Positions 1-52,044 of a stretch of DNA of 52,044 nucleotides are shown here, one piece after another. Under the pieces are notes generated by a model that was not told where the DNA came from, searched no databases, and saw nothing but the letters and a program-made list of their open reading frames with translations. A program made the translations under genes and the position numbers. Source of the stretch: Syntrophobacter sp. SbD2. GTDB taxonomy: Bacteria; Desulfobacterota; Binatia; UBA9968. How positions within the stretch are numbered: the first letter of the stretch is position 1; each line of letters starts with the position of its first letter. Location: NCBI GenBank assembly GCA_945889495.1, contig CAMDBU010000019.1:1-52044 (forward strand), given 5' to 3'.

Positions 1-801
1 CGTCCAGAAGTTGACGCAACGCGTGTGGGGATTCGCAATAACTCCAAAACTTTGCCGTTCGCACATGAAAACACGAAACCCGCGTGTTGCGCTCAAAAAT
101 TAGCAGGCCGGGTTCTAAAAAAACGGGGTTTTCTGTCAGGCACTAGCTACGCATTGCAATTGATCCCGGTGCGGTTCTTTACCGTGGCCGAAATGAAGCG
201 GCTGTTGACGCCATTTTTGCAGCCCGGCGCCGAGATCATCGACAATCCGCGCGGCAATTTCCTGATCGTCATGGACACGCCGCTCAATATTCAACGGTTG
301 ACCGAGATCGCCGACTTGATCGACGTTCAAGTGTTCGCCGGCACGCGCATGGAAATTTATCAGCCGCGCATCGCCAGTGCTGAAGAGCTGGCCCAAGAGA
401 TGACCAAAGTCATGCAATCGTTCTCGGCCTCCGCGGCGCAATCTGAAACCTTCGCCGCGCAGTTTATTCCGCTACCGCGAATCAACCAGCTCTTGGTGAT
501 TGCCCACAGCGAAGCCGCCTGGACCTACGCCAAGCGTTGGCTCGACCGTATCGATGTGGTTGCCGAAGGGCCGGGGCGTAAGATATTTATTTATCCGGTG
601 GAGAACGGTAAGGCGACGGAACTTGCGGATGTGCTAAGTCAAGCGCTGGGATTACCCGCTGCTGGTGGGCGAGGCAGTTCACAAACGTTACAAAGTCTCC
701 ATCGTTCTACTCCGGGAGGCAGCCAATCCGGAGGATTCGGTCAGTCGAGTGGTTCAGGACAATTTGGTTCAGGCAGTTCACAGCAGAGGCCTTTACAATG
801 A
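1..801 (+). CDS. gspD: Secretin N-domain protein (GspD N-terminal part), 5'-partial
   Basis: The frame is open from base 1, so the gene probably begins outside the window; a GTG at 25 is the first start codon inside it. From that GTG (258 residues), two complete secretin N-type subdomains are visible at about residues 43-101 (IIDNPRGNFLIVMDTP core) and 109-179 (PLPRINQLLVIAHS core). The first half of a third lies at 186-210 (KIFIYPVENGKATELADVL). A Gly/Ser/Gln-rich tail, 213-258, follows. In the GspD family these N domains form the periplasmic ring that receives substrate below the outer-membrane gate. The second half of the third subdomain lies in the next ORF, whose ATG overlaps this stop (ATGA at 798-801). 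Either the secretin is naturally encoded as two coupled polypeptides or a single gspD has been interrupted here. Family certain, integrity uncertain. Confidence 0.8.
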   Translation, partial: RPEVDATRVGIRNNSKTLPFAHENTKPACCAQKLAGRVLKKRGFLSGTSYALQLIPVRFFTVAEMKRLLTPFLQPGAEIIDNPRGNFLIVMDTPLNIQRLTEIADLIDVQVFAGTRMEIYQPRIASAEELAQEMTKVMQSFSASAAQSETFAAQFIPLPRINQLLVIAHSEAAWTYAKRWLDRIDVVAEGPGRKIFIYPVENGKATELADVLSQALGLPAAGGRGSSQTLQSLHRSTPGGSQSGGFGQSSGSGQFGSGSSQQRPLQ

Positions 802-2321
802 AAAAAATTACCGCGAAAATTCTAATCATCGCCTTGGTGCTCTTTTCTGGTACGCCGATTCATAATCGCCCAGTGGCGTTTGCGGCTGCGGCTGCACCAG
901 GTCAGGTTCCAACCCCGGTGCCGGCAACGCCGCAGCTTACCGCTCCTCCACCAGGAGCAGGTGTGCCAAGACCCGTGGGCCAAGCCCAACCGGGTCAGCA
1001 GCAGCAGGAACAGTTGCGTATTGTCGCTGATCCCGCGACCAACTCGCTGATTATTTACGGCACCACTCAGGAGTATCAGAACGTCAAGAGTATTTTGCGG
1101 GAGCTCGATGCGGTGCCTCGACAAGTGTTGCTGGAGGTTATGGTTGCGGAAGTAACATTGTCGGATACACAATCACTCGGGGTTGATTACCAAATACTGG
1201 GTCGGAATGCGCAATCGATATTTGGTCAAAAGTTTGGCTCAGCAGGTGCGATCAGAACGCTCGGCGATTTGTTTCCTACCAACAACACTTACGGCGGCGG
1301 TGTCAGCGGGGTTTTTGGCGGCAAGGATATTAAAGCTTTCGTTAACGCGCTTCAGTCGGACGCACGATTTAGAGTGCTTTCGACTCCGTCAATTTTGGCT
1401 ACGGACAACAAGCCCGCGCGCATTCAAGTTGGCACGGAGGAACCAATTGCCACTGGAACACTGAGCGCCGTAACTGGCGGAGTGACTCCCTCCAGTAGTA
1501 CGACAATTCAGTACCGCAACACGGGTCGGATCGTTACCATTATTCCACAGGTGAACTCGCAAGGTTTGGTCAATCTGCAGATTCTTGCGGAAGTAAGCCA
1601 AAGACGGGAAAAGAACGTGGATGTAGGGCAGGATAGTTTCCCAGCCTTTGATAGCCGTCAGGCTGAAACCACAGCAGTAGTGCAGGACGGTGACACCTTG
1701 GTGATCGGTGGTATCATTACCGACAGCAAGAATCAGACGAGGTCTGGTGTTCCCTATCTCATGGACATCCCCGTCGTTGGCCGGTTCTTCCGCACCACTA
1801 CAGACACCACCGAGCGTACCGAGTTGATTATGATGATCACGCCGCGCGTGATTCGTAATCGCGATGACACTAGAGTGGTTACTGCCGATTTCAAAGCTGG
1901 CCTTGAAAAGGTGAGGGCGGAACTTGAACGCGCAGCCCACGATCGCGCCAAACTACTTCCACCGCGACCGCTGCCGCCATTGCCGGATCCAAATAAATAT
2001 TATCAATACGATCAACAGCAGCCGGTGCCATCCACTCCGACGCCCGGGCCGCGTGCTTCGTTGCCGCCGGTGGCTGGCCACATTTTGATGTTCTCAAACG
2101 ATCCCCTGACGGGGCGGATGATGCCGCCGATGGCCGTGCCGCAGGAGTCCGCCGATAGCGATCACGCAACTTCCACATGTGCCACAGCAGCCTGCGGCAG
2201 CGCTACCTGTACCCCAGGCGAACCTACCACAACCGATTCAAATCGCGGCGCCGCCAGCGCCGGTATTGCCCGCGCCCTACCTCCTTTCGTTTTCGTCCGT
2301 AGCGCCGGTGCCTGCGCCTAA
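798..2321 (+). CDS. gspD: Secretin pore domain protein (GspD C-terminal part) with its own signal peptide
   Basis: The start is well supported: AGAGG at 785-789 lies 8 nt before the ATG, and the N-terminus is a textbook signal peptide (MKK, then a hydrophobic ILIIALVLF core, AFA-AA cleavage region near residue 29). A Pro/Gln-rich linker (31-70) precedes the second half of a secretin N domain (73-104, IVADPATNSLIIYGT). The secretin barrel domain runs from about 176 to 352 and includes the signature VPYLMDIPVVGRFF at 318-331. It would form the outer-membrane multimeric channel of a type II secretion or type IV pilus-like machine. The last ~55 residues (Cys/Thr-rich) look like out-of-frame translation: the neighbouring frame carries a Pro-rich linker leading into a SPOR domain, so the true C-terminus probably shifts frame between 2122 and 2179. 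Confidence 0.8.
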   Translation: MKKITAKILIIALVLFSGTPIHNRPVAFAAAAAPGQVPTPVPATPQLTAPPPGAGVPRPVGQAQPGQQQQEQLRIVADPATNSLIIYGTTQEYQNVKSILRELDAVPRQVLLEVMVAEVTLSDTQSLGVDYQILGRNAQSIFGQKFGSAGAIRTLGDLFPTNNTYGGGVSGVFGGKDIKAFVNALQSDARFRVLSTPSILATDNKPARIQVGTEEPIATGTLSAVTGGVTPSSSTTIQYRNTGRIVTIIPQVNSQGLVNLQILAEVSQRREKNVDVGQDSFPAFDSRQAETTAVVQDGDTLVIGGIITDSKNQTRSGVPYLMDIPVVGRFFRTTTDTTERTELIMMITPRVIRNRDDTRVVTADFKAGLEKVRAELERAAHDRAKLLPPRPLPPLPDPNKYYQYDQQQPVPSTPTPGPRASLPPVAGHILMFSNDPLTGRMMPPMAVPQESADSDHATSTCATAACGSATCTPGEPTTTDSNRGAASAGIARALPPFVFVRSAGACA

Positions 2322-2610
2322 AGTACCGGTTGCGCCAGTCATGCCAGTGCAGAATCAGAAACCGGCCGATGGCAAACGCACCTGGACTGTGCAAGTGGCC
2401 GCGGTCGCTGAAAAGAACGCGGCAGAATCGCTGGCGGAAAAACTCCGCAAGCTAGGCTACGACGCTTACGTGAGATTTACCAAGGGCGACAATAAGAGCT
2501 GGCACCGGGTGCGCGTCGGCCAACTGGAGAACCAGAAAGCCGCCGCCGACTTGCGCAGCATCTTGAGCGCCAAGAAAGAGCATCGGGACGCCTATATCGC
2601 GGTCTATTAG
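2122..2610 (+). CDS. SPOR-domain region, probably the frameshifted C-terminus of the secretin
   Basis: The frame is open from 2122 (last upstream in-frame stop is TGA 2119-2121) to the stop at 2610; the first start codon is GTG 2179. From that GTG, a Pro/Ala/Val-rich linker (about 60 residues) is followed by a SPOR domain, about residues 68-143 (TWTVQVAAVAEKNAAESLAEKL, then WHRVRVGQ). SPOR domains bind denuded glycan strands of peptidoglycan. As a stand-alone product it has no signal peptide and would stay in the cytoplasm, where the domain has no ligand. It overlaps the preceding ORF by over 140 bp, and both sides are Pro-rich. I infer one secretin-SPOR polypeptide broken by a one-base shift (real or an assembly error). 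A programmed shift is possible but no slippery heptamer stands out. Confidence 0.65.
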   Translation, partial: CRRWPCRRSPPIAITQLPHVPQQPAAALPVPQANLPQPIQIAAPPAPVLPAPYLLSFSSVAPVPAPKVPVAPVMPVQNQKPADGKRTWTVQVAAVAEKNAAESLAEKLRKLGYDAYVRFTKGDNKSWHRVRVGQLENQKAAADLRSILSAKKEHRDAYIAVY

Positions 2611-2630
2611 ATTCTAAGTTTTTTTGAATC

Positions 2631-2671
2631 GCCGCCCCGTGAAGGTAACTTCATGTGGGCGGCTTTTTTTT
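2631..2671 (+). terminator. Intrinsic terminator after the secretin locus
   Basis: GCCGCCC CGTGAAG pairs with CTTCATG GGGCGGC across a GTAA tetraloop (one bulged T at 2656, one G-T pair), followed directly by eight T residues (2664-2671). It is the strongest terminator in the window and separates the secretin locus from the molybdenum-hydroxylase accessory genes. It also covers an ATG at 2653 that opens the next reading frame, which argues that the real start of that gene lies downstream at 2716. Confidence 0.93.
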
Positions 2672-2715
2672 GTTCGCGCTCTGGTGCTGGTTATGATTTA
2701 GCTAAGTCATCGACC

Positions 2716-3537
2716 ATGGCTCAACCAAGTTTGAATCTATCGGTATTGCTGCGCGGCGGCGGCGAGATGGCGAGCGGTATCGCGCACCGCTTGCACCAGT
2801 GCCATCTGCCGGTGCTGATCTGCGAGATCGCGGCGCCAACCACGGTGCGGCGGACGGTTTCCTTCGCCGATGCGGCGTTCACCGGCCGGCAGGTGATTGA
2901 AGGTGTCGAAGCGGTTAAGATTGCCTCGGTGGGCGAGGTTCATGGTGTCTGGAGCCGCGGCGCAATTCCGCTGCTTGTCGATCCCGACGCTGGGCTCGGT
3001 AAAACGCTCAAGCTGGTGGTACTGGTTGACGCGATCATCGCCAAGCGCGATAGCACGACCCAGCTGACCGATGCGCCGCTAGTGATCGGCGTCGGGCCGG
3101 GATTCATCGCCGGTCAAAACGTCCACGCGGTGGTCGAGAGCAATCGTGGCTATCATCTTGGCCGGGTGATCTGGCAGGGCGGCGCCGAGCCCGATACCGG
3201 CGTGCCGGCGCCAGTGGCCGGTCACACTGAAGCGCGGGTCTTTCGCGCGCCGCGGGATGGGCGATTTACCGCACAGCGGCGCATCGGCGATTGGGTTGTC
3301 GCGGGCGAAATTATTGGCGAAGTTGCCGGAGTGGCGGTGTATTCGGCGATCGCTGGACTGGTTCGCGGCATGCTCCATGATGGGGTTCAATGCCAGGCGG
3401 GCATGAAGCTTGGCGACGTTGATCCAAGGGGTGAAAGAGAGTATGTTGACTCGATTTCCGACAAGGCTAGGGCCATTGGCGGAGGGGTTCTGGAGGCGAT
3501 ACTACACGCATACCCAAGCCTGAAAATTCCCGCCTGA
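2716..3537 (+). CDS. yqeB: EF2563/YqeB-family selenium-dependent molybdenum hydroxylase accessory protein
   Basis: The 273-residue protein carries the family's opening VLLRGGGEMASGIAHRL, followed by VLICEIAAPTTVRRTVSF and VIGVGPGFIAGQNVHAVVES. It also shows GAEPDTGVPAPVAGHTEARV and a glycine-rich end (AIGGGVLEAIL). The family co-occurs with selenium-dependent or related molybdenum hydroxylases and is thought to act in cofactor or enzyme maturation; its reaction is unknown. I chose ATG 2716 because the in-frame ATG at 2653 sits inside the preceding terminator. The context agrees: CoxD-, CoxE- and XdhC-type maturation proteins follow on the same strand. No structural hydroxylase or selenophosphate gene is seen in the window, so the client enzyme must be elsewhere. 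Confidence 0.85.
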   Translation: MAQPSLNLSVLLRGGGEMASGIAHRLHQCHLPVLICEIAAPTTVRRTVSFADAAFTGRQVIEGVEAVKIASVGEVHGVWSRGAIPLLVDPDAGLGKTLKLVVLVDAIIAKRDSTTQLTDAPLVIGVGPGFIAGQNVHAVVESNRGYHLGRVIWQGGAEPDTGVPAPVAGHTEARVFRAPRDGRFTAQRRIGDWVVAGEIIGEVAGVAVYSAIAGLVRGMLHDGVQCQAGMKLGDVDPRGEREYVDSISDKARAIGGGVLEAILHAYPSLKIPA

Positions 3538-3577
3538 CTGGTGCCGCAAATTTTAACGACAAAGGAAAAAATCTAGC

Positions 3578-4498
3578 GTGGATCCTAAACAGCTGACCAT
3601 CGAGAAAGTACAAGAAATTCTTCTCACCGAAAAGTATGTCTGCGACCGCCAACTGGCGACGGTAGTCTATTTATCGTTGGTGATGGGTAAACCGCTTCTT
3701 CTTGAAGGCGAAGCCGGCGTCGGCAAGACCGAGATCGCCAAGGTGCTGTCTAAAGTACTCGGCGCCCGGCTGATCCGCTTGCAGTGCTACGAAGGGCTCG
3801 ACGCCAGCACCGCGCTCTACGAGTGGAACTATCCCAAGCAGATGCTCCACATCAAGCTCGAAGAGATCGAGCATGGCGACAAGAAAAAGGTTGAGACCGA
3901 GATCTTCACCCAGGATTACCTGGTCAAACGGCCGCTGCTCGACGCGATCCAAAGCGACGACGTCAATCCTCCGGTGCTGCTGATCGACGAGATCGACCGC
4001 GCCGACATGGAGTTCGAGGCGTTTCTGCTCGAAGTCTTGTCCGATTTTCAGATCACCATTCCCGAGTTGGGCACGGTGACCGCTAAGCATCGGCCCTATG
4101 TGTTTCTTACCTCTAACCGAACCCGGGAAATTCACGACGCCTTGAAACGGCGCTGTCTGTATCACTGGATCGAGTACCCGACCTTCGACAAGGAATACGA
4201 GATCATCACCACCAAGTTCCCCGAAGTGGAGACCAAGATGGCGCAGCAAATCTGCGCCTTCATGCAAAAGGTCCGCGAGATGAATTTCTACAAGCGCCCG
4301 GGCGTCGCCGAAACTTTGGACTGGGCCTCGGCGCTGATCGCGCTCAACCGTAAGCAGCTGGACGACAAGTCGGTGATCGAGACCATGGGCTGCGTGTTCA
4401 AGTACCGCGAAGATTTAACCCACCTGCGCGAGCAGGTGGAAAACCGCCAGTTCAGCCTCGACCAATTGCTGCGCACTTCGCCGGAGCTGGTGAGCTAG
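3578..4498 (+). CDS. coxD: MoxR-type AAA ATPase, CoxD-like
   Basis: 306 residues with a Walker A GEAGVGKTE at 44-52 and Walker B LLIDEIDRAD at about 134-143. A sensor-1 region (VFLTSNRTREIHDALKRRC) follows and includes the arginine finger area. The protein matches the MoxR class found in aerobic CO dehydrogenase clusters (CoxD), where the ATPase works with the VWA protein CoxE as a chaperone that completes the sulfurated Cu/Mo or Mo active site. The gene lies 6 bp upstream of the CoxE-like gene, the usual CoxDE pairing. ATG 3578 follows AAGGAAAAA at 3561-3569. The role as a metallo-chaperone is inferred from family and context; the client may be any xanthine-oxidase-family enzyme. Confidence 0.88.
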   Translation: MDPKQLTIEKVQEILLTEKYVCDRQLATVVYLSLVMGKPLLLEGEAGVGKTEIAKVLSKVLGARLIRLQCYEGLDASTALYEWNYPKQMLHIKLEEIEHGDKKKVETEIFTQDYLVKRPLLDAIQSDDVNPPVLLIDEIDRADMEFEAFLLEVLSDFQITIPELGTVTAKHRPYVFLTSNRTREIHDALKRRCLYHWIEYPTFDKEYEIITTKFPEVETKMAQQICAFMQKVREMNFYKRPGVAETLDWASALIALNRKQLDDKSVIETMGCVFKYREDLTHLREQVENRQFSLDQLLRTSPELVS

Positions 4499-4504
4499 AG
4501 TCCG

Positions 4505-5719
4505 ATGGATATCACGCCGGAAACCGTCGCCGAAGCGGTCAACAAAGTTGCGTCGGTGCGCGGCAAGGGCACCTTGCCGAACATGATGGCGTTCGGCCGC
4601 GCCTTGAAGCATCTCGGCGTCAAGGTGAGCTTGAGCCAGCTGATCGACGCGTCGCGTTCGGCCGATCTGGTCGACATTGCCGAGCGCGGCGATTTCCGCG
4701 CGCTGCTCCGCGCCAATCTGATTTCCCAGAAAGAAGACTTCGCGGTCTTCGACATGCTGTTCGATTGTTTCTGGCGCGAGCAGAGCTACGAGCGCGTGCC
4801 GATGGAGACCATGGACATCCAGGGCACGCCCACCGAGTCCAACGCGCCGGAAGGCGGCGACGAAGAAGGCGGCGTCGAAGAGGCGGCTTCGGAAGCGATC
4901 GCCAACGAAAATCTGCCGCTGGAAAATCTCGACGAGTTCGCGGTGCCGACCTATAGCGCCCAGGAGCTGATGAACCGCAAGGACTTCAGCGAGATGGGCA
5001 CCGAAGAGAGCCGCGCCATCGCCCGGGCGATTCTCCTCATCGCCACCAAGATCGCCACGCAGATCAGCCGGCGCAAAAAAATCGGCCGCAAGGGGCCGGT
5101 GATCGATCCGCGCGCGACCATGCGCCGGAGCATGAAATTCGGCGGCGAAGTGATCGAGATGTCGCACCGCAAACGGCGCATCAAGAAGACCAAAGTGGTT
5201 TTGCTTTGCGATGTCAGCGGCTCGATGGATTGCTACAGCCGGTTTCTGATTCAGTTCATGTACGGCTTGCAAAACGAGCTGTGGGGCGTGGAGACTTTCG
5301 TTTTCAGCACGTCGCTCAGCCGGATCACCCATCTGATCCGCACGAAAAATATTATCGATGCTTTGGACAAGATTTCCGGCACCATCCTGGGCTGGTCCGG
5401 CGGCACCAACATCGGCCGCTCGCTGCATACGTTTAACCGCAACTTCGCGCCGAGCATGGTGACCCACCGAACGGTAGTGGTGATCATCAGCGACGGTTGG
5501 GACCGCGGCGATGTCACGCTGTTGGAAAAGGAAATGCAGGACATCAAGCGGCGCGCCAAGAAAATCATCTGGCTCAATCCGTTATTGGCCAGTGAGAACT
5601 ACGAACCGCTGTGCAAAGGCATGCAGGCGGCGCTGCCGTACTTGGACATGTTTTTGTCGGTGCATAACGTCAATAGTTTGGTGGCGTTGGGGCGCACCCT
5701 TGAGAAAATGGTAGCGTGA
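4505..5719 (+). CDS. coxE: VWA-domain protein, CoxE-like
   Basis: 404 residues. An N-terminal helical region is followed by an acidic Glu/Gly-rich linker (about residues 115-137) and a basic stretch (RRKKIGRKG). A C-terminal VWA domain follows, with MIDAS motif DVSGSM at about 236, SGGTNIG at about 298 and ISDGWDRGD at about 328. All metal-ligating positions of a functional MIDAS appear intact. CoxE-type proteins bind the CoxD AAA ring and recruit the apo-hydroxylase. The gene directly follows coxD (6 bp gap) and so is very likely co-translated with it. It precedes two XdhC-family genes after an 88-bp gap that holds a heptamer array. Confidence 0.88.
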   Translation: MDITPETVAEAVNKVASVRGKGTLPNMMAFGRALKHLGVKVSLSQLIDASRSADLVDIAERGDFRALLRANLISQKEDFAVFDMLFDCFWREQSYERVPMETMDIQGTPTESNAPEGGDEEGGVEEAASEAIANENLPLENLDEFAVPTYSAQELMNRKDFSEMGTEESRAIARAILLIATKIATQISRRKKIGRKGPVIDPRATMRRSMKFGGEVIEMSHRKRRIKKTKVVLLCDVSGSMDCYSRFLIQFMYGLQNELWGVETFVFSTSLSRITHLIRTKNIIDALDKISGTILGWSGGTNIGRSLHTFNRNFAPSMVTHRTVVVIISDGWDRGDVTLLEKEMQDIKRRAKKIIWLNPLLASENYEPLCKGMQAALPYLDMFLSVHNVNSLVALGRTLEKMVA

Positions 5720-5728
5720 TTAATAATT

Positions 5729-5756
5729 GATAATGGATAATTGATAATGGATAATG
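5729..5756. repeat. Four-unit heptamer array (GATAATK)
   Basis: Four consecutive 7-mers, GATAATG GATAATT GATAATG GATAATG, fill 28 bp between coxE and the first xdhC gene. An inverted unit CATTATC lies at 5783-5789 and another GATAATT at 5790-5796, giving a potential stem around a GC-richer core. The same heptamer word recurs at 50088-50174. The AT-rich array contrasts sharply with the surrounding coding DNA. Confidence 0.85.
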
Positions 5757-5807
5757 TTTCGGAAGTCATGCTGATTTCGCGCCATTATCGATAATTGGGA
5801 GGTTCCT

Positions 5808-6206
5808 ATGGCTGGACCGGGTGCTTGTTATACCGATGCGGATTTAGAGGCGAGCAAGAAAAAAGATTCGATCTATCATCAGGTGAGCGAGTTTCTTGCC
5901 AAGGGTGAGACCGTGGCGGTGGCGACCATCGTTTCGGCCAAGGGTTCGACGCCGCGCGAAGTCGGCGCCAAGATGGTGGTGACCGCCTGGGGCGAGATAT
6001 TGGGCACCATCGGCGGCGGCTGCGGCGAGGCGGACGTCAAACGCGAAGCCATCGAAGTGATCCGCACGCGCAAGCCGCGCACCGTGCGGGTCGATTTGTT
6101 GGACGACATCTCTTCGGACAGCCCGGCGGTGTGTGGCGGTATCATGAACGTGTTCATCGATCCCTGGTGGCAGGAGCGCGATCGGGAGGCAGTAAGCGCC
6201 AAATGA
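5808..6206 (+). CDS. XdhC/CoxI-family protein, N-terminal domain only
   Basis: 132 residues containing the XdhC_CoxI domain: ATIVSAKGSTPREVGAKMVV, IGGGCGEADV and the C-terminal PAVCGGIMNVFIDPW. In XdhC of purple bacteria this family binds molybdenum cofactor and hands the sulfurated form to xanthine dehydrogenase. The Rossmann-like second half of a full XdhC is absent here but present in the next gene, whose ATG overlaps this stop (ATGA, 6203-6206). ATG 5808 has GGGAGG at 5797-5802 as ribosome binding site. A two-gene arrangement of short and long XdhC-family proteins occurs in Mo-hydroxylase clusters (CoxF/CoxI type), so this is probably not a broken gene. Confidence 0.85.
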   Translation: MAGPGACYTDADLEASKKKDSIYHQVSEFLAKGETVAVATIVSAKGSTPREVGAKMVVTAWGEILGTIGGGCGEADVKREAIEVIRTRKPRTVRVDLLDDISSDSPAVCGGIMNVFIDPWWQERDREAVSAK

Positions 6207-6973
6207 GTTCGCTGTCCGAAGAATTAGTCAAAATCGCCGAGCAGGGCGAGGCGGCGGTGTTGGTCACCATCGTCGAAGTCAGCGGCGGGGCCATCGAGCC
6301 CGGCGCCAAATGTCTGATCCGCGACGGCCAGGCCCAGGTCGATACCATCGGTGACGCCAAAGTTGTGGCTGCCCTGGTGGGCGAGAGCGAGCGCCACGCC
6401 AAGGCGGAAAAATCTCAACTGGTGTCGCTAACCATTCCTGACAGCGCGATCAAGCTCGAAGCGTTTTTCGAAGTCATGCCGGCGCCGCCCAAGTTGATCG
6501 TTGTCGGCGCCGGCCATATCGCCGTGCCGCTGGTGAAGATTGCCAAGGTGATGGATTTTCACGTCACGGTGATCGACGACCGTTTGCTCTACGCCAACCG
6601 CGAGCGCTTTCCCGACGCCGACGAGGTGTTGACCGGCGACATGGCGCAGATGCTCAAGGAAATGAACATCACGTCGTCTTGCTACATTGTTCTGATCACT
6701 CGCGGCCACGCCTACGACGAGCCTTGTTTGCGCAATATAATGCACAGCAAAGCCAAGTACATCGGCATGATCGGCAGCCGGCGGCGCATCAAGGCGTGTT
6801 TCCAGCGCTTCCGCGACGAAGAAAAAGTCACCGAGGAGGCGATCGAAAGAATCTACGCCCCCATCGGCCTCGACATCGCCACGGAAACACCGGCGGAAAT
6901 CGCGCTATCGATCTTGGGCGAGGTGATCAAAATTCGCCGCGGCGGCAAGGCGGCATCTTTGTCGGGGCACTAG
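6203..6973 (+). CDS. XdhC-family protein with Rossmann domain (CoxF-like)
   Basis: 256 residues from ATG 6203, coupled by a 4-bp overlap to the previous gene; GGGAGG at 6184-6189 may serve both. A degenerate XdhC_CoxI region occupies about residues 1-85 (VEVSGGAIEPGAKC replaces the usual S-P-x-G-A core). The XdhC Rossmann domain follows (LIVVGAGHIAVPLVKIAK, VIDDRLLYANRERFPDAD, TRGHAYDEPCL, YIGMIGSRRR, IGLDIATETPAEIALSILGEV). The protein probably binds a nucleotide or cofactor and completes Mo-cofactor insertion with the short partner upstream. An open frame reaches 6131, but ATG 6203 is the only start with coupling and family fit. Confidence 0.88.
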   Translation: MSSLSEELVKIAEQGEAAVLVTIVEVSGGAIEPGAKCLIRDGQAQVDTIGDAKVVAALVGESERHAKAEKSQLVSLTIPDSAIKLEAFFEVMPAPPKLIVVGAGHIAVPLVKIAKVMDFHVTVIDDRLLYANRERFPDADEVLTGDMAQMLKEMNITSSCYIVLITRGHAYDEPCLRNIMHSKAKYIGMIGSRRRIKACFQRFRDEEKVTEEAIERIYAPIGLDIATETPAEIALSILGEVIKIRRGGKAASLSGH

Positions 6974-7007
6974 TTAGTGGGTCGTTCCGGTAGGCTGAGA
7001 AGATGAT

Positions 7008-7073
7008 TTAACCACGAAAGACACGAAGGGTTCGGATAAGTTAATTTCCGACATTGGTGCTTTTCGTGGTTAA
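7008..7073. repeat. Small palindromic element with nonamer core
   Basis: Twelve-base perfect inverted repeats, TTAACCACGAAA (7008-7019) and TTTCGTGGTTAA (7062-7073), bracket 42 bp. Next to the left arm the sequence has period 9: CACGAAAGA CACGAAGGG (7013-7030). It lies between the XdhC gene and the riboflavin kinase gene. It could fold as a hairpin in the transcript but has no T-tract, so I call it an intergenic repeat rather than a terminator. Confidence 0.75.
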
Positions 7074-7123
7074 TCGATTCCTGGACTTGGCAGATTGTCC
7101 CGGCAAAAACTTGGGAACCAACG

Positions 7124-7531
7124 ATGGAACGGTTGACTGGCGTGATATTCTCCGACTTGGGCCAAGCGTCGTCGTTCATGGCGCTCGATTGGGTGCGGGA
7201 TTTGTTGAACCGGCGTTTGGGCTATCATCCGTTTCCGGCGACGCTGAATATCCGGCCCGCGGGCGCCGAAGATGCGCGGGTTTGGCGCCTGGTGCGGACT
7301 GAACATGCCGGCACGCCATTGACCACGGCGGCGGACGGTCATTGCGGCGCGAAGTTGTATCGCGTGGCGATCCGCGGCGCGGCTGATGGGGTAACAGTCG
7401 ACGGCGCGGTCCTGGTGCCCGAAGTGGATGATTATCCAAAGGATAAAATTGAAATCGTCGCGCCGGTGCGTTTGAAGGATTACTTCCAGGTTAACGACGG
7501 CGATCAACTTACTGTGGAGTTTCTCAGTTGA
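7124..7531 (+). CDS. ribK: CTP-dependent riboflavin kinase, archaeal RibK type (DUF120)
   Basis: 135 residues, the length of the archaeal enzyme, with the diagnostic LGYHPFPATLNIRP motif (about residues 32-45), HCGAKLYRVAI, and the ending FQVNDGDQLTVEFL. The archaeal RibK family phosphorylates riboflavin to FMN with CTP instead of ATP. In bacteria the usual enzyme is the unrelated RibF, so this is an atypical gene. Its stop overlaps the start of the UbiX gene, an FMN user (TTGA at 7528-7531), which strongly suggests that FMN is made for the neighbouring enzyme. Family assignment rests on motif and length; the nucleotide preference is inferred. Confidence 0.82.
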   Translation: MERLTGVIFSDLGQASSFMALDWVRDLLNRRLGYHPFPATLNIRPAGAEDARVWRLVRTEHAGTPLTTAADGHCGAKLYRVAIRGAADGVTVDGAVLVPEVDDYPKDKIEIVAPVRLKDYFQVNDGDQLTVEFLS

Positions 7532-8181
7532 ATACCAAGAAGCGGCTGATTATCGGCGTCTCCGGCGCCACCGGGGCGATCTACGGCGTGCGCATGTTGG
7601 AGATCCTCGCCAAGATGCCAGATATCGAAACCCATCTGGTGCTGAGCAAGGCGGGCAAGATGACCATCCAAGTTGAGACCCCGTATTCGGTTAAAGAAGT
7701 CGAGGCAATGGCTGATGTGGTCCATGACATCAACAACGTCGGCGCGAGCATTTCCAGCGGCTCGTTTCGCACTGCGGGCATGGTGATCGCGCCCTGCTCG
7801 ATGAAGTCCATGGGCAGCATCGCGTCGTCGATCGGCGGCGATCTGTTGGTGCGCGCCGCCGATGTGGTGTTGAAAGAACGCAAGAAGCTCGTCCTGGTGG
7901 TGCGCGAGACGCCGCTTCATCTAGGCCATCTCGAAGCCATGGTGTCGCTGACGCGCATGGGCGCGATGATCTTTCCGCCGGTGCCGGCATTTTATCACCG
8001 GCCGAAAACTTTGGACGACGTGATCAATCAGACGGTGACGCGGATTCTCGATCAGTTCGACATCGACGTCGAGCTATTTCACCGCTGGGACGACGACGGC
8101 ATGAGCCGCCATCCCGACGCGGCCAAAGCCAAGCCGACGCCGATTGGCGCGGCTAAAGCGCGCAAGGAAGCCAAGAAGTAG
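7528..8181 (+). CDS. ubiX: UbiX-family flavin prenyltransferase
   Basis: 217 residues starting at TTG 7528, with GGAG at 7516-7519 at correct spacing and 4-bp overlap with the riboflavin kinase gene; no better start exists. It shows the flavoprotein opening GVSGATGAIYGVRML, the FMN/prenyl site segment VIAPCSMKSMGSIASS, and RETPLHLGHLEAMVSLTRMG near residues 131-150. UbiX joins a dimethylallyl (mono)phosphate to FMN to make prenylated FMN, the cofactor of UbiD-type (de)carboxylases. No ubiD gene is in the window. The C-terminus has a Lys/Ala-rich tail of about 30 residues (KAKPTPIGAAKARKEAKK) beyond the usual end. The next gene makes DMAPP. Confidence 0.9.
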   Translation: MNTKKRLIIGVSGATGAIYGVRMLEILAKMPDIETHLVLSKAGKMTIQVETPYSVKEVEAMADVVHDINNVGASISSGSFRTAGMVIAPCSMKSMGSIASSIGGDLLVRAADVVLKERKKLVLVVRETPLHLGHLEAMVSLTRMGAMIFPPVPAFYHRPKTLDDVINQTVTRILDQFDIDVELFHRWDDDGMSRHPDAAKAKPTPIGAAKARKEAKK

Positions 8182-8206
8182 CGCTAAGCTCGACGTTCTC
8201 CGGACC

Positions 8207-9259
8207 ATGCCACGCCCGCGGGCGAGTAAAGCCCTGACCCAAACCCAAGCGCGCAAAAAACAGCATCTAGAAATCTGCCTCGACACCGAGAGCGTCAGCA
8301 GCCATTCCGGCACGGGCCTCGACCGCTACCGTTTCATTCACAACGCTTTGCCCGAACTAGACCTCGACGAGATCGATGTCGGGACGACCTTCCTCGGCAA
8401 GCCGCTCAAAGCGCCGATATTGATTTCGTCCATGACCGGTGGCTTCGATCTAGCGCGCAAGGTCAATCGCAATCTCGCCGCCGCGGCCCAGGAACTCGGC
8501 ATCGCCATGGGCGTTGGCTCGCAGCGGGTCGCCATCGAAGCGCCGTCGGCGGCCGATTCCTTTCAGGTGCGCGATGTCGCGCCGGACATTTTGCTGCTCG
8601 GCAATCTCGGCGCGGTGCAGCTCAACTACGGCTACTCGATCGATCAGTGCCGGCGCGCCATCGAAATGATCGGCGCCGACGGCTTGATTCTGCATTTGAA
8701 CGTGCTTCAAGAAGCGCTCCAGCCCGAGGGCAACCGCAACTTCAAAGGCCTCACCGCGAAGATCGCCGCGCTGTGTCGCGATTTGAATGTGCCGGTGGTG
8801 GTCAAGGAAGTCGGCAACGGTATTTCCGTCGAGGTTGCTAAGCGGTTGCATGCCGCCGGTGTCGCCGCCATCGATGTCGCCGGCAAAGGCGGCACCGCTT
8901 GGTCCGCCGTCGAAGCCCAACGCGCCAGCCAGCAAGGCAAGGCTTACAGCTCGACCTTCACCGATTGGGGCATTCCCACCGAGGAAGCTTTGGTCGGCGT
9001 GCGCGCCGCGCTGCCGGCTATTCCGCTGGTCGCCTCGGGCGGCATTCGCAGCGGACTCGACATCGCCAAGAGCATCGCCCTCGGTGCCGATTTGGCAGCA
9101 TTTGGTCAACCGTTGCTGGCCGCCGCGTTGGAATCTTCGGCGCGGGTGGTCGACCATATCGCCGGCCTAATTCACGAGCTCAAAGTCAGCATGCTCTGCG
9201 CTGGCGCGGCGAATCTCGCGGCGCTGCGAAACATCCAGCTCTTACGACAAAGTCAGTAG
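8207..9259 (+). CDS. fni: Type 2 isopentenyl-diphosphate delta-isomerase (FMN-dependent)
   Basis: 350 residues with the family motifs in order: RKKQHLEICL, ISSMTGG, MGVGSQR, LLGNLGAVQL, LHLNVLQEALQPEGNRNF, VVKEVGNGIS, DVAGKGGTAWS and SGGIRSGLDIAK. The enzyme interconverts IPP and DMAPP and requires FMN and Mg2+. ATG 8207 gives the usual N-terminus; an in-frame ATG at 8144 would overlap ubiX by 38 bp and add 21 basic residues that the family lacks. With the two genes upstream it forms a set that could provide FMN, DMAPP-derived prenyl groups and the prenyltransferase. A link to carotenoid or quinone synthesis is also possible, but no such gene follows. Confidence 0.92.
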   Translation: MPRPRASKALTQTQARKKQHLEICLDTESVSSHSGTGLDRYRFIHNALPELDLDEIDVGTTFLGKPLKAPILISSMTGGFDLARKVNRNLAAAAQELGIAMGVGSQRVAIEAPSAADSFQVRDVAPDILLLGNLGAVQLNYGYSIDQCRRAIEMIGADGLILHLNVLQEALQPEGNRNFKGLTAKIAALCRDLNVPVVVKEVGNGISVEVAKRLHAAGVAAIDVAGKGGTAWSAVEAQRASQQGKAYSSTFTDWGIPTEEALVGVRAALPAIPLVASGGIRSGLDIAKSIALGADLAAFGQPLLAAALESSARVVDHIAGLIHELKVSMLCAGAANLAALRNIQLLRQSQ

Positions 9260-9311
9260 CGACCTTCGATTATTTTGACCACCCGGCTTGGCTAATCTCA
9301 CTTATCGCAGT

Positions 9312-9362
9312 GGTGGATTTCACCAGTGGATTTGCCCTCCGGTGGCTGAAATCCACCGGAGG
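9312..9362 (+). promoter_or_regulatory. Two overlapping, mutually exclusive stem-loops
   Basis: GGTGGATTTCA (9312-9322) is the perfect reverse complement of TGAAATCCACC (9347-9357). CCTCCGGTGG (9336-9345) is the perfect reverse complement of CCACCGGAGG (9353-9362). Bases 9353-9357 belong to both, so only one stem can form at a time. No T-tract follows. It may act as a factor-dependent terminator or attenuator behind the IPP isomerase gene, or be the relic of a palindromic repeat. Confidence 0.5.
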
Positions 9363-9500
9363 AATTGCTCGTCATGGCGTCGCGAGGTTGACCTCGAATG
9401 ACGCTTTTGACCGATGAGCGAACCCTAAGCTCCGATTAAATCTAGCTTAACTTTCTACTTCCTGGGTCCCAGAGATTCGCCAGCAAGGCTCGATGGTTCG

Positions 9501-9516
9501 TGGCATAGTGATTGCT
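9501..9516 (+). promoter_or_regulatory. Sigma-54 (-24/-12) promoter for the polysaccharide operon
   Basis: TGGCATAGTGATTGCT matches the sigma-54 consensus TGGCAC-N5-TTGCW with the invariant GG and GC exactly 10 bases apart; the only consensus deviation in the -24 box is T for C. Transcription would begin near 9526, leaving a leader of about 165 nt to ATG 9694. GCATAGTG (9503-9510) and CACTATGC (9518-9525) form a perfect 8-bp inverted repeat that covers the promoter and start site, a possible operator or 5'-end hairpin. Sigma-54 control implies an enhancer-binding activator, which is not encoded in the window. Confidence 0.6.
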
Positions 9517-9693
9517 CCACTATGCTCCTAGAAGCGCATTGAGCACCTAAGACAAGACAAAACTAAAACTGAATAGCGATAAATTTCCCGCGGTAGAAGA
9601 TTCTACGGTTGTGTGGCAGGGGTGCGTCCGTAACCGGGTGGGCGCGGCAAAACCAAGCTTGAAAATTTTTTTCCAAACTCAGTGGAGGCAACG

Positions 9694-10923
9694 ATGAAAC
9701 GACTTCTAGCGTATTCCCACGACACCTACGGCCTGGGCAACATTCGTCGCATGTTGGGGGTGTGCAACCATTTGGTCGACGCCATTCCCGATCTATCGAT
9801 CCTGCTGATTTCCGGCTCGCCGATGGTGCATAGCTTCCGGATCAAAAGCGGCATCGACTACATCAAGCTGCCTTGCCTATCGCGCACCAAGGCGGAGGGC
9901 TATGCGGCCAAGAGCATCGGCATCGATCTCCAGGAAACCGTCCAGATGCGTTCCAACTTGATCTTGCATACCGCCAACTCGTTCAAGCCGGATGTCGTGC
10001 TGGTGGACAAAAAGCCTTACGGCGTCGAGCATGAATTGCGCGAGACGCTCGATTATTTGCACACCAATCTACCGGACACCAAGCTGGCGTTGTTGCTGCG
10101 CGATGTGCTCGACAGCGCCGAGGCGACCACCGCGGTGTGGCGCAAAAATCATTACTACGAAGCGGTGCGCAAGTTTTACGATCTGGTGCTGGTGGCCGGC
10201 TTGCAAGGGGTATTCGATCTCAGCAAGGAATATCGATTCCCGTGCGCGGCCAAGGACAAAGTGCGCTTCTGCGGTTACCTCGGCCAGGATGAAAAACCGC
10301 GCCACCGCGTCGAGCTACGCCGTAAGCTCAATCTACAAACGGAAAAACTCGTGCTGGTCACCGTCGGTGGCGGCGAGGATGGCTTCGACCTGTTGAAGAA
10401 TTACTTGGCCGGGCTGAGCCCGCGCGGCGGCGCGCAAGGGTTCGATAGCGTGATCGTCTGCGGTCCCGAGATGGCGCCAGAGCGGCGCGCCGACATCGAA
10501 CGCTTGGCCGCTGGCCGGGCCCATGTCCAAGTGCGCGAATTCGTCACTGACATGGTCGGCCATATGGACGCCGCCGATGTGGTGGTCTCCATGGGCGGTT
10601 ACAATACGGTTTGCGAGCTTCTGTCGTTGGCCAAGCACGCGGTCATCGTGCCGCGCGCCAAACCGGTGGAAGAGCAGTGGATTCGCGCCCAGCGCATGGC
10701 CAACCTCGGGTTGTTTCGCGTCATCCATCCGGATTTCGTGACGCCGGCGAATTTGCGCGGCGCCATCGATGAGTTGATCCAGCGTCACGACGAGCAGCCC
10801 AGGCCGCCGTCACTCGATCTCGACGGCTTGCCGAAGATCGCCGGCCATATCGCCGGCCTGCTGAGCGAAGTGTCAGAGGTGGCCCGCCAACCGCGGCTGG
10901 CGCGGCAACGGTCCATCGCATGA
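9694..10923 (+). CDS. MurG-like glycosyltransferase (GT28-fold)
   Basis: 409 residues from ATG 9694 (GGAGG at 9684-9688). The N-terminus, RLLAYSHDTYGLGNIRRML, is the glycine-rich first-domain opening of GT-B enzymes. A second Rossmann domain (LVLVTVGGGEDGFDLL, near residues 221-235) and the donor-site region VVVSMGGYNTVCELLSLAKHAVIVPR (near 300-325) resemble the C-terminal domain of MurG and MGT-type transferases. Unlike MurG it is probably not the cell-wall enzyme: the context is a polysaccharide/glycolipid operon and the same fold recurs at 18264. It is the first gene behind the sigma-54-type promoter, and the next gene overlaps it by 4 bp. Sugar donor and acceptor cannot be read from sequence. 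Confidence 0.82.
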   Translation: MKRLLAYSHDTYGLGNIRRMLGVCNHLVDAIPDLSILLISGSPMVHSFRIKSGIDYIKLPCLSRTKAEGYAAKSIGIDLQETVQMRSNLILHTANSFKPDVVLVDKKPYGVEHELRETLDYLHTNLPDTKLALLLRDVLDSAEATTAVWRKNHYYEAVRKFYDLVLVAGLQGVFDLSKEYRFPCAAKDKVRFCGYLGQDEKPRHRVELRRKLNLQTEKLVLVTVGGGEDGFDLLKNYLAGLSPRGGAQGFDSVIVCGPEMAPERRADIERLAAGRAHVQVREFVTDMVGHMDAADVVVSMGGYNTVCELLSLAKHAVIVPRAKPVEEQWIRAQRMANLGLFRVIHPDFVTPANLRGAIDELIQRHDEQPRPPSLDLDGLPKIAGHIAGLLSEVSEVARQPRLARQRSIA

Positions 10924-12209
10924 GCACGCCCAAGACCGATCAGCGCATCACCTATCTGGTTCGGACTTTCCCGAAAATCTCCGAGACCTTCATCATGCGC
11001 GAAGTACTCGCCCTGGAAAGCCAGGGGGTCAATTTGTCGCTCTACGCATTACGGCGTCCGGCGGAGATTATGAGCCACGCGCTTAACGGCGCGGTGCGGG
11101 CGCGGGTCAGCTACCTGCCGGCGCGGTTGGCCGAAGCCTTCACCGGCTTTCTGTGGACGCAATTATTTTTGCTGCTGCGCCGGCCGCTGGGTTATTTCCA
11201 GGCTTTGTTCTTCGCCCTGCGCCGCGCCGAAGCCGGCGGCGGCCGAGACTTTCTCCAGGCGACCTTCCTGGCCCACGCGCTGGTTAAAAATCACATCGCC
11301 CATCTGCACGCCCATTTCATCAACGAGCCCGCCGGCGTCGCCGAGCTGGCGCACCGGCTGAGCGGCATTCCCTACAGCATCACCGCCCACGCCAAGGATA
11401 TTTATCTCTCGCCCAAGACTGAGCTCGCGCGCAAGATCGCCGGGGCGAAGTTCGTGGTCACCTGCAACGATTATAACCGCCGCTACCTCGAAGCGCTGGC
11501 GGTGCCGCGGACGCCGATCGTGAAAATTTATCATGGCCTCGACGTCGAGCTGTTTAGCAAAAAAATCCCCACCGATCAGGCCGGGGGCGTACCGCTGCTG
11601 TTGAGCGTCGGCCGGCTGCGGCCCAAGAAAGGCTTTGCAATTTTGCTTGAGGCCTGCGGCCTGCTCAAGATCGGCGGCCACAAGTTTCGCTGCGTGATCG
11701 CCGGCTACGGGCCGTTACGCGATCCATTGGCGGCGCGCATCGACGAGCTCGGTCTGGGCGACACCGTGGCGCTCGCCGGCATGGTGACCCAAGAGGAAGT
11801 GATCGCGCTCTATCGACAGGCCCAGCTGTTTGTTCTGCCTTGCCAAGTCAGCGCCGACGGCGACCGCGATGGCATTCCCAATGTGCTCGCCGAAGCGATG
11901 GCGATGGAACTACCGGTGATATCGACTGCGGTGGCCGGCATTCCCGAGCTCATCGAACATGATCGCAGCGGTCTGTTGGTTCGCCCCGAAGATCCGCTGC
12001 AACTGGCGGCGGCGATCGCCCGGCTGCTCGATCAGCCACGGCTGCGCCAAGAGCTCGGCAAGGCCGGGCGGGAGAAAGTTTGCCGGCTGTTCGCCACGGA
12101 GAAAAATAGCGCCGAACTCAAGGGCTGGTTTTTCGCTGCTCCGGTGGATCGTCAACTGGCTATCGACGCGGTTGCCGCTTTGGCGCCCGGGGTATCGAAC
12201 CATGGATGA
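10920..12209 (+). CDS. Glycosyltransferase family 4, WcaL-like
   Basis: 429 residues. It has the N-terminal signature TYLVRTFPKISETFIMREVL, the acceptor-side motif HLHAHFINEP, then SITAHAKDIYLSP, the domain-2 start LLSVGRLRPKKGFAILLEA, and the retaining GT4 E-x7-E region (DGIPNVLAEAMAMELPVIST followed by GIPELI). This pattern is that of colanic-acid-type GT4 transferases acting at the cytoplasmic face of the inner membrane. The start ATG overlaps the preceding stop (ATGA). It is about 40% similar by eye in motif layout to the next gene, suggesting a tandem duplication that may add consecutive sugars. Confidence 0.88.
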   Translation: MSTPKTDQRITYLVRTFPKISETFIMREVLALESQGVNLSLYALRRPAEIMSHALNGAVRARVSYLPARLAEAFTGFLWTQLFLLLRRPLGYFQALFFALRRAEAGGGRDFLQATFLAHALVKNHIAHLHAHFINEPAGVAELAHRLSGIPYSITAHAKDIYLSPKTELARKIAGAKFVVTCNDYNRRYLEALAVPRTPIVKIYHGLDVELFSKKIPTDQAGGVPLLLSVGRLRPKKGFAILLEACGLLKIGGHKFRCVIAGYGPLRDPLAARIDELGLGDTVALAGMVTQEEVIALYRQAQLFVLPCQVSADGDRDGIPNVLAEAMAMELPVISTAVAGIPELIEHDRSGLLVRPEDPLQLAAAIARLLDQPRLRQELGKAGREKVCRLFATEKNSAELKGWFFAAPVDRQLAIDAVAALAPGVSNHG

Positions 12210-13518
12210 CGGATTGGAAGTTGGCTACATCATGAAGGGCTTTCCCCGGCTCTCCGAGGTGTTCATTTCCAACGAGGTTCAACTGCTCGAGGGGATGGGA
12301 CTGCGGCTGCAAATTTTTGCCCTGCAAAGCCTGTCGGAAAAACAAGTCCACGCCCAGGTGGCAGCGATCCGCGCGCCGGTCAATTATCTGCCCGAAGACA
12401 GCGCCGCGGCGACGGCGCCCTTCGGCGTTTGGTTGCGCGCCAATTTCACCGCCCTGGGGCGCGGCCATGGCCAACTGTTGCGGCGCCGGCCGCGCGCCTA
12501 TCTGATGACTTTGCTGGCGGCGCTGCAATTCAGCGTCAAGTACCGGCCGGCCCGCTGGCGGCTAAAAAAATCTTTCTACAAGGATTTTCTCCGCGCCGGC
12601 CATATCGCCGCCCGGGTGCTCGACCGGCCGACCATCGGCCATCTGCATGGCCACTTCTGCCATGGATCGGCGACCATCACCATGTGGGTGAGCCAGTTGA
12701 CCGGCATCCCGTTCAGCTTCACCGCCCATGCCAAGGATATTTATTTGCCCGAGCTCAATCCCGGCGATTTATTGCCGCGAAAAATCCGCCGGGCGAAGTT
12801 TGTCGCCACCTGCACCGATGCCAACCGCATTCACTTGCAGCGGCTCTGTCCGGAAGTGCGCTCGATCCAGACCGTTTATCATGGTTTGTCGACGGGATTT
12901 TTCATGCCCGCGCAAGACAATGCCGAGAGTGAAACGCCGACCATCTTATCGGTGGGCCGCTTCGTCAAGAAAAAGGGTTTTCCCGTGCTCATCGAAGCCT
13001 GCCGGCTGTTGCGCGAACGAAGCTATGACTTTCACTGCCGCATCATCGGCGCCGCCGACGAGGATAGCGGCGTGGTTGAACGGCTGATCGAGAAGTATGA
13101 TTTGGCGCAGCGGGTTTTTCTCGAAGCGCCGGTGGCCCAGGAAGCGCTACGCCAGATTTATCGCGACTGCACGATCTTCGCTCTGCCCTGTTTGGTCGCC
13201 GGCAACGGCGATCGCGACGGGATTCCCAATGTGCTGGTCGAAGCGATGGCGACGGCCAAGCCGGTGGTGGCGACTCAGGTGTCGGGCATTCCTGAATTGA
13301 TCGATCATGGCATCGACGGTGTATTGGTGGCGCCCGAGGATCCCCAGGCGTTGGCGGGCGCGCTGGAAATTCTTCTCCAAGATAGCGGATTGCGCGCACG
13401 CTTGGGCCGCCAGGCGCGGGCGAAGGTCTGTGCGCGCTTCGACAGTAGTAAGACCACGGTGCAGCTGCGCGATCTGTTCGCATCCTGTCTGACCGAGCGG
13501 CTGCGGAGCGCGGCATGA
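12202..13518 (+). CDS. Glycosyltransferase family 4, second paralogue
   Basis: 438 residues from ATG 12202, overlapping the previous gene by 8 bp. It shares the architecture of its neighbour: GYIMKGFPRLSEVFISNEVQ, HLHGHFCHGSATITMWVS, SFTAHAKDIYLPELN, ILSVGRFVKKKGFPVLIEA and the EX7E segment DGIPNVLVEAMATAKPVVAT. A longer open frame begins at 11959, but it lies inside the upstream gene and lacks family similarity, so it was not used. It probably adds the second or a later sugar of the same repeat unit or oligosaccharide. The overlap chain continues to the heparinase-fold gene (4 bp). Confidence 0.88.
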   Translation: MDDGLEVGYIMKGFPRLSEVFISNEVQLLEGMGLRLQIFALQSLSEKQVHAQVAAIRAPVNYLPEDSAAATAPFGVWLRANFTALGRGHGQLLRRRPRAYLMTLLAALQFSVKYRPARWRLKKSFYKDFLRAGHIAARVLDRPTIGHLHGHFCHGSATITMWVSQLTGIPFSFTAHAKDIYLPELNPGDLLPRKIRRAKFVATCTDANRIHLQRLCPEVRSIQTVYHGLSTGFFMPAQDNAESETPTILSVGRFVKKKGFPVLIEACRLLRERSYDFHCRIIGAADEDSGVVERLIEKYDLAQRVFLEAPVAQEALRQIYRDCTIFALPCLVAGNGDRDGIPNVLVEAMATAKPVVATQVSGIPELIDHGIDGVLVAPEDPQALAGALEILLQDSGLRARLGRQARAKVCARFDSSKTTVQLRDLFASCLTERLRSAA

Positions 13519-15518
13519 GCCAGCGGTTTCTGTTGCCACCCTGGCGCGACTATTCGGCGACGGGGCTATTGAACTATTTCCGCGCCCGCCGGGGTGTTGA
13601 ATATTTTGCCGTGCTCGACGACGAGCAAACCACCAGGGACAAAATCGACGCCGTGCTCGAGCGGCGCTTTAGCTTCAACGGTGAGACCCATGAATTGCCG
13701 GTGGGGTTCGATTGGGCGGCGAATCCGAGCGCCGACCTCGAATGGCTGATCCTATTGCACAAGTTTTACTACGCCGCCGGCCTGGGCGCGGCCTATGAGG
13801 CCACCGGCGAGCGGCGCTACGCCGACAAGTGGGTCGAGCTGACGCGCTCCTGGATCGACAACGTGGCGCTGGATTTTCTTCCCAGCGATGTTGCCGGCCG
13901 GCGCATTCAAAACTGGATCTTCGCGCATTATTATTTCGTCACGCGCCATCCGGCGGCGCCGCTGCCGGCGGATTTTTATCGCGACTTTCTCACCTCCATG
14001 GCCGCCCAGGTCAATTATCTATGCGATCATCTGACGCCGGCGCGCAATCATCGGACGTTGGAATTGGCCGCGGTGTTTCTCGCCGCGGTGGTGTTTCCCG
14101 AGTTCCGCGACGCGCCACGCTGGCTCGATCTCGCCAAGCGCGAGCTGTTGGAAAATATCCAAGCCGATCTGTTGCCCGACGGCGTCCATTGCGAGCTGTC
14201 CACCGACTATCATCACCTGGTGCTAAAAAATTATTTATGGGTGCGCCGGCTGGCTAAGCTGAATCGGATCGCCATGCCGGCCGAGTTCGATGCGCTAATT
14301 CGCAAAGCGTTGGAGTTCGCGCTCTACGTGCACCGGCCCGACGGCGCGATCCCCTCGCTCAGCGACGGCGACAGCCGAAGTTTTCTCGATTTGTTGGCGC
14401 AGGGGTATGAGCTCTACGGCGATGACGCAATGCTCTATGTCGCCACGGGCGGCGAGCAGGGAACGCCGCCGGCTGAGCGCTCCAAAGGTTTCGCCGCTGC
14501 CGGCTATTACATTCTACGCAGTGGTTGGGGCGAGGGCAGGGAAGCTTATCGCGATGAACGCTATCTGATTTTCGACTGCGGCCCGCTTGGGCGCGGCAAC
14601 CATGGCCACTTCGATCTGTTGAGTTTCGAAATGGCCGCCTATGGCCGGCCGTTGATCGTCGATCCGGGCCGCTACACCTATGACGAGTCTGGCGAAGAAA
14701 ATTGGCGCGTGCGCTTTCGCGGCACCGGCTATCACAACACCGTGCAAGTGGACGGCCTCGATCAGACCCGTTACGAGTTCAAGAATAGCAAATTTAAAAT
14801 CACTGGACCTGAGCCCGAGTGGGAACTCAAGGAGTTGCGCAGCGCGGCGGGCTACGATTATGTCCGCGGCGTCGCGCGCAGCCATGAATATGACGCGGTT
14901 CATGAGCGGCGGATTTTTTTCGCCGCGCCGGACTATTGGATCGTCTCGGACTTGCTCACCGCGCCGACGCCGCATGTTTACGATCTGCGCTTTCATCTCG
15001 GCGCCGACGCCAACGAGCGCGTGGCCATCGAGCGCGATCGATCAACCCTGGCGGTGGACGCGCCGCAATTATTACTCGCCCAGCCGCGCGATGGCCGGGT
15101 CGGACTCACCGCCGAGGCCGGTTTCGTCTCGTCCAGCTATGGCATCAAACATGACGCGCCGGTGCTGCGCTTTAGCCAGCGCGGCCAGGCGGCGGTCTTC
15201 CACACGGTGCTTTATCCCTACAAAAGCGCCAAGCCGCGCATCGCCGTGACCGCGTTACCGGTATGGCGCGACGGCGCCTTATGCGCCGCGGCGGTGGCCT
15301 TGCATGTGCAAATCGACCAGGGCGGGCGGCACTTCGACGATTATTTTTTTAGCGTCGACCCGGAGCTAGCCGGCGGCTGCTCCTTCGGCCCGTTTAGCTT
15401 CGACGGTTCGATGTTATTCCTGCGCCGCGACGGCGCGCAGCAGCTTATCGACATCCGTCATGAGCCCGGGGCGAAACTCATTTACGCCGAGCCCGAGCGG
15501 GTCAGGTTGGGGGCATGA
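13515..15518 (+). CDS. Heparinase II/III-family protein
   Basis: 667 residues. The N-terminal two-thirds is an alpha-helical toroid with the family segments WANNP-like FDWAANPSADLEW, RIQNWIFAHYYFV, and the catalytic-region ARNHRTLELAAVF and ELSTDYHHLVLKNYLW (candidate Asn/His and Tyr residues). A beta-sandwich follows, with LIFDCGPLGRGNHGHFDLLSFEM and RGTGYHNTVQVDGLDQ (candidate second His). These proteins cleave uronic-acid-containing polysaccharides by elimination. No signal peptide is apparent in this product, so it may act in the cytoplasm on intracellular glycan or be misplaced by a non-classical route. In polysaccharide operons such enzymes often trim or edit the product. It overlaps both neighbours by 4 bp. 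Confidence 0.87.
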   Translation: MSQRFLLPPWRDYSATGLLNYFRARRGVEYFAVLDDEQTTRDKIDAVLERRFSFNGETHELPVGFDWAANPSADLEWLILLHKFYYAAGLGAAYEATGERRYADKWVELTRSWIDNVALDFLPSDVAGRRIQNWIFAHYYFVTRHPAAPLPADFYRDFLTSMAAQVNYLCDHLTPARNHRTLELAAVFLAAVVFPEFRDAPRWLDLAKRELLENIQADLLPDGVHCELSTDYHHLVLKNYLWVRRLAKLNRIAMPAEFDALIRKALEFALYVHRPDGAIPSLSDGDSRSFLDLLAQGYELYGDDAMLYVATGGEQGTPPAERSKGFAAAGYYILRSGWGEGREAYRDERYLIFDCGPLGRGNHGHFDLLSFEMAAYGRPLIVDPGRYTYDESGEENWRVRFRGTGYHNTVQVDGLDQTRYEFKNSKFKITGPEPEWELKELRSAAGYDYVRGVARSHEYDAVHERRIFFAAPDYWIVSDLLTAPTPHVYDLRFHLGADANERVAIERDRSTLAVDAPQLLLAQPRDGRVGLTAEAGFVSSSYGIKHDAPVLRFSQRGQAAVFHTVLYPYKSAKPRIAVTALPVWRDGALCAAAVALHVQIDQGGRHFDDYFFSVDPELAGGCSFGPFSFDGSMLFLRRDGAQQLIDIRHEPGAKLIYAEPERVRLGA

Positions 15519-16897
15519 CCATGGCCATTGAACAAACCATCACCGACGCAACCCTGCCGCAAATGGCGCTGATCCTCGACGAGATGACCATGGCAAGCCA
15601 GTTCAATCGTGCGCTATTCGACACACCGGGCGCCGCGGTTCAGTCGTGCAAGATCGAATGGATCAAATACAAGCCGGCGAAAAACTGTACGGTGGCTTAC
15701 CGGCTGGCCATCGCCGGTGGCGCCGAGCAGTTGCTCTACGGCCGCATCTACGCCGACGGCGGTGCCGCCAAGCGCTTTGCCGAGGCCCAAGCCGCCCCGG
15801 CCACGCGCCCTGAGCATGGCGAGCCGATGGTTTATCTAGCCGCCCTCGGCATGCTCTGTTGGCTTTTCCCCAACGATCGCAAGCTCGCCGGCTTGGCCAA
15901 ACTCGCCGACCGTCAGTGGCTGAAAAACCATGGGCTGCCCGAGGTGGTGAACGCGGTCTTGGGCTCAGACTGGCGGCTCGACGATTTCACCAGCGCGATT
16001 GTCCATTTTGTTCCCGAACATAACTGCACGTTGAGCGTCGATCTCGAAGCAGTGCATGGCCGTTCCGGCGCGCGCGCGCGCCAGCGAATCTACGGCAAGA
16101 CCTACTACAACCGCGCCGGCGCCGAGAGCTACCGGCAAATGTGCGCGCTCTGGCGGCGCAGTTTAAGCGCCAGCAACAGTTTAGGTCTGGCCCAGCCGAT
16201 CGCCTATCAAGTTGAAGAAAAAATTCTTTGGCAGGCCCATGTGGCGGGTGCGACGCTGCTCGACCAAAGCATCGGCAGCGACAAGTTTTTCGCCGCCCTG
16301 GCGCCCGCCGCGGCGGCGCTGGCGGGGTTGCACGGCACGGCTCTCGACTGCGCCGAGAGCGTGACCCTGGAAGCGCAACTGGCCAAGCTGCGGCAAATGG
16401 ATGGGTTTCTTTCGACGGCGCTGCCGGCCGAGGGCGCGCGGATTGATCAGCTGGTCAGTGGACTATTGCGCCGGGCCGAGGTGCTGCCGCGCCGGCCCGA
16501 TGTCACGCTGCACGGCGACCTCCATCTCGGCAACATCATCAGCGCCAACGGCAAGGCCGCGCTAATCGATCTCGACGGCTTGTGCCGCGGCCCGGCGCTC
16601 TACGATCTCGGCAGTTTCATCGCCGCGCTGATCTATCACGGCATCGTCAATCGCATTGCCGATGCCCAGCTGAGCGCCATCACCGCGGCCTTCTGCGCCC
16701 ACTACCGAAGCCAAATCCGCTGGCGGTTCACGGACGCCGAGCTCAACTGGTACGTCGCCGCGGCGCTGATCGGCGAACGGTTATACCGTTGCGTCACTCG
16801 GCTGAAATTTACTCGTGGCGATATCTTCACCGAACTTTTGGCACAAGCGGAGCGGCTCACTCCGCCGCACTCGAACCTGTTGGCAGCGAATTCCTAG
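15515..16897 (+). CDS. APH-fold phosphotransferase (sugar or lipid-sugar kinase candidate)
   Basis: 460 residues, ATG 15515 in ATGA overlap with the heparinase gene. The C-terminal half has the APH catalytic loop HGDLHLGNI at about residue 331 and the metal-binding ALIDLDGLCRGPALYDLGSF at about 349. Both the catalytic Asp and the following Asn are present, so it is predicted active. The N-terminal ~200 residues are unlike classical aminoglycoside kinases. In this setting an antibiotic-resistance role is unlikely; phosphorylation of a sugar, a lipid-linked intermediate or the nascent glycan is the better hypothesis. A divergent relative is the next gene. Confidence 0.8.
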   Translation: MTMAIEQTITDATLPQMALILDEMTMASQFNRALFDTPGAAVQSCKIEWIKYKPAKNCTVAYRLAIAGGAEQLLYGRIYADGGAAKRFAEAQAAPATRPEHGEPMVYLAALGMLCWLFPNDRKLAGLAKLADRQWLKNHGLPEVVNAVLGSDWRLDDFTSAIVHFVPEHNCTLSVDLEAVHGRSGARARQRIYGKTYYNRAGAESYRQMCALWRRSLSASNSLGLAQPIAYQVEEKILWQAHVAGATLLDQSIGSDKFFAALAPAAAALAGLHGTALDCAESVTLEAQLAKLRQMDGFLSTALPAEGARIDQLVSGLLRRAEVLPRRPDVTLHGDLHLGNIISANGKAALIDLDGLCRGPALYDLGSFIAALIYHGIVNRIADAQLSAITAAFCAHYRSQIRWRFTDAELNWYVAAALIGERLYRCVTRLKFTRGDIFTELLAQAERLTPPHSNLLAANS

Positions 16898-16908
16898 GCG
16901 GCTACTTG

Positions 16909-18267
16909 ATGACGCACCCATTCGATAAATTTACCGACGCCACCGCCATGGGCGAGATATTTCAAGCGCGCTTATGGCCGTCGGCCGAGGCTGGCCCAAA
17001 GGTGTTGGGCTGCGAGATTTTGTTCGCGCATCACAAAGCTTACTTGGGCGGCGCGTCGCGGCATAGGTCTTATCTGGCGCTCTGTTACGGTTTGCAGGTG
17101 AGCGATGTCGGGGAACCGGCTGGCGCATTGATGTTTCACGCCAAGGCCTATCTCGGTAATCGTAGTTGCGAGGAGATCGCCGCGGTCGGTGCCGACTGGT
17201 ATTGGCCCGATCTAAAACTCGCGGTGTGGCGTTTTCCCCGTGACCCTAAGATGCCTCACTTGCCGCTGGTGATTGACCCCGCGGCGGTGCGAGAACATTT
17301 GCCCTATGACGCTTTGCCGGCCGGGTATGATATTAGCGTCGCGGTGGCGCGCATTCGCGCTGAAGTCATTCATTACTATCCTGAAGAACGTTGTACTTGC
17401 CGTTATGAACTCGAATCGAATTCTCCGGGCGGCAGTCGCCCGCTGAGCTTGTACGGTAAGACATTCAACCAAGACCGCGGCGAGAGCGCCTACCGAAACC
17501 AGCTCAAACTGTGGCGGATCACCCAGCGGCAGACGAGAAAGTTCATCGTCGCGCGGCCATTAGGCTATAGCGCGAAAGTAAAGACCCTTTGGCTGGAGCC
17601 TATCAATGGCGTTCCCGCGGTTGGTTTTCTTAAAGCTGCGGCTGGTCAGGGCTGGCTAAATGCGACGGCGGAGGGCTTGGCGAATTTACACCGGCTCGCT
17701 CCCATTGTCATGGTGCAACATCGCCGCGCCGATCAATTACAAGATCTCCATAGCAAGAGCAAAAAGTTGCTGCAGGCGTTCCCAGACTTGGCGGCTTTGC
17801 TCACGTCGTTGCAGCGTGACTTGGAGGGCGATGCCGCCAATTGGACCGGCACGCGGCAAAGCTTTATTCACGGCGACTTTCACCTACGCCAGTTGCTGGT
17901 GCACGGCGAGCAAATCGCTGTCCTGGATTTCGACGAGTGCGGTGCCGGCGATGCGCTGCAAGATGTGGCGAGCTTTTTGGTCGATCTGTACTTTTACGAT
18001 TTAAGCGCAGACGAGGCGGCCGGCATGGGCCGGCAATTCTTACAGGCCTACCAGTACGCCGCCGAGTGGGAAATACCCATCAAACAGTTGGACTGGCAGG
18101 TACGCTTGCAGTTTTTCACCAAGGCCTATCGCGTCTACCGCCAACATCAAAACGGCCGCGAAGAGAAAATCGCCGCGCTGCTCAGTTTGGCTGAGCGCGG
18201 CTTGGCCGGCGCCGCGGCTGTGCGCAGCGTGGCGCCGGCGACCGGCGAAAGGAGCGCAAGGTTATGA
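16909..18267 (+). CDS. Second APH-fold phosphotransferase, catalytic Asn replaced by Gln
   Basis: 452 residues from ATG 16909, 11 bp after the first phosphotransferase stop. It shares the layout of the upstream gene, including a C-R-Y-E-L/LYGKTFNQDRG strand pair resembling TVAYRL/YGKTYYN in the first copy. The catalytic loop reads HGDFHLRQL near residue 320 instead of HGDLHLGN, so the usual metal-binding Asn is Gln. The IAVLDFDECGAGDALQDVASF segment keeps its Asp. It could be an active kinase with altered metal binding or a regulatory pseudokinase partner of the first copy. Longer in-frame starts (16582 on) lie inside the upstream gene and were rejected. Confidence 0.78.
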   Translation: MTHPFDKFTDATAMGEIFQARLWPSAEAGPKVLGCEILFAHHKAYLGGASRHRSYLALCYGLQVSDVGEPAGALMFHAKAYLGNRSCEEIAAVGADWYWPDLKLAVWRFPRDPKMPHLPLVIDPAAVREHLPYDALPAGYDISVAVARIRAEVIHYYPEERCTCRYELESNSPGGSRPLSLYGKTFNQDRGESAYRNQLKLWRITQRQTRKFIVARPLGYSAKVKTLWLEPINGVPAVGFLKAAAGQGWLNATAEGLANLHRLAPIVMVQHRRADQLQDLHSKSKKLLQAFPDLAALLTSLQRDLEGDAANWTGTRQSFIHGDFHLRQLLVHGEQIAVLDFDECGAGDALQDVASFLVDLYFYDLSADEAAGMGRQFLQAYQYAAEWEIPIKQLDWQVRLQFFTKAYRVYRQHQNGREEKIAALLSLAERGLAGAAAVRSVAPATGERSARL

Positions 18268-20225
18268 AAACAGTCATGTTCTACTGCCAGCATGTGCTCG
18301 GCATGGGCCACTTCGTGCGCAGCATGGAACTGGTCAAGGGGCTGAAGGATTTTCACGTGAGCTTCTTCAACGGCGGCGAAGTCATCGCGGGATTTCCCTT
18401 GCCAGCGGAAGTTGAGCTGGTGCAAATGGCGCCCTTGGAATCGGATGAGAACTTCACCGAGATTCGCGGCACCGGCGGCTCGGGCAGTCTCGAAGCGATT
18501 AAAAAATCGCGCCTGCGCTGCTTGTTGGACGGCTATGAACGGTTGCAGCCCGATATACTCGTCGTCGAATTGTTTCCCTTCGGGCGCAAGCAGTTCGCCT
18601 TCGAGTTGGTGCCACTCTTGGCGCGCGTCCGGCAGGCCGGCGCCAGGACCAAGGTGGTGTGCAGCCTGCGCGATATCCTGGTCAGTCGTAAGGATCAAGT
18701 GCGTCACGAGGCGCGGGTTTGCGATCTGCTCAATCGTTACTTCGATGCGCTGTTGATTCACGCCGATCCGCAATTGCAGCGTTTAGAAGAAACTTTTTTC
18801 AGTTTGCCGCGGTTAAAGACCGAGATCCATTACACCGGCTATGTGGCGCAGCCGGCCGACGAAGAATCGAGTATCGACGATGGATCGCGACCGCTGATTG
18901 CTTCGAGCGACCCGACGATCCTAGTGAGCGTCGGCGGCGGCCGGGTCGGTTATGAATTGCTCGAAGCCGCGATCCAGGCGAGCGCCGAACTGGCGCGGAC
19001 CCAAGCGCACCGCATGCTGGTATTCACCGGGCCCTACTTGCCGGATGAACAGTTCGCCACTTTGCAGCAGCTGGCTGCCGACCAGCCAGCGCTAACGGTG
19101 CAACGTTATTCAGCGCAGTTTGTTTCGTTGATGGCCAAGGCCCAACTGTCGGTGAGCATGGCGGGTTACAATACTTGCATGAATATCTTGACCACCGAGG
19201 TGCCGGCATTGGTGATGCCGTTTACCGGCGGCGATAACAGCGAGCAGACCGTGCGCGGCAAAAAGCTCGAAGCGCTGGGCGTGGTGACCATGATTGCACC
19301 GGAGGATCTCGAACCGATCCTGTTGTCGCAAAAAATGGCACAAGCGCTCAAGACCCAGCCCCCCCACGACGTGGTTAATCTGCGCGGCGTCGAGAACACG
19401 GCGGCGATCCTGGCGCGGCTCGCGGCCAGGGAAGAGGTCGCCGCGCCGAGTCAATATCCATATCGCGCCAGCGAAGCGTGCTTGCGCGCGGCGCTCGACC
19501 GGCTCCAACGAGATGGTCGAGAGATCAATATCTTTGTGCGCGACGACGATATCGATGACGACGAAGAGACGCTGCGGCAATTACTCGACGTAACCTTCGC
19601 GCGCGGCGTGCCGGTCAATCTCGAAGTGATTCCGGCGACTTTGACCGAAGACGGCGTCCGACTGTTGCGCGACTACAAGGGCTTCGATGGCAATCTGGTC
19701 GAGCTGCACCAGCATGGCTGGCGCCATGTCAATCACGAAACGGTCGGCAAGAAATGTGAATTCGGCGCCGCCCGCGGCTTCGACGACCAGCTGCAAGACA
19801 TTGCCCGCGGCAAGGCGCGCTTGGAAGAATTATTGGAGGAGCGTTTCTTTCCGGCTTTCACGCCGCCGTGGAACCGTTGCACGGACGATACCCTGCGGGC
19901 GCTCGATCGGTTGGGTTTTCAAGTGTTCTCCGCCGACCAGAGTGGCCGGCAGCGCCATGGCCAGAGCTTTCGGGAGATTTCAATTAGCCTCGATTTGTAT
20001 CGCTGGAAAGGTGGCGCGGCGTTGAAGGCGCCCGGGGAAATCAACGAGCGCTTAATCGACCAAATGAGCCGCGGTGACACCGTTGGCCTCCTCCTGCACC
20101 ATAAAGTGATGGACGGTGCGGCGTTTTCGTTTCTCGACTTTCTCCTGGCGCAGTTGCGCCATTATCCCAATGTGAAGTGCCGGACACTTGGCGGTTTGCT
20201 GGAGCAAACTAGCGAGAGGTATTGA
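18264..20225 (+). CDS. Fusion of MurG-like glycosyltransferase and NodB-like polysaccharide deacetylase
   Basis: 653 residues with two enzymes in one chain. Residues 1 to about 400 form a GT-B transferase (FYCQHVLGMGHFVRSMELVK opening, ILVSVGGGRVGYELLEAAI, SVSMAGYNTCMNILTTEVPALVMPF), related in layout to the enzyme at 9694. Residues about 415-653 look like a carbohydrate esterase 4 / NodB fold: FVRDDDIDDD near 425 (motif 1 Asp pair), ELHQHGWRHVNHE near 480 (HxxxH metal site) and PAFTPPWNRCTDDTLRAL (motif 3). It could transfer an N-acetylated sugar and then de-N-acetylate it. No signal peptide is present, so the deacetylase would be cytoplasmic, unlike most NodB enzymes on cell-wall glycans. 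ATG overlaps the preceding stop by 4 bp. Confidence 0.82.
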   Translation: MKTVMFYCQHVLGMGHFVRSMELVKGLKDFHVSFFNGGEVIAGFPLPAEVELVQMAPLESDENFTEIRGTGGSGSLEAIKKSRLRCLLDGYERLQPDILVVELFPFGRKQFAFELVPLLARVRQAGARTKVVCSLRDILVSRKDQVRHEARVCDLLNRYFDALLIHADPQLQRLEETFFSLPRLKTEIHYTGYVAQPADEESSIDDGSRPLIASSDPTILVSVGGGRVGYELLEAAIQASAELARTQAHRMLVFTGPYLPDEQFATLQQLAADQPALTVQRYSAQFVSLMAKAQLSVSMAGYNTCMNILTTEVPALVMPFTGGDNSEQTVRGKKLEALGVVTMIAPEDLEPILLSQKMAQALKTQPPHDVVNLRGVENTAAILARLAAREEVAAPSQYPYRASEACLRAALDRLQRDGREINIFVRDDDIDDDEETLRQLLDVTFARGVPVNLEVIPATLTEDGVRLLRDYKGFDGNLVELHQHGWRHVNHETVGKKCEFGAARGFDDQLQDIARGKARLEELLEERFFPAFTPPWNRCTDDTLRALDRLGFQVFSADQSGRQRHGQSFREISISLDLYRWKGGAALKAPGEINERLIDQMSRGDTVGLLLHHKVMDGAAFSFLDFLLAQLRHYPNVKCRTLGGLLEQTSERY

Positions 20226-20227
20226 CC

Positions 20228-21979
20228 ATGGCAGCGCAACAATCCAGCAAACTCAAGCAGATTATTTTGAGCCAGTTAAAACAGAGCCGCGGCAAAGTGC
20301 TCCTCGGCATGCTGTGCATTGGCGGTTACGCGATCACGCAACTACTCGCGCCTTGGCCGCTGAAGATCATTTTCGATTATGTCCTATTGGAGAAACCGCT
20401 GCCGGAGTTTCTCGGCTTTCTGGCCGGGCTCATCGCTGGCGATAAAGTCTTCGCGCTGATTATTTTATCTTTGAGCTTCGTCGGCATCGCCGTGTGCGGC
20501 GGTGGGTTTGCCTATTCCGAGACTTATTTCACCTCGCGCATCGGTTATGAGCTGGTACACCGGCTGCGCCGCGACTTGTTCAATCATTTGCAGCGGCTGT
20601 CCTTGTCCTTTCACAGCCGCGCCCGTTCCGGCGAGCTGCTGACCAAGGTGTCGAGCGACACCAATGCGCTGCGCGATGTCTTCACCGAGTCGGTGCTGAC
20701 TTTCGTCGTCCACTCGCTGACCCTGGTCGGCATCTTCATCACCATGTTCCTGGTCAATTGGAAACTCGCATTGATCGTTCTCGCCAGCTTTCCGGTGATG
20801 TTTGGCGTGCTCCAATATGTCTACCGGGAGATCAAAGCCTCGGCGCGCCGGCAACGCGGCAAAGAAGGGAAGATCGCCGCGCGCATCAGCGAAATCCTCT
20901 CCGCGGTGACCCTGGTGCAAGCCTTCGGCCGGGAACGTTACGAGGGCGAGCGCTTCGAGAGTGCCAGCGCCGAGAGTTTGCATGAAGGCATCCGCACGGC
21001 GCGCTTGGAAGCGGCGGCGACCCGCACCGTGGAAATTATCGGCGCCGTCGGTTCCTGGGCGGTGATCTTGTTCGGTTCCTTGCAGGCTTTGAATGGCCGG
21101 ATGACGCCCGGCGACATTCTGATCTTCGCCGTCTACGTCAATCAAGTGTACCGGCCGATCCGCCAGATGGTAAAACTCTTGAGCCGGTTCTCGCGGGCGA
21201 TGGCGAGCGCCACGCGCATCGGCGAGATCTTAGAGTTGGAGCCCGAGATCGCCGACGCGCCCGATGCGGTTGAGGCGACCAACCTCAAGGGGGTGGTCGA
21301 ATTTCGCGATGTGTCGTTCAATTACGGCGATGGCAAGGCGGTGTTGGAAAACGTCTCGTTTAGCATCGCGGCGGGGGAGCGGGTGGCGCTCACCGGCGTC
21401 TCCGGGGCGGGCAAATCGACCGTCGTCAGTTTGCTGCTGCGCCTCTATGACGCCCGCGCCGGGGCGATCGTCATCGACGGCGTCGATGTGCGAAAATACC
21501 AGCGCGAATCGCTGCGCCGGGAGATCGGCGTGGTGCTGCAAGACTCGCTGCTCCTGGGCGCGACGATTCGGGAAAACATCGCCTATGGAAAACCGGATGC
21601 GAGCATGGACGAGATCGAGCAGGCGGCGCGCCAAGCCTATGCCGATGATTTCATCGCCGCGCTGCCCAATGGTTACGACACCGTGTTAGGCGAGCGCGGC
21701 GCGACACTCTCCGGCGGCCAACGCCAGCGCATCGCCCTGGCGCGGGCGCTGATCAAGCGGCCGTCGATTTTGATTCTTGACGAGCCGACCTCGGCGGTGG
21801 ACGCCGAGTCGGAAAAGCTCATCTGGGACGCCATCGAACGGTTGCAGCAGGGACGCACGGTGCTGGTCATCGCCCATCAGCTGTCGACCATCAAGCGCTG
21901 TCAGCGGGTTCTCGTGTTGAAAGAGGGTACGGTGCGGGAAAAAGCCCAGGGGGCGGAAGCCATGCGTCAGTACCTCTAG
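20228..21979 (+). CDS. MsbA-type ABC exporter (fused permease-ATPase)
   Basis: 583 residues from ATG 20228 (GAGAGG at 20214-20219, 8-nt spacing); a TTG at 20222 overlapping the upstream stop is the alternative. An N-terminal six-helix exporter domain (about 1-310) is followed by an ATPase with Walker A GVSGAGKST (near 394), Q-loop VVLQDSLLLGATIRENI, signature LSGGQRQRIALARAL and Walker B SILILDEPTSAVD. The His switch is IAHQLSTI. MsbA/PglK-type exporters flip lipid-linked sugars or lipid A. No Wzx, Wzy, KpsMT or initiating phosphoglycosyl transferase is seen, so this exporter is the only obvious route for the operon's product across the inner membrane. Confidence 0.9.
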   Translation: MAAQQSSKLKQIILSQLKQSRGKVLLGMLCIGGYAITQLLAPWPLKIIFDYVLLEKPLPEFLGFLAGLIAGDKVFALIILSLSFVGIAVCGGGFAYSETYFTSRIGYELVHRLRRDLFNHLQRLSLSFHSRARSGELLTKVSSDTNALRDVFTESVLTFVVHSLTLVGIFITMFLVNWKLALIVLASFPVMFGVLQYVYREIKASARRQRGKEGKIAARISEILSAVTLVQAFGRERYEGERFESASAESLHEGIRTARLEAAATRTVEIIGAVGSWAVILFGSLQALNGRMTPGDILIFAVYVNQVYRPIRQMVKLLSRFSRAMASATRIGEILELEPEIADAPDAVEATNLKGVVEFRDVSFNYGDGKAVLENVSFSIAAGERVALTGVSGAGKSTVVSLLLRLYDARAGAIVIDGVDVRKYQRESLRREIGVVLQDSLLLGATIRENIAYGKPDASMDEIEQAARQAYADDFIAALPNGYDTVLGERGATLSGGQRQRIALARALIKRPSILILDEPTSAVDAESEKLIWDAIERLQQGRTVLVIAHQLSTIKRCQRVLVLKEGTVREKAQGAEAMRQYL

Positions 21980-22083
21980 CCGCGGCCCGCCACCCGCCGG
22001 TCCAAGTTAGCGCGCCCCGTCTTTGGTGTGCCCGCGGAAGATGCTAGACTTCGGCAATTAAATCTAGTGGTTTGGATCGACCC

Positions 22084-22557
22084 ATGGCTGACGCTTTGAA
22101 GCAGCAGGTGCTGGATTACCTCAAGGGGCATAACACTATGACGCTGGCGACCTGCGTTGGCGAGGCGCCGTGGGCGGCGACGGTATTCTACGCCAGCGAC
22201 GATCTGCGGCTGTATTTTTTCTCCTCGCCGGAGTCGCGCCATGGCCAGAATCTGGCGGCCAATGGGCGGGTGGCGGTGACTATTCAAGAGGACTATCACG
22301 ACTGGCGCAAGATCAAAGGCATTCAACTGGAAGGACGGGTCGAGCTCGTCGACGGGGTGGTGGCCAAGGCCAAAGCGATGGCGATTTACGCGCTCAAGTA
22401 CCCGGAGGTCATCAAGCTGTTTACCGACCCCAATAGCGGCGTGTTTCACAAAGCCTTTCTCAAGGTGAAGTTCTATTGCGTGGTGCCGGAAAAGCTTTTT
22501 TTCATCGACAATGAAAGCGGTTTTGGCAAACGGCAAGAACTGGCGATCGGCGGATGA
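22084..22557 (+). CDS. PPOX-type flavin-binding split-barrel protein, YhbP-like
   Basis: 157 residues from ATG 22084; a TTG at 22072 is in frame but less likely. The layout HNTMTLATCVGEAPWAATVFYASDDLRLYFFSS followed by RHGQNLAANGRVAVTI is that of the pyridoxamine 5'-phosphate oxidase-like split barrel, closest in pattern to the YhbP/UPF0306 group. These proteins bind FMN, F420 or heme; the substrate here is unknown. It stands alone between the polysaccharide operon and the tolC operon. A second, different PPOX protein sits at 24213 inside that operon. Confidence 0.78.
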   Translation: MADALKQQVLDYLKGHNTMTLATCVGEAPWAATVFYASDDLRLYFFSSPESRHGQNLAANGRVAVTIQEDYHDWRKIKGIQLEGRVELVDGVVAKAKAMAIYALKYPEVIKLFTDPNSGVFHKAFLKVKFYCVVPEKLFFIDNESGFGKRQELAIGG

Positions 22558-22602
22558 GTTGGCGCCAGTTTGACTTGATGTCGTCCGCTTCGCGGTTGCT
22601 CT

Positions 22603-22618
22603 TGGCACTTGCTATGCT
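22603..22618 (+). promoter_or_regulatory. Candidate sigma-54 promoter upstream of tolC
   Basis: TGGCACTTGCTATGCT has a perfect -24 box (TGGCAC), with GG and GC 10 bases apart; the -12 box is TATGCT instead of TTTGCT. Transcription would start near 22629, leaving a ~124-nt leader to ATG 22753. The bases CTATGCTCCT at the -12 side also occur at 9520-9529 beside the other sigma-54 site, so the two promoters may share a control element. Confidence 0.42.
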
Positions 22619-22752
22619 CCTGTGGCGCATCATCGATGGGCGTCGCCCGCCGGGTTGCCCCTACGTGCCAATTTCATTCTAGATTGTTAATATTGCCGGA
22701 TACCTGTACGACTTGCGGATTTGTGCGTCTAATGAGGATAGGGGGTTGCGCG

Positions 22753-24093
22753 ATGAAACTTTTCACCCGTAATCGATGGCTTGAGATCGTTTGGCTTTGT
22801 AGTTCGGTGCTACTGATTGCGCCGCTCGGTAGTCATGCCGCGGACAGCGCGTCGCCACGCGCCCCCGGTGGCGCGCCGGCGGTGAAGCTGCTGGCTCTGG
22901 ACGAGGTCGTCCGCATCGCCTTGGAGAATCAATCGACCATCAAGTCGGCGGCATTTCAGGTCAAAGCCCAGGATGCCTTGGTGCACCAACAGATGGCGGC
23001 CTATTATCCCAGTCTTTCGCTCAACAATTCCTACCGCACCAACAATGTCGGCGGTCGGTCGAGCAACGCAAACAATGTCTCCGATTCCATCGCCAACACG
23101 GCCAATCTGAGCATGACGCTTTACAATTTTGGCAAGCGCGAGGGCAATGTCGAAGCCGCGCGCAACACCCTGGAAGCGACGCAGTATTCATTCAATGCGA
23201 CCTCCAACGATGTCGTGCTGGCGGTCAAACAGGCCTACTTCGGCGTGCTCCAGGCCGACGCGCTCCTGGCGGTTAACGAAGAAACCGTCAAGGACCGTCA
23301 GGCGGTCATGACCCAAACGCAGAGTTTTTATGAAGTCGGCACCAAACCGCGCAGCGATGTCACCCAGGCGGAGGCCAATCTTTACTTGGCCCAGGCCAAT
23401 CTGATCGCGGCGCGCAACGGCGTCGAGGTCGCCTGGGCGAATCTACGCAACGCCATGGGGGTCGACGAGTTTCCCAAGCAGCCGTTGGCCGACACCTTGG
23501 CCACCGAGCCGGTGTCGATGACGTTGGAACAGGCCAAGAGCGCGGCCTTCGCGGCGCGGCCGGAGCTACGCCAGTTCGAGGCGGTGCTCAAGGCCCAAGA
23601 CCAACAGATCGCGGTGGCGCGGCGCAATCACTTGCCGGATCTGCTGTTCAATTCGAGTTATGGCTGGCAGGGCAACAACAACGGCACCAATCTCTTTCCG
23701 CTGGGTCCGAGCTGGCAGGTGCAATTGAATTTGAACATTCCGATTTTCAACGGCTTCCAGACCACCTATCAGGTGCAGCAAGCGATGGCCAATTATAACT
23801 CGATCAAGGAACAGCTCCGCGTGGAGCGTCAGCGGGTGGCCTTTCAGGTCGAGCAAAATTTTTTGAACTTAGTCGCGTCCTTGGACGTGGTGCGGGCCAA
23901 TGCCGCGGCGGAGCGGGCGGCCAAGCAAAACTTGGAGTTGCACGAAGCGCGCTATCAAGTGGGCTTTGCGCCCATCGTCGAGGTGACCACCGCGCAAGCG
24001 ACCTACACGACGGCGCAGACCAGCCATGTCAACGCGCGGATTTCCTACAAGTTGGCGATGGCGCAGTTGCTCAACGCCATCGGCCAGCAATGA
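22753..24093 (+). CDS. tolC: TolC-family outer membrane efflux protein
   Basis: 446 residues from ATG 22753, preceded by GGGGG at 22741-22745; upstream in-frame ATG 22732 and TTG/ATG further up are possible but would put charged residues before the signal peptide. The signal peptide (KLFTRNRWLEIVWLC start, ...GSHAADS cleavage) leads into two repeated outer-membrane efflux domains rich in Ala/Gln/Asn. These are typical TolC helices (ALENQSTIKSAAFQVKAQDA; LTLEQAKSAAFAARPELRQ-type repeat; AERAAKQNLELHEARYQVG). It would be the outer-membrane duct for the MacAB-type pump encoded downstream. It precedes the PPOX gene by about 120 bp. Confidence 0.9.
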   Translation: MKLFTRNRWLEIVWLCSSVLLIAPLGSHAADSASPRAPGGAPAVKLLALDEVVRIALENQSTIKSAAFQVKAQDALVHQQMAAYYPSLSLNNSYRTNNVGGRSSNANNVSDSIANTANLSMTLYNFGKREGNVEAARNTLEATQYSFNATSNDVVLAVKQAYFGVLQADALLAVNEETVKDRQAVMTQTQSFYEVGTKPRSDVTQAEANLYLAQANLIAARNGVEVAWANLRNAMGVDEFPKQPLADTLATEPVSMTLEQAKSAAFAARPELRQFEAVLKAQDQQIAVARRNHLPDLLFNSSYGWQGNNNGTNLFPLGPSWQVQLNLNIPIFNGFQTTYQVQQAMANYNSIKEQLRVERQRVAFQVEQNFLNLVASLDVVRANAAAERAAKQNLELHEARYQVGFAPIVEVTTAQATYTTAQTSHVNARISYKLAMAQLLNAIGQQ

Positions 24094-24212
24094 CGGCGCG
24101 GAGTTTATCGTTGTCCTTCGCCGGCAGCGCGGGTTGTCCGGGTGGATGGGGCGTGAAATAATTATTAGCTACCGTCGCGGGTGAGCGATGGCTTGAGGGC
24201 GAGGTTGAAATT

Positions 24213-24689
24213 ATGTCGGAACTGTTAGGAAACAATTTACCGCCAGCGTTGTTGCGCCGCTTGGGTGGCGCCGAGGTGGCGGCCCATGAGGGTAAGATTA
24301 TCCCGATTTTTACCACCGATGAGGCGGGTTGGGCCCATCCGGCGCTGTTGTCCTATTATGAGATCGTCGCCAAGAATGCGACCACCCTGGAGATGGCGCT
24401 GTGGAAAGACAGCACAACGGCGAAAAACCTCCGGCGCACCGGCAAGGTGACGCTGATGATCAGCGACCTGGCGGTCAACTATTATCTCAAAGGCAGTGTC
24501 CAACAGTTGGAATATGAAATGACCGGCGCCGCTCCCGTGTCGCGCTTCCGCATCGTTCTCGACCAGGTGATCGAAGACCAGGAACCCAACGCGGAGATTA
24601 CCACCGGTCTGACTTACCGCCGGGTGAAGGCGCGCGTCGCCGAGGATTTTGCCGTCAAAGTTTTCCGCCTACTGTGCGAGGACGCATGA
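24213..24689 (+). CDS. PPOX-type flavin-binding protein coupled to macA
   Basis: 158 residues. The segment GWAHPALLSYYEIVAKNATTLEMALW, then DSTTAKNLRRTGKVTLMI and YYLKGSVQQL, fits a pyridoxamine 5'-phosphate oxidase-like split barrel with possible FMN binding. Its stop overlaps the macA start (ATGA, 24686-24689), so the protein is made together with the efflux pump. That is an unusual partner for MacAB-TolC. Possibilities are a redox or flavin-dependent modification of the exported compound, or a heme/flavin sensor. A second PPOX gene lies 2 kb upstream. Confidence 0.75.
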   Translation: MSELLGNNLPPALLRRLGGAEVAAHEGKIIPIFTTDEAGWAHPALLSYYEIVAKNATTLEMALWKDSTTAKNLRRTGKVTLMISDLAVNYYLKGSVQQLEYEMTGAAPVSRFRIVLDQVIEDQEPNAEITTGLTYRRVKARVAEDFAVKVFRLLCEDA

Positions 24690-25984
24690 GCAAGAAGAAG
24701 ATTATTTTAGTAACGCTGGTGCTCTTGCTGCTGGGCGGCGGCGCCTACGGTTATTGGCGCATGAGCAGCACGCCCAAGGAGCCGGGATACCTGACCGTGC
24801 CGGTGAGCCGGAGTAACATCCGTCAAGTGGTGGCGTCAACGGGAACATTGCAAGCGGTGGTTACGGTTCAGGTGGGCAGCCAAGTTTCTGGCACCATCGA
24901 AAAGCTATTCGCCGATTTCAACACCAAGGTGAAAGCCGGCCAGGTGGTGGTGCAGCTCAATCAGGACAAGTTCAAGGCGGCGGTGGATCAGACGCGGGCT
25001 AATCTGCTGGCGGCGCAAGCGACCTACACCAAGAACAAAGTCGCCGTCGTCGACACCTTGCGCACCTTGGAGCGTAACCGCGAACTGAAAAAACGCGATG
25101 TCATGGCGCAAAGCGAACTCGACGCGTCGCAAGCGGCTTACGACGCGGCGGTGGCGCAGTTGGAGGTCAGCCAGGCGCAGATCGCCCAGGCGCAGGCGGC
25201 GGTTAACCAGAACATGGTCGATCTTAACAATACCGTGATTCGCTCGCCGGTGGACGGCATCGTGATCGCGCGCAACGTCGACGTCGGCCAGACGGTGGCG
25301 GCGTCCTTGTCGGCGCCGACCTTGTTCACCATCGCCGCCGATCTGACCAAGATGGAAGTGCATACCAACGTCGATGAAGCGGACGTCGGCAACATCACCG
25401 AAAACCAGGATGTCAGCTTTACCGTCGATGCTCATGCCCAGCGGCGCTTCCGCGGCAAGGTCAATCAAGTGCGCAACGCGCCGATCAACGTTCAGGGCGT
25501 GGTGACCTACGACGCGGTGGTGCGGATCAATAATAAAGAGCTGCTGCTCAAACCCGGCATGACCGCCAACGTGCAGTTTCTGGTGGCGCAAAGAGAAGAC
25601 GTGCCGGCGATTCCCAATGTCGCGATGCGCTTCCGTCCGCCGGAGGAGAAAAACGAAGCGCAGCAGTTGCTGCTTCAGGAGCAGGGCCGGGTCGGCGGCC
25701 GCATCACCCAGCGGCGCACCAGCCGAGGCGGTGGCAGCGGCGTGGTCGGCACGGAAGCAAAGCGGGTGCGCCAAGTCAAAGTCTATGTGCTCAAAGATGG
25801 CAAGGCCGAGCCGGTGGATGTCCAGGTCGGTATCACCGACGGCTCCAAGACCGAGGTTCTCGCCGGCCTCAAAGAGAACGATCCGGTGATCGTCGGCCTT
25901 TCGAGCGCCGCCGCGGCGCCGGGCCAAACCAGCGTGGCCAACCCGTTCCAACCCCAAGTGCCAGGTGGATTCAGAGGCCGATGA
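24686..25984 (+). CDS. macA: MacA-like periplasmic adaptor (membrane fusion protein)
   Basis: 432 residues from ATG 24686. An N-terminal membrane anchor (KKIILVTLVLLLLGGGAYGYW) is followed by a biotinyl-lipoyl half motif (GSQVSGTIEKLFADFNTKVKAGQ) and a coiled-coil hairpin (about residues 90-175, rich in Ala/Gln). The second lipoyl half (IRSPVDGIVIARNVDVGQ) and beta-barrel/membrane-proximal domains follow. A Gly/Arg-rich insert at about 337-353 (RITQRRTSRGGGSG) interrupts the last domain. It would bridge MacB and TolC. It overlaps both neighbours by 4 bp. Confidence 0.92.
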   Translation: MSKKKIILVTLVLLLLGGGAYGYWRMSSTPKEPGYLTVPVSRSNIRQVVASTGTLQAVVTVQVGSQVSGTIEKLFADFNTKVKAGQVVVQLNQDKFKAAVDQTRANLLAAQATYTKNKVAVVDTLRTLERNRELKKRDVMAQSELDASQAAYDAAVAQLEVSQAQIAQAQAAVNQNMVDLNNTVIRSPVDGIVIARNVDVGQTVAASLSAPTLFTIAADLTKMEVHTNVDEADVGNITENQDVSFTVDAHAQRRFRGKVNQVRNAPINVQGVVTYDAVVRINNKELLLKPGMTANVQFLVAQREDVPAIPNVAMRFRPPEEKNEAQQLLLQEQGRVGGRITQRRTSRGGGSGVVGTEAKRVRQVKVYVLKDGKAEPVDVQVGITDGSKTEVLAGLKENDPVIVGLSSAAAAPGQTSVANPFQPQVPGGFRGR

Positions 25985-26697
25985 GCGAAGTCATTCGGGT
26001 TCAAGATCTGCAAAAGATTTACCGCATGGGGGATGTCGAAGTGCCGGCCCTGCGCGGTATCAACTTAACCATCGAACGGGGTGAGTTCGTCGCGGTGATG
26101 GGTTCGTCAGGGTCGGGTAAATCGACATTTATGAATATCATCGGCTGCCTCGACCGGCCGACCGCCGGCAGTTATTGGCTCGAAGGCGAGGAAGTTGCGA
26201 CGCTCAGCGCCGATGCCTGGGCGCATATCCGCAATAAGCGCATCGGCTTTGTCTTCCAAGGTTTCAACTTGCTGTCGCGCACCACGGCGTTGGAGAATGT
26301 CGAGCTGCCGATGATGTACAACGGCTATGCCAGCAAGGAGCGCCACCGGCGGGCGGTCGAAGTATTGGATTTGGTCGGTCTCGGCCAGCGCCAGGACCAC
26401 ACGCCGAACCGCTTGTCCGGCGGCCAGCAACAAAGAGTAGCCATCGCCCGGGCGTTGGTCAACCAGCCTTCGTTGATTCTCGCCGACGAGCCGACCGGCA
26501 ATCTCGACTCGGTGACCAGCAATGAAATCATGGGACTGTTCCAGCATCTAAATCGCGACCAGGGCATTACCGTTATACTCGTCACCCATGAGCCCGATAT
26601 CGCTGAATACGCCAAGCGCCAGATCGTATTTCGCGACGGTGAAGTGATCGCCGATAAAGCCAATGAGCAAGTGCTGGCGGTTCGGGCGGAGGCGTAA
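25981..26697 (+). CDS. macB: MacB/LolD-type ABC transporter ATPase
   Basis: 238 residues with Walker A GSSGSGKST (near 41-49), Q-loop VFQGFNLLSRTTALENVELPM, signature LSGGQQQRVAIARALV, Walker B LILADEPTGNLDS and H-loop VTHEPDIAEYA. This is the standard MacB/LolD class that powers mechanotransmission through FtsX-type permeases. In E. coli MacB the ATPase and permease are one protein; here they are separate adjacent genes, as in many other bacteria. It overlaps macA by 4 bp and abuts the permease gene with no gap. Confidence 0.93.
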   Translation: MSEVIRVQDLQKIYRMGDVEVPALRGINLTIERGEFVAVMGSSGSGKSTFMNIIGCLDRPTAGSYWLEGEEVATLSADAWAHIRNKRIGFVFQGFNLLSRTTALENVELPMMYNGYASKERHRRAVEVLDLVGLGQRQDHTPNRLSGGQQQRVAIARALVNQPSLILADEPTGNLDSVTSNEIMGLFQHLNRDQGITVILVTHEPDIAEYAKRQIVFRDGEVIADKANEQVLAVRAEA

Positions 26698-27915
26698 ATG
26701 CGCTGGTTGATGACTTTCCGCATCGCGCTACGCGCCTTGGCGCGCAACAAGCTGCGCGCTTTTCTCACCATGCTGGGCATTATCATTGGCGTTGGCGCGG
26801 TGATCGCCATGGTCGCCATCGGTGAGGGCGCGAAAGCGACCATTCGCGCGCAAATCTCCGCTTTGGGCACCAATGTTTTGATCGTCCTGCCCGGCAGCAA
26901 TGTGCAGGGCGGTGTGCGCGCCGGCACCGGTAACGTCACCACTCTGGTGGATTCCGACGCCCGCGCCATGACCCGCGAATTGCGCTCGGTGGCCTATGCG
27001 TCACCCGTCATGCGCCGCCAAGATCAACTGATCGCCGGCAATTTGAACTGGGGCAGCTTGGTCCAGGGCGTGGCGCCGGAGTTCGAACAGATCCGCGACT
27101 GGCAGATCGACGCCGGACGCTTTCTCCACGACGGCGATATGGACTCCGCCGCCAAGGTCGCGGTCATCGGCCAGACCGTGGCGCGCCAGTTGTTTGGCGC
27201 CGATGACCCCATCGATCAAGTCATTCGGATTCGTAATATTCCGTTTCGTGTTGTCGGCGTGCTCGTCGGCAAAGGCCAGACCGGCCAGGGCCAGGACCAA
27301 GACGACACGGTGATGATCCCCTACACCACCATGCAGAAACGGCTCATGCGCATCACCTACGTGCAGAGCATCGTGGTGCGCGCGGTCAGCGCGGAAAAAG
27401 TCGCCGAAGCCCAGGAGCAGATTACTTTGCTGTTGCGCCAGCGCCATCGCATCGCCGAGGGGCGCGAGGACGATTTCACCGTGCGCAATCTCTCCGACAT
27501 CGCCGAGGCTGCTCAATCGACGGCCCAGGTGATGGCGATCCTCTTAGGCAGTGTCGCCGGCATTTCTCTTCTCGTCGGTGGCATCGGCATCATGAACATC
27601 ATGCTGGTGTCGGTCACCGAGCGCACCCGCGAGATCGGCATCCGCATGGCGGTGGGCGCGCGCAGCCGCGATATCATGCTGCAATTCCTAGTTGAAGCCG
27701 TGGTCATGGCCGCCACCGGCGGCATCATCGGTATTCTTTTGGGCATCGGCAGTTCGCAACTGCTGAAAACCTGGGCCCAGTGGCCGACATTAGTCAGCCC
27801 AAGTGTGGTCGCCGTCGCCTTCCTCTTCTCCGGCGCCGTCGGCGTCTTCTTCGGTTTTTATCCGGCTAAGAAAGCCGCCGGGTTGGATCCCATCGACGCG
27901 CTAAGATACGAGTAA
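26698..27915 (+). CDS. macB: MacB-type ABC permease (MacB_PCD + FtsX)
   Basis: 405 residues beginning immediately after the ATPase stop. The first transmembrane helix (FLTMLGIIIGVGAVIAMVAI) carries the family's TMLGIIIGVGAVI signature. A periplasmic MacB_PCD domain follows (about 45-270, no Cys), then three C-terminal helices of the FtsX domain (LLGSVAGISLLVGGIGIMNIM, with TERTREIGIRMAVGAR coupling helix). With MacA and TolC it forms a tripartite exporter for peptides, lipoproteins, macrolide-like or siderophore-like compounds; the substrate is not predictable. The operon ends here, with no clear intrinsic terminator. Confidence 0.93.
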   Translation: MRWLMTFRIALRALARNKLRAFLTMLGIIIGVGAVIAMVAIGEGAKATIRAQISALGTNVLIVLPGSNVQGGVRAGTGNVTTLVDSDARAMTRELRSVAYASPVMRRQDQLIAGNLNWGSLVQGVAPEFEQIRDWQIDAGRFLHDGDMDSAAKVAVIGQTVARQLFGADDPIDQVIRIRNIPFRVVGVLVGKGQTGQGQDQDDTVMIPYTTMQKRLMRITYVQSIVVRAVSAEKVAEAQEQITLLLRQRHRIAEGREDDFTVRNLSDIAEAAQSTAQVMAILLGSVAGISLLVGGIGIMNIMLVSVTERTREIGIRMAVGARSRDIMLQFLVEAVVMAATGGIIGILLGIGSSQLLKTWAQWPTLVSPSVVAVAFLFSGAVGVFFGFYPAKKAAGLDPIDALRYE

Positions 27916-28047
27916 GCGCGCGGCCCTGTGTCCGGCCGACGCCTTGAATCATTGGTGAGAACCCATGAAGTCGGCTCCGGCGATTGTTTGCTTGGCCGCG
28001 GAGTTCCATGGTAGTTTTTCACTCATGATCGGTTTTCAAGGAGAATT

Positions 28048-28416
28048 ATGACAATCAAGACTATTGTGCTTGTTGTCGGGTTGACGGGGCTGGTTGGTTG
28101 TGGGCAATCGGTAGTGGTCAATCAAAAAGGCAGCGGCTCCATGCAAATCTTGTCCGCGACCTATGGCGCCAATTGCGGCGCGCCAAGGGGCAACGTGACC
28201 GATCACCTGGCCAATATGTGCAACACCACGGAAAAGTGCGAGTACCGCATCGACTATCAAGTCATCGGCGATCCGCGTCGGGGCTGCGCCAAAAGCTACG
28301 AAGCCGAGTATCGCTGTTCGACTTCCGGCGACACCCGAACCGTTTCCGCCCCCGCTGAAGCCGGGGGAGGCACGGTCGTTACTCTCGAATGCTTGCGCTT
28401 GTTCGGAATTTTCTAA
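28048..28416 (+). CDS. Lipoprotein with SUEL/rhamnose-binding-lectin-like Cys domain
   Basis: 122 residues with a lipobox (TGLVGC, Cys18) after a short hydrophobic core, and AAGGAG just upstream of ATG 28048. The mature part contains the sequence pattern of SUEL-type (rhamnose/galactose-binding) lectin domains: ILSATYGANCG, CNTTEKCEYRIDYQVIGDP, then GCAKSYEAEYRC. The order YG-x-C, C-x4-C, GDP, C-x-K-x-Y and a final Y-x-C is that of the animal lectins and related bacterial domains. It has about seven extra-cytoplasmic Cys, which implies disulfides. It could bind surface sugars, perhaps the product of the polysaccharide operon. Fold assignment is by motif only. Confidence 0.6.
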   Translation: MTIKTIVLVVGLTGLVGCGQSVVVNQKGSGSMQILSATYGANCGAPRGNVTDHLANMCNTTEKCEYRIDYQVIGDPRRGCAKSYEAEYRCSTSGDTRTVSAPAEAGGGTVVTLECLRLFGIF

Positions 28417-28655
28417 TCGCCGCGTTGCGGCTAAGTGATATTTGTCGCGCTGGCTCGGATCGACGATCGTCATTGACTCATCCAATGTCAGTGGCGCTTT
28501 TAACGCCGTAACCCTCCCACCCGTTCGCTTACGATTAGCTTCAGACAGACTCGATGGCGCTTACATTCTGGCGATCGCTCCTTGCGGTTGGAGTGTCAGC
28601 GGCCAGATATGTTAAAAACGGATTGCCAGTAACCACCCGCGCGGAGGTAAACTCA

Positions 28656-29846
28656 ATGATCGCTTCCAAGTCCATCGATTATCGCCTGATATTTGCCTTG
28701 ATGATTTTTCTCATGTCAGGCTGCGCCATGACCGGCAACCCGCGCGGGCCGCTGGTGCTCGCCGAGCAAGGATTTTTCTTCGTCGGCGGGCACTACGTAC
28801 CGGTGGCCAACAACGATCACATCATGGCCGACCAGATGTACGTGCACTACCAAATTCCCCAGGAAAAAAGGCATCCCTATCCGATTATCATGATCCATGG
28901 CGGCGGCCAGACGGCGAATAATTTCGAGAGCACTCCAGACGGCCGCGAGGGCTGGGCGACCAATTTCCTGCGCGCTGGCTTCGCCGTTTATTTGGTTGAC
29001 CAACCTGGCCGCGCGCGCTCGCCTTATCAACCGGAAGTTTATGGCGCGCTAGCTAACGGTGCGCGGGCGCGCAGCGGCGTCGAGCAGCGTTTTACCTTGC
29101 CCAAGCCTAATAATCTTTATCCTCAGGCACGGCTGCACACCCAGTGGCCGGGCAGCGGCACCAAGGGCGATCCGGCCTTCGATCAATTTTTCGCCTCGCA
29201 GGTTTCCGGCATCACCGATGGCGGCGTCAGCGAGCAGCTCAATCAGGCGGCGGTGGCCGCGCTGCTCGACAGGATCGGCCCGGCGATCGTGCTCACCCAC
29301 TCGATGTCGGGAACTTCCGGCTGGCTGATCGCCGACGCCCGGCCGCGGTTGGTCAAAGCCGTGGTCGGCATCGAGCCGAGCAGCCCGCCGTTTCGCAACT
29401 TGGATTTGATCGGTCCGCCGGATTGGTTTCGCTATTCGAAAAATCTCGACAAGCCCTGGGGCATCACGCGCTTACCGATCGCCTACGATCCGCCGGTAAA
29501 AAGTGCCGAAGATCTCAAGCCTGTGCTCGAAGAGAAGGCCGACCGCGCCGATCTGACGCGCTGCTACCGCCAGAGCGAGCCGGCGCGCAAGCTCGCCAAT
29601 CTCGTCAACATTCCGATCCTCATCGTCAGCGGCGAAGCATCGTTCCACGCGCCCTGGGATCACTGCACTTCGAAGTACCTGACTCAGGCCGGCGTCACCA
29701 ACCAATATGTGCGGCTCGAAGACCACGGCATTCACGGCACCGGCCATATGATGATGCTGGAAAAAAATAGTTTGGAGATTGCTCAATTGATCGCCGGCTG
29801 GCTCGAACGGCATGTCGAGCAGCGCTTGCCGATCCCGCTGCGATGA
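28656..29846 (+). CDS. Alpha/beta-hydrolase lipoprotein (esterase-like)
   Basis: 396 residues from ATG 28656 with GGAGG at 28643-28647; an in-frame ATG at 28554 is rejected because it puts about 34 residues before the signal sequence. The lipobox MSGC follows LIFALMIFL. The hydrolase core shows the oxyanion segment PIIMIHGGGQTANNFE, a nucleophile elbow HSMSGTSG (Ser near residue 217, with Ser in place of the second Gly of GHSMGG), and a C-terminal GTGHMMML His. The acid may be in VSGEASFHAPWDHC. A secreted, membrane-anchored esterase or lipase-like enzyme is likely; substrate unknown. It follows the lectin-like lipoprotein by 239 bp. Confidence 0.8.
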   Translation: MIASKSIDYRLIFALMIFLMSGCAMTGNPRGPLVLAEQGFFFVGGHYVPVANNDHIMADQMYVHYQIPQEKRHPYPIIMIHGGGQTANNFESTPDGREGWATNFLRAGFAVYLVDQPGRARSPYQPEVYGALANGARARSGVEQRFTLPKPNNLYPQARLHTQWPGSGTKGDPAFDQFFASQVSGITDGGVSEQLNQAAVAALLDRIGPAIVLTHSMSGTSGWLIADARPRLVKAVVGIEPSSPPFRNLDLIGPPDWFRYSKNLDKPWGITRLPIAYDPPVKSAEDLKPVLEEKADRADLTRCYRQSEPARKLANLVNIPILIVSGEASFHAPWDHCTSKYLTQAGVTNQYVRLEDHGIHGTGHMMMLEKNSLEIAQLIAGWLERHVEQRLPIPLR

Positions 29847-29898
29847 GATTGGGATTTGGCCTTGGTGACGGCGGTAACATGCGGATGCGCGGCACATT

Positions 29899-32622
<2,724 letters not shown>

Positions 32623-32625
32623 CCC

Positions 32626-33393
32626 ATGAGCAGATACGATTACGATTATGGTTGGAAACCCTACGTGCCGGTGGCCGAACGCAGGCGCCAGGCGGCGCGC
32701 AAAATTGCCAGACTGGCGAAGAAAGGCCAGACGGTTTCGCCGGTTGTTATCGATGGCAGGAAGATCGCCAAAACGTTTTGGGGTAAATCCTGGTGCGATA
32801 ATCTCGAACGCTACAGCGATTACGCCAACCGGCTGCCGCGCGGCCGCACCTACGTGCGCAATGGCTCGGTAGTCGATCTGCAGCTGTCGCCCGGCACCGT
32901 GACCGCGCTGGTGAGCGGATCGAGTCTCTATCGTGTCGAAGTGAAGGTGGCTGCGGTTTCCAAGCCCCATTGGAACGCGGTCTGCGCGGACTGCGCGGGG
33001 GCGATCGATTCTGTGATCGAACTGCTGCAAGGGCGGTTCTCGCAAGCAGTCATGACACGACTTTGCCAGGAGAAGACCGGACTATTTCCGCAGCCGGCAG
33101 AGATCGAGTTTAAATGCACTTGCCCGGACTGGGCGTCGATGTGCAAACATGTCGCCGCAGTGCTCTACGGCATCGGCGCGCGTCTCGATGAACGGCCCGA
33201 ACTCGTATTCGCGCTGCGCAACGTCGACCAGCAGGACTTGATCGCCAGTGCCGGCAAAGGCATGGCGAAGAAGCGCAAAGGAGCGGCCGCGGCAAAAGTT
33301 CTCGACAACAGCGATCTGTCCGATATCTTCGGTATTGACATCGCGGAATCGCCGGCCAAGCCCTCACCTAGGCGTCGTAAAGGCGCCAAGTAG
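32626..33393 (+). CDS. SWIM zinc-finger protein, partner of the SNF2 ATPase
   Basis: 255 residues. The central SWIM motif is CTCPDWASMCKHVA near residues 164-177 (CxC-x6-CxH, all four zinc ligands present), preceded by the family's N-terminal WGKSWCDNLERYSDYANRLPRGRTYVRNGSV segment. The C-terminus is basic (SPRRRKGAK) and may contact DNA. Start ATG 32626 lies 3 bp after the SNF2 stop, so the two are surely co-expressed. In bacteria this family is nearly always next to SNF2 helicases and probably gives DNA or protein specificity to the motor. Confidence 0.9.
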   Translation: MSRYDYDYGWKPYVPVAERRRQAARKIARLAKKGQTVSPVVIDGRKIAKTFWGKSWCDNLERYSDYANRLPRGRTYVRNGSVVDLQLSPGTVTALVSGSSLYRVEVKVAAVSKPHWNAVCADCAGAIDSVIELLQGRFSQAVMTRLCQEKTGLFPQPAEIEFKCTCPDWASMCKHVAAVLYGIGARLDERPELVFALRNVDQQDLIASAGKGMAKKRKGAAAAKVLDNSDLSDIFGIDIAESPAKPSPRRRKGAK

Positions 33394-33490
33394 GGCGTCG
33401 ATGGACAACCTCGATGGTCAATAGTCGGTGACGACTTGCGCTTGTCAGCGATAGGGCTCCTTGGGTTCGCGGTTATCCGATTGATGAGGG

Positions 33491-34405
33491 ATGAAAATGG
33501 AAACGATAGGCTTTGTCGGTTTGGGCACCATCGGCGCGGTGGTCGCACGGAATATTCAGCGTGCTGGTTATTCTATGGTTGTCCATGACATCGCGCCCGA
33601 TGCTGGGCGAACGCTCGTTGAATCTGGAGCTAAGTTCGCCGATTCGGCGACGGAGGTGGCGCGACAGTGCCGAATAGTTTTTACTTCGCTGCCCGGACCG
33701 CGCGAGGTTGAACTGGTCGCACTGGGCGCCAATGGGCTGGTTCACGGGATTCGCGACGGCAGTATTTACGTGGATCTTTCGAGCAGCAGCGCCGAGCTGA
33801 TTCGCCGCGTCGCCGGTGAATTCGCTTCCCGCGGTGCTCAAGTTATGGACGCGCCGTTGATCGTCGGGCGCAACGGCATCGCCAATCGCAGCGTGCAGGT
33901 GTTGGCGTCCGGCGCCGTTGCCGCATTCAACGCGGTGAAGCCGCTGCTCGATGCCTTCAGCGATACGGTGGTCTTTACCGGCGAGCTGGGGACGGGAACC
34001 GTGATCAAGCTGGCGCATAACTTGGTGCGCCGCGGCATTGGCTTGGCGATCGGCGAGGGGATTGTGCTGGGCGCCAAGGCGGGTGTCGATCCGCAGCTCT
34101 TGTGGGACTGTATGCATTGGGGCTTGGATTCGCAGCTTCATCAGCTGAAAAAACATTTCACCGACACTGTCTTCACCGGTAACTTCGAACCGGAGGCGAG
34201 CTTCGGCATCGGCCTGTCGCGCAAGGATGTCGGCCTGGCCACCGACTTGGGCCGCCAGCACAACGTGCCGATGCCGATTGCCGCCCTGGTCGAGCAGATG
34301 ATGATCCACGCCATCAGCCGTGGCTGGTCGGAGCAAAGCACGGCGTCGCTGTTTCGCTTGCAAGAAGAAGCCGCGGGCATCCAAGTGCGCAAGCGCGGCG
34401 CGTAA
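33491..34405 (+). CDS. 3-hydroxyisobutyrate/6-phosphogluconate dehydrogenase-family oxidoreductase
   Basis: 304 residues. The N-terminal Rossmann domain opens with IGFVGLGTIGAVVARNIQRAG (GxGxxG) and the substrate signature DAPLIVGRNGIANRSVQVLASG follows near 118-140 (family: DAPVSGG). The catalytic Lys region KLAHNLVRRGIGLAIGEGI at about 174-192 has K-x2-H-N in place of the usual K-x2-N-N. The C-terminal helical domain is typical of the beta-hydroxyacid dehydrogenases. It converges on the Rieske oxygenase gene (30 bp between stops). A role in oxidising a hydroxyacid or reducing a semialdehyde is inferred from family. Confidence 0.85.
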   Translation: MKMETIGFVGLGTIGAVVARNIQRAGYSMVVHDIAPDAGRTLVESGAKFADSATEVARQCRIVFTSLPGPREVELVALGANGLVHGIRDGSIYVDLSSSSAELIRRVAGEFASRGAQVMDAPLIVGRNGIANRSVQVLASGAVAAFNAVKPLLDAFSDTVVFTGELGTGTVIKLAHNLVRRGIGLAIGEGIVLGAKAGVDPQLLWDCMHWGLDSQLHQLKKHFTDTVFTGNFEPEASFGIGLSRKDVGLATDLGRQHNVPMPIAALVEQMMIHAISRGWSEQSTASLFRLQEEAAGIQVRKRGA

Positions 34406-34435
34406 AGATTGACGCTTCGGGTCGGTGCGTTGCAA

Positions 34436-35650
34436 TTAGCGGCCGGCGCTCTGCACCACTTTCTCAGTCGCTTCTTGGAAACGATAGACCGAGTCCTGCG
34501 GCAGCAGCCATTTCTTGAGCGGTCGGCCTTCGGCTAAGGCGCGCAGCTCGCGCTCCCAGATCTTGCGGAACAAGATGATCCCGACATCGCTGCGGCCGAG
34601 ATGTTCTTGGCTGCGGTCGGCGATGGCGCCTTGGCCCACCTGGGCGACGTAGTCTTGGACGTGCACCAGGGTGATCTTGTCGGCGAAAAATTTGTCCAAG
34701 TCTTGGTAGTTCAATTTTCCCGCCAGCACCGCTTCGCCCATCTGAACCACGGAAACTTTCGGCGCCGGTGCTTCGGCGGCGCGCCGGGCGCGATAGGCGT
34801 CGGCTTTGGCGCCGGTGAGCGGCAATCGGCGCAGGCGAAATTCCAATGCTTGATTGTCGTTCATCGGCACGTCCCACTGCATACGGTCTTCCCAGTCGCA
34901 TTCCGGCTCGGGCGACGGATTGCGAAAGGCGTAGGCGTTGGGCATGAAAAATTGAAAGACGTTGCGCCAGCCCTGCTTGAAACTTGCGTATGAGGTCGTG
35001 CCCCAGGGGCTTTCTTCTTTGGATATCTCCGGTAAGCCTTCGCGCCGGTTGGCGGCGGAGACCGAGTAGGCGCCGCGATGAACGAACGACACATGATAGG
35101 AGTCGCCGTTGTTGTCGACGCGCTGAAAAAAATTGCATGGCCAGACTTCCGTCGACAGTACTTCCACGATGCCGTCCTCTTCCATGTGGGGAAAGCGCGG
35201 AAAAGTTGGCGCCTCGCCCGCGCCGAAGTAGGCGAAGATCAAGCCTAAATATTCCCGGGTGGGAAACCCGGCGATGCGAATCTTGTTAGCAAACGATTTA
35301 TCTTCCGCCGGCTGGTCGGTGCACTGTCCCGCCGCGTCGAAGCACCAGCCATGATAGATGCAGCGGATCGAGTCGCCCTCGACCCAGCCGGCCGATAGCT
35401 GGGTGCCGCGATGCGGACAACGAAAGCCGACGACGTGCGGTGAGCCGGATTCGCCGCGGTACAGCGTGAACTGTTCGCTCATGATTTCGATGGGCTTGGC
35501 CTCCCCTGGTTTCAGCTCTTCGGCGCGATGGATCGGCTGCCAGAAACGCCGCAGGTACTCGCCCGCCAGTGTGCCGGGTTTGGTGCAGATCAGATCTTGC
35601 CAGCTCAAGGGTTTGCCGCGGCCGCGGCTTTTCGATTTCGCTATCGCCAT
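34436..35650 (-). CDS. Rieske [2Fe-2S] non-heme iron oxygenase, alpha-subunit type
   Basis: 404 residues from ATG 35650 (GGAG six nt upstream); an open frame reaches 35848 but runs into the divergent SDR gene. The Rieske ligands are C78-P-H80 and C97-x2-H100 (RCPHRGTQL and CIYHGW). The mononuclear iron ligands are predicted at H186 and H191 (DSYHVSFVH), with an acid ligand later in the chain. The layout fits phthalate/vanillate-type single-component oxygenases that need a separate reductase. No reductase or ferredoxin gene is adjacent. Substrate is unknown; the SDR and solute-binding neighbours suggest uptake and oxidation of an aromatic or cyclic acid. Confidence 0.9.
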   Translation of the reverse strand: MAIAKSKSRGRGKPLSWQDLICTKPGTLAGEYLRRFWQPIHRAEELKPGEAKPIEIMSEQFTLYRGESGSPHVVGFRCPHRGTQLSAGWVEGDSIRCIYHGWCFDAAGQCTDQPAEDKSFANKIRIAGFPTREYLGLIFAYFGAGEAPTFPRFPHMEEDGIVEVLSTEVWPCNFFQRVDNNGDSYHVSFVHRGAYSVSAANRREGLPEISKEESPWGTTSYASFKQGWRNVFQFFMPNAYAFRNPSPEPECDWEDRMQWDVPMNDNQALEFRLRRLPLTGAKADAYRARRAAEAPAPKVSVVQMGEAVLAGKLNYQDLDKFFADKITLVHVQDYVAQVGQGAIADRSQEHLGRSDVGIILFRKIWERELRALAEGRPLKKWLLPQDSVYRFQEATEKVVQSAGR

Positions 35651-35703
35651 GTGTCGCTCCATGCTTGCAATTGATCGCTTCGGCGAACTATAGATGCGGT
35701 TGC

Positions 35704-35732
35704 TGTATATAGCATCCGAAAATTTTTGACAA
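35704..35732 (-). promoter_or_regulatory. Sigma-70-like promoter for the Rieske gene
   Basis: On the minus strand TTGTCA (35732-35727) is followed after exactly 17 bases by TATACA (35709-35704). Initiation would be near 35697, giving a leader of about 47 nt to ATG 35650. The -35 box overlaps the first base of the divergent SDR gene's start codon, so the two transcripts probably exclude each other. Confidence 0.45.
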
Positions 35733-36496
35733 TGAAACTTCACGACAAGGTGGTTTTGGTCACCGGCGCGGCGCGCGGTATCGGCTGGGAGCTGGTGCAA
35801 GCGCTGGCGCAAGCCGGCGCGCGGGTGGCGTTGTGCGATTTGACGCAAGCGGATGTCGACGCCGCCGCGGCCCGGTTGGCATTGGCGCCGGAGAAAGTCT
35901 TGGCGCTGCGCGCCGATGTGACTTCGGAGCGCGACGTGAGCGAACTGTTTAGCCGTATTCTAAAAAAATTTTCGCGCGTGGACGTCGTCGTCAACAACGC
36001 CGGCTTCGCCTGGCCGCGCGGCGGGCCGGTGAATTTGGAATTGGCCGATACACCACTGGATGTCTGGCAAAAAGTCCTCGATACCAATCTCACCGGCACG
36101 TTTCTGTGCAGCCGCGCGGCGCTCAAGGTCATGCGCGCCCAGGGCGGTGGTTCGATCGTCAACATTTCCTCGCCCCAGGGGAAAAAGGGCAAGTTGCTGC
36201 GCGGGCCTTATTCCGCCGCCAAGTTTGGCGTCGAAGGGCTGACCCAAGTCTTGGCGCTGGAGAACGCGGCGCATAATATTCGCGCTAATTGTCTCGATCC
36301 CGGCGGCATCGTTGCCACCGAAGCGATCAGAAATATTCCCGGCAACCGCGGCCTGCGCATGCTCAGTCCGGCGGTGGTGCGCGATTGCGCGGTTTATTTG
36401 GCTTCGGACGAATCTGTTGGAGTTACCGGTCAATCGTTTGTCGCACCGGAGTGGAATCAGGATCATGGATTGGCAGTGCCATACATGGTGGCCTAA
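35732..36496 (+). CDS. Short-chain dehydrogenase/reductase (SDR)
   Basis: 254 residues from ATG 35732. Classical SDR features: TGAARGIG cofactor motif at about 10-17, NNAG near 89, catalytic Ser in NISSPQGK, YSAAK with Tyr and Lys of the active site (PYSAAKFGVEG) and PGGIVATEAIRN after it. The Asp in LCDLTQADVD suggests NAD(H) preference. It is divergent from the Rieske oxygenase, 81 bp apart. It is followed by a periplasmic binding protein gene after 14 bp, so the two are likely co-transcribed. It could act as a dihydrodiol or hydroxy-acid dehydrogenase on the oxygenase product; this is inference. Confidence 0.88.
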   Translation: MKLHDKVVLVTGAARGIGWELVQALAQAGARVALCDLTQADVDAAAARLALAPEKVLALRADVTSERDVSELFSRILKKFSRVDVVVNNAGFAWPRGGPVNLELADTPLDVWQKVLDTNLTGTFLCSRAALKVMRAQGGGSIVNISSPQGKKGKLLRGPYSAAKFGVEGLTQVLALENAAHNIRANCLDPGGIVATEAIRNIPGNRGLRMLSPAVVRDCAVYLASDESVGVTGQSFVAPEWNQDHGLAVPYMVA

Positions 36497-36510
36497 GAGG
36501 AGAAATTTTC

Positions 36511-37497
36511 ATGGCCACAGCGTCGAAGTCTCGCCTGTTTGTCTGTTTGCTAACCATCCTGTGCTGGTTTGGCGGCATTGAAGCAGCCACCACTGTGCGG
36601 GTCGCCGTGCCGACTCTCAGCATGGTCGTCATCGCGTTCACCGCGGCCAAGGAGCGAGGTTATTACCGCGACGAAGGTTTGGATGTCGACTTGGTGCAGA
36701 TGCGCGACACGCTCGGCATCTCGGCGCTGATCGGCGGCAATGTCGAGTTCGCCTCCATGAGCGGCGCGGGGATGACCGCCATGGTCGGCGGCGTGCCGCT
36801 GCGGTTCGTCTATAGCACGTTTTTCCGGCCGATGTTTTGGCTCTATGCCAAGTCCGATGTTGCTGATGTCAAGGCGCTGCGCGGCAAGCGCATCGGCGTC
36901 ACCGGACTCGGCAGTGGCCCGGATAATTTGCTGCGCGAGAAGCTCAAGCAGAATGGCATCGAAGGTGGCCGCGACGCGACCATTCTCGCGTTGGGTTTGC
37001 CTGCGACACTGGCCACCGCGCTGCGCAACGGCATAGTCGACGCCGGCATGATCAGCCCGCCGTTCAATTTCGCCGTGCGCGATGCCGGCTTTCGCGAGCT
37101 GGTATCGTTTCTCAAAGAGGACTTCGTCGAGCTGCAAGGCAGCATTCTCGTCAACGACAAGTTTTTACAGACCGATCCAAGCACCGTCGAGAAATTCGTC
37201 CGCGGCACGATGAAAGGACTGCGCTACGCGCGCGACAACAAAGCCGGCACGATTCCCATTCTATTGCGCTACATGAAACTCAAAGACGATCTCGCCGGCC
37301 AATATTATGATCAAGTGCGGCCGATCATGACCGCCGACGGCACGGTCAACGTCGACATGCAAAAAAAATATCTCGACCAGGCGCTCAAGGTTTTGAATGC
37401 CAAAGAAGCGCCGACGGTGGAGAAGCTTTATAGCTACGGCTTGGCACGCAAGGTCAACGCCGAGTTGGATGCGGCGGGATGGAAACCGGGACGGTAA
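36511..37497 (+). CDS. NMT1/THI5-type ABC solute-binding protein (NitT/TauT-like)
   Basis: 328 residues from ATG 36511, with AGAGGAG eight nt upstream; longer in-frame starts lie in the SDR gene. Signal peptide cleavage is predicted near residue 26 (GGIEA-ATT). The mature protein starts TVRVAVPTLSMVVIAF and carries the family's GYYRDEGLDVDLVQMRD. Further segments are SALIGGNVEFASMSG, LRGKRIGVTGLGSGPDNLLRE and NGIVDAGMISPPFNFAVRD. Such proteins bind small carboxylates, sulfonates, nitrile or aromatic acids. No permease or ATPase genes lie next to it, as often seen in uncultured deltaproteobacterial-type genomes that carry many orphan binding proteins. The transport partner is therefore unknown. 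Confidence 0.88.
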   Translation: MATASKSRLFVCLLTILCWFGGIEAATTVRVAVPTLSMVVIAFTAAKERGYYRDEGLDVDLVQMRDTLGISALIGGNVEFASMSGAGMTAMVGGVPLRFVYSTFFRPMFWLYAKSDVADVKALRGKRIGVTGLGSGPDNLLREKLKQNGIEGGRDATILALGLPATLATALRNGIVDAGMISPPFNFAVRDAGFRELVSFLKEDFVELQGSILVNDKFLQTDPSTVEKFVRGTMKGLRYARDNKAGTIPILLRYMKLKDDLAGQYYDQVRPIMTADGTVNVDMQKKYLDQALKVLNAKEAPTVEKLYSYGLARKVNAELDAAGWKPGR

Positions 37498-37518
37498 CGC
37501 GCGCGGGCGCGATTGAAC

Positions 37519-37626
37519 AATCCTCCGGTAGGATGGGTGGAGCGAAGCGATACCCATGCCGCGGGCATTGCGCTCAGCGCTAAAGCCGATGGGTTTCGTC
37601 GGAACTCAACCCATCCTTGGGGATTG
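37519..37626. repeat. Palindromic intergenic repeat (GGATGGGT/ACCCATCC family)
   Basis: CAATCC (37519-37524) and GGATTG (37621-37626) are the outer arms; GGATGGGT (37531-37538) and ACCCATCC (37609-37616) are the inner arms. The interior holds GGAGCGAAGCGATACCCAT, a sequence word common in intergenic repeats of proteobacteria. The element lies between the binding-protein gene and the terminator and encodes nothing recognisable. It looks like a non-autonomous palindromic repeat. Confidence 0.65.
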
Positions 37627-37650
37627 CTCGTTGACTAGATAAAACAAAGA

Positions 37651-37690
37651 CGGCTCCCAGGTTCATCTGGAAGCCGCTTTTGCTTTTACT
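37651..37690. terminator. Bidirectional intrinsic terminator
   Basis: CGGCTCCCAG and CTGGAAGCCG pair (one mismatch) across GTTCAT, followed on the plus strand by CTTTTGCTTTTACTTTT and preceded by AAAACAAAGA, which is TCTTTGTTTT on the minus strand. It lies between two convergent genes (stops at 37497 and 37726) and can serve both. Confidence 0.85.
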
Positions 37691-37725
37691 TTTAAGCTCA
37701 ATCGCCGGCGGGGCTAGCTTGCTCG

Positions 37726-38208
37726 CTATCGGTGTTTGCGGTCGCCCTTGTGATAACCATGGTCGTGGTCGTTGCGCTTGGTCCATTCACGATCCCGGTC
37801 ATGACCGCGTCCACGGTCAGGATCGGCGAGACGTTCGTCGAAGCGGTGGTCCCAGCGATGTTCCGGGCGATTATCGGAATATTCGCGCCGGTCGTCGATG
37901 TAGTACCGTCCAAATACCCGCCGCGGATGCTGCGCGATCTCATTGCGCACCGCGGGGTGTTTCTTCAGGAAGTCTCTCACGTCATCATGCTTGGCGAGGT
38001 ATTTGCGGTCATTAACGAGCTGGGGGTTGGCCTGTAAATCAGTGGAGACTTTAGGATGTTTGCGCATGAACGCATGGAATTGCGCCACTTCGTCGGCCAT
38101 TTGCCGGTAATCGCTCCAGGCTGGGCTGGTCAGGCCGAGCAGGGCGATGGTCAACACCAGCGCGTAGGCGACCAGCGTAGGTAGTTTATGGGGTTTGTTC
38201 GTATTCAT
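37726..38208 (-). CDS. Secreted protein with His-Pro/Asn-Pro helical repeats
   Basis: 160 residues, ATG 38208 with AGGAGA seven nt upstream. A clear signal peptide (…ALLGLTSPAWS, cleavage near residue 32) is followed by four or five short repeats of the form (F/Y)L-x2-(H/N)P-x-V/L: FMRKHPKV, LQANPQLV, YLAKHDDV, FLKKHPAV, IAQHP. The C-terminal ~60 residues are extremely charged (Asp, Arg, His; GRGHDRDREW, HDHGYHKGDRKHR) and may bind metals or polyanions. I know no function for this repeat family. It faces the solute-binding gene across a shared terminator. Confidence 0.7.
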   Translation of the reverse strand: MNTNKPHKLPTLVAYALVLTIALLGLTSPAWSDYRQMADEVAQFHAFMRKHPKVSTDLQANPQLVNDRKYLAKHDDVRDFLKKHPAVRNEIAQHPRRVFGRYYIDDRREYSDNRPEHRWDHRFDERLADPDRGRGHDRDREWTKRNDHDHGYHKGDRKHR

Positions 38209-38722
38209 TCGATTTTCTCCTATGCTGCGTTAGACGTTGGAAATTTGATTTCAGCTAAGCATTTCCGTGAAACGCGCGTTTGTCCATCGGTGGAAGGTTT
38301 ACTTCGCTTGCCGGTGGGTGATTCGCCTGGCGGATAACTCCCTCGATCACTTGTCGTCTTTCAAGTCGACGCAGTTGGCGCGTTAGTGTTCGGGTGCAAT
38401 TCCGCGGGCGTGCAAACTTTTACTTCGAGGTTGCGGGAGGTTGTCGTGTAGGGCGGATCGCCGGTTGGCGAGAGCAAATAATTCGTCCCTTTCGGATAAT
38501 AGCCACGAAAAACCTCCAGCGCTTTACCATCGAACGCTTTGGGTTCCATTGTAGCCGATCGCGCCAAAAGAGTCTTGGTAACATGCAAGCGTGGTATGCA
38601 AATAGTCGGACTAAATGTAAAGTACGGTAGCATTTCTAAAGAGGATGCCGGGCGGCTTCCGAATTCCTTTCCAGTCGTGGTAGATCGCTGGCTCGGCGAT
38701 GTTTGGGCAGTTTGTTGCGTTG
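38209..38722. other. 514-bp region without a convincing gene
   Basis: Apart from the ribosome binding site and presumed promoter of the secreted repeat protein, nothing firm is seen. A minus-strand open frame, 38361-38633, contains LEVFRGYYPKGTNYLLSPTGD, which could be a small hypothetical protein or a remnant. Its plus-strand counterpart is open over the same stretch. The latter half (38540-38720) has lower GC than the flanks. I see no T-tract hairpin behind RNase R. Confidence 0.4.
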
Positions 38723-40846
38723 TCAGGTTGATGGCACCAGCGCAAAATCGATCTCGCTCCTAAACGCATTGATCTTCGCCACTCGCACGCGCACGTTGTC
38801 GCCTAGGCGAAACCGTTTGCCAAAGCGCCGGCCTTTGATCAGGTATTCCTTCTCGTAGTAGTCGTAGTCGTCGTCGGTGAGGGTGGAAACTTTCACCAGA
38901 CCTTCGACGAAATAGTTTTCCAGCTCGACGAAGAAGCCGAAAGTTGCCAGCGTGTTGACGAAGCCGGGGAATTCTTCGCCCATCTTGGTCATCATAAATT
39001 GGGCTTTTTTCAAGCTGACCATCTCGCGCTCGGCGTCCATGGCGTGGCGTTCCCGTTCAGAGGTATATTTGCCGGATTCCGTTAGGGTGCGCAGCAGGTC
39101 GGCGCGTTCATTAGGCTTTAACTTTTCGCCGGCCATCACGCGGCTCAACATGCGGTGCACGATCAGATCGGGATAGCGGCGGATCGGCGAGGTGAAATGG
39201 GTGTAGCAGGTCGACGCCAGGCCGAAGTGGCCGATGTTTTCCGGTTGATAGACCGCTTGTTTCATTGAGCGCAGCAGCACGCGGTTGATTACCCGCTCCT
39301 CCGGTTTGCCGCGGGCAGACTCTAATAACTTTTGTATCTCCAGCGGCGGCAGGTTTTCTTTATCCTGGGGCAGACGATAGCCGAGACTCAAGAGAAACGG
39401 TTCGAGCGCTTCGAGCGCATCTTCATCCGGGCCGGCGTGGACGCGGTAGAGCGTCGGAAATTCTTTTGCCGCTAGCTCCCGCGCCACCGCTTCGTTGGCG
39501 GCGATCATGAACTCTTCGATGATCCGGTGGGCGATGTTGCGCTCGGCGCGGATGATGTCTTCGGGCAGGCCTTGCAAATCGAGGACGATCTCGGCTTCCG
39601 GCAGATCGAAGTCGAGATTGCCGCGCGCTTTGCGGTTGGCGTAGATTGCCAGCGCCAGCTCTTCCATCAGCTTGAAGCCGTCGACAAGTTCTCGATATTC
39701 GGCAAGACGTTCGGGATCTTTGTCGACCAGGATTTGCCGCACCTTGGTGTAGGTCATGCGCGCGTGACTGTTGATCACCGAGTCGAAGAACCGGCTGCGC
39801 AGCGCTTCGCCTTTGGCGTTGAATTCGATCCAGGCGGTTTTGGTCAAGCGCTCTTCGTTGGGATTCAAGCTGCAAATGCCATTGGACAAAGCTTCCGGCA
39901 GCATGGGGATCGCGCGGTCGGGAAAGTAGACGCTGGTGGCGCGGGCGTAGGCTTCCTGGTCGAGGGCGGTCTCGGGCCGGACATAGTGGGCGACATCGGC
40001 GATGGAGACGAATAACTCGTAGCCGCCCCGATCTTTGCGCCGGACGTAAACCGCGTCGTCGAAATCGCGGGCGTTCTCGCCGTCGATGGTGACGATCGGC
40101 AGCGTGCGCAGGTCTTCGCGCCGGGCGATTTCCTCGGCGCTGATTGCGTAGGCCGCGTTGTTGACTTCGCGGTGCACTTCCGGCGGAAAGGCCGGCGTCA
40201 AGCCGAAGCGGAAGATGATCGATTGCGCCTGGACTTCGGGATCGTTGGGATCGCCCATGACTTGGACGACGGTGGCTTCCGGCGGCATCATGGCGCTGCC
40301 GAAGCGGCTGATCTCGGCGGCGATGACTTTGCCCTCGGTCAATTTCGTGCCGCTGCTTTTCAGCGGCATGGCGCCGATGCGCGCGTCCATGGGAATTAGA
40401 AAGGCGTGGCCGTCGATCTCTTCATAGGTGCCGAGCAAACGTTTCTGGCCGCGCTCGATGACCTGGACGATATGGGCTTCGGGGCCGCCGCGCTGTTTGC
40501 GGTCGATGCGCACCATGACGATATCGCCATGCATGACCCGGCGCATCTCGCGGCGGTTCAGATATACATCCTCGGCGCTTTTATCTTCGAGAATCAGAAA
40601 ACCGTAGCCGTCGGGATGGGCGTGGACCCGGCCGCGCAGCAGGTTTTGCCGGTCCGGCAGCGCATAGTGATTTTTCTTCAGCCGGATCAACCGGCCGTCG
40701 CGGCATAGTTGGCGCACCGCGTCGATGACCGCTTGCAAGTCGCCGCGCTCGAAGCCGGCGCGCCGCTGCAATTCCGCCGGCGTGAAGCGGGCGCGCGGCT
40801 GTTTATTGAATAAGCCGAGGACTTTGTCTTGGGCGTTGTCAGCCAT
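38723..40846 (-). CDS. rnr: Ribonuclease R
   Basis: 707 residues from ATG 40846. Domain order is N-terminal winged helix (KVLGLFNKQPRARFTPAEL), cold-shock domains (GRVHAHPDGYGFLIL, DVYLNRREMRRVMHGD) and the RNB catalytic domain. The latter has the acidic cluster TIDGENARDFDDAVYV (metal-binding Asp residues), FPDRAIPMLPEALSNGICSLNP and TSPIRRYPDLIVHRML. A C-terminal S1 domain ends at FALVPST and lacks the Lys-rich tail of E. coli RNase R. It degrades structured RNA 3' to 5'. An in-frame extension to 40990 would overlap the DUF4911 gene by 49 bp and has no family similarity. No strong ribosome binding site is seen before 40846. Confidence 0.94.
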   Translation of the reverse strand: MADNAQDKVLGLFNKQPRARFTPAELQRRAGFERGDLQAVIDAVRQLCRDGRLIRLKKNHYALPDRQNLLRGRVHAHPDGYGFLILEDKSAEDVYLNRREMRRVMHGDIVMVRIDRKQRGGPEAHIVQVIERGQKRLLGTYEEIDGHAFLIPMDARIGAMPLKSSGTKLTEGKVIAAEISRFGSAMMPPEATVVQVMGDPNDPEVQAQSIIFRFGLTPAFPPEVHREVNNAAYAISAEEIARREDLRTLPIVTIDGENARDFDDAVYVRRKDRGGYELFVSIADVAHYVRPETALDQEAYARATSVYFPDRAIPMLPEALSNGICSLNPNEERLTKTAWIEFNAKGEALRSRFFDSVINSHARMTYTKVRQILVDKDPERLAEYRELVDGFKLMEELALAIYANRKARGNLDFDLPEAEIVLDLQGLPEDIIRAERNIAHRIIEEFMIAANEAVARELAAKEFPTLYRVHAGPDEDALEALEPFLLSLGYRLPQDKENLPPLEIQKLLESARGKPEERVINRVLLRSMKQAVYQPENIGHFGLASTCYTHFTSPIRRYPDLIVHRMLSRVMAGEKLKPNERADLLRTLTESGKYTSERERHAMDAEREMVSLKKAQFMMTKMGEEFPGFVNTLATFGFFVELENYFVEGLVKVSTLTDDDYDYYEKEYLIKGRRFGKRFRLGDNVRVRVAKINAFRSEIDFALVPST

Positions 40847-40941
40847 GGATGTTGGAGGAGCTTCTAACGGAATCGGTGTGAACACAACCGCCGGCAACCG
40901 GCCAGCGCGGCGCTCGGTCGCAAGTGTGGGCTCGGTGGCAT

Positions 40942-41223
40942 TTATTTTTCCACCGCGGTCATCGCTTCGGCCAACTCGACCATGAACCAATCGTCGGATA
41001 AATCGGCGGGCCGGGGGATTTCCGCCAGCGGGATGTCTTTTTTGAGCGAGGCGATGATTTCATGGGCGGCGTCGATGAAGTCGGGCATGGCCAACAGCAC
41101 GATGATCGATTTCTTGCGGTCCACGGTGCGGATGATGCCGACCTCTTCGTAGGACTCGAAGATGAACTTGATGTAGGCGATATGCTCGGGGGCGATCTCT
41201 AAATATATTTCGCGTAGGTCCAT
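40942..41223 (-). CDS. DUF4911 protein
   Basis: 93 residues from ATG 41223; the open frame to 41313 overlaps the AsmA gene and is rejected. The sequence IYLEIAPEHIAYIKFIFESYEEVGIIRTVDRKK, with an acidic amphipathic end, matches the DUF4911 family, a small protein of unknown function common in deltaproteobacteria and relatives. The beta-alpha-beta pattern resembles small ligand- or protein-binding domains. It lies 10 bp after the AsmA-family gene and 95 bp before RNase R, so all three may be co-transcribed. Confidence 0.75.
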   Translation of the reverse strand: MDLREIYLEIAPEHIAYIKFIFESYEEVGIIRTVDRKKSIIVLLAMPDFIDAAHEIIASLKKDIPLAEIPRPADLSDDWFMVELAEAMTAVEK

Positions 41224-41233
41224 GGCGTTTTTC

Positions 41234-43900
41234 CTAACGATTGAAGAAGCGCTCCACGGCGTCGGGGAGCCAGCTCTTTTCTTCCTTGGGTAGTCGATCG
41301 TCGTTGCTGTCACGCTCGCGCTCGCGCGGGCTTGAGCCGCGCAGGGCTTGGCTCAAGTTGCGGTTCTCGATGCGGATCCTGACGTTGGGGATGGTGCCGT
41401 CGATGCGAAACGGGATCGCCAGCCGGCCGCGGCGATCGAGCAGATGACGCATCCAGCGGTAGTCGCGTTGGATTTCTTGGGTCAAGCGCGGCGACAGTAC
41501 CAATAGGCCGTTCCAGCGGGTGGTGCGGTCCGGGGCGAACCAGCCGGCGCCGGTGACGGTGTAATCGTCCGTCGTGACGATCAAGTTGTCGCTGGAGAGC
41601 CGCCCTTTGTCGAGGGTGAAATTGGCCTTGAGCGCGTCGAAGTTGGTGTCGTTGTGTTTGGCGAGCTCGATCAAGGCGGCCGGCAAGCGCGCCTTGGCCG
41701 CCGCCGAGACGCTCGAGCCGCTGCCGCGCAGCAGCAGCTGGGACAGTAAATTAAAATCCTTGATCACGCCGTTACGAATCGTCGCCTCGCCGGCGAGGGT
41801 GAGCGGTTGCGCCGCGCCATCGTTTGAATCGAGCGCCAATTGGTATTTGGCTTGGCCGCTGAAATTACCGTTGAGGCGGTCCTTGAGCAGCGGCAGGAAA
41901 CTATCGAGCAAGGGCAGCAACTCCGCGCCTTTGATCTCGGCGGCGCCGTCCCAGTGGGCGGCTTTTTCGGCGTTGGCCGATACGCGCGAGCCGTCGGCGC
42001 GTAGCGCTCCCTGGGCGGCGCGGAAGGTGAGATCTTTGAAGCTCAGCCCCGCCGCGGACCAGGAAAAGCGCGAGCGCAAATCGCTCATGGCAAAGCCGTT
42101 GAAGCTTCCCTGGGCTGCCGCCGCGTCGCCGGCGAGGTTGATGCCGTTGTCTTGGTTTTGCAGCTGGCCCGTGACAGTGAGCTGGCGCAATTTCACCGGC
42201 TGGGCGATGGCCAAGGCCGGCAAGTTGGCCAAGTCGATCTCCGGCGCGCTGAGTTGGTAGTCGACCTTGGCATCGCTCAAGCTCGCCATGGTCGCGGTGA
42301 GCGCCAGCGCCGCGCCTTGGTATCGAAAACTGGCGCGCTCCAGGCGCGCTTGCTGGCCTAAAAATGTTACCAGGGCGTTTAGTTGCTCGACTTTATTTTG
42401 TCCATCGCGGCCCAGCACTTCGCCGTCGGCGATGGTCAGTTGGCCTTCGATATGCCAGGCCGGCGCCGCCGCCGGCGTACGTTCGAGGGCGAGGTGCCAA
42501 CTGGCGCGGCCGGATTTCGCCGTCAACGCGCCATTACTAAACGGCGTCCAGACCGCCAACGGCGCGTCTTCGGCCTTTAGTTTTAAATAAAGCCGCGGCG
42601 CGTCGATGTCGCCGACGGCGCCGGAAAATACCGTCTTGGCGGCGCCGAGGGTCAACTCCGATTCGTGAATCGTCAGCCGCTGGTTGCGCCGCGACAGGCG
42701 CATTTTGATTTCCGCCGGACTGTTGGCCGGTTTGCGCAGCCAATCGCGGTAGCGGATTTCGCTATTCTCGGCGCGCACTAGAGCGCCCATGCGCAGATGA
42801 TTCCAGCTGCCTTCGAAGCGGCTATAAAAACTCACATTGCCTTCGGTGATCAGTTCCTTGGGTAGGTGATCGCGCAGGGCCGGCAAGAGCCGCGCCCGGC
42901 TGAGCGCCAGGGGAGCGATTTTCAACTGGCCGTCCAGTTGGGCGTCGCTCCAAGTGCGTTGTGCGGTGAACGCCATTTTACCGGTGACGATGGCGTTGTA
43001 GTCGGCGGCGCCGAACAGCGGGATTTTCAGCGTCACGTTGTCGAGGCGCGGTTGCAGCCAGCTGCCGCTGGCCTGGGCGCGCAGCGCCATTGGGCCGGTG
43101 ACATCGAACTCGCGCGGGATGCGGTCGCGCAGTCCGGCAAAGGCACGCAGCAGCATCGGCGCGTGCAACGAATCGAACTCGACCTTGAGATCCATGGCGC
43201 GCTGGTACCAGCTCTGATCGGCTGTGGCGCCATGGAGCGCGCCTTCGACGCGCAGGTCTTGGCCCAACCCTTCGCTGAGCGACGCCGCCAGACGGACTCC
43301 CGTGGGCTGCGCCAGGTCGAGACCGCTCACCCGCAGATCGACGTCGCGCAGCTGCATCTCGGCGGGGTCCTTGGCCGTGCGGTCGAGATAAATGATCCGG
43401 CCGTCGTCGACGCGAATCTCGTCGATGGCGAAACGCACGGCGCTCTGGCGACGCTCGCCGGGCGCGCCGGAGCGCCGCCGCGGCATGGCGCCCAACTCCT
43501 TGCGCCGGCCGGCGAGCATGCTGAGGTTGAGCAGGCCGGTTTCGTCGCTGATGATTTGCAATTCCGGGGCGACGAAAGTCACCGAGTCGATGACCATGTG
43601 GCCGGTGAACAGTTGGCTCAAGCTGATGCCGAGAACCAACTCGCGGGCTTTGACGATCGGCGTGGCGGCAAAGCGGCTATCGTCGGCGACGCGAAACTCG
43701 CGCACGACAAAGCCCGGCAGCCAGAGAAACCGCACTTCAAGGCCGTCGAAGCGCACACTATCGCCAAGCAAGCGGCGCAGCTCCTGCTGCACCTGGTCGC
43801 GGTGCTTGTCGGCGAGCCGTTTGAAATGGCTGCCGACGCCGATGGCCGAAGCGGTTAAGAGGACGGCGACGGCGATAGCAATTTTACGCAGATTGGTCAT
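41234..43900 (-). CDS. AsmA/YhdP-family periplasmic membrane-anchored protein
   Basis: 888 residues. One N-terminal helix (KIAIAVAVLLTASAIGVGSHF) anchors a long, mostly beta-strand periplasmic body. AsmA-type features are the early VRFDGLEVRFLWLPGFVVREFRV and LLNLSMLAGRRKELG. Others are the DUF3971/AsmA_2-like GEATIRNGVIKDFNLLSQLLLRG near residue 715 and a C-terminal IPFRIDGTIPNVRIRIENRN. The family (AsmA, TamB, YhdP, YicH) forms hydrophobic-groove bridges moving phospholipids between membranes. The last ~40 residues are charged and Ser/Glu-rich. No strong ribosome binding site precedes ATG 43900. Assignment to the superfamily is secure; the subfamily is not. Confidence 0.83.
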   Translation of the reverse strand: MTNLRKIAIAVAVLLTASAIGVGSHFKRLADKHRDQVQQELRRLLGDSVRFDGLEVRFLWLPGFVVREFRVADDSRFAATPIVKARELVLGISLSQLFTGHMVIDSVTFVAPELQIISDETGLLNLSMLAGRRKELGAMPRRRSGAPGERRQSAVRFAIDEIRVDDGRIIYLDRTAKDPAEMQLRDVDLRVSGLDLAQPTGVRLAASLSEGLGQDLRVEGALHGATADQSWYQRAMDLKVEFDSLHAPMLLRAFAGLRDRIPREFDVTGPMALRAQASGSWLQPRLDNVTLKIPLFGAADYNAIVTGKMAFTAQRTWSDAQLDGQLKIAPLALSRARLLPALRDHLPKELITEGNVSFYSRFEGSWNHLRMGALVRAENSEIRYRDWLRKPANSPAEIKMRLSRRNQRLTIHESELTLGAAKTVFSGAVGDIDAPRLYLKLKAEDAPLAVWTPFSNGALTAKSGRASWHLALERTPAAAPAWHIEGQLTIADGEVLGRDGQNKVEQLNALVTFLGQQARLERASFRYQGAALALTATMASLSDAKVDYQLSAPEIDLANLPALAIAQPVKLRQLTVTGQLQNQDNGINLAGDAAAAQGSFNGFAMSDLRSRFSWSAAGLSFKDLTFRAAQGALRADGSRVSANAEKAAHWDGAAEIKGAELLPLLDSFLPLLKDRLNGNFSGQAKYQLALDSNDGAAQPLTLAGEATIRNGVIKDFNLLSQLLLRGSGSSVSAAAKARLPAALIELAKHNDTNFDALKANFTLDKGRLSSDNLIVTTDDYTVTGAGWFAPDRTTRWNGLLVLSPRLTQEIQRDYRWMRHLLDRRGRLAIPFRIDGTIPNVRIRIENRNLSQALRGSSPRERERDSNDDRLPKEEKSWLPDAVERFFNR

Positions 43901-44055
43901 GGCGCCGGCGTGAGCGGCCAGCAGGGTGCGGTCGGCTAAATGGAAAATTCGCTTGCCATTGAGAAACGGTCATTTGCAAAAACCGCTACAAAAACCGCGC
44001 GGCATGACGACCGCGGCGCGGTCTCGCCAATATTTTTGCCTAACGTCGGTGGAAC

Positions 44056-45258
44056 TCAATTCACCCGCTCGACGATGGTGGCGATGCCCTGGCCGACGCC
44101 GATGCACATGGTCGCCAGCCCGTAACGGCTGCCGCGCTTCTGCATCTCATGCACCAGGGTCGTCATCATGCGCGCGCCGCTGCAACCGAGCGGATGGCCG
44201 AGCGCGATGGCGCCGCCGTTGACGTTGAGTTTGTTGAGATCGATGCCCAACTCGCGGCAGCAGGCCAATACCTGCGAGGCAAACGCTTCGTTCAACTCCA
44301 CCAGATCGATTTGATCGATGGTCAAACCGGCGCGCTTCAAGGCTTTTTGGGTCGCGGGGATCGGCCCGATGCCCATGTAGTTGGGATGAACGCCGGCGGC
44401 GGCGGAGGCGACGATGCGCGCCAGCGGTTTGAGCTTCAATTGCTCGGCCTTTTGCGGCGTGGTGATCAGCAGCGCAGCGGCGCCGTCGGACAGCGGCGAG
44501 GAATTGCCGGCGGTGACGCTGCCACCTTTTTTAAACGCCGCTTGCAGGCCGGCGAGGATTTCCAGGGTCGTGTCCGAGCGCGGTCCCTCGTCTTTGTCAT
44601 GGACCAATGGCGCGCCTTTGCGCTGAGCGATTTCAAACGGGATGATTTCGTCTTTGAAGCGGCCCGACTGTTGCGCGGCCATGGCTTTCTGATGGCTGGC
44701 GAGAGCGAGCTTGTCCTGGTCTTCGCGGTTGATGTTATGTTTCTCGGCGACGTTTTCGGCGGTCTCGCCGTTGTTGATCAGCGAGTAGAGCTCGCCCATG
44801 CGCTTGTTGGGAAAGCGCCAGCCGAGCGAGCTGTCGAACATTTGAATATCGCCGCGCTGAAACGGGTTGGCCGGCTTGCCCATTACCCAGGGGCCGCGGG
44901 TCATGCTCTCGACACCGCCGGCGACGTAGAGATCGCCGTGATCGGTTTCCACCGCATGGGCCGCTTGATTGATCGCTTCCAGGCCCGAGCCGCACAGCCG
45001 GTTCACCGTGGCGCCGGGCACCGTATAGGGCAGGCCGGCGAGCAAGGAGGCGTTGCGCGCGACGTTGCGCGAGTCTTCGCCGGCCTGGTTGGTGCAGCCG
45101 AAGTAGACGTCTTCGATCTCGTCTTTATTGACGCCGGTTTTTTCCACCATCTTGCCGATGATGTAGGCGGCGAGATCGTCGGTGCGGATGTCCTTCAGGA
45201 TTCCACTATGACGCCCCATGGGCGTGCGCGCAGCGGCGACGATGACGGCTTCTTTCAT
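44056..45258 (-). CDS. paaJ: Acetyl-CoA acyltransferase, 3-oxoadipyl-CoA thiolase-like
   Basis: 400 residues with the three thiolase motifs: nucleophile C89 in TVNRLCGSGLEAINQAAHA, the His of NGGAIALGHPLGCSGARM, and the second Cys of GLATMCIGVGQG. The segment VYFGCTNQAGEDSRNVARNASLLAGLP is the PcaF/PaaJ signature, so beta-ketoadipyl-CoA or related substrates are likely, giving succinyl-CoA plus acetyl-CoA. It is the last gene of the operon; its ATG overlaps the stop of the upstream half-dehydrogenase by 4 bp. General beta-oxidation remains possible. Confidence 0.88.
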   Translation of the reverse strand: MKEAVIVAAARTPMGRHSGILKDIRTDDLAAYIIGKMVEKTGVNKDEIEDVYFGCTNQAGEDSRNVARNASLLAGLPYTVPGATVNRLCGSGLEAINQAAHAVETDHGDLYVAGGVESMTRGPWVMGKPANPFQRGDIQMFDSSLGWRFPNKRMGELYSLINNGETAENVAEKHNINREDQDKLALASHQKAMAAQQSGRFKDEIIPFEIAQRKGAPLVHDKDEGPRSDTTLEILAGLQAAFKKGGSVTAGNSSPLSDGAAALLITTPQKAEQLKLKPLARIVASAAAGVHPNYMGIGPIPATQKALKRAGLTIDQIDLVELNEAFASQVLACCRELGIDLNKLNVNGGAIALGHPLGCSGARMMTTLVHEMQKRGSRYGLATMCIGVGQGIATIVERVN

Positions 45259-46001
45259 GACTTCACCTGACCTTCGTTGTGACTATAAAATCCCCGGCCG
45301 CTGGTTTCGCCGAGATAACCGGCGATGACGAGTTTTTTTAGCAGCGTCGCCGGCCGGTAGCGGTCGTCGCCGGTTTCGCGCTGCAATCCTTCGAGCACGG
45401 CCAAGACTTCGTCAAGACCGATTTGGTCGGCCCAGCGCAGTGGTCCTTGCGGGTAGTTGACGCCCAAACGCATGGCGATGTCGATCTCCTCGGCGCTGGC
45501 GACGCCCTCTTCCAAGCTGCGCGCCGCCTCGTTGACTATTAGGCTCAAGATCCGCGGAAAGGTCAGCCCCGGCGTGTCTTTGACGCGCACCGCTTCCTTG
45601 CCGAGATTTTTAAATAGCTGCTCGGCCTGCTCTAACGATTTATCCAACGTGCGCAGTCCCGGCGCGAGCTCGACCAGCTTACGATCCTTTAATGGATAGA
45701 ACGTCGCGAAGCCGACCACCCGCTCGGGTTTCTTGACCCAGGAGGCCATCAAAGTCGTCGAGAAACGCAAACAGGAGGTAACGATGACGCCGGGCGCCGG
45801 TAGCGAGGCGTCGAGGCGCTGCAAGACCGCGCGCTTTTTGTCGTCGCTGCCGTTCTCGGTGTCGATGACGAACTGGGTGGTCGGCGAAATGGCGGTGGCG
45901 TCGTGCAGTTGCGCGACATCAAGCCCCTTCTCCTTGCCCAAGGCGACCAATTCATCGGCCAAGCGGCCCCTGCCGATGACCGCGAGACTACTTTTTATCA
46001 T
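45255..46001 (-). CDS. 3-hydroxyacyl-CoA dehydrogenase C-terminal unit (RFF-like + 3HCDH), detached from PaaH
   Basis: 248 residues from ATG 46001, overlapping the upstream gene by 14 bp. The first ~85 residues are a Rossmann-like unit without an intact GxGxxG ([21 protein letters not shown]), like the residual Rossmann fold of long PaaH. They are followed by [38 protein letters not shown] and a C-terminal 3HCDH helical domain ([56 protein letters not shown]). E. coli PaaH (475 residues) carries this unit fused behind the catalytic half; here it is a separate gene. It may serve in dimerisation with the catalytic protein. The open frame to 46127 is antisense-coded for the neighbour and rejected. 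Confidence 0.8.
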
Positions 46002-46854
46002 AGCTGTAAAAACCCCGTCCGGTTTTGCGCCCGAGATTGCCGCCGGCGACCATGCGTTGCTGGATTGGGCTCGGGCGAAAACGCGGATCTTCGAAGAACG
46101 AGCGATAGAGCGATTCGGTGGCGGCAAAATTGATGTCGTTGCCGATCAAGTCCATGAGTTCAAACGGCCCCATGCGAAAGTTGCCGGCCTCTTTCATGAT
46201 CCGGTCGATGGTCTCCACCGAGGCGTTGCCGTCGCCGAGCACGCGCAGCCCTTCATTGTAAAATGGCCGCGCGACGCGATTGACGATGAAGCCCGGCGTG
46301 TCTTTGGCGCGCGCCGGGGTCTTGCCCATGGCTTTCATTAAAGCTGTGGCTTTTTCAATGGTCGCGTCGCTGGTGCGGTCGCCCTGGATGACTTCGACTA
46401 ATGCCATCAATGGCGGCGGATTGAAAAAATGCAGACCGAGCACGCGCTCTTGATGTTGGGTCGCGGCGGCGATGGCGGTGACATTGAACGACGAAGTATT
46501 GGTCGCCAGCAAAGTTTCCGGGCCGCAGATGGCGTCCAGTTGTTTAAAAATATCGCGCTTGAGGTCGAGCCGCTCCGGCGCCGCTTCAATCACCAATGCG
46601 CAGCCCTTGGTGTCGTCGAGACTGGTGCTGGTGAGAAAGCGGCCGAGCACTTCTTGTTCTTGCTCGGCGCTGATCTTGCCGCGCTCACGGCTGCCTTGGA
46701 GAAAAGCTTTGATCTTCCCCATGCCGACATCGATGAACTCTTGCTTGATGTCGTAGAGCAGGGTTTGAAAGCCCGCTTGCGCCGCGACCTGAGCGATCCC
46801 CGCGCCCATGGTGCCGGCGCCGAGGACGGCGATTTTTTCTGTTGGGTTGGCCAT
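45988..46854 (-). CDS. paaH: 3-hydroxybutyryl-CoA/3-hydroxyacyl-CoA dehydrogenase (PaaH catalytic half)
   Basis: 288 residues with NAD site [22 protein letters not shown], catalytic [35 protein letters not shown] (His of HFFNP), and C-terminal 3HCDH domain with [22 protein letters not shown]-type segment ([14 protein letters not shown]). The length equals the stand-alone HbdA enzymes. It oxidises 3-hydroxyacyl-CoA to 3-oxoacyl-CoA, the substrate of the thiolase two genes on. Its end overlaps by 14 bp the gene for the detached RFF-like unit. The upstream spacer (46855-46927) carries two heptamer arrays. Confidence 0.92.
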
Positions 46855-46864
46855 GTTTTTTCTG

Positions 46865-46926
46865 TCTAGGGTTTGGCGTCTAGCGTCTGGAGTTCAAAAC
46901 TGACAACTGACCACTGGTTACTGACA
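46865..46926. repeat. Two tandem four-unit heptamer arrays
   Basis: TCTAGGG TTTGGCG TCTAGCG TCTGGAG (46865-46892) and, after six bases, ACTGACA ACTGACC ACTGGTT ACTGACA (46899-46926). Each array is 28 bp and the two words differ. They fill almost all of the spacer between the PaaG-like and PaaH genes. The second array ends two bases before the PaaG-like stop codon. Confidence 0.8.
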
Positions 46927-46927
46927 A

Positions 46928-47707
46928 CTATTTCCCGGTAAACACCGGCGGACGTTTTTCCAAGAAGGCTTTGACGCCTTCGTCGTAGTCGCTGCTGCGG
47001 CCGGCGATTTCTTGCAAGTTGGCTTCGTATTCCAAATCGGCTTCTAAGTTGGTCAGGTTGGCGTGGTTGACGGCGCGCTTGATTAGACCGATGCCGCGCG
47101 GCGCTTTGGCGACCTGTTCGGCGATGGCCCGCGCCGCGGCGGCGAACTCCGCGGCGGCAAATACCCGCGCGACCAAGCCGATGCGCTGGGCTTCCTTGGC
47201 GTCGACGGTATCGCCGAGCAGCAAAAGCTCCATTGCTTTGCTGAGGCCGACCAAGCGGGTCAAGATAAAACTGCCGCCGGAGTCGGGCGCTAGGCCGACG
47301 CGGACAAAGGATTGAATAAATTTCGCGTCTTCAGACGCCACGCGCAGATCGCAGGCCAGGGCGAAGTTGCAACCGGCACCGGCGGCGACACCGTTCACCG
47401 CGGCGATGACGATCGTCTCCATGCCGCGAATCTGGCGGATCATCGGATTGTATTTCTCGCGCAGCGACGCGCCCAGGGAGCCCTTTTGATCCGGCGTGCG
47501 GCCTTTCAAATCCTGGCCGGCGCAAAAGGCCCGGCCGGCGCCGGTGATCATGACGCAGCGGCTTTGTGGATCGCGCTCGCTGTCGCGCAACGCTTCGAGC
47601 ACTTCCTTGTTCATCTGCGGCACGAAGGCGTTCAACGCCTGGGGCCGGTTGAGCGTGATGGTGGCGACGCCGTTTTGCTTCTCGTAAATGATGGTTTCGT
47701 GGGCCAC
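46928..47707 (-). CDS. paaG: PaaG-like enoyl-CoA hydratase/isomerase
   Basis: 259 residues of crotonase fold. Sequence GRAFCAGQDLKGR, then YNPMIRQIRGMETIVIAAVNGVAAGAGCNFALACDLRVASEDAKF and IQSFVRVGLAPDSGGSF, is characteristic of PaaG, the 2-(1,2-epoxy-1,2-dihydrophenyl)acetyl-CoA isomerase. The Asp of VGLAPDSGG replaces the Glu of ordinary hydratases, as in PaaG. It is followed by the PaaH-type genes and preceded, 3 bp away, by the PaaF-like gene. The ring epoxidase (PaaABCDE), PaaK and PaaZ are not in the window. Confidence 0.88.
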   Translation of the reverse strand: MAHETIIYEKQNGVATITLNRPQALNAFVPQMNKEVLEALRDSERDPQSRCVMITGAGRAFCAGQDLKGRTPDQKGSLGASLREKYNPMIRQIRGMETIVIAAVNGVAAGAGCNFALACDLRVASEDAKFIQSFVRVGLAPDSGGSFILTRLVGLSKAMELLLLGDTVDAKEAQRIGLVARVFAAAEFAAAARAIAEQVAKAPRGIGLIKRAVNHANLTNLEADLEYEANLQEIAGRSSDYDEGVKAFLEKRPPVFTGK

Positions 47708-47710
47708 GGC

Positions 47711-48484
47711 TTACTTACCTTTGAATTCCGCTTTGCGCTTTTCCAGGAACGCCTGCATGCCTTCGCTGCGGTCCTCCGAGGCGAAGAGCAAATAAAATGC
47801 TTTGCGCTCGAACTCCAAACCTTCGTCGAGGCCGGTGTTGGCCGACTTGAGCACCGCCTCCTTGGCGGCGCGCACCGCCAACTGCGGCTTCGCGGCGATC
47901 TTCCTAGCGATATTGACCGCCTCTTCGAGACAGAGCTCGGCGGGTACCACGCGGTTGACCAATCCCAAACGTTCGGCGTCGTTGGCGTTCAACATATCGC
48001 CGGTGAGCACCAGCTCCATGGCGCGGTGTTTGCCCAACAGATGGGTCAGCCGTTGGGTGCCACCGCTGCCGGGAATGATGCCCAAATTAACTTCTGGCTG
48101 GCCGAAGCGGGCGTTCTCGGCGGCGACGATGATGTCGCAGCTCATCGCCAACTCGCAGCCGCCGCCCAAAGCGAAGCCGATCACCGCGGCGACCACCGGC
48201 TTGGAAATCTTATTGATCTTGTCGCGATAGGCGAGCCGTTCAAGAATCAGTGGATCGAAGGGGCCTTTGTCGGCCATTTCTTTGATATCGGCGCCGGCGG
48301 CGAAGACTTTGTCACCGCCGGTGACAACGATGACGCGCACCTCGGCGTCCTGGTCGAGCTCCTGCATGGCCAAGGAAAGGTCTTTGACCAGGCCGTAGGA
48401 TAGGGCGTTCAAGGCCTGCGGGCGGTTCAGTGTCACGACGGCGATGGCGCCGTCTTTGGCGACGATGACGTTTTCGTAGTTCAT
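47711..48484 (-). CDS. paaF: PaaF-like enoyl-CoA hydratase
   Basis: 257 residues from ATG 48484; an open frame to 48568 adds residues without family similarity. Crotonase motifs: VTGGDKVFAAGADIKEMADKG (oxyanion loop), AAVIGFALGGGCELAMSCDI and the two catalytic glutamates in GGGCELAM and FGQPEVNLGIIPGSGGTQRL. It hydrates an enoyl-CoA, as PaaF does for 2,3-dehydroadipyl-CoA. It is the promoter-proximal gene of the minus-strand operon. A TetR regulator is divergent upstream. Confidence 0.9.
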   Translation of the reverse strand: MNYENVIVAKDGAIAVVTLNRPQALNALSYGLVKDLSLAMQELDQDAEVRVIVVTGGDKVFAAGADIKEMADKGPFDPLILERLAYRDKINKISKPVVAAVIGFALGGGCELAMSCDIIVAAENARFGQPEVNLGIIPGSGGTQRLTHLLGKHRAMELVLTGDMLNANDAERLGLVNRVVPAELCLEEAVNIARKIAAKPQLAVRAAKEAVLKSANTGLDEGLEFERKAFYLLFASEDRSEGMQAFLEKRKAEFKGK

Positions 48485-48574
48485 GGGATTTGAGCCTAAA
48501 GACATACACCATGGTCGGGGTCGATTCAAGAAAAGCGCGGCGGGCGGTGACGCAATGAATGGAGACAAAAGATT

Positions 48575-48730
48575 GGCCGCAAAGAACGCAAAGGGCGCAA
48601 AATGATTCCCAAGATGCAGGTCGGCTTCGGGGAGTCTTTTCTAGGCTTGAACAGCGGATTCTGTATGGCAAAGTCCACCGTGCCCGGACTATTCCAGATT
48701 AATTTTGCGGACTTTGCGTTCTTTGCGGCC
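48575..48730. repeat. 156-bp inverted-repeat (MITE-like) element with nonamer arms
   Basis: The left arm, 48575-48603 (starts GGCCGCAAAGAACGCAAAG), and right arm, 48702-48730 (ends CTTTGCGTTCTTTGCGGCC), are inverted copies of 29 bp with two mismatches. The arms have period 9 (CGCAAAGAA CGCAAAGGG CGCAAAATG). The 98-bp interior encodes nothing obvious. No flanking target duplication is evident to me. It sits in the shared promoter region of the paa-like operon and tetR. Confidence 0.8.
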
Positions 48731-48756
48731 ATCCTTCCGAATCCATTCGCAGTCAT

Positions 48757-48785
48757 TTGACAGCCTGGAGTCGATTTGCAAGTAT
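48757..48785 (+). promoter_or_regulatory. Possible sigma-70 promoter for tetR
   Basis: TTGACA at 48757-48762 is followed after 17 bases by AAGTAT (48780-48785), a poor -10 box. Initiation would fall about four bases before ATG 48796, so the message would be nearly leaderless; no ribosome binding site is visible before the ATG, which fits. Confidence 0.3.
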
Positions 48786-48795
48786 TCTCACACTC

Positions 48796-49479
48796 ATGTC
48801 CAGCCGCGCCGAACCCGCCACCCGTCACTACGACGAAAAACTGCAATTGATTCTCAAGACCTCGGCGAAGATTTTCGCCGAGAAGGGCTTTCATCATACT
48901 TCGGTGCGCGATATCTCGCGCGCCACCAAAATGAGTTTATCGGGGCTGTACTATTACTTCACGACCAAGGAAGAGTTGCTCTATCTAATTCAGGAGCGCT
49001 GCTTCGTCACTCTGCTGGAACATTGGCAGCAGATCGACGCACCGGAGTCGGATGTGCGCGGGCGGATTCGCGCCTTCGCGGAAAATCATCTGGGATTTTT
49101 TCTTCACAACATGCCGGAGATGAAAGTCATGGCCCATGAGGACGAGTCCTTGACCGGCGAGTTCGACGACAAGATCCTGGTGCTCAAGCGGCGCTATGTT
49201 AAAGTGATCATGGATTTGATGGCCGAGCTTCAGGAAAAGTCCGGCGCCAAAGGCATCGATCTGCGATTGGCGACGTTTTCTCTGTTCGGCATGATGAACT
49301 GGGTCTATACCTGGTATCAGCCCAAGCGCGATCTGGCGATTTCGCAGATGATCGAGCAGATGCTGCGGATCTATTTTTTCGGTCTGCTCAAGGCCGGCAG
49401 CGATGAAGAGTCGTGGTTTACCGCGGCGGCGCCGGCCAATGCTAAGGACGGGTTTTCGTTGTGGCATAATATTCCGTAG
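48796..49479 (+). CDS. TetR/AcrR-family transcriptional regulator
   Basis: 227 residues from ATG 48796. The N-terminal HTH is clear: LKTSAKIFAEKGFHHTSVRDISRATKMSLSGLYYYFTTKEELLYL (helices 1-4; YYYF end of the recognition helix). The helical C-terminal ligand domain has WVYTWYQPKRDLAISQMIEQMLRIYFFGL. It is divergent from the PaaF/PaaG/PaaH/thiolase operon and, by analogy with TetR-type PaaR and FadR-like repressors, probably senses an acyl-CoA and controls that operon and itself. The acyl-CoA ligand is inference. Confidence 0.88.
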   Translation: MSSRAEPATRHYDEKLQLILKTSAKIFAEKGFHHTSVRDISRATKMSLSGLYYYFTTKEELLYLIQERCFVTLLEHWQQIDAPESDVRGRIRAFAENHLGFFLHNMPEMKVMAHEDESLTGEFDDKILVLKRRYVKVIMDLMAELQEKSGAKGIDLRLATFSLFGMMNWVYTWYQPKRDLAISQMIEQMLRIYFFGLLKAGSDEESWFTAAAPANAKDGFSLWHNIP

Positions 49480-49486
49480 GAATTAA

Positions 49487-49514
49487 GGCAAAAGGCAAAA
49501 GGCAAAAGGCAAAA
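49487..49514. repeat. Four-unit perfect heptamer array (GGCAAAA)
   Basis: Four identical copies of GGCAAAA in tandem (28 bp) lie between the tetR stop and the peroxiredoxin gene. It is the least diverged array of this type in the window. Confidence 0.9.
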
Positions 49515-49546
49515 ATTCGCCGGAGAGCTGAAACGGTGGTGTGAAG

Positions 49547-50080
49547 ATGAGTCTTCTTCGGATTGGCGATCAGGCGCCGGACTTCAAAGTGAAGGGCCTC
49601 TTGCGCGGGCAGGTGGGCGACTATTCTCTCAACAGCTGCAAGGGCAAATGGCTCGTGCTGTTTTTCTATCCGGCTGACTTTACGTTTATCTGTCCCACCG
49701 AAGTGACCGGATTCAGCAAGGCGGTGAAGGATTTCGGCGCCGAGGACGCGCTAGTTTGGGGCGTCAGCGTGGACTCGATCGCCAGCCACAAGTCTTGGTC
49801 CGAAGAGTTGGGCGGCTTGGATTGTCCGCTCTTGAGCGACGAATCGAAATCGTTGAGCAGCGCCTACGGCGTCCTCGATGACAAAGCCGGCGTGGCCTTG
49901 CGCGGGACCTTTATCGTCAACCCCGCCGGCGTGATCTGCTACCAAGTGGTCAGCCACGTCAACGTCGGCCGCAGCGTCGAAGAAACCCTGCGCGTCCTGA
50001 AAGCCTTGCGCACCGAGCGCCTCTGCCCGTCGGACTGGAAGCCGGGCGAGGCGACCGGAGACGTGGCTCTCAAATACTAG
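49547..50080 (+). CDS. ahpC: 2-Cys peroxiredoxin, AhpC/Prx1 type
   Basis: 177 residues from ATG 49547; a GTG six bases upstream is in frame. The peroxidatic Cys is C49 in FYPADFTFICPTEV and the resolving Cys lies in ERLCPSDWKPGEA. The Arg of the active site is in LRGTFIVNPAGVI. The enzyme reduces hydrogen and organic peroxides, usually with AhpF or thioredoxin; no reductase is adjacent. The short C-terminus (ends GDVALKY) lacks the eukaryotic YF motif, suggesting resistance to overoxidation. Confidence 0.93.
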   Translation: MSLLRIGDQAPDFKVKGLLRGQVGDYSLNSCKGKWLVLFFYPADFTFICPTEVTGFSKAVKDFGAEDALVWGVSVDSIASHKSWSEELGGLDCPLLSDESKSLSSAYGVLDDKAGVALRGTFIVNPAGVICYQVVSHVNVGRSVEETLRVLKALRTERLCPSDWKPGEATGDVALKY

Positions 50081-50087
50081 AACAATG

Positions 50088-50174
50088 GATAATGGAAAAT
50101 TGATAATGGATAATGTCGGAAATCGGAGTCGCCGAGCCGATTCTTTCATTATCAATTTTCAATTATCCATTATC
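50088..50174. repeat. Inverted pair of four-unit heptamer arrays (cruciform-like)
   Basis: The left arm, 50088-50115, is GATAATG GAAAATT GATAATG GATAATG. The right arm, 50147-50174, is CATTATC AATTTTC AATTATC CATTATC, its reverse complement apart from three bases. A 31-bp GC-rich loop (50116-50146) contains its own stem, AATCGG/CCGATT. The whole element fills the gap between the peroxiredoxin and VIT1 genes. The same word occurs at 5729-5756. Confidence 0.88.
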
Positions 50175-50184
50175 AATTGATTTC

Positions 50185-50913
50185 ATGTCTCTCGACGCCA
50201 TCCAGCAGAAGAAAGCCGTCATCGAAAGCCGGGCGCGGATTCGCGAGTTTGTTTTTGGCATTCAGGACGGTTTGATCAGCACGGTGGGGTTGCTTGCCGG
50301 CATCCAGAGCGCGACGGAAAATAATCTCGTCGTCATCGTCACCGGTTTCACCGCGATGTTTTCCGGGGCGATTTCCATGGCTACCGGGTCCTATCTCTCG
50401 TCCGGGGCGCAGAAGGATATCTTCGATAAAGAGTTGGCCGACGCGGAGAAGCTCGCCGAAAGGGAACCCTACATCGCGGCGGAAGGTTTACTGAAAGCGC
50501 TCGGCGAAGAAGGGCTGAGCAAAGAGCAAAGCTACCGCATGGTGAAGGTGCTCTTGGCGGAACGCAATGTCTTCATGCGCACGTTTCAGGAAAAAGTTTT
50601 TGGCCTCGGCAGCGCGGAGATCAACCAGCCGTTCAAAGCCGCGCTGGTGATGGGCATGTCGTTTATCATCGGCGCGATCATCCCGATCCTGCCGTTCATC
50701 GCCATGAGTGGCGCGGCAGCGCTTTACTTATCGGTGTTCTTGAGCGCGGCGACGCTGTTTGTCGTCGGCGCGTTCAAAGGGCGGCTGGCTGGGCAGTCGC
50801 AGCTGTTTTCCGGCTTGCGATTCTTCGTCGTCGCGGTGAGTGCTGCTGGGTTGGGTTATTTGATCGGACTTGGCGTGCAGTGGTTCTTTCCGGGGATTTC
50901 GCTTCCGGCGTAG
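50185..50913 (+). CDS. VIT1/CCC1-family metal transporter
   Basis: 242 residues from ATG 50185; an open frame to 50113 runs through the repeat and is rejected. Family features: REFVFGIQDGLISTVGLLAGI in helix 1, FSGAISMATGSYLSS in helix 2. An acidic cytoplasmic metal-binding insert follows (KELADAEKLAEREPYIAAEGL), then three more membrane helices. VIT1/CCC1 proteins export Fe2+ or Mn2+ from the cytoplasm. The neighbouring peroxiredoxin is consistent with protection from Fenton chemistry, although the two genes are separated by the repeat element. Confidence 0.88.
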   Translation: MSLDAIQQKKAVIESRARIREFVFGIQDGLISTVGLLAGIQSATENNLVVIVTGFTAMFSGAISMATGSYLSSGAQKDIFDKELADAEKLAEREPYIAAEGLLKALGEEGLSKEQSYRMVKVLLAERNVFMRTFQEKVFGLGSAEINQPFKAALVMGMSFIIGAIIPILPFIAMSGAAALYLSVFLSAATLFVVGAFKGRLAGQSQLFSGLRFFVVAVSAAGLGYLIGLGVQWFFPGISLPA

Positions 50914-50931
50914 TGCGTTTGCCCTCACCCT

Positions 50932-50959
50932 ACCCTCTCCCATCGGAATGGGCGAGGGT
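50932..50959. terminator. Hairpin between convergent genes (CCCTCTCCC/GGGCGAGGG repeat)
   Basis: ACCCTCTCCCAT and ATGGGCGAGGGT pair across CGGA with one mismatch. It lies between the VIT1 stop (50913) and the endonuclease IV stop (50969). No T-tract follows on either side. The word CCCTCACCC...CCTCTCCC is a common bacterial intergenic repeat, so this may be both a repeat and a terminator. Confidence 0.6.
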
Positions 50960-50968
50960 AAGACTCGA

Positions 50969-51850
50969 TTAGTCAGCGATCAGGCTTCGCAGCAGCGTCA
51001 AATTCTCGCGGTCTTCCTTCAAGTCGGGACCTTTCGGCGTCTCCAAACACATGGGCAAGCCCCAGAAGCGTTTGTCGTTCATGAGCAATCGGAAAGCTTC
51101 CACGCCAATGAAGCCTTGGCCGATATGTTCGTGGCGGTCGACGCGGGAGTGGAATTCTTTTTTTGAGTCGTTCAAGTGAAAGGCGGCGAGCAGCTTGAGG
51201 CCGATGGTTTGGTCGAATTCGCTGAAAGTTCGCTCGTAGCCTTCTTTGGTGCGGATATCGTAGCCGGCGGCAAACGCATGTTCGGTGTCGAAGCAGACGC
51301 GGACGCGGTCGGATTCCTTGGTCGCGTCGATCATGTCGCCGATCTGCTCGAAGCGGTAGCCTAGATTCGATCCTTGGCCGGCGGTGATTTCCAGGGTGAT
51401 TTTTACTTTGAAGCCGGGACAAGCTTTGTGTACTTCGTCGAGCGATTTGGCGATGGTCTTGATGCCTTCGACTTCGCCGGCGCCGACATGGGCGCCGGGG
51501 TGGGCGATTAGATTGCTCACGCCCAATACTTCGCAGCGCTCCATTTCGTCGATGAAGGCGGCGACGGAGCGTTTGTGCAATGCTGGGTCCGGCGAGCCCA
51601 AGTTGAGCAAATAGGAATCATGGGCGACGACGGATTGGATGCCGGTTTCTTTCCGATTGGCATGGAACTTGGCGATCTCGTCTTTGTCCAACGGTTTCGA
51701 TGCCCACTGGCGCGACGATTTGGTGAAAATCTGAATCGCCTGGCAGTCGACCTTGTGGCCTTCGAGGAAGGCGTTGCCGACGCCGCCGGCGATGGACATG
51801 TGGGCGCCGAGGAGCGGGCCTTTGGGTTTTGGTTTGTGAGAATTGGCCAT
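50969..51850 (-). CDS. nfo: Deoxyribonuclease IV (AP endonuclease)
   Basis: 293 residues, TIM-barrel AP endonuclease 2 family. Zinc-site and signature segments: GPLLGAHMSIAGGVGNAF, IQIFTKSSRQW, VVAHDSYLLNLGSPD, LIAHPGAHVG, ITLEITAGQGSNLGYRFEQIG, VRVCFDTEHAFAAGYDIRT, AFHLNDSKKEFHSRVDRHEHIGQGFIG and MCLETPKG. The trinuclear zinc His, Glu and Asp residues are present. Two variations from the consensus are Glu in DTEH (usually DTCH) and Ile in LEITAGQG (usually LENTAGQG). The enzyme cleaves DNA at abasic sites. Several bases beyond 51850 remain without a complete gene. Confidence 0.94.
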   Translation of the reverse strand: MANSHKPKPKGPLLGAHMSIAGGVGNAFLEGHKVDCQAIQIFTKSSRQWASKPLDKDEIAKFHANRKETGIQSVVAHDSYLLNLGSPDPALHKRSVAAFIDEMERCEVLGVSNLIAHPGAHVGAGEVEGIKTIAKSLDEVHKACPGFKVKITLEITAGQGSNLGYRFEQIGDMIDATKESDRVRVCFDTEHAFAAGYDIRTKEGYERTFSEFDQTIGLKLLAAFHLNDSKKEFHSRVDRHEHIGQGFIGVEAFRLLMNDKRFWGLPMCLETPKGPDLKEDRENLTLLRSLIAD

Positions 51851-52044
51851 TTGATTGATGCCTATCTGGGTTTCTGAATGTTGGTGCTGTTAGACGGCCC
51901 TAGCAGCCCGTGGTGAAAGTCGAGAATGAAGTGGGTAACCGAGGCGATGAGGATCGACAGGAAGAAGAGATCGTGTAGAGTTTATTGCATGGCGATGGGA
52001 AAACGAAAACACGAAGAGCAGAGAGGGATGTGGGTGGCGGTGAG
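51851..52044. other. Window end; possible C-terminal fragment on minus strand
   Basis: No complete gene. On the minus strand, 51999-51872 roughly, a short frame reads DLFFLSILIASVTHFILDF and then HHGLLGPSN before a stop, hydrophobic like a membrane protein's end. However, an in-frame TAA lies just upstream, so any parent gene would need a frameshift. Confidence 0.2.

Follow-up and report, generated by a model that had tools for sequence, protein, structure and literature searches.

Our analysis shows that in the bacterial order UBA9968 (Desulfobacterota; Binatia) a predicted riboflavin kinase of the DUF120 family is encoded directly in front of UbiX. Wherever the contig spans both genes, which is the case in 32 other genomes of the order, DUF120 is followed by ubiX; G004 and G013 are counted here with a DUF120 that is split or only partial. 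The 4-bp overlap between the two genes recurs in 11 of the 32, as judged from the alignment start. The gene order therefore recurs, as the sequence-only reading had asked of it, and the pair is also found elsewhere in the phylum and in Azoarcus. We think it probable that DUF120 and UbiX form a dedicated FMN branch, in which the putative kinase feeds UbiX for the supply of prenylated FMN (prFMN). The clustering of the two genes in bacteria with dozens of UbiD enzymes suggests a private supply line for the cofactor.

The window, which is the whole stretch of 52,044 nucleotides analysed here, contains the features listed in Table 1. DUF120, ubiX and the gene of a type 2 IPP isomerase (IDI2, closest PDB entry 1vcf) lie on one strand and score over the cut-offs of their profiles, which confirms the layout first read from the sequence: DUF120 overlaps the TTG start of ubiX at 7528 by 4 bp and 25 bp separate the end of ubiX from the ATG of idi2. 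This ATG, at 8207, sits within a longer frame opening at 8144, and the Rossmann-type xdhC gene is an open frame from 6131 whose true start is probably further downstream. A site scan found no terminator- or promoter-like sites in the 150-bp spacer between xdhC and DUF120; because of the hairpin in this spacer, we can only infer that the unit is co-transcribed as a single transcript.

Table 1. Genes and spacer of the DUF120-ubiX locus, in window coordinates
Feature	Position	Strand	Evidence and remarks
yqeB-like molybdenum-cofactor protein, facultative member	2653..3537	+	TIGR03309 320.6 bits, cut-off 220
moxR/coxD-like AAA+ ATPase	3578..4498	+	AAA_5; MadB_ATPase 284 bits, below cut-off 475
coxE-like VWA protein	4505..5719	+	PF05762 197 bits
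xdhC/coxI-like protein, 132 aa, molybdenum-hydroxylase maturation	5808..6206	+	PF02625 88.5 bits; kept upstream in the order
xdhC Rossmann-type protein, molybdenum-hydroxylase maturation	6131..6973	+	PF13478 149.8 bits
Spacer xdhC/DUF120, 150 bp, strong hairpin AACCACGAAA ... TTTTCGTGGTT	6974..7123	+	RNA fold -46.4 kcal/mol, z -2.23
DUF120 (RibK-type, predicted riboflavin kinase), 135 aa	7124..7531	+	PF01982 77.5 bits, cut-off 25
ubiX, flavin prenyltransferase, 217 aa, TTG start	7528..8181	+	PRK06029 275.9 bits, cut-off 188
idi2, type 2 isopentenyl-diphosphate isomerase, 350 aa from ATG	8207..9259	+	TIGR02151 423.7 bits, cut-off 281.3

The DUF120 protein shares its Pfam family with RibK (MJ0056; PDB 2vbs-2vbv) and RbkR (5trd), and matches MJ0056 directly (phmmer, 1.7e-11). 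Its AF2 model (pLDDT 89.1) aligns with 2vbv over 126 residues (Z 19.1, rmsd 1.9 A), Foldseek finds 2vbu at E 2e-9, and by this model comparison the protein has the cradle-loop barrel fold of MJ0056, known in CDP- and FMN-bound form, over the full chain. F18, T40, N42, C74, P99 and E110 are invariant across 53 aligned rows. The T-L-N motif, the proline and the glutamate are common to MJ0056 and the bacterial proteins, whereas C74 is absent from MJ0056 and the first loop shows a G-to-D change, SDLGQA here against SGLGEG in archaeal RibK. Since the score of 62.4 bits does not reach the cut-off of 168 of the NCBIfam equivalog ribK_Meth, we limit our claim to the DUF120/RibK family and fold and do not assign the protein to the narrow equivalog. 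Kinase activity and the use of CTP are predictions from this family membership. The protein had been called archaeal-type, which holds for the family; in our tree, however, the bacterial DUF120s are split from the four archaeal ones (branch support 93, not starred). With these four, the only archaeal sequences in the tree, all on one side of the branch, we see no sign of a recent transfer from archaea.

FMN in bacteria is usually ascribed to RibF. The RibF of the source genome is intact and bifunctional, with full FAD_syn and Flavokinase domains, and DUF120 is therefore the second predicted riboflavin kinase of the genome; a replacement for a lost RibF kinase domain can be ruled out. The protein differs from archaeal RibK in being bacterial, linked to ubiX and accompanied by a complete RibF. 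That RibF already makes FMN is an argument against a dedicated supply.

UbiX (TIGR00421 237.1 bits, cut-off 108.9) is the sole UbiX of the source genome over the family cut-off, and its closest PDB entries are 1sbz and 6qlg. Its Gln168 aligns with Q203 of AnUbiX and is present in all 31 readable members of the order as well as in the source genome, so the pocket position (181 in PaUbiX) holds one of the two residues looked for there, Gln or His. AnUbiX, with a pocket Gln, is described as DMAPP-specific and PaUbiX, with a pocket Phe, as DMAP-specific. The pocket residue suggests that UbiX here uses DMAPP directly, which corrects the earlier view of DMAPP as a precursor of the prenyl donor. It also bears on the possibility, in our opinion very unlikely, that DUF120 has changed its substrate and either makes the prenyl donor, for example DMAP from prenol, or phosphorylates a prenylated riboflavin. 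A precedent exists in E. coli, where DMAP is made from prenol by ThiM and from DMAPP by NudJ according to PMC12359138 (citing Wang et al. 2018), and the Nudix gene after ubiX-DUF120 in Azoarcus and the invariant C74 could be read in the same way. On the other hand, DMAP may not be needed when the UbiX pocket has Gln or His and not Phe, and the whole-chain match to MJ0056 and the retained motif, proline and glutamate argue against a new substrate. A Nudix protein as the DMAP source of the order was also considered and rejected: when 850,427 bases of stretches from the order, the phylum and Azoarcus, some of them overlapping, were scanned for the motif, the one match was in Azoarcus, with the caveat that divergent members can escape such a scan.

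The sequence-only reading described a prenyl-FMN cassette of three genes. The recurring DUF120-UbiX link, the many UbiDs and the RibK-type fold agree with this, but the conserved unit is larger and begins upstream at moxR/coxE/xdhC. Among the 33 other carriers in the order, and counting only contigs that reach the gene in question, xdhC precedes DUF120 in 32 of 32, coxE lies upstream in 31 of 31 and moxR/coxD in 28 of 28. These genes, with xdhC in two versions, are on the strand of DUF120 and as constant as ubiX. The yqeB-like gene is seen in 11 of 33 stretches from relatives, and several of these stretches stop short of its place. IDI2 is an optional and not a constant member of the cassette: it follows the unit in all 24 carriers of families f1 and f2, but none of the nine f3 genomes has an IDI2 over the cut-off, though they possess 16-41 UbiDs each. 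G028, an f3 genome, has two PNPOx-like proteins after ubiX, of which the second scores below its cut-off.

The search for UbiD clients found 36 UbiD places in the source genome, in spite of its complete RibF; the combination that the sequence-only reading had named as refuting, a complete ribF without any ubiD, is therefore not what this genome shows. In an alignment of 37 open frames, including one piece of 282 aa, the R-E-E positions, which we take from Fdc1 to be the catalytic residues, are kept in 34 (R), 33 (first E) and 35 (second E), so clients with an intact active site exist in the same genome. UbiD is present in all 35 genomes of the order with 16 to 125 copies each, DUF120 in 34 (one is a fragment just under the cut-off) and UbiX over the cut-off in 33, never more than once and adjoining DUF120. 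In the 23 other genomes of the class that were searched, DUF120 and UbiD are absent and no UbiX passes the cut-off; weak sub-cut-off UbiX matches are all that 13 genomes show, and some of these belong to sister families of the order. This contrast within the class may represent a single evolutionary event. Compared with the known UbiX/PAD1 and UbiX-UbiD system for prFMN, the locus has a UbiX over the family cut-off and clients that mostly keep R-E-E. The differences are that a putative FMN-making kinase precedes UbiX, that IDI2 follows it in f1 and f2, and that one UbiX stands against 16-125 UbiDs.

The association with UbiD extends to the phylum. All 30 DUF120-positive genomes have UbiD (median 4; two or more in 28), compared with 23 of 30 DUF120-negative genomes (median 1; two or more in 4), a difference with p 5e-9 per genome and 3e-5 on family medians. 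The 23 DUF120-negative genomes with UbiD also show that UbiD can be used without DUF120. Among 38 DUF120 genomes outside the order, 18 have ubiX within the fetched stretch, in a gene order different from that of UBA9968, and three have idi2 near DUF120, including the two most UbiD-rich of the 30 counted (G091 with at least 42, G185 with 26). One stretch from outside the order, L158, has coxE and moxR. In another 18 of the 38, DUF120 is not by ubiX and is either fused to a HAD-phosphatase motif or near one. Three haloarchaeal plasmids were examined, and on these it is found near ribB (two) or a flavin reductase. DUF120 is thus not confined to prFMN, raising the question whether it is a general FMN-only second kinase of flavin homeostasis, serving many FMN enzymes, with its proximity to ubiX and idi2 reflecting general FMN use. 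IDI2 is itself FMN-dependent. The ribB contexts, the PNPOx-like proteins of G028 and the HAD-phosphatase fusions, which recall the plant kinase-hydrolase AtFMN/FHy (described in PMC9678776), fit such a role. We nevertheless regard it as unlikely, as DUF120 tracks the number of UbiDs, ubiX is its constant neighbour throughout the order, and 6 of the 23 class-mates have an IDI2 over the cut-off yet lack DUF120, UbiD and an over-cut-off UbiX.

Under the dedicated supply that we favour, the three genes would form that end of a cofactor-maturation island which supplies prFMN. DUF120 would convert riboflavin to FMN, by its family with CTP, outside the route of RibF, which as a bifunctional enzyme can take FMN onward to FAD. 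UbiX, translated from the overlapping start, would receive this FMN and prenylate it in reduced form, probably with DMAPP itself as the dimethylallyl donor, and IDI2, where present, would keep DMAPP available from the IPP of the MEP pathway. A single UbiX would in this way supply the 36 UbiDs of the source genome.

The upstream genes moxR/coxD, coxE and xdhC are maturation genes of molybdenum hydroxylases, the other numerous enzyme family of the order. AAA+, VWA and XdhC stand in a row as in the coxD-coxE-coxF/xdhC set of CO dehydrogenase-type Mo-hydroxylases, with the difference that here they are joined to the prFMN module. A family search found no Mo-hydroxylase genes on the window's contig. 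One might ask whether the locus is simply a Mo-hydroxylase maturation operon, with DUF120 giving flavin to the FAD subunits and ubiX and idi2 as bystanders. We consider this extremely improbable. In the order xdhC is as constant a neighbour of DUF120 as ubiX, and Mo-hydroxylases are numerous (8 to at least 38 per genome, against 0-13 in class-mates), but the phylum stretches outside the order, 18 of them with ubiX, gave no xdhC match, and class-mates G044, G050 and G057 have 11-13 Mo-hydroxylases without DUF120. More tentatively, we suggest that a lineage specialised in UbiD, with up to 125 UbiDs and one UbiX, might maintain a separate, CTP-paid FMN pool apart from RibF and FAD and committed to prFMN, and might keep it in one island with Mo-hydroxylase maturation because both enzyme families share degradative pathways. 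In the source genome 5 of the 36 UbiDs have a Mo-hydroxylase within 5 kb against about 2 expected, which is weak. G028 is a single-contig genome for which 17 of the 34 UbiDs were listed, and 6 of these 17 have one within 5 kb; distances of 3, 5 and 8 kb were tried and gave P values of 0.025, 0.007 and 0.0008 under random placement. UbiD neighbours were taken as frames of at least 200 aa within two frames of a UbiD, which misses small genes.

We found no description of a RibK-UbiX link in openly licensed papers. A kinase accompanying UbiX could provide FMN for tens of prFMN enzymes without passing a bifunctional FAD synthetase. Some UbiDs are poorly activated in laboratory hosts (PMC10865409), and the matching DUF120 would be a testable handle in these cases. 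The group looks uncultured and, as its UbiD sets are the largest among the genomes counted here, is also a possible source of decarboxylases and carboxylases. A mobile cassette was considered and rejected: no phage record matched, and the plasmid matches are five records, four of them haloarchaeal and one from Azoarcus. The plasmid of Azoarcus sp. KH32C carries ppcBDAG-ubiD-ubiX-DUF120-NUDIX, a phenylphosphate carboxylase cluster in which UbiX and DUF120 are paired with a 4-bp overlap beside UbiDs, as here. It differs in that ubiX comes first, a Nudix gene takes the place of IDI2 and coxDE/xdhC are absent from the stretch. Its kinase candidate is annotated just as 'DUF120 domain-containing protein'.

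The genome carries the three genes that the sequence-only reading had grouped as a compact supply cassette for prenylated FMN (prFMN), the UbiD cofactor, and their spacing and common strand are borne out. The co-oriented genes immediately 5' of DUF120 are yqeB and those for a MoxR/CoxD-like ATPase, a CoxE-like VWA protein and two proteins of XdhC type; 3' of the isomerase gene a 422-bp gap precedes the start of glycosyltransferase genes. XdhC appears to be present as two proteins (window 5808-6973), one with XdhC_CoxI only and the other Rossmann-type with a weak XdhC_CoxI match. The two frames as listed overlap, and both are present in nearly all order loci read. The spacer 5' of DUF120 holds a strong hairpin (window 7008-7075; AACCACGAAA/TTTTCGTGGTT) with no T-run after it, and its arm (19 bases searched) occurs once within the window.

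Genes of the DUF120-ubiX-IDI2 cluster in the window
Feature	Position	Strand	Remark
DUF120 protein	7124-7531	+	
ubiX	7528-8181	+	TTG start; 4-bp overlap with DUF120
Type 2 IPP isomerase (IDI2)	8207-9259	+	25-bp gap after ubiX

DUF120 was found in 34 of the 35 genomes searched from the window's own order (families f1, f2 and f3), counting a fragment just below the cut-off in G004, versus none of 23 genomes from the rest of the class. The sole exception is an assembly of 670 contigs (G003) in which IDI2 lies 428 bases from a contig end, so the absence is likely an assembly gap. The neighbourhoods of the 33 other order carriers were fetched and neighbours found by tblastn. The proposed gene order recurs: ubiX lies 3' of DUF120 in all 32 contigs reaching that far (stretch L047 falls short), and xdhC lies 5' in 32/32 (L069 falls short). 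Among contigs long enough, coxE is upstream in 31/31 and moxR in 28/28; yqeB is found in 11/33 stretches. The cluster genes of the order loci are all on one strand, with the 4-bp DUF120/ubiX overlap in 11 loci. In stretches L058 and L059 DUF120 is partial or split.

The AF2 model of the DUF120 protein (pLDDT 89.1) matches the CDP- and FMN-bound structure of MJ0056, the archaeal CTP-dependent riboflavin kinase RibK (Z 19.1, 1.9 A over 126 residues), and its other top matches are MJ0056 and Thermoplasma RbkR. F18, T40, N42, C74, P99 and E110 are invariant in an alignment of 53 DUF120 proteins. The protein misses the NCBIfam cut-off for the methanogen RibK equivalog (62.4 vs 168 bits). As RibF matches occur in 35/35 order genomes (two as pieces) and both domains are complete in the copy of this genome (FAD_syn at 168.6 bits, Flavokinase at 139.9 bits), DUF120, a putative second kinase, is an addition to RibF and not a replacement.

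A complete ribF without ubiD would have spoken against the cassette, but this genome has 36 UbiD places, supplying the clients that the sequence-only reading had sought. UbiD occurs in 35/35 order genomes, with at least 16 copies each and a range up to at least about 43, and in 0/23 class-mates. Complete counts for four genomes were 125 (G012), 64 (G007), 61 (G009) and 34. The 125 UbiD-family matches of G012, in 8.3 Mb with a listed contamination estimate of 9%, stand beside a single UbiX over cut-off. Across 58 genomes, UbiX over cut-off is found in 33, all from the order, one per genome and on the DUF120-bearing contig; elsewhere there are only weak matches (20-34 bits) and, in G011, a 55-position piece. 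Residues aligned with the R-E-E set of the UbiD family, which we take to be catalytic, are kept in 34, 33 and 35 of the 37 UbiD open frames aligned from this genome. A Pfam scan of 116 proteins neighbouring UbiDs returned mainly solute-binding proteins of NMT1/SBP type (as many as 15 from a single family), with 6 cupins, 4 amidohydrolases and 4 Mo-hydroxylase large subunits, a set that fits catabolism of imported acids.

In the proposed mechanism DUF120 would convert riboflavin to FMN, UbiX would form prFMNH2 from reduced FMN and DMAPP, IDI2 would balance IPP against DMAPP, and the prFMNH2 would serve many UbiDs. In a sequence search the nearest matches to the window UbiX are E. coli O157 UbiX (1sbz) and a PAD1 (6qlg). 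Its Q168, counted on these alignments, aligns with PaUbiX F181, AnUbiX Q203 and O157 H164; the position is Q in 31/31 readable order UbiX and in Azoarcus UbiX, while of the 18 phylum genomes whose stretch includes ubiX 6 have Q and 12 have H. AnUbiX is reported as DMAPP-specific and O157 UbiX as accepting both donors, in a paper that also describes this residue as not the sole determinant of donor choice (PMC6541611). The match to AnUbiX makes direct use of DMAPP likely, judged from sequence.

The place of IDI2 in the cassette holds for two families of the order and fails in the third. In f1/f2 carriers IDI2 follows ubiX on the same contig in 23/24, and in the 24th (G011) the ubiX end and IDI2 lie together on a separate contig; IDI2 is found in 26/26 f1/f2 genomes (24 over cut-off, 2 as pieces under it). 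None of nine f3 genomes has IDI2 over cut-off, with only weak matches of FMN enzymes there. DMAPP production is possible without IDI2, since IspH of the MEP pathway is matched in 32/35 genomes of the order, all nine f3 ones among them. G028, an f3 genome, has a pair of PNPOx-like (FMN split-barrel) proteins after ubiX at the f1/f2 IDI2 position (L077:10547-11948); the second of them scores below its cut-off.

Beyond the order the proposed linkage stands in part. In a sample of 395 phylum genomes 40 have DUF120, 38 of them outside the order, and the surroundings of all 38 were read in stretches of unequal length. ubiX is in the stretch of 18/38, mostly as ubiD-ubiX-DUF120 with ubiX first, and IDI2 is close to DUF120 in 3/38 (G091, G178, G185). 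In 18 others DUF120 is instead fused to a HAD-type phosphatase motif or lies near one, an assignment by motif only save four fusions confirmed by Pfam (that of G178 among them); of the remaining two, G091 has IDI2 only and G215 neither ubiX, HAD motif nor IDI2. The motif comes after DUF120 within a single open frame in stretches L144, L145, L148, L153, L154, L156, L161, L163, L164, L165 and L166. G178 (L164:1504-6914) has UbiD, DUF120-HAD, UbiX, a second DUF120 and IDI2 inside about 6 kb. These fusions resemble the plant riboflavin kinase/FMN hydrolase, a fusion reported in PMC9678776, and on that ground the HAD part is more likely to be a flavin phosphatase.

The DUF120-ubiX link spans more than one phylum, because an Azoarcus sp. 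KH32C plasmid has the gene order ppcB-ppcD-ppcA-ppcG-ubiD-ubiX-DUF120-NUDIX. There (L204:7378-8976), downstream of phenylphosphate carboxylase, UbiX and DUF120 have a 4-bp overlap, with a NUDIX hydrolase after them. This hydrolase is a candidate DMAPP-to-DMAP enzyme; E. coli NudJ is reported to perform that conversion in vitro (PMC12359138), and one transcript with ubiD, ubiX and a NUDIX hydrolase-resembling gene is described from a benzene-degrading culture (PMC5852087). The IDI2, Nudix, HAD and PNPOx-like genes met with DUF120/UbiX plausibly all touch prenyl donor or flavin pools. Three copies of DUF120 on haloarchaeal plasmids have ribB or a flavin reductase nearby.

UbiD copy number was compared between the first 30 of the 38 DUF120-positive genomes and 30 DUF120-negative genomes taken at roughly regular steps. 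UbiD is present in 30/30 (median 4, range 1 to at least 42, the top being G091) versus 23/30 (median 1, 0-4), and two or more UbiDs in 28/30 versus 4/30. Mann-Whitney tests give p 5e-9 with genomes as units and p 3e-5 with family medians (12 vs 24 families, a few in both), which handle relatedness only roughly.

Each cluster enzyme is of a known family, and we found no description of the RibK-UbiX link in the openly licensed literature searched. UbiD maturation is described as diverse, with LpdD a prFMNH2-binding chaperone (PMC10865409), and a dedicated kinase would add another kind of helper beside it.

Each order genome has between 8 and at least 38 large subunits of molybdenum hydroxylases versus 0 to 13 in class-mates, with 28 matches at 27 places in the window's genome and 40 in G028. 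In G028, 6 of the 17 UbiDs listed (of 34) lie within 5 kb of a Mo-hydroxylase (random placement mean 1.8, P 0.007), and in the window's genome 5/36 do versus about 2 by random placement. The two maturation modules in one island may reflect shared pathways of Mo-hydroxylases and prFMN enzymes.
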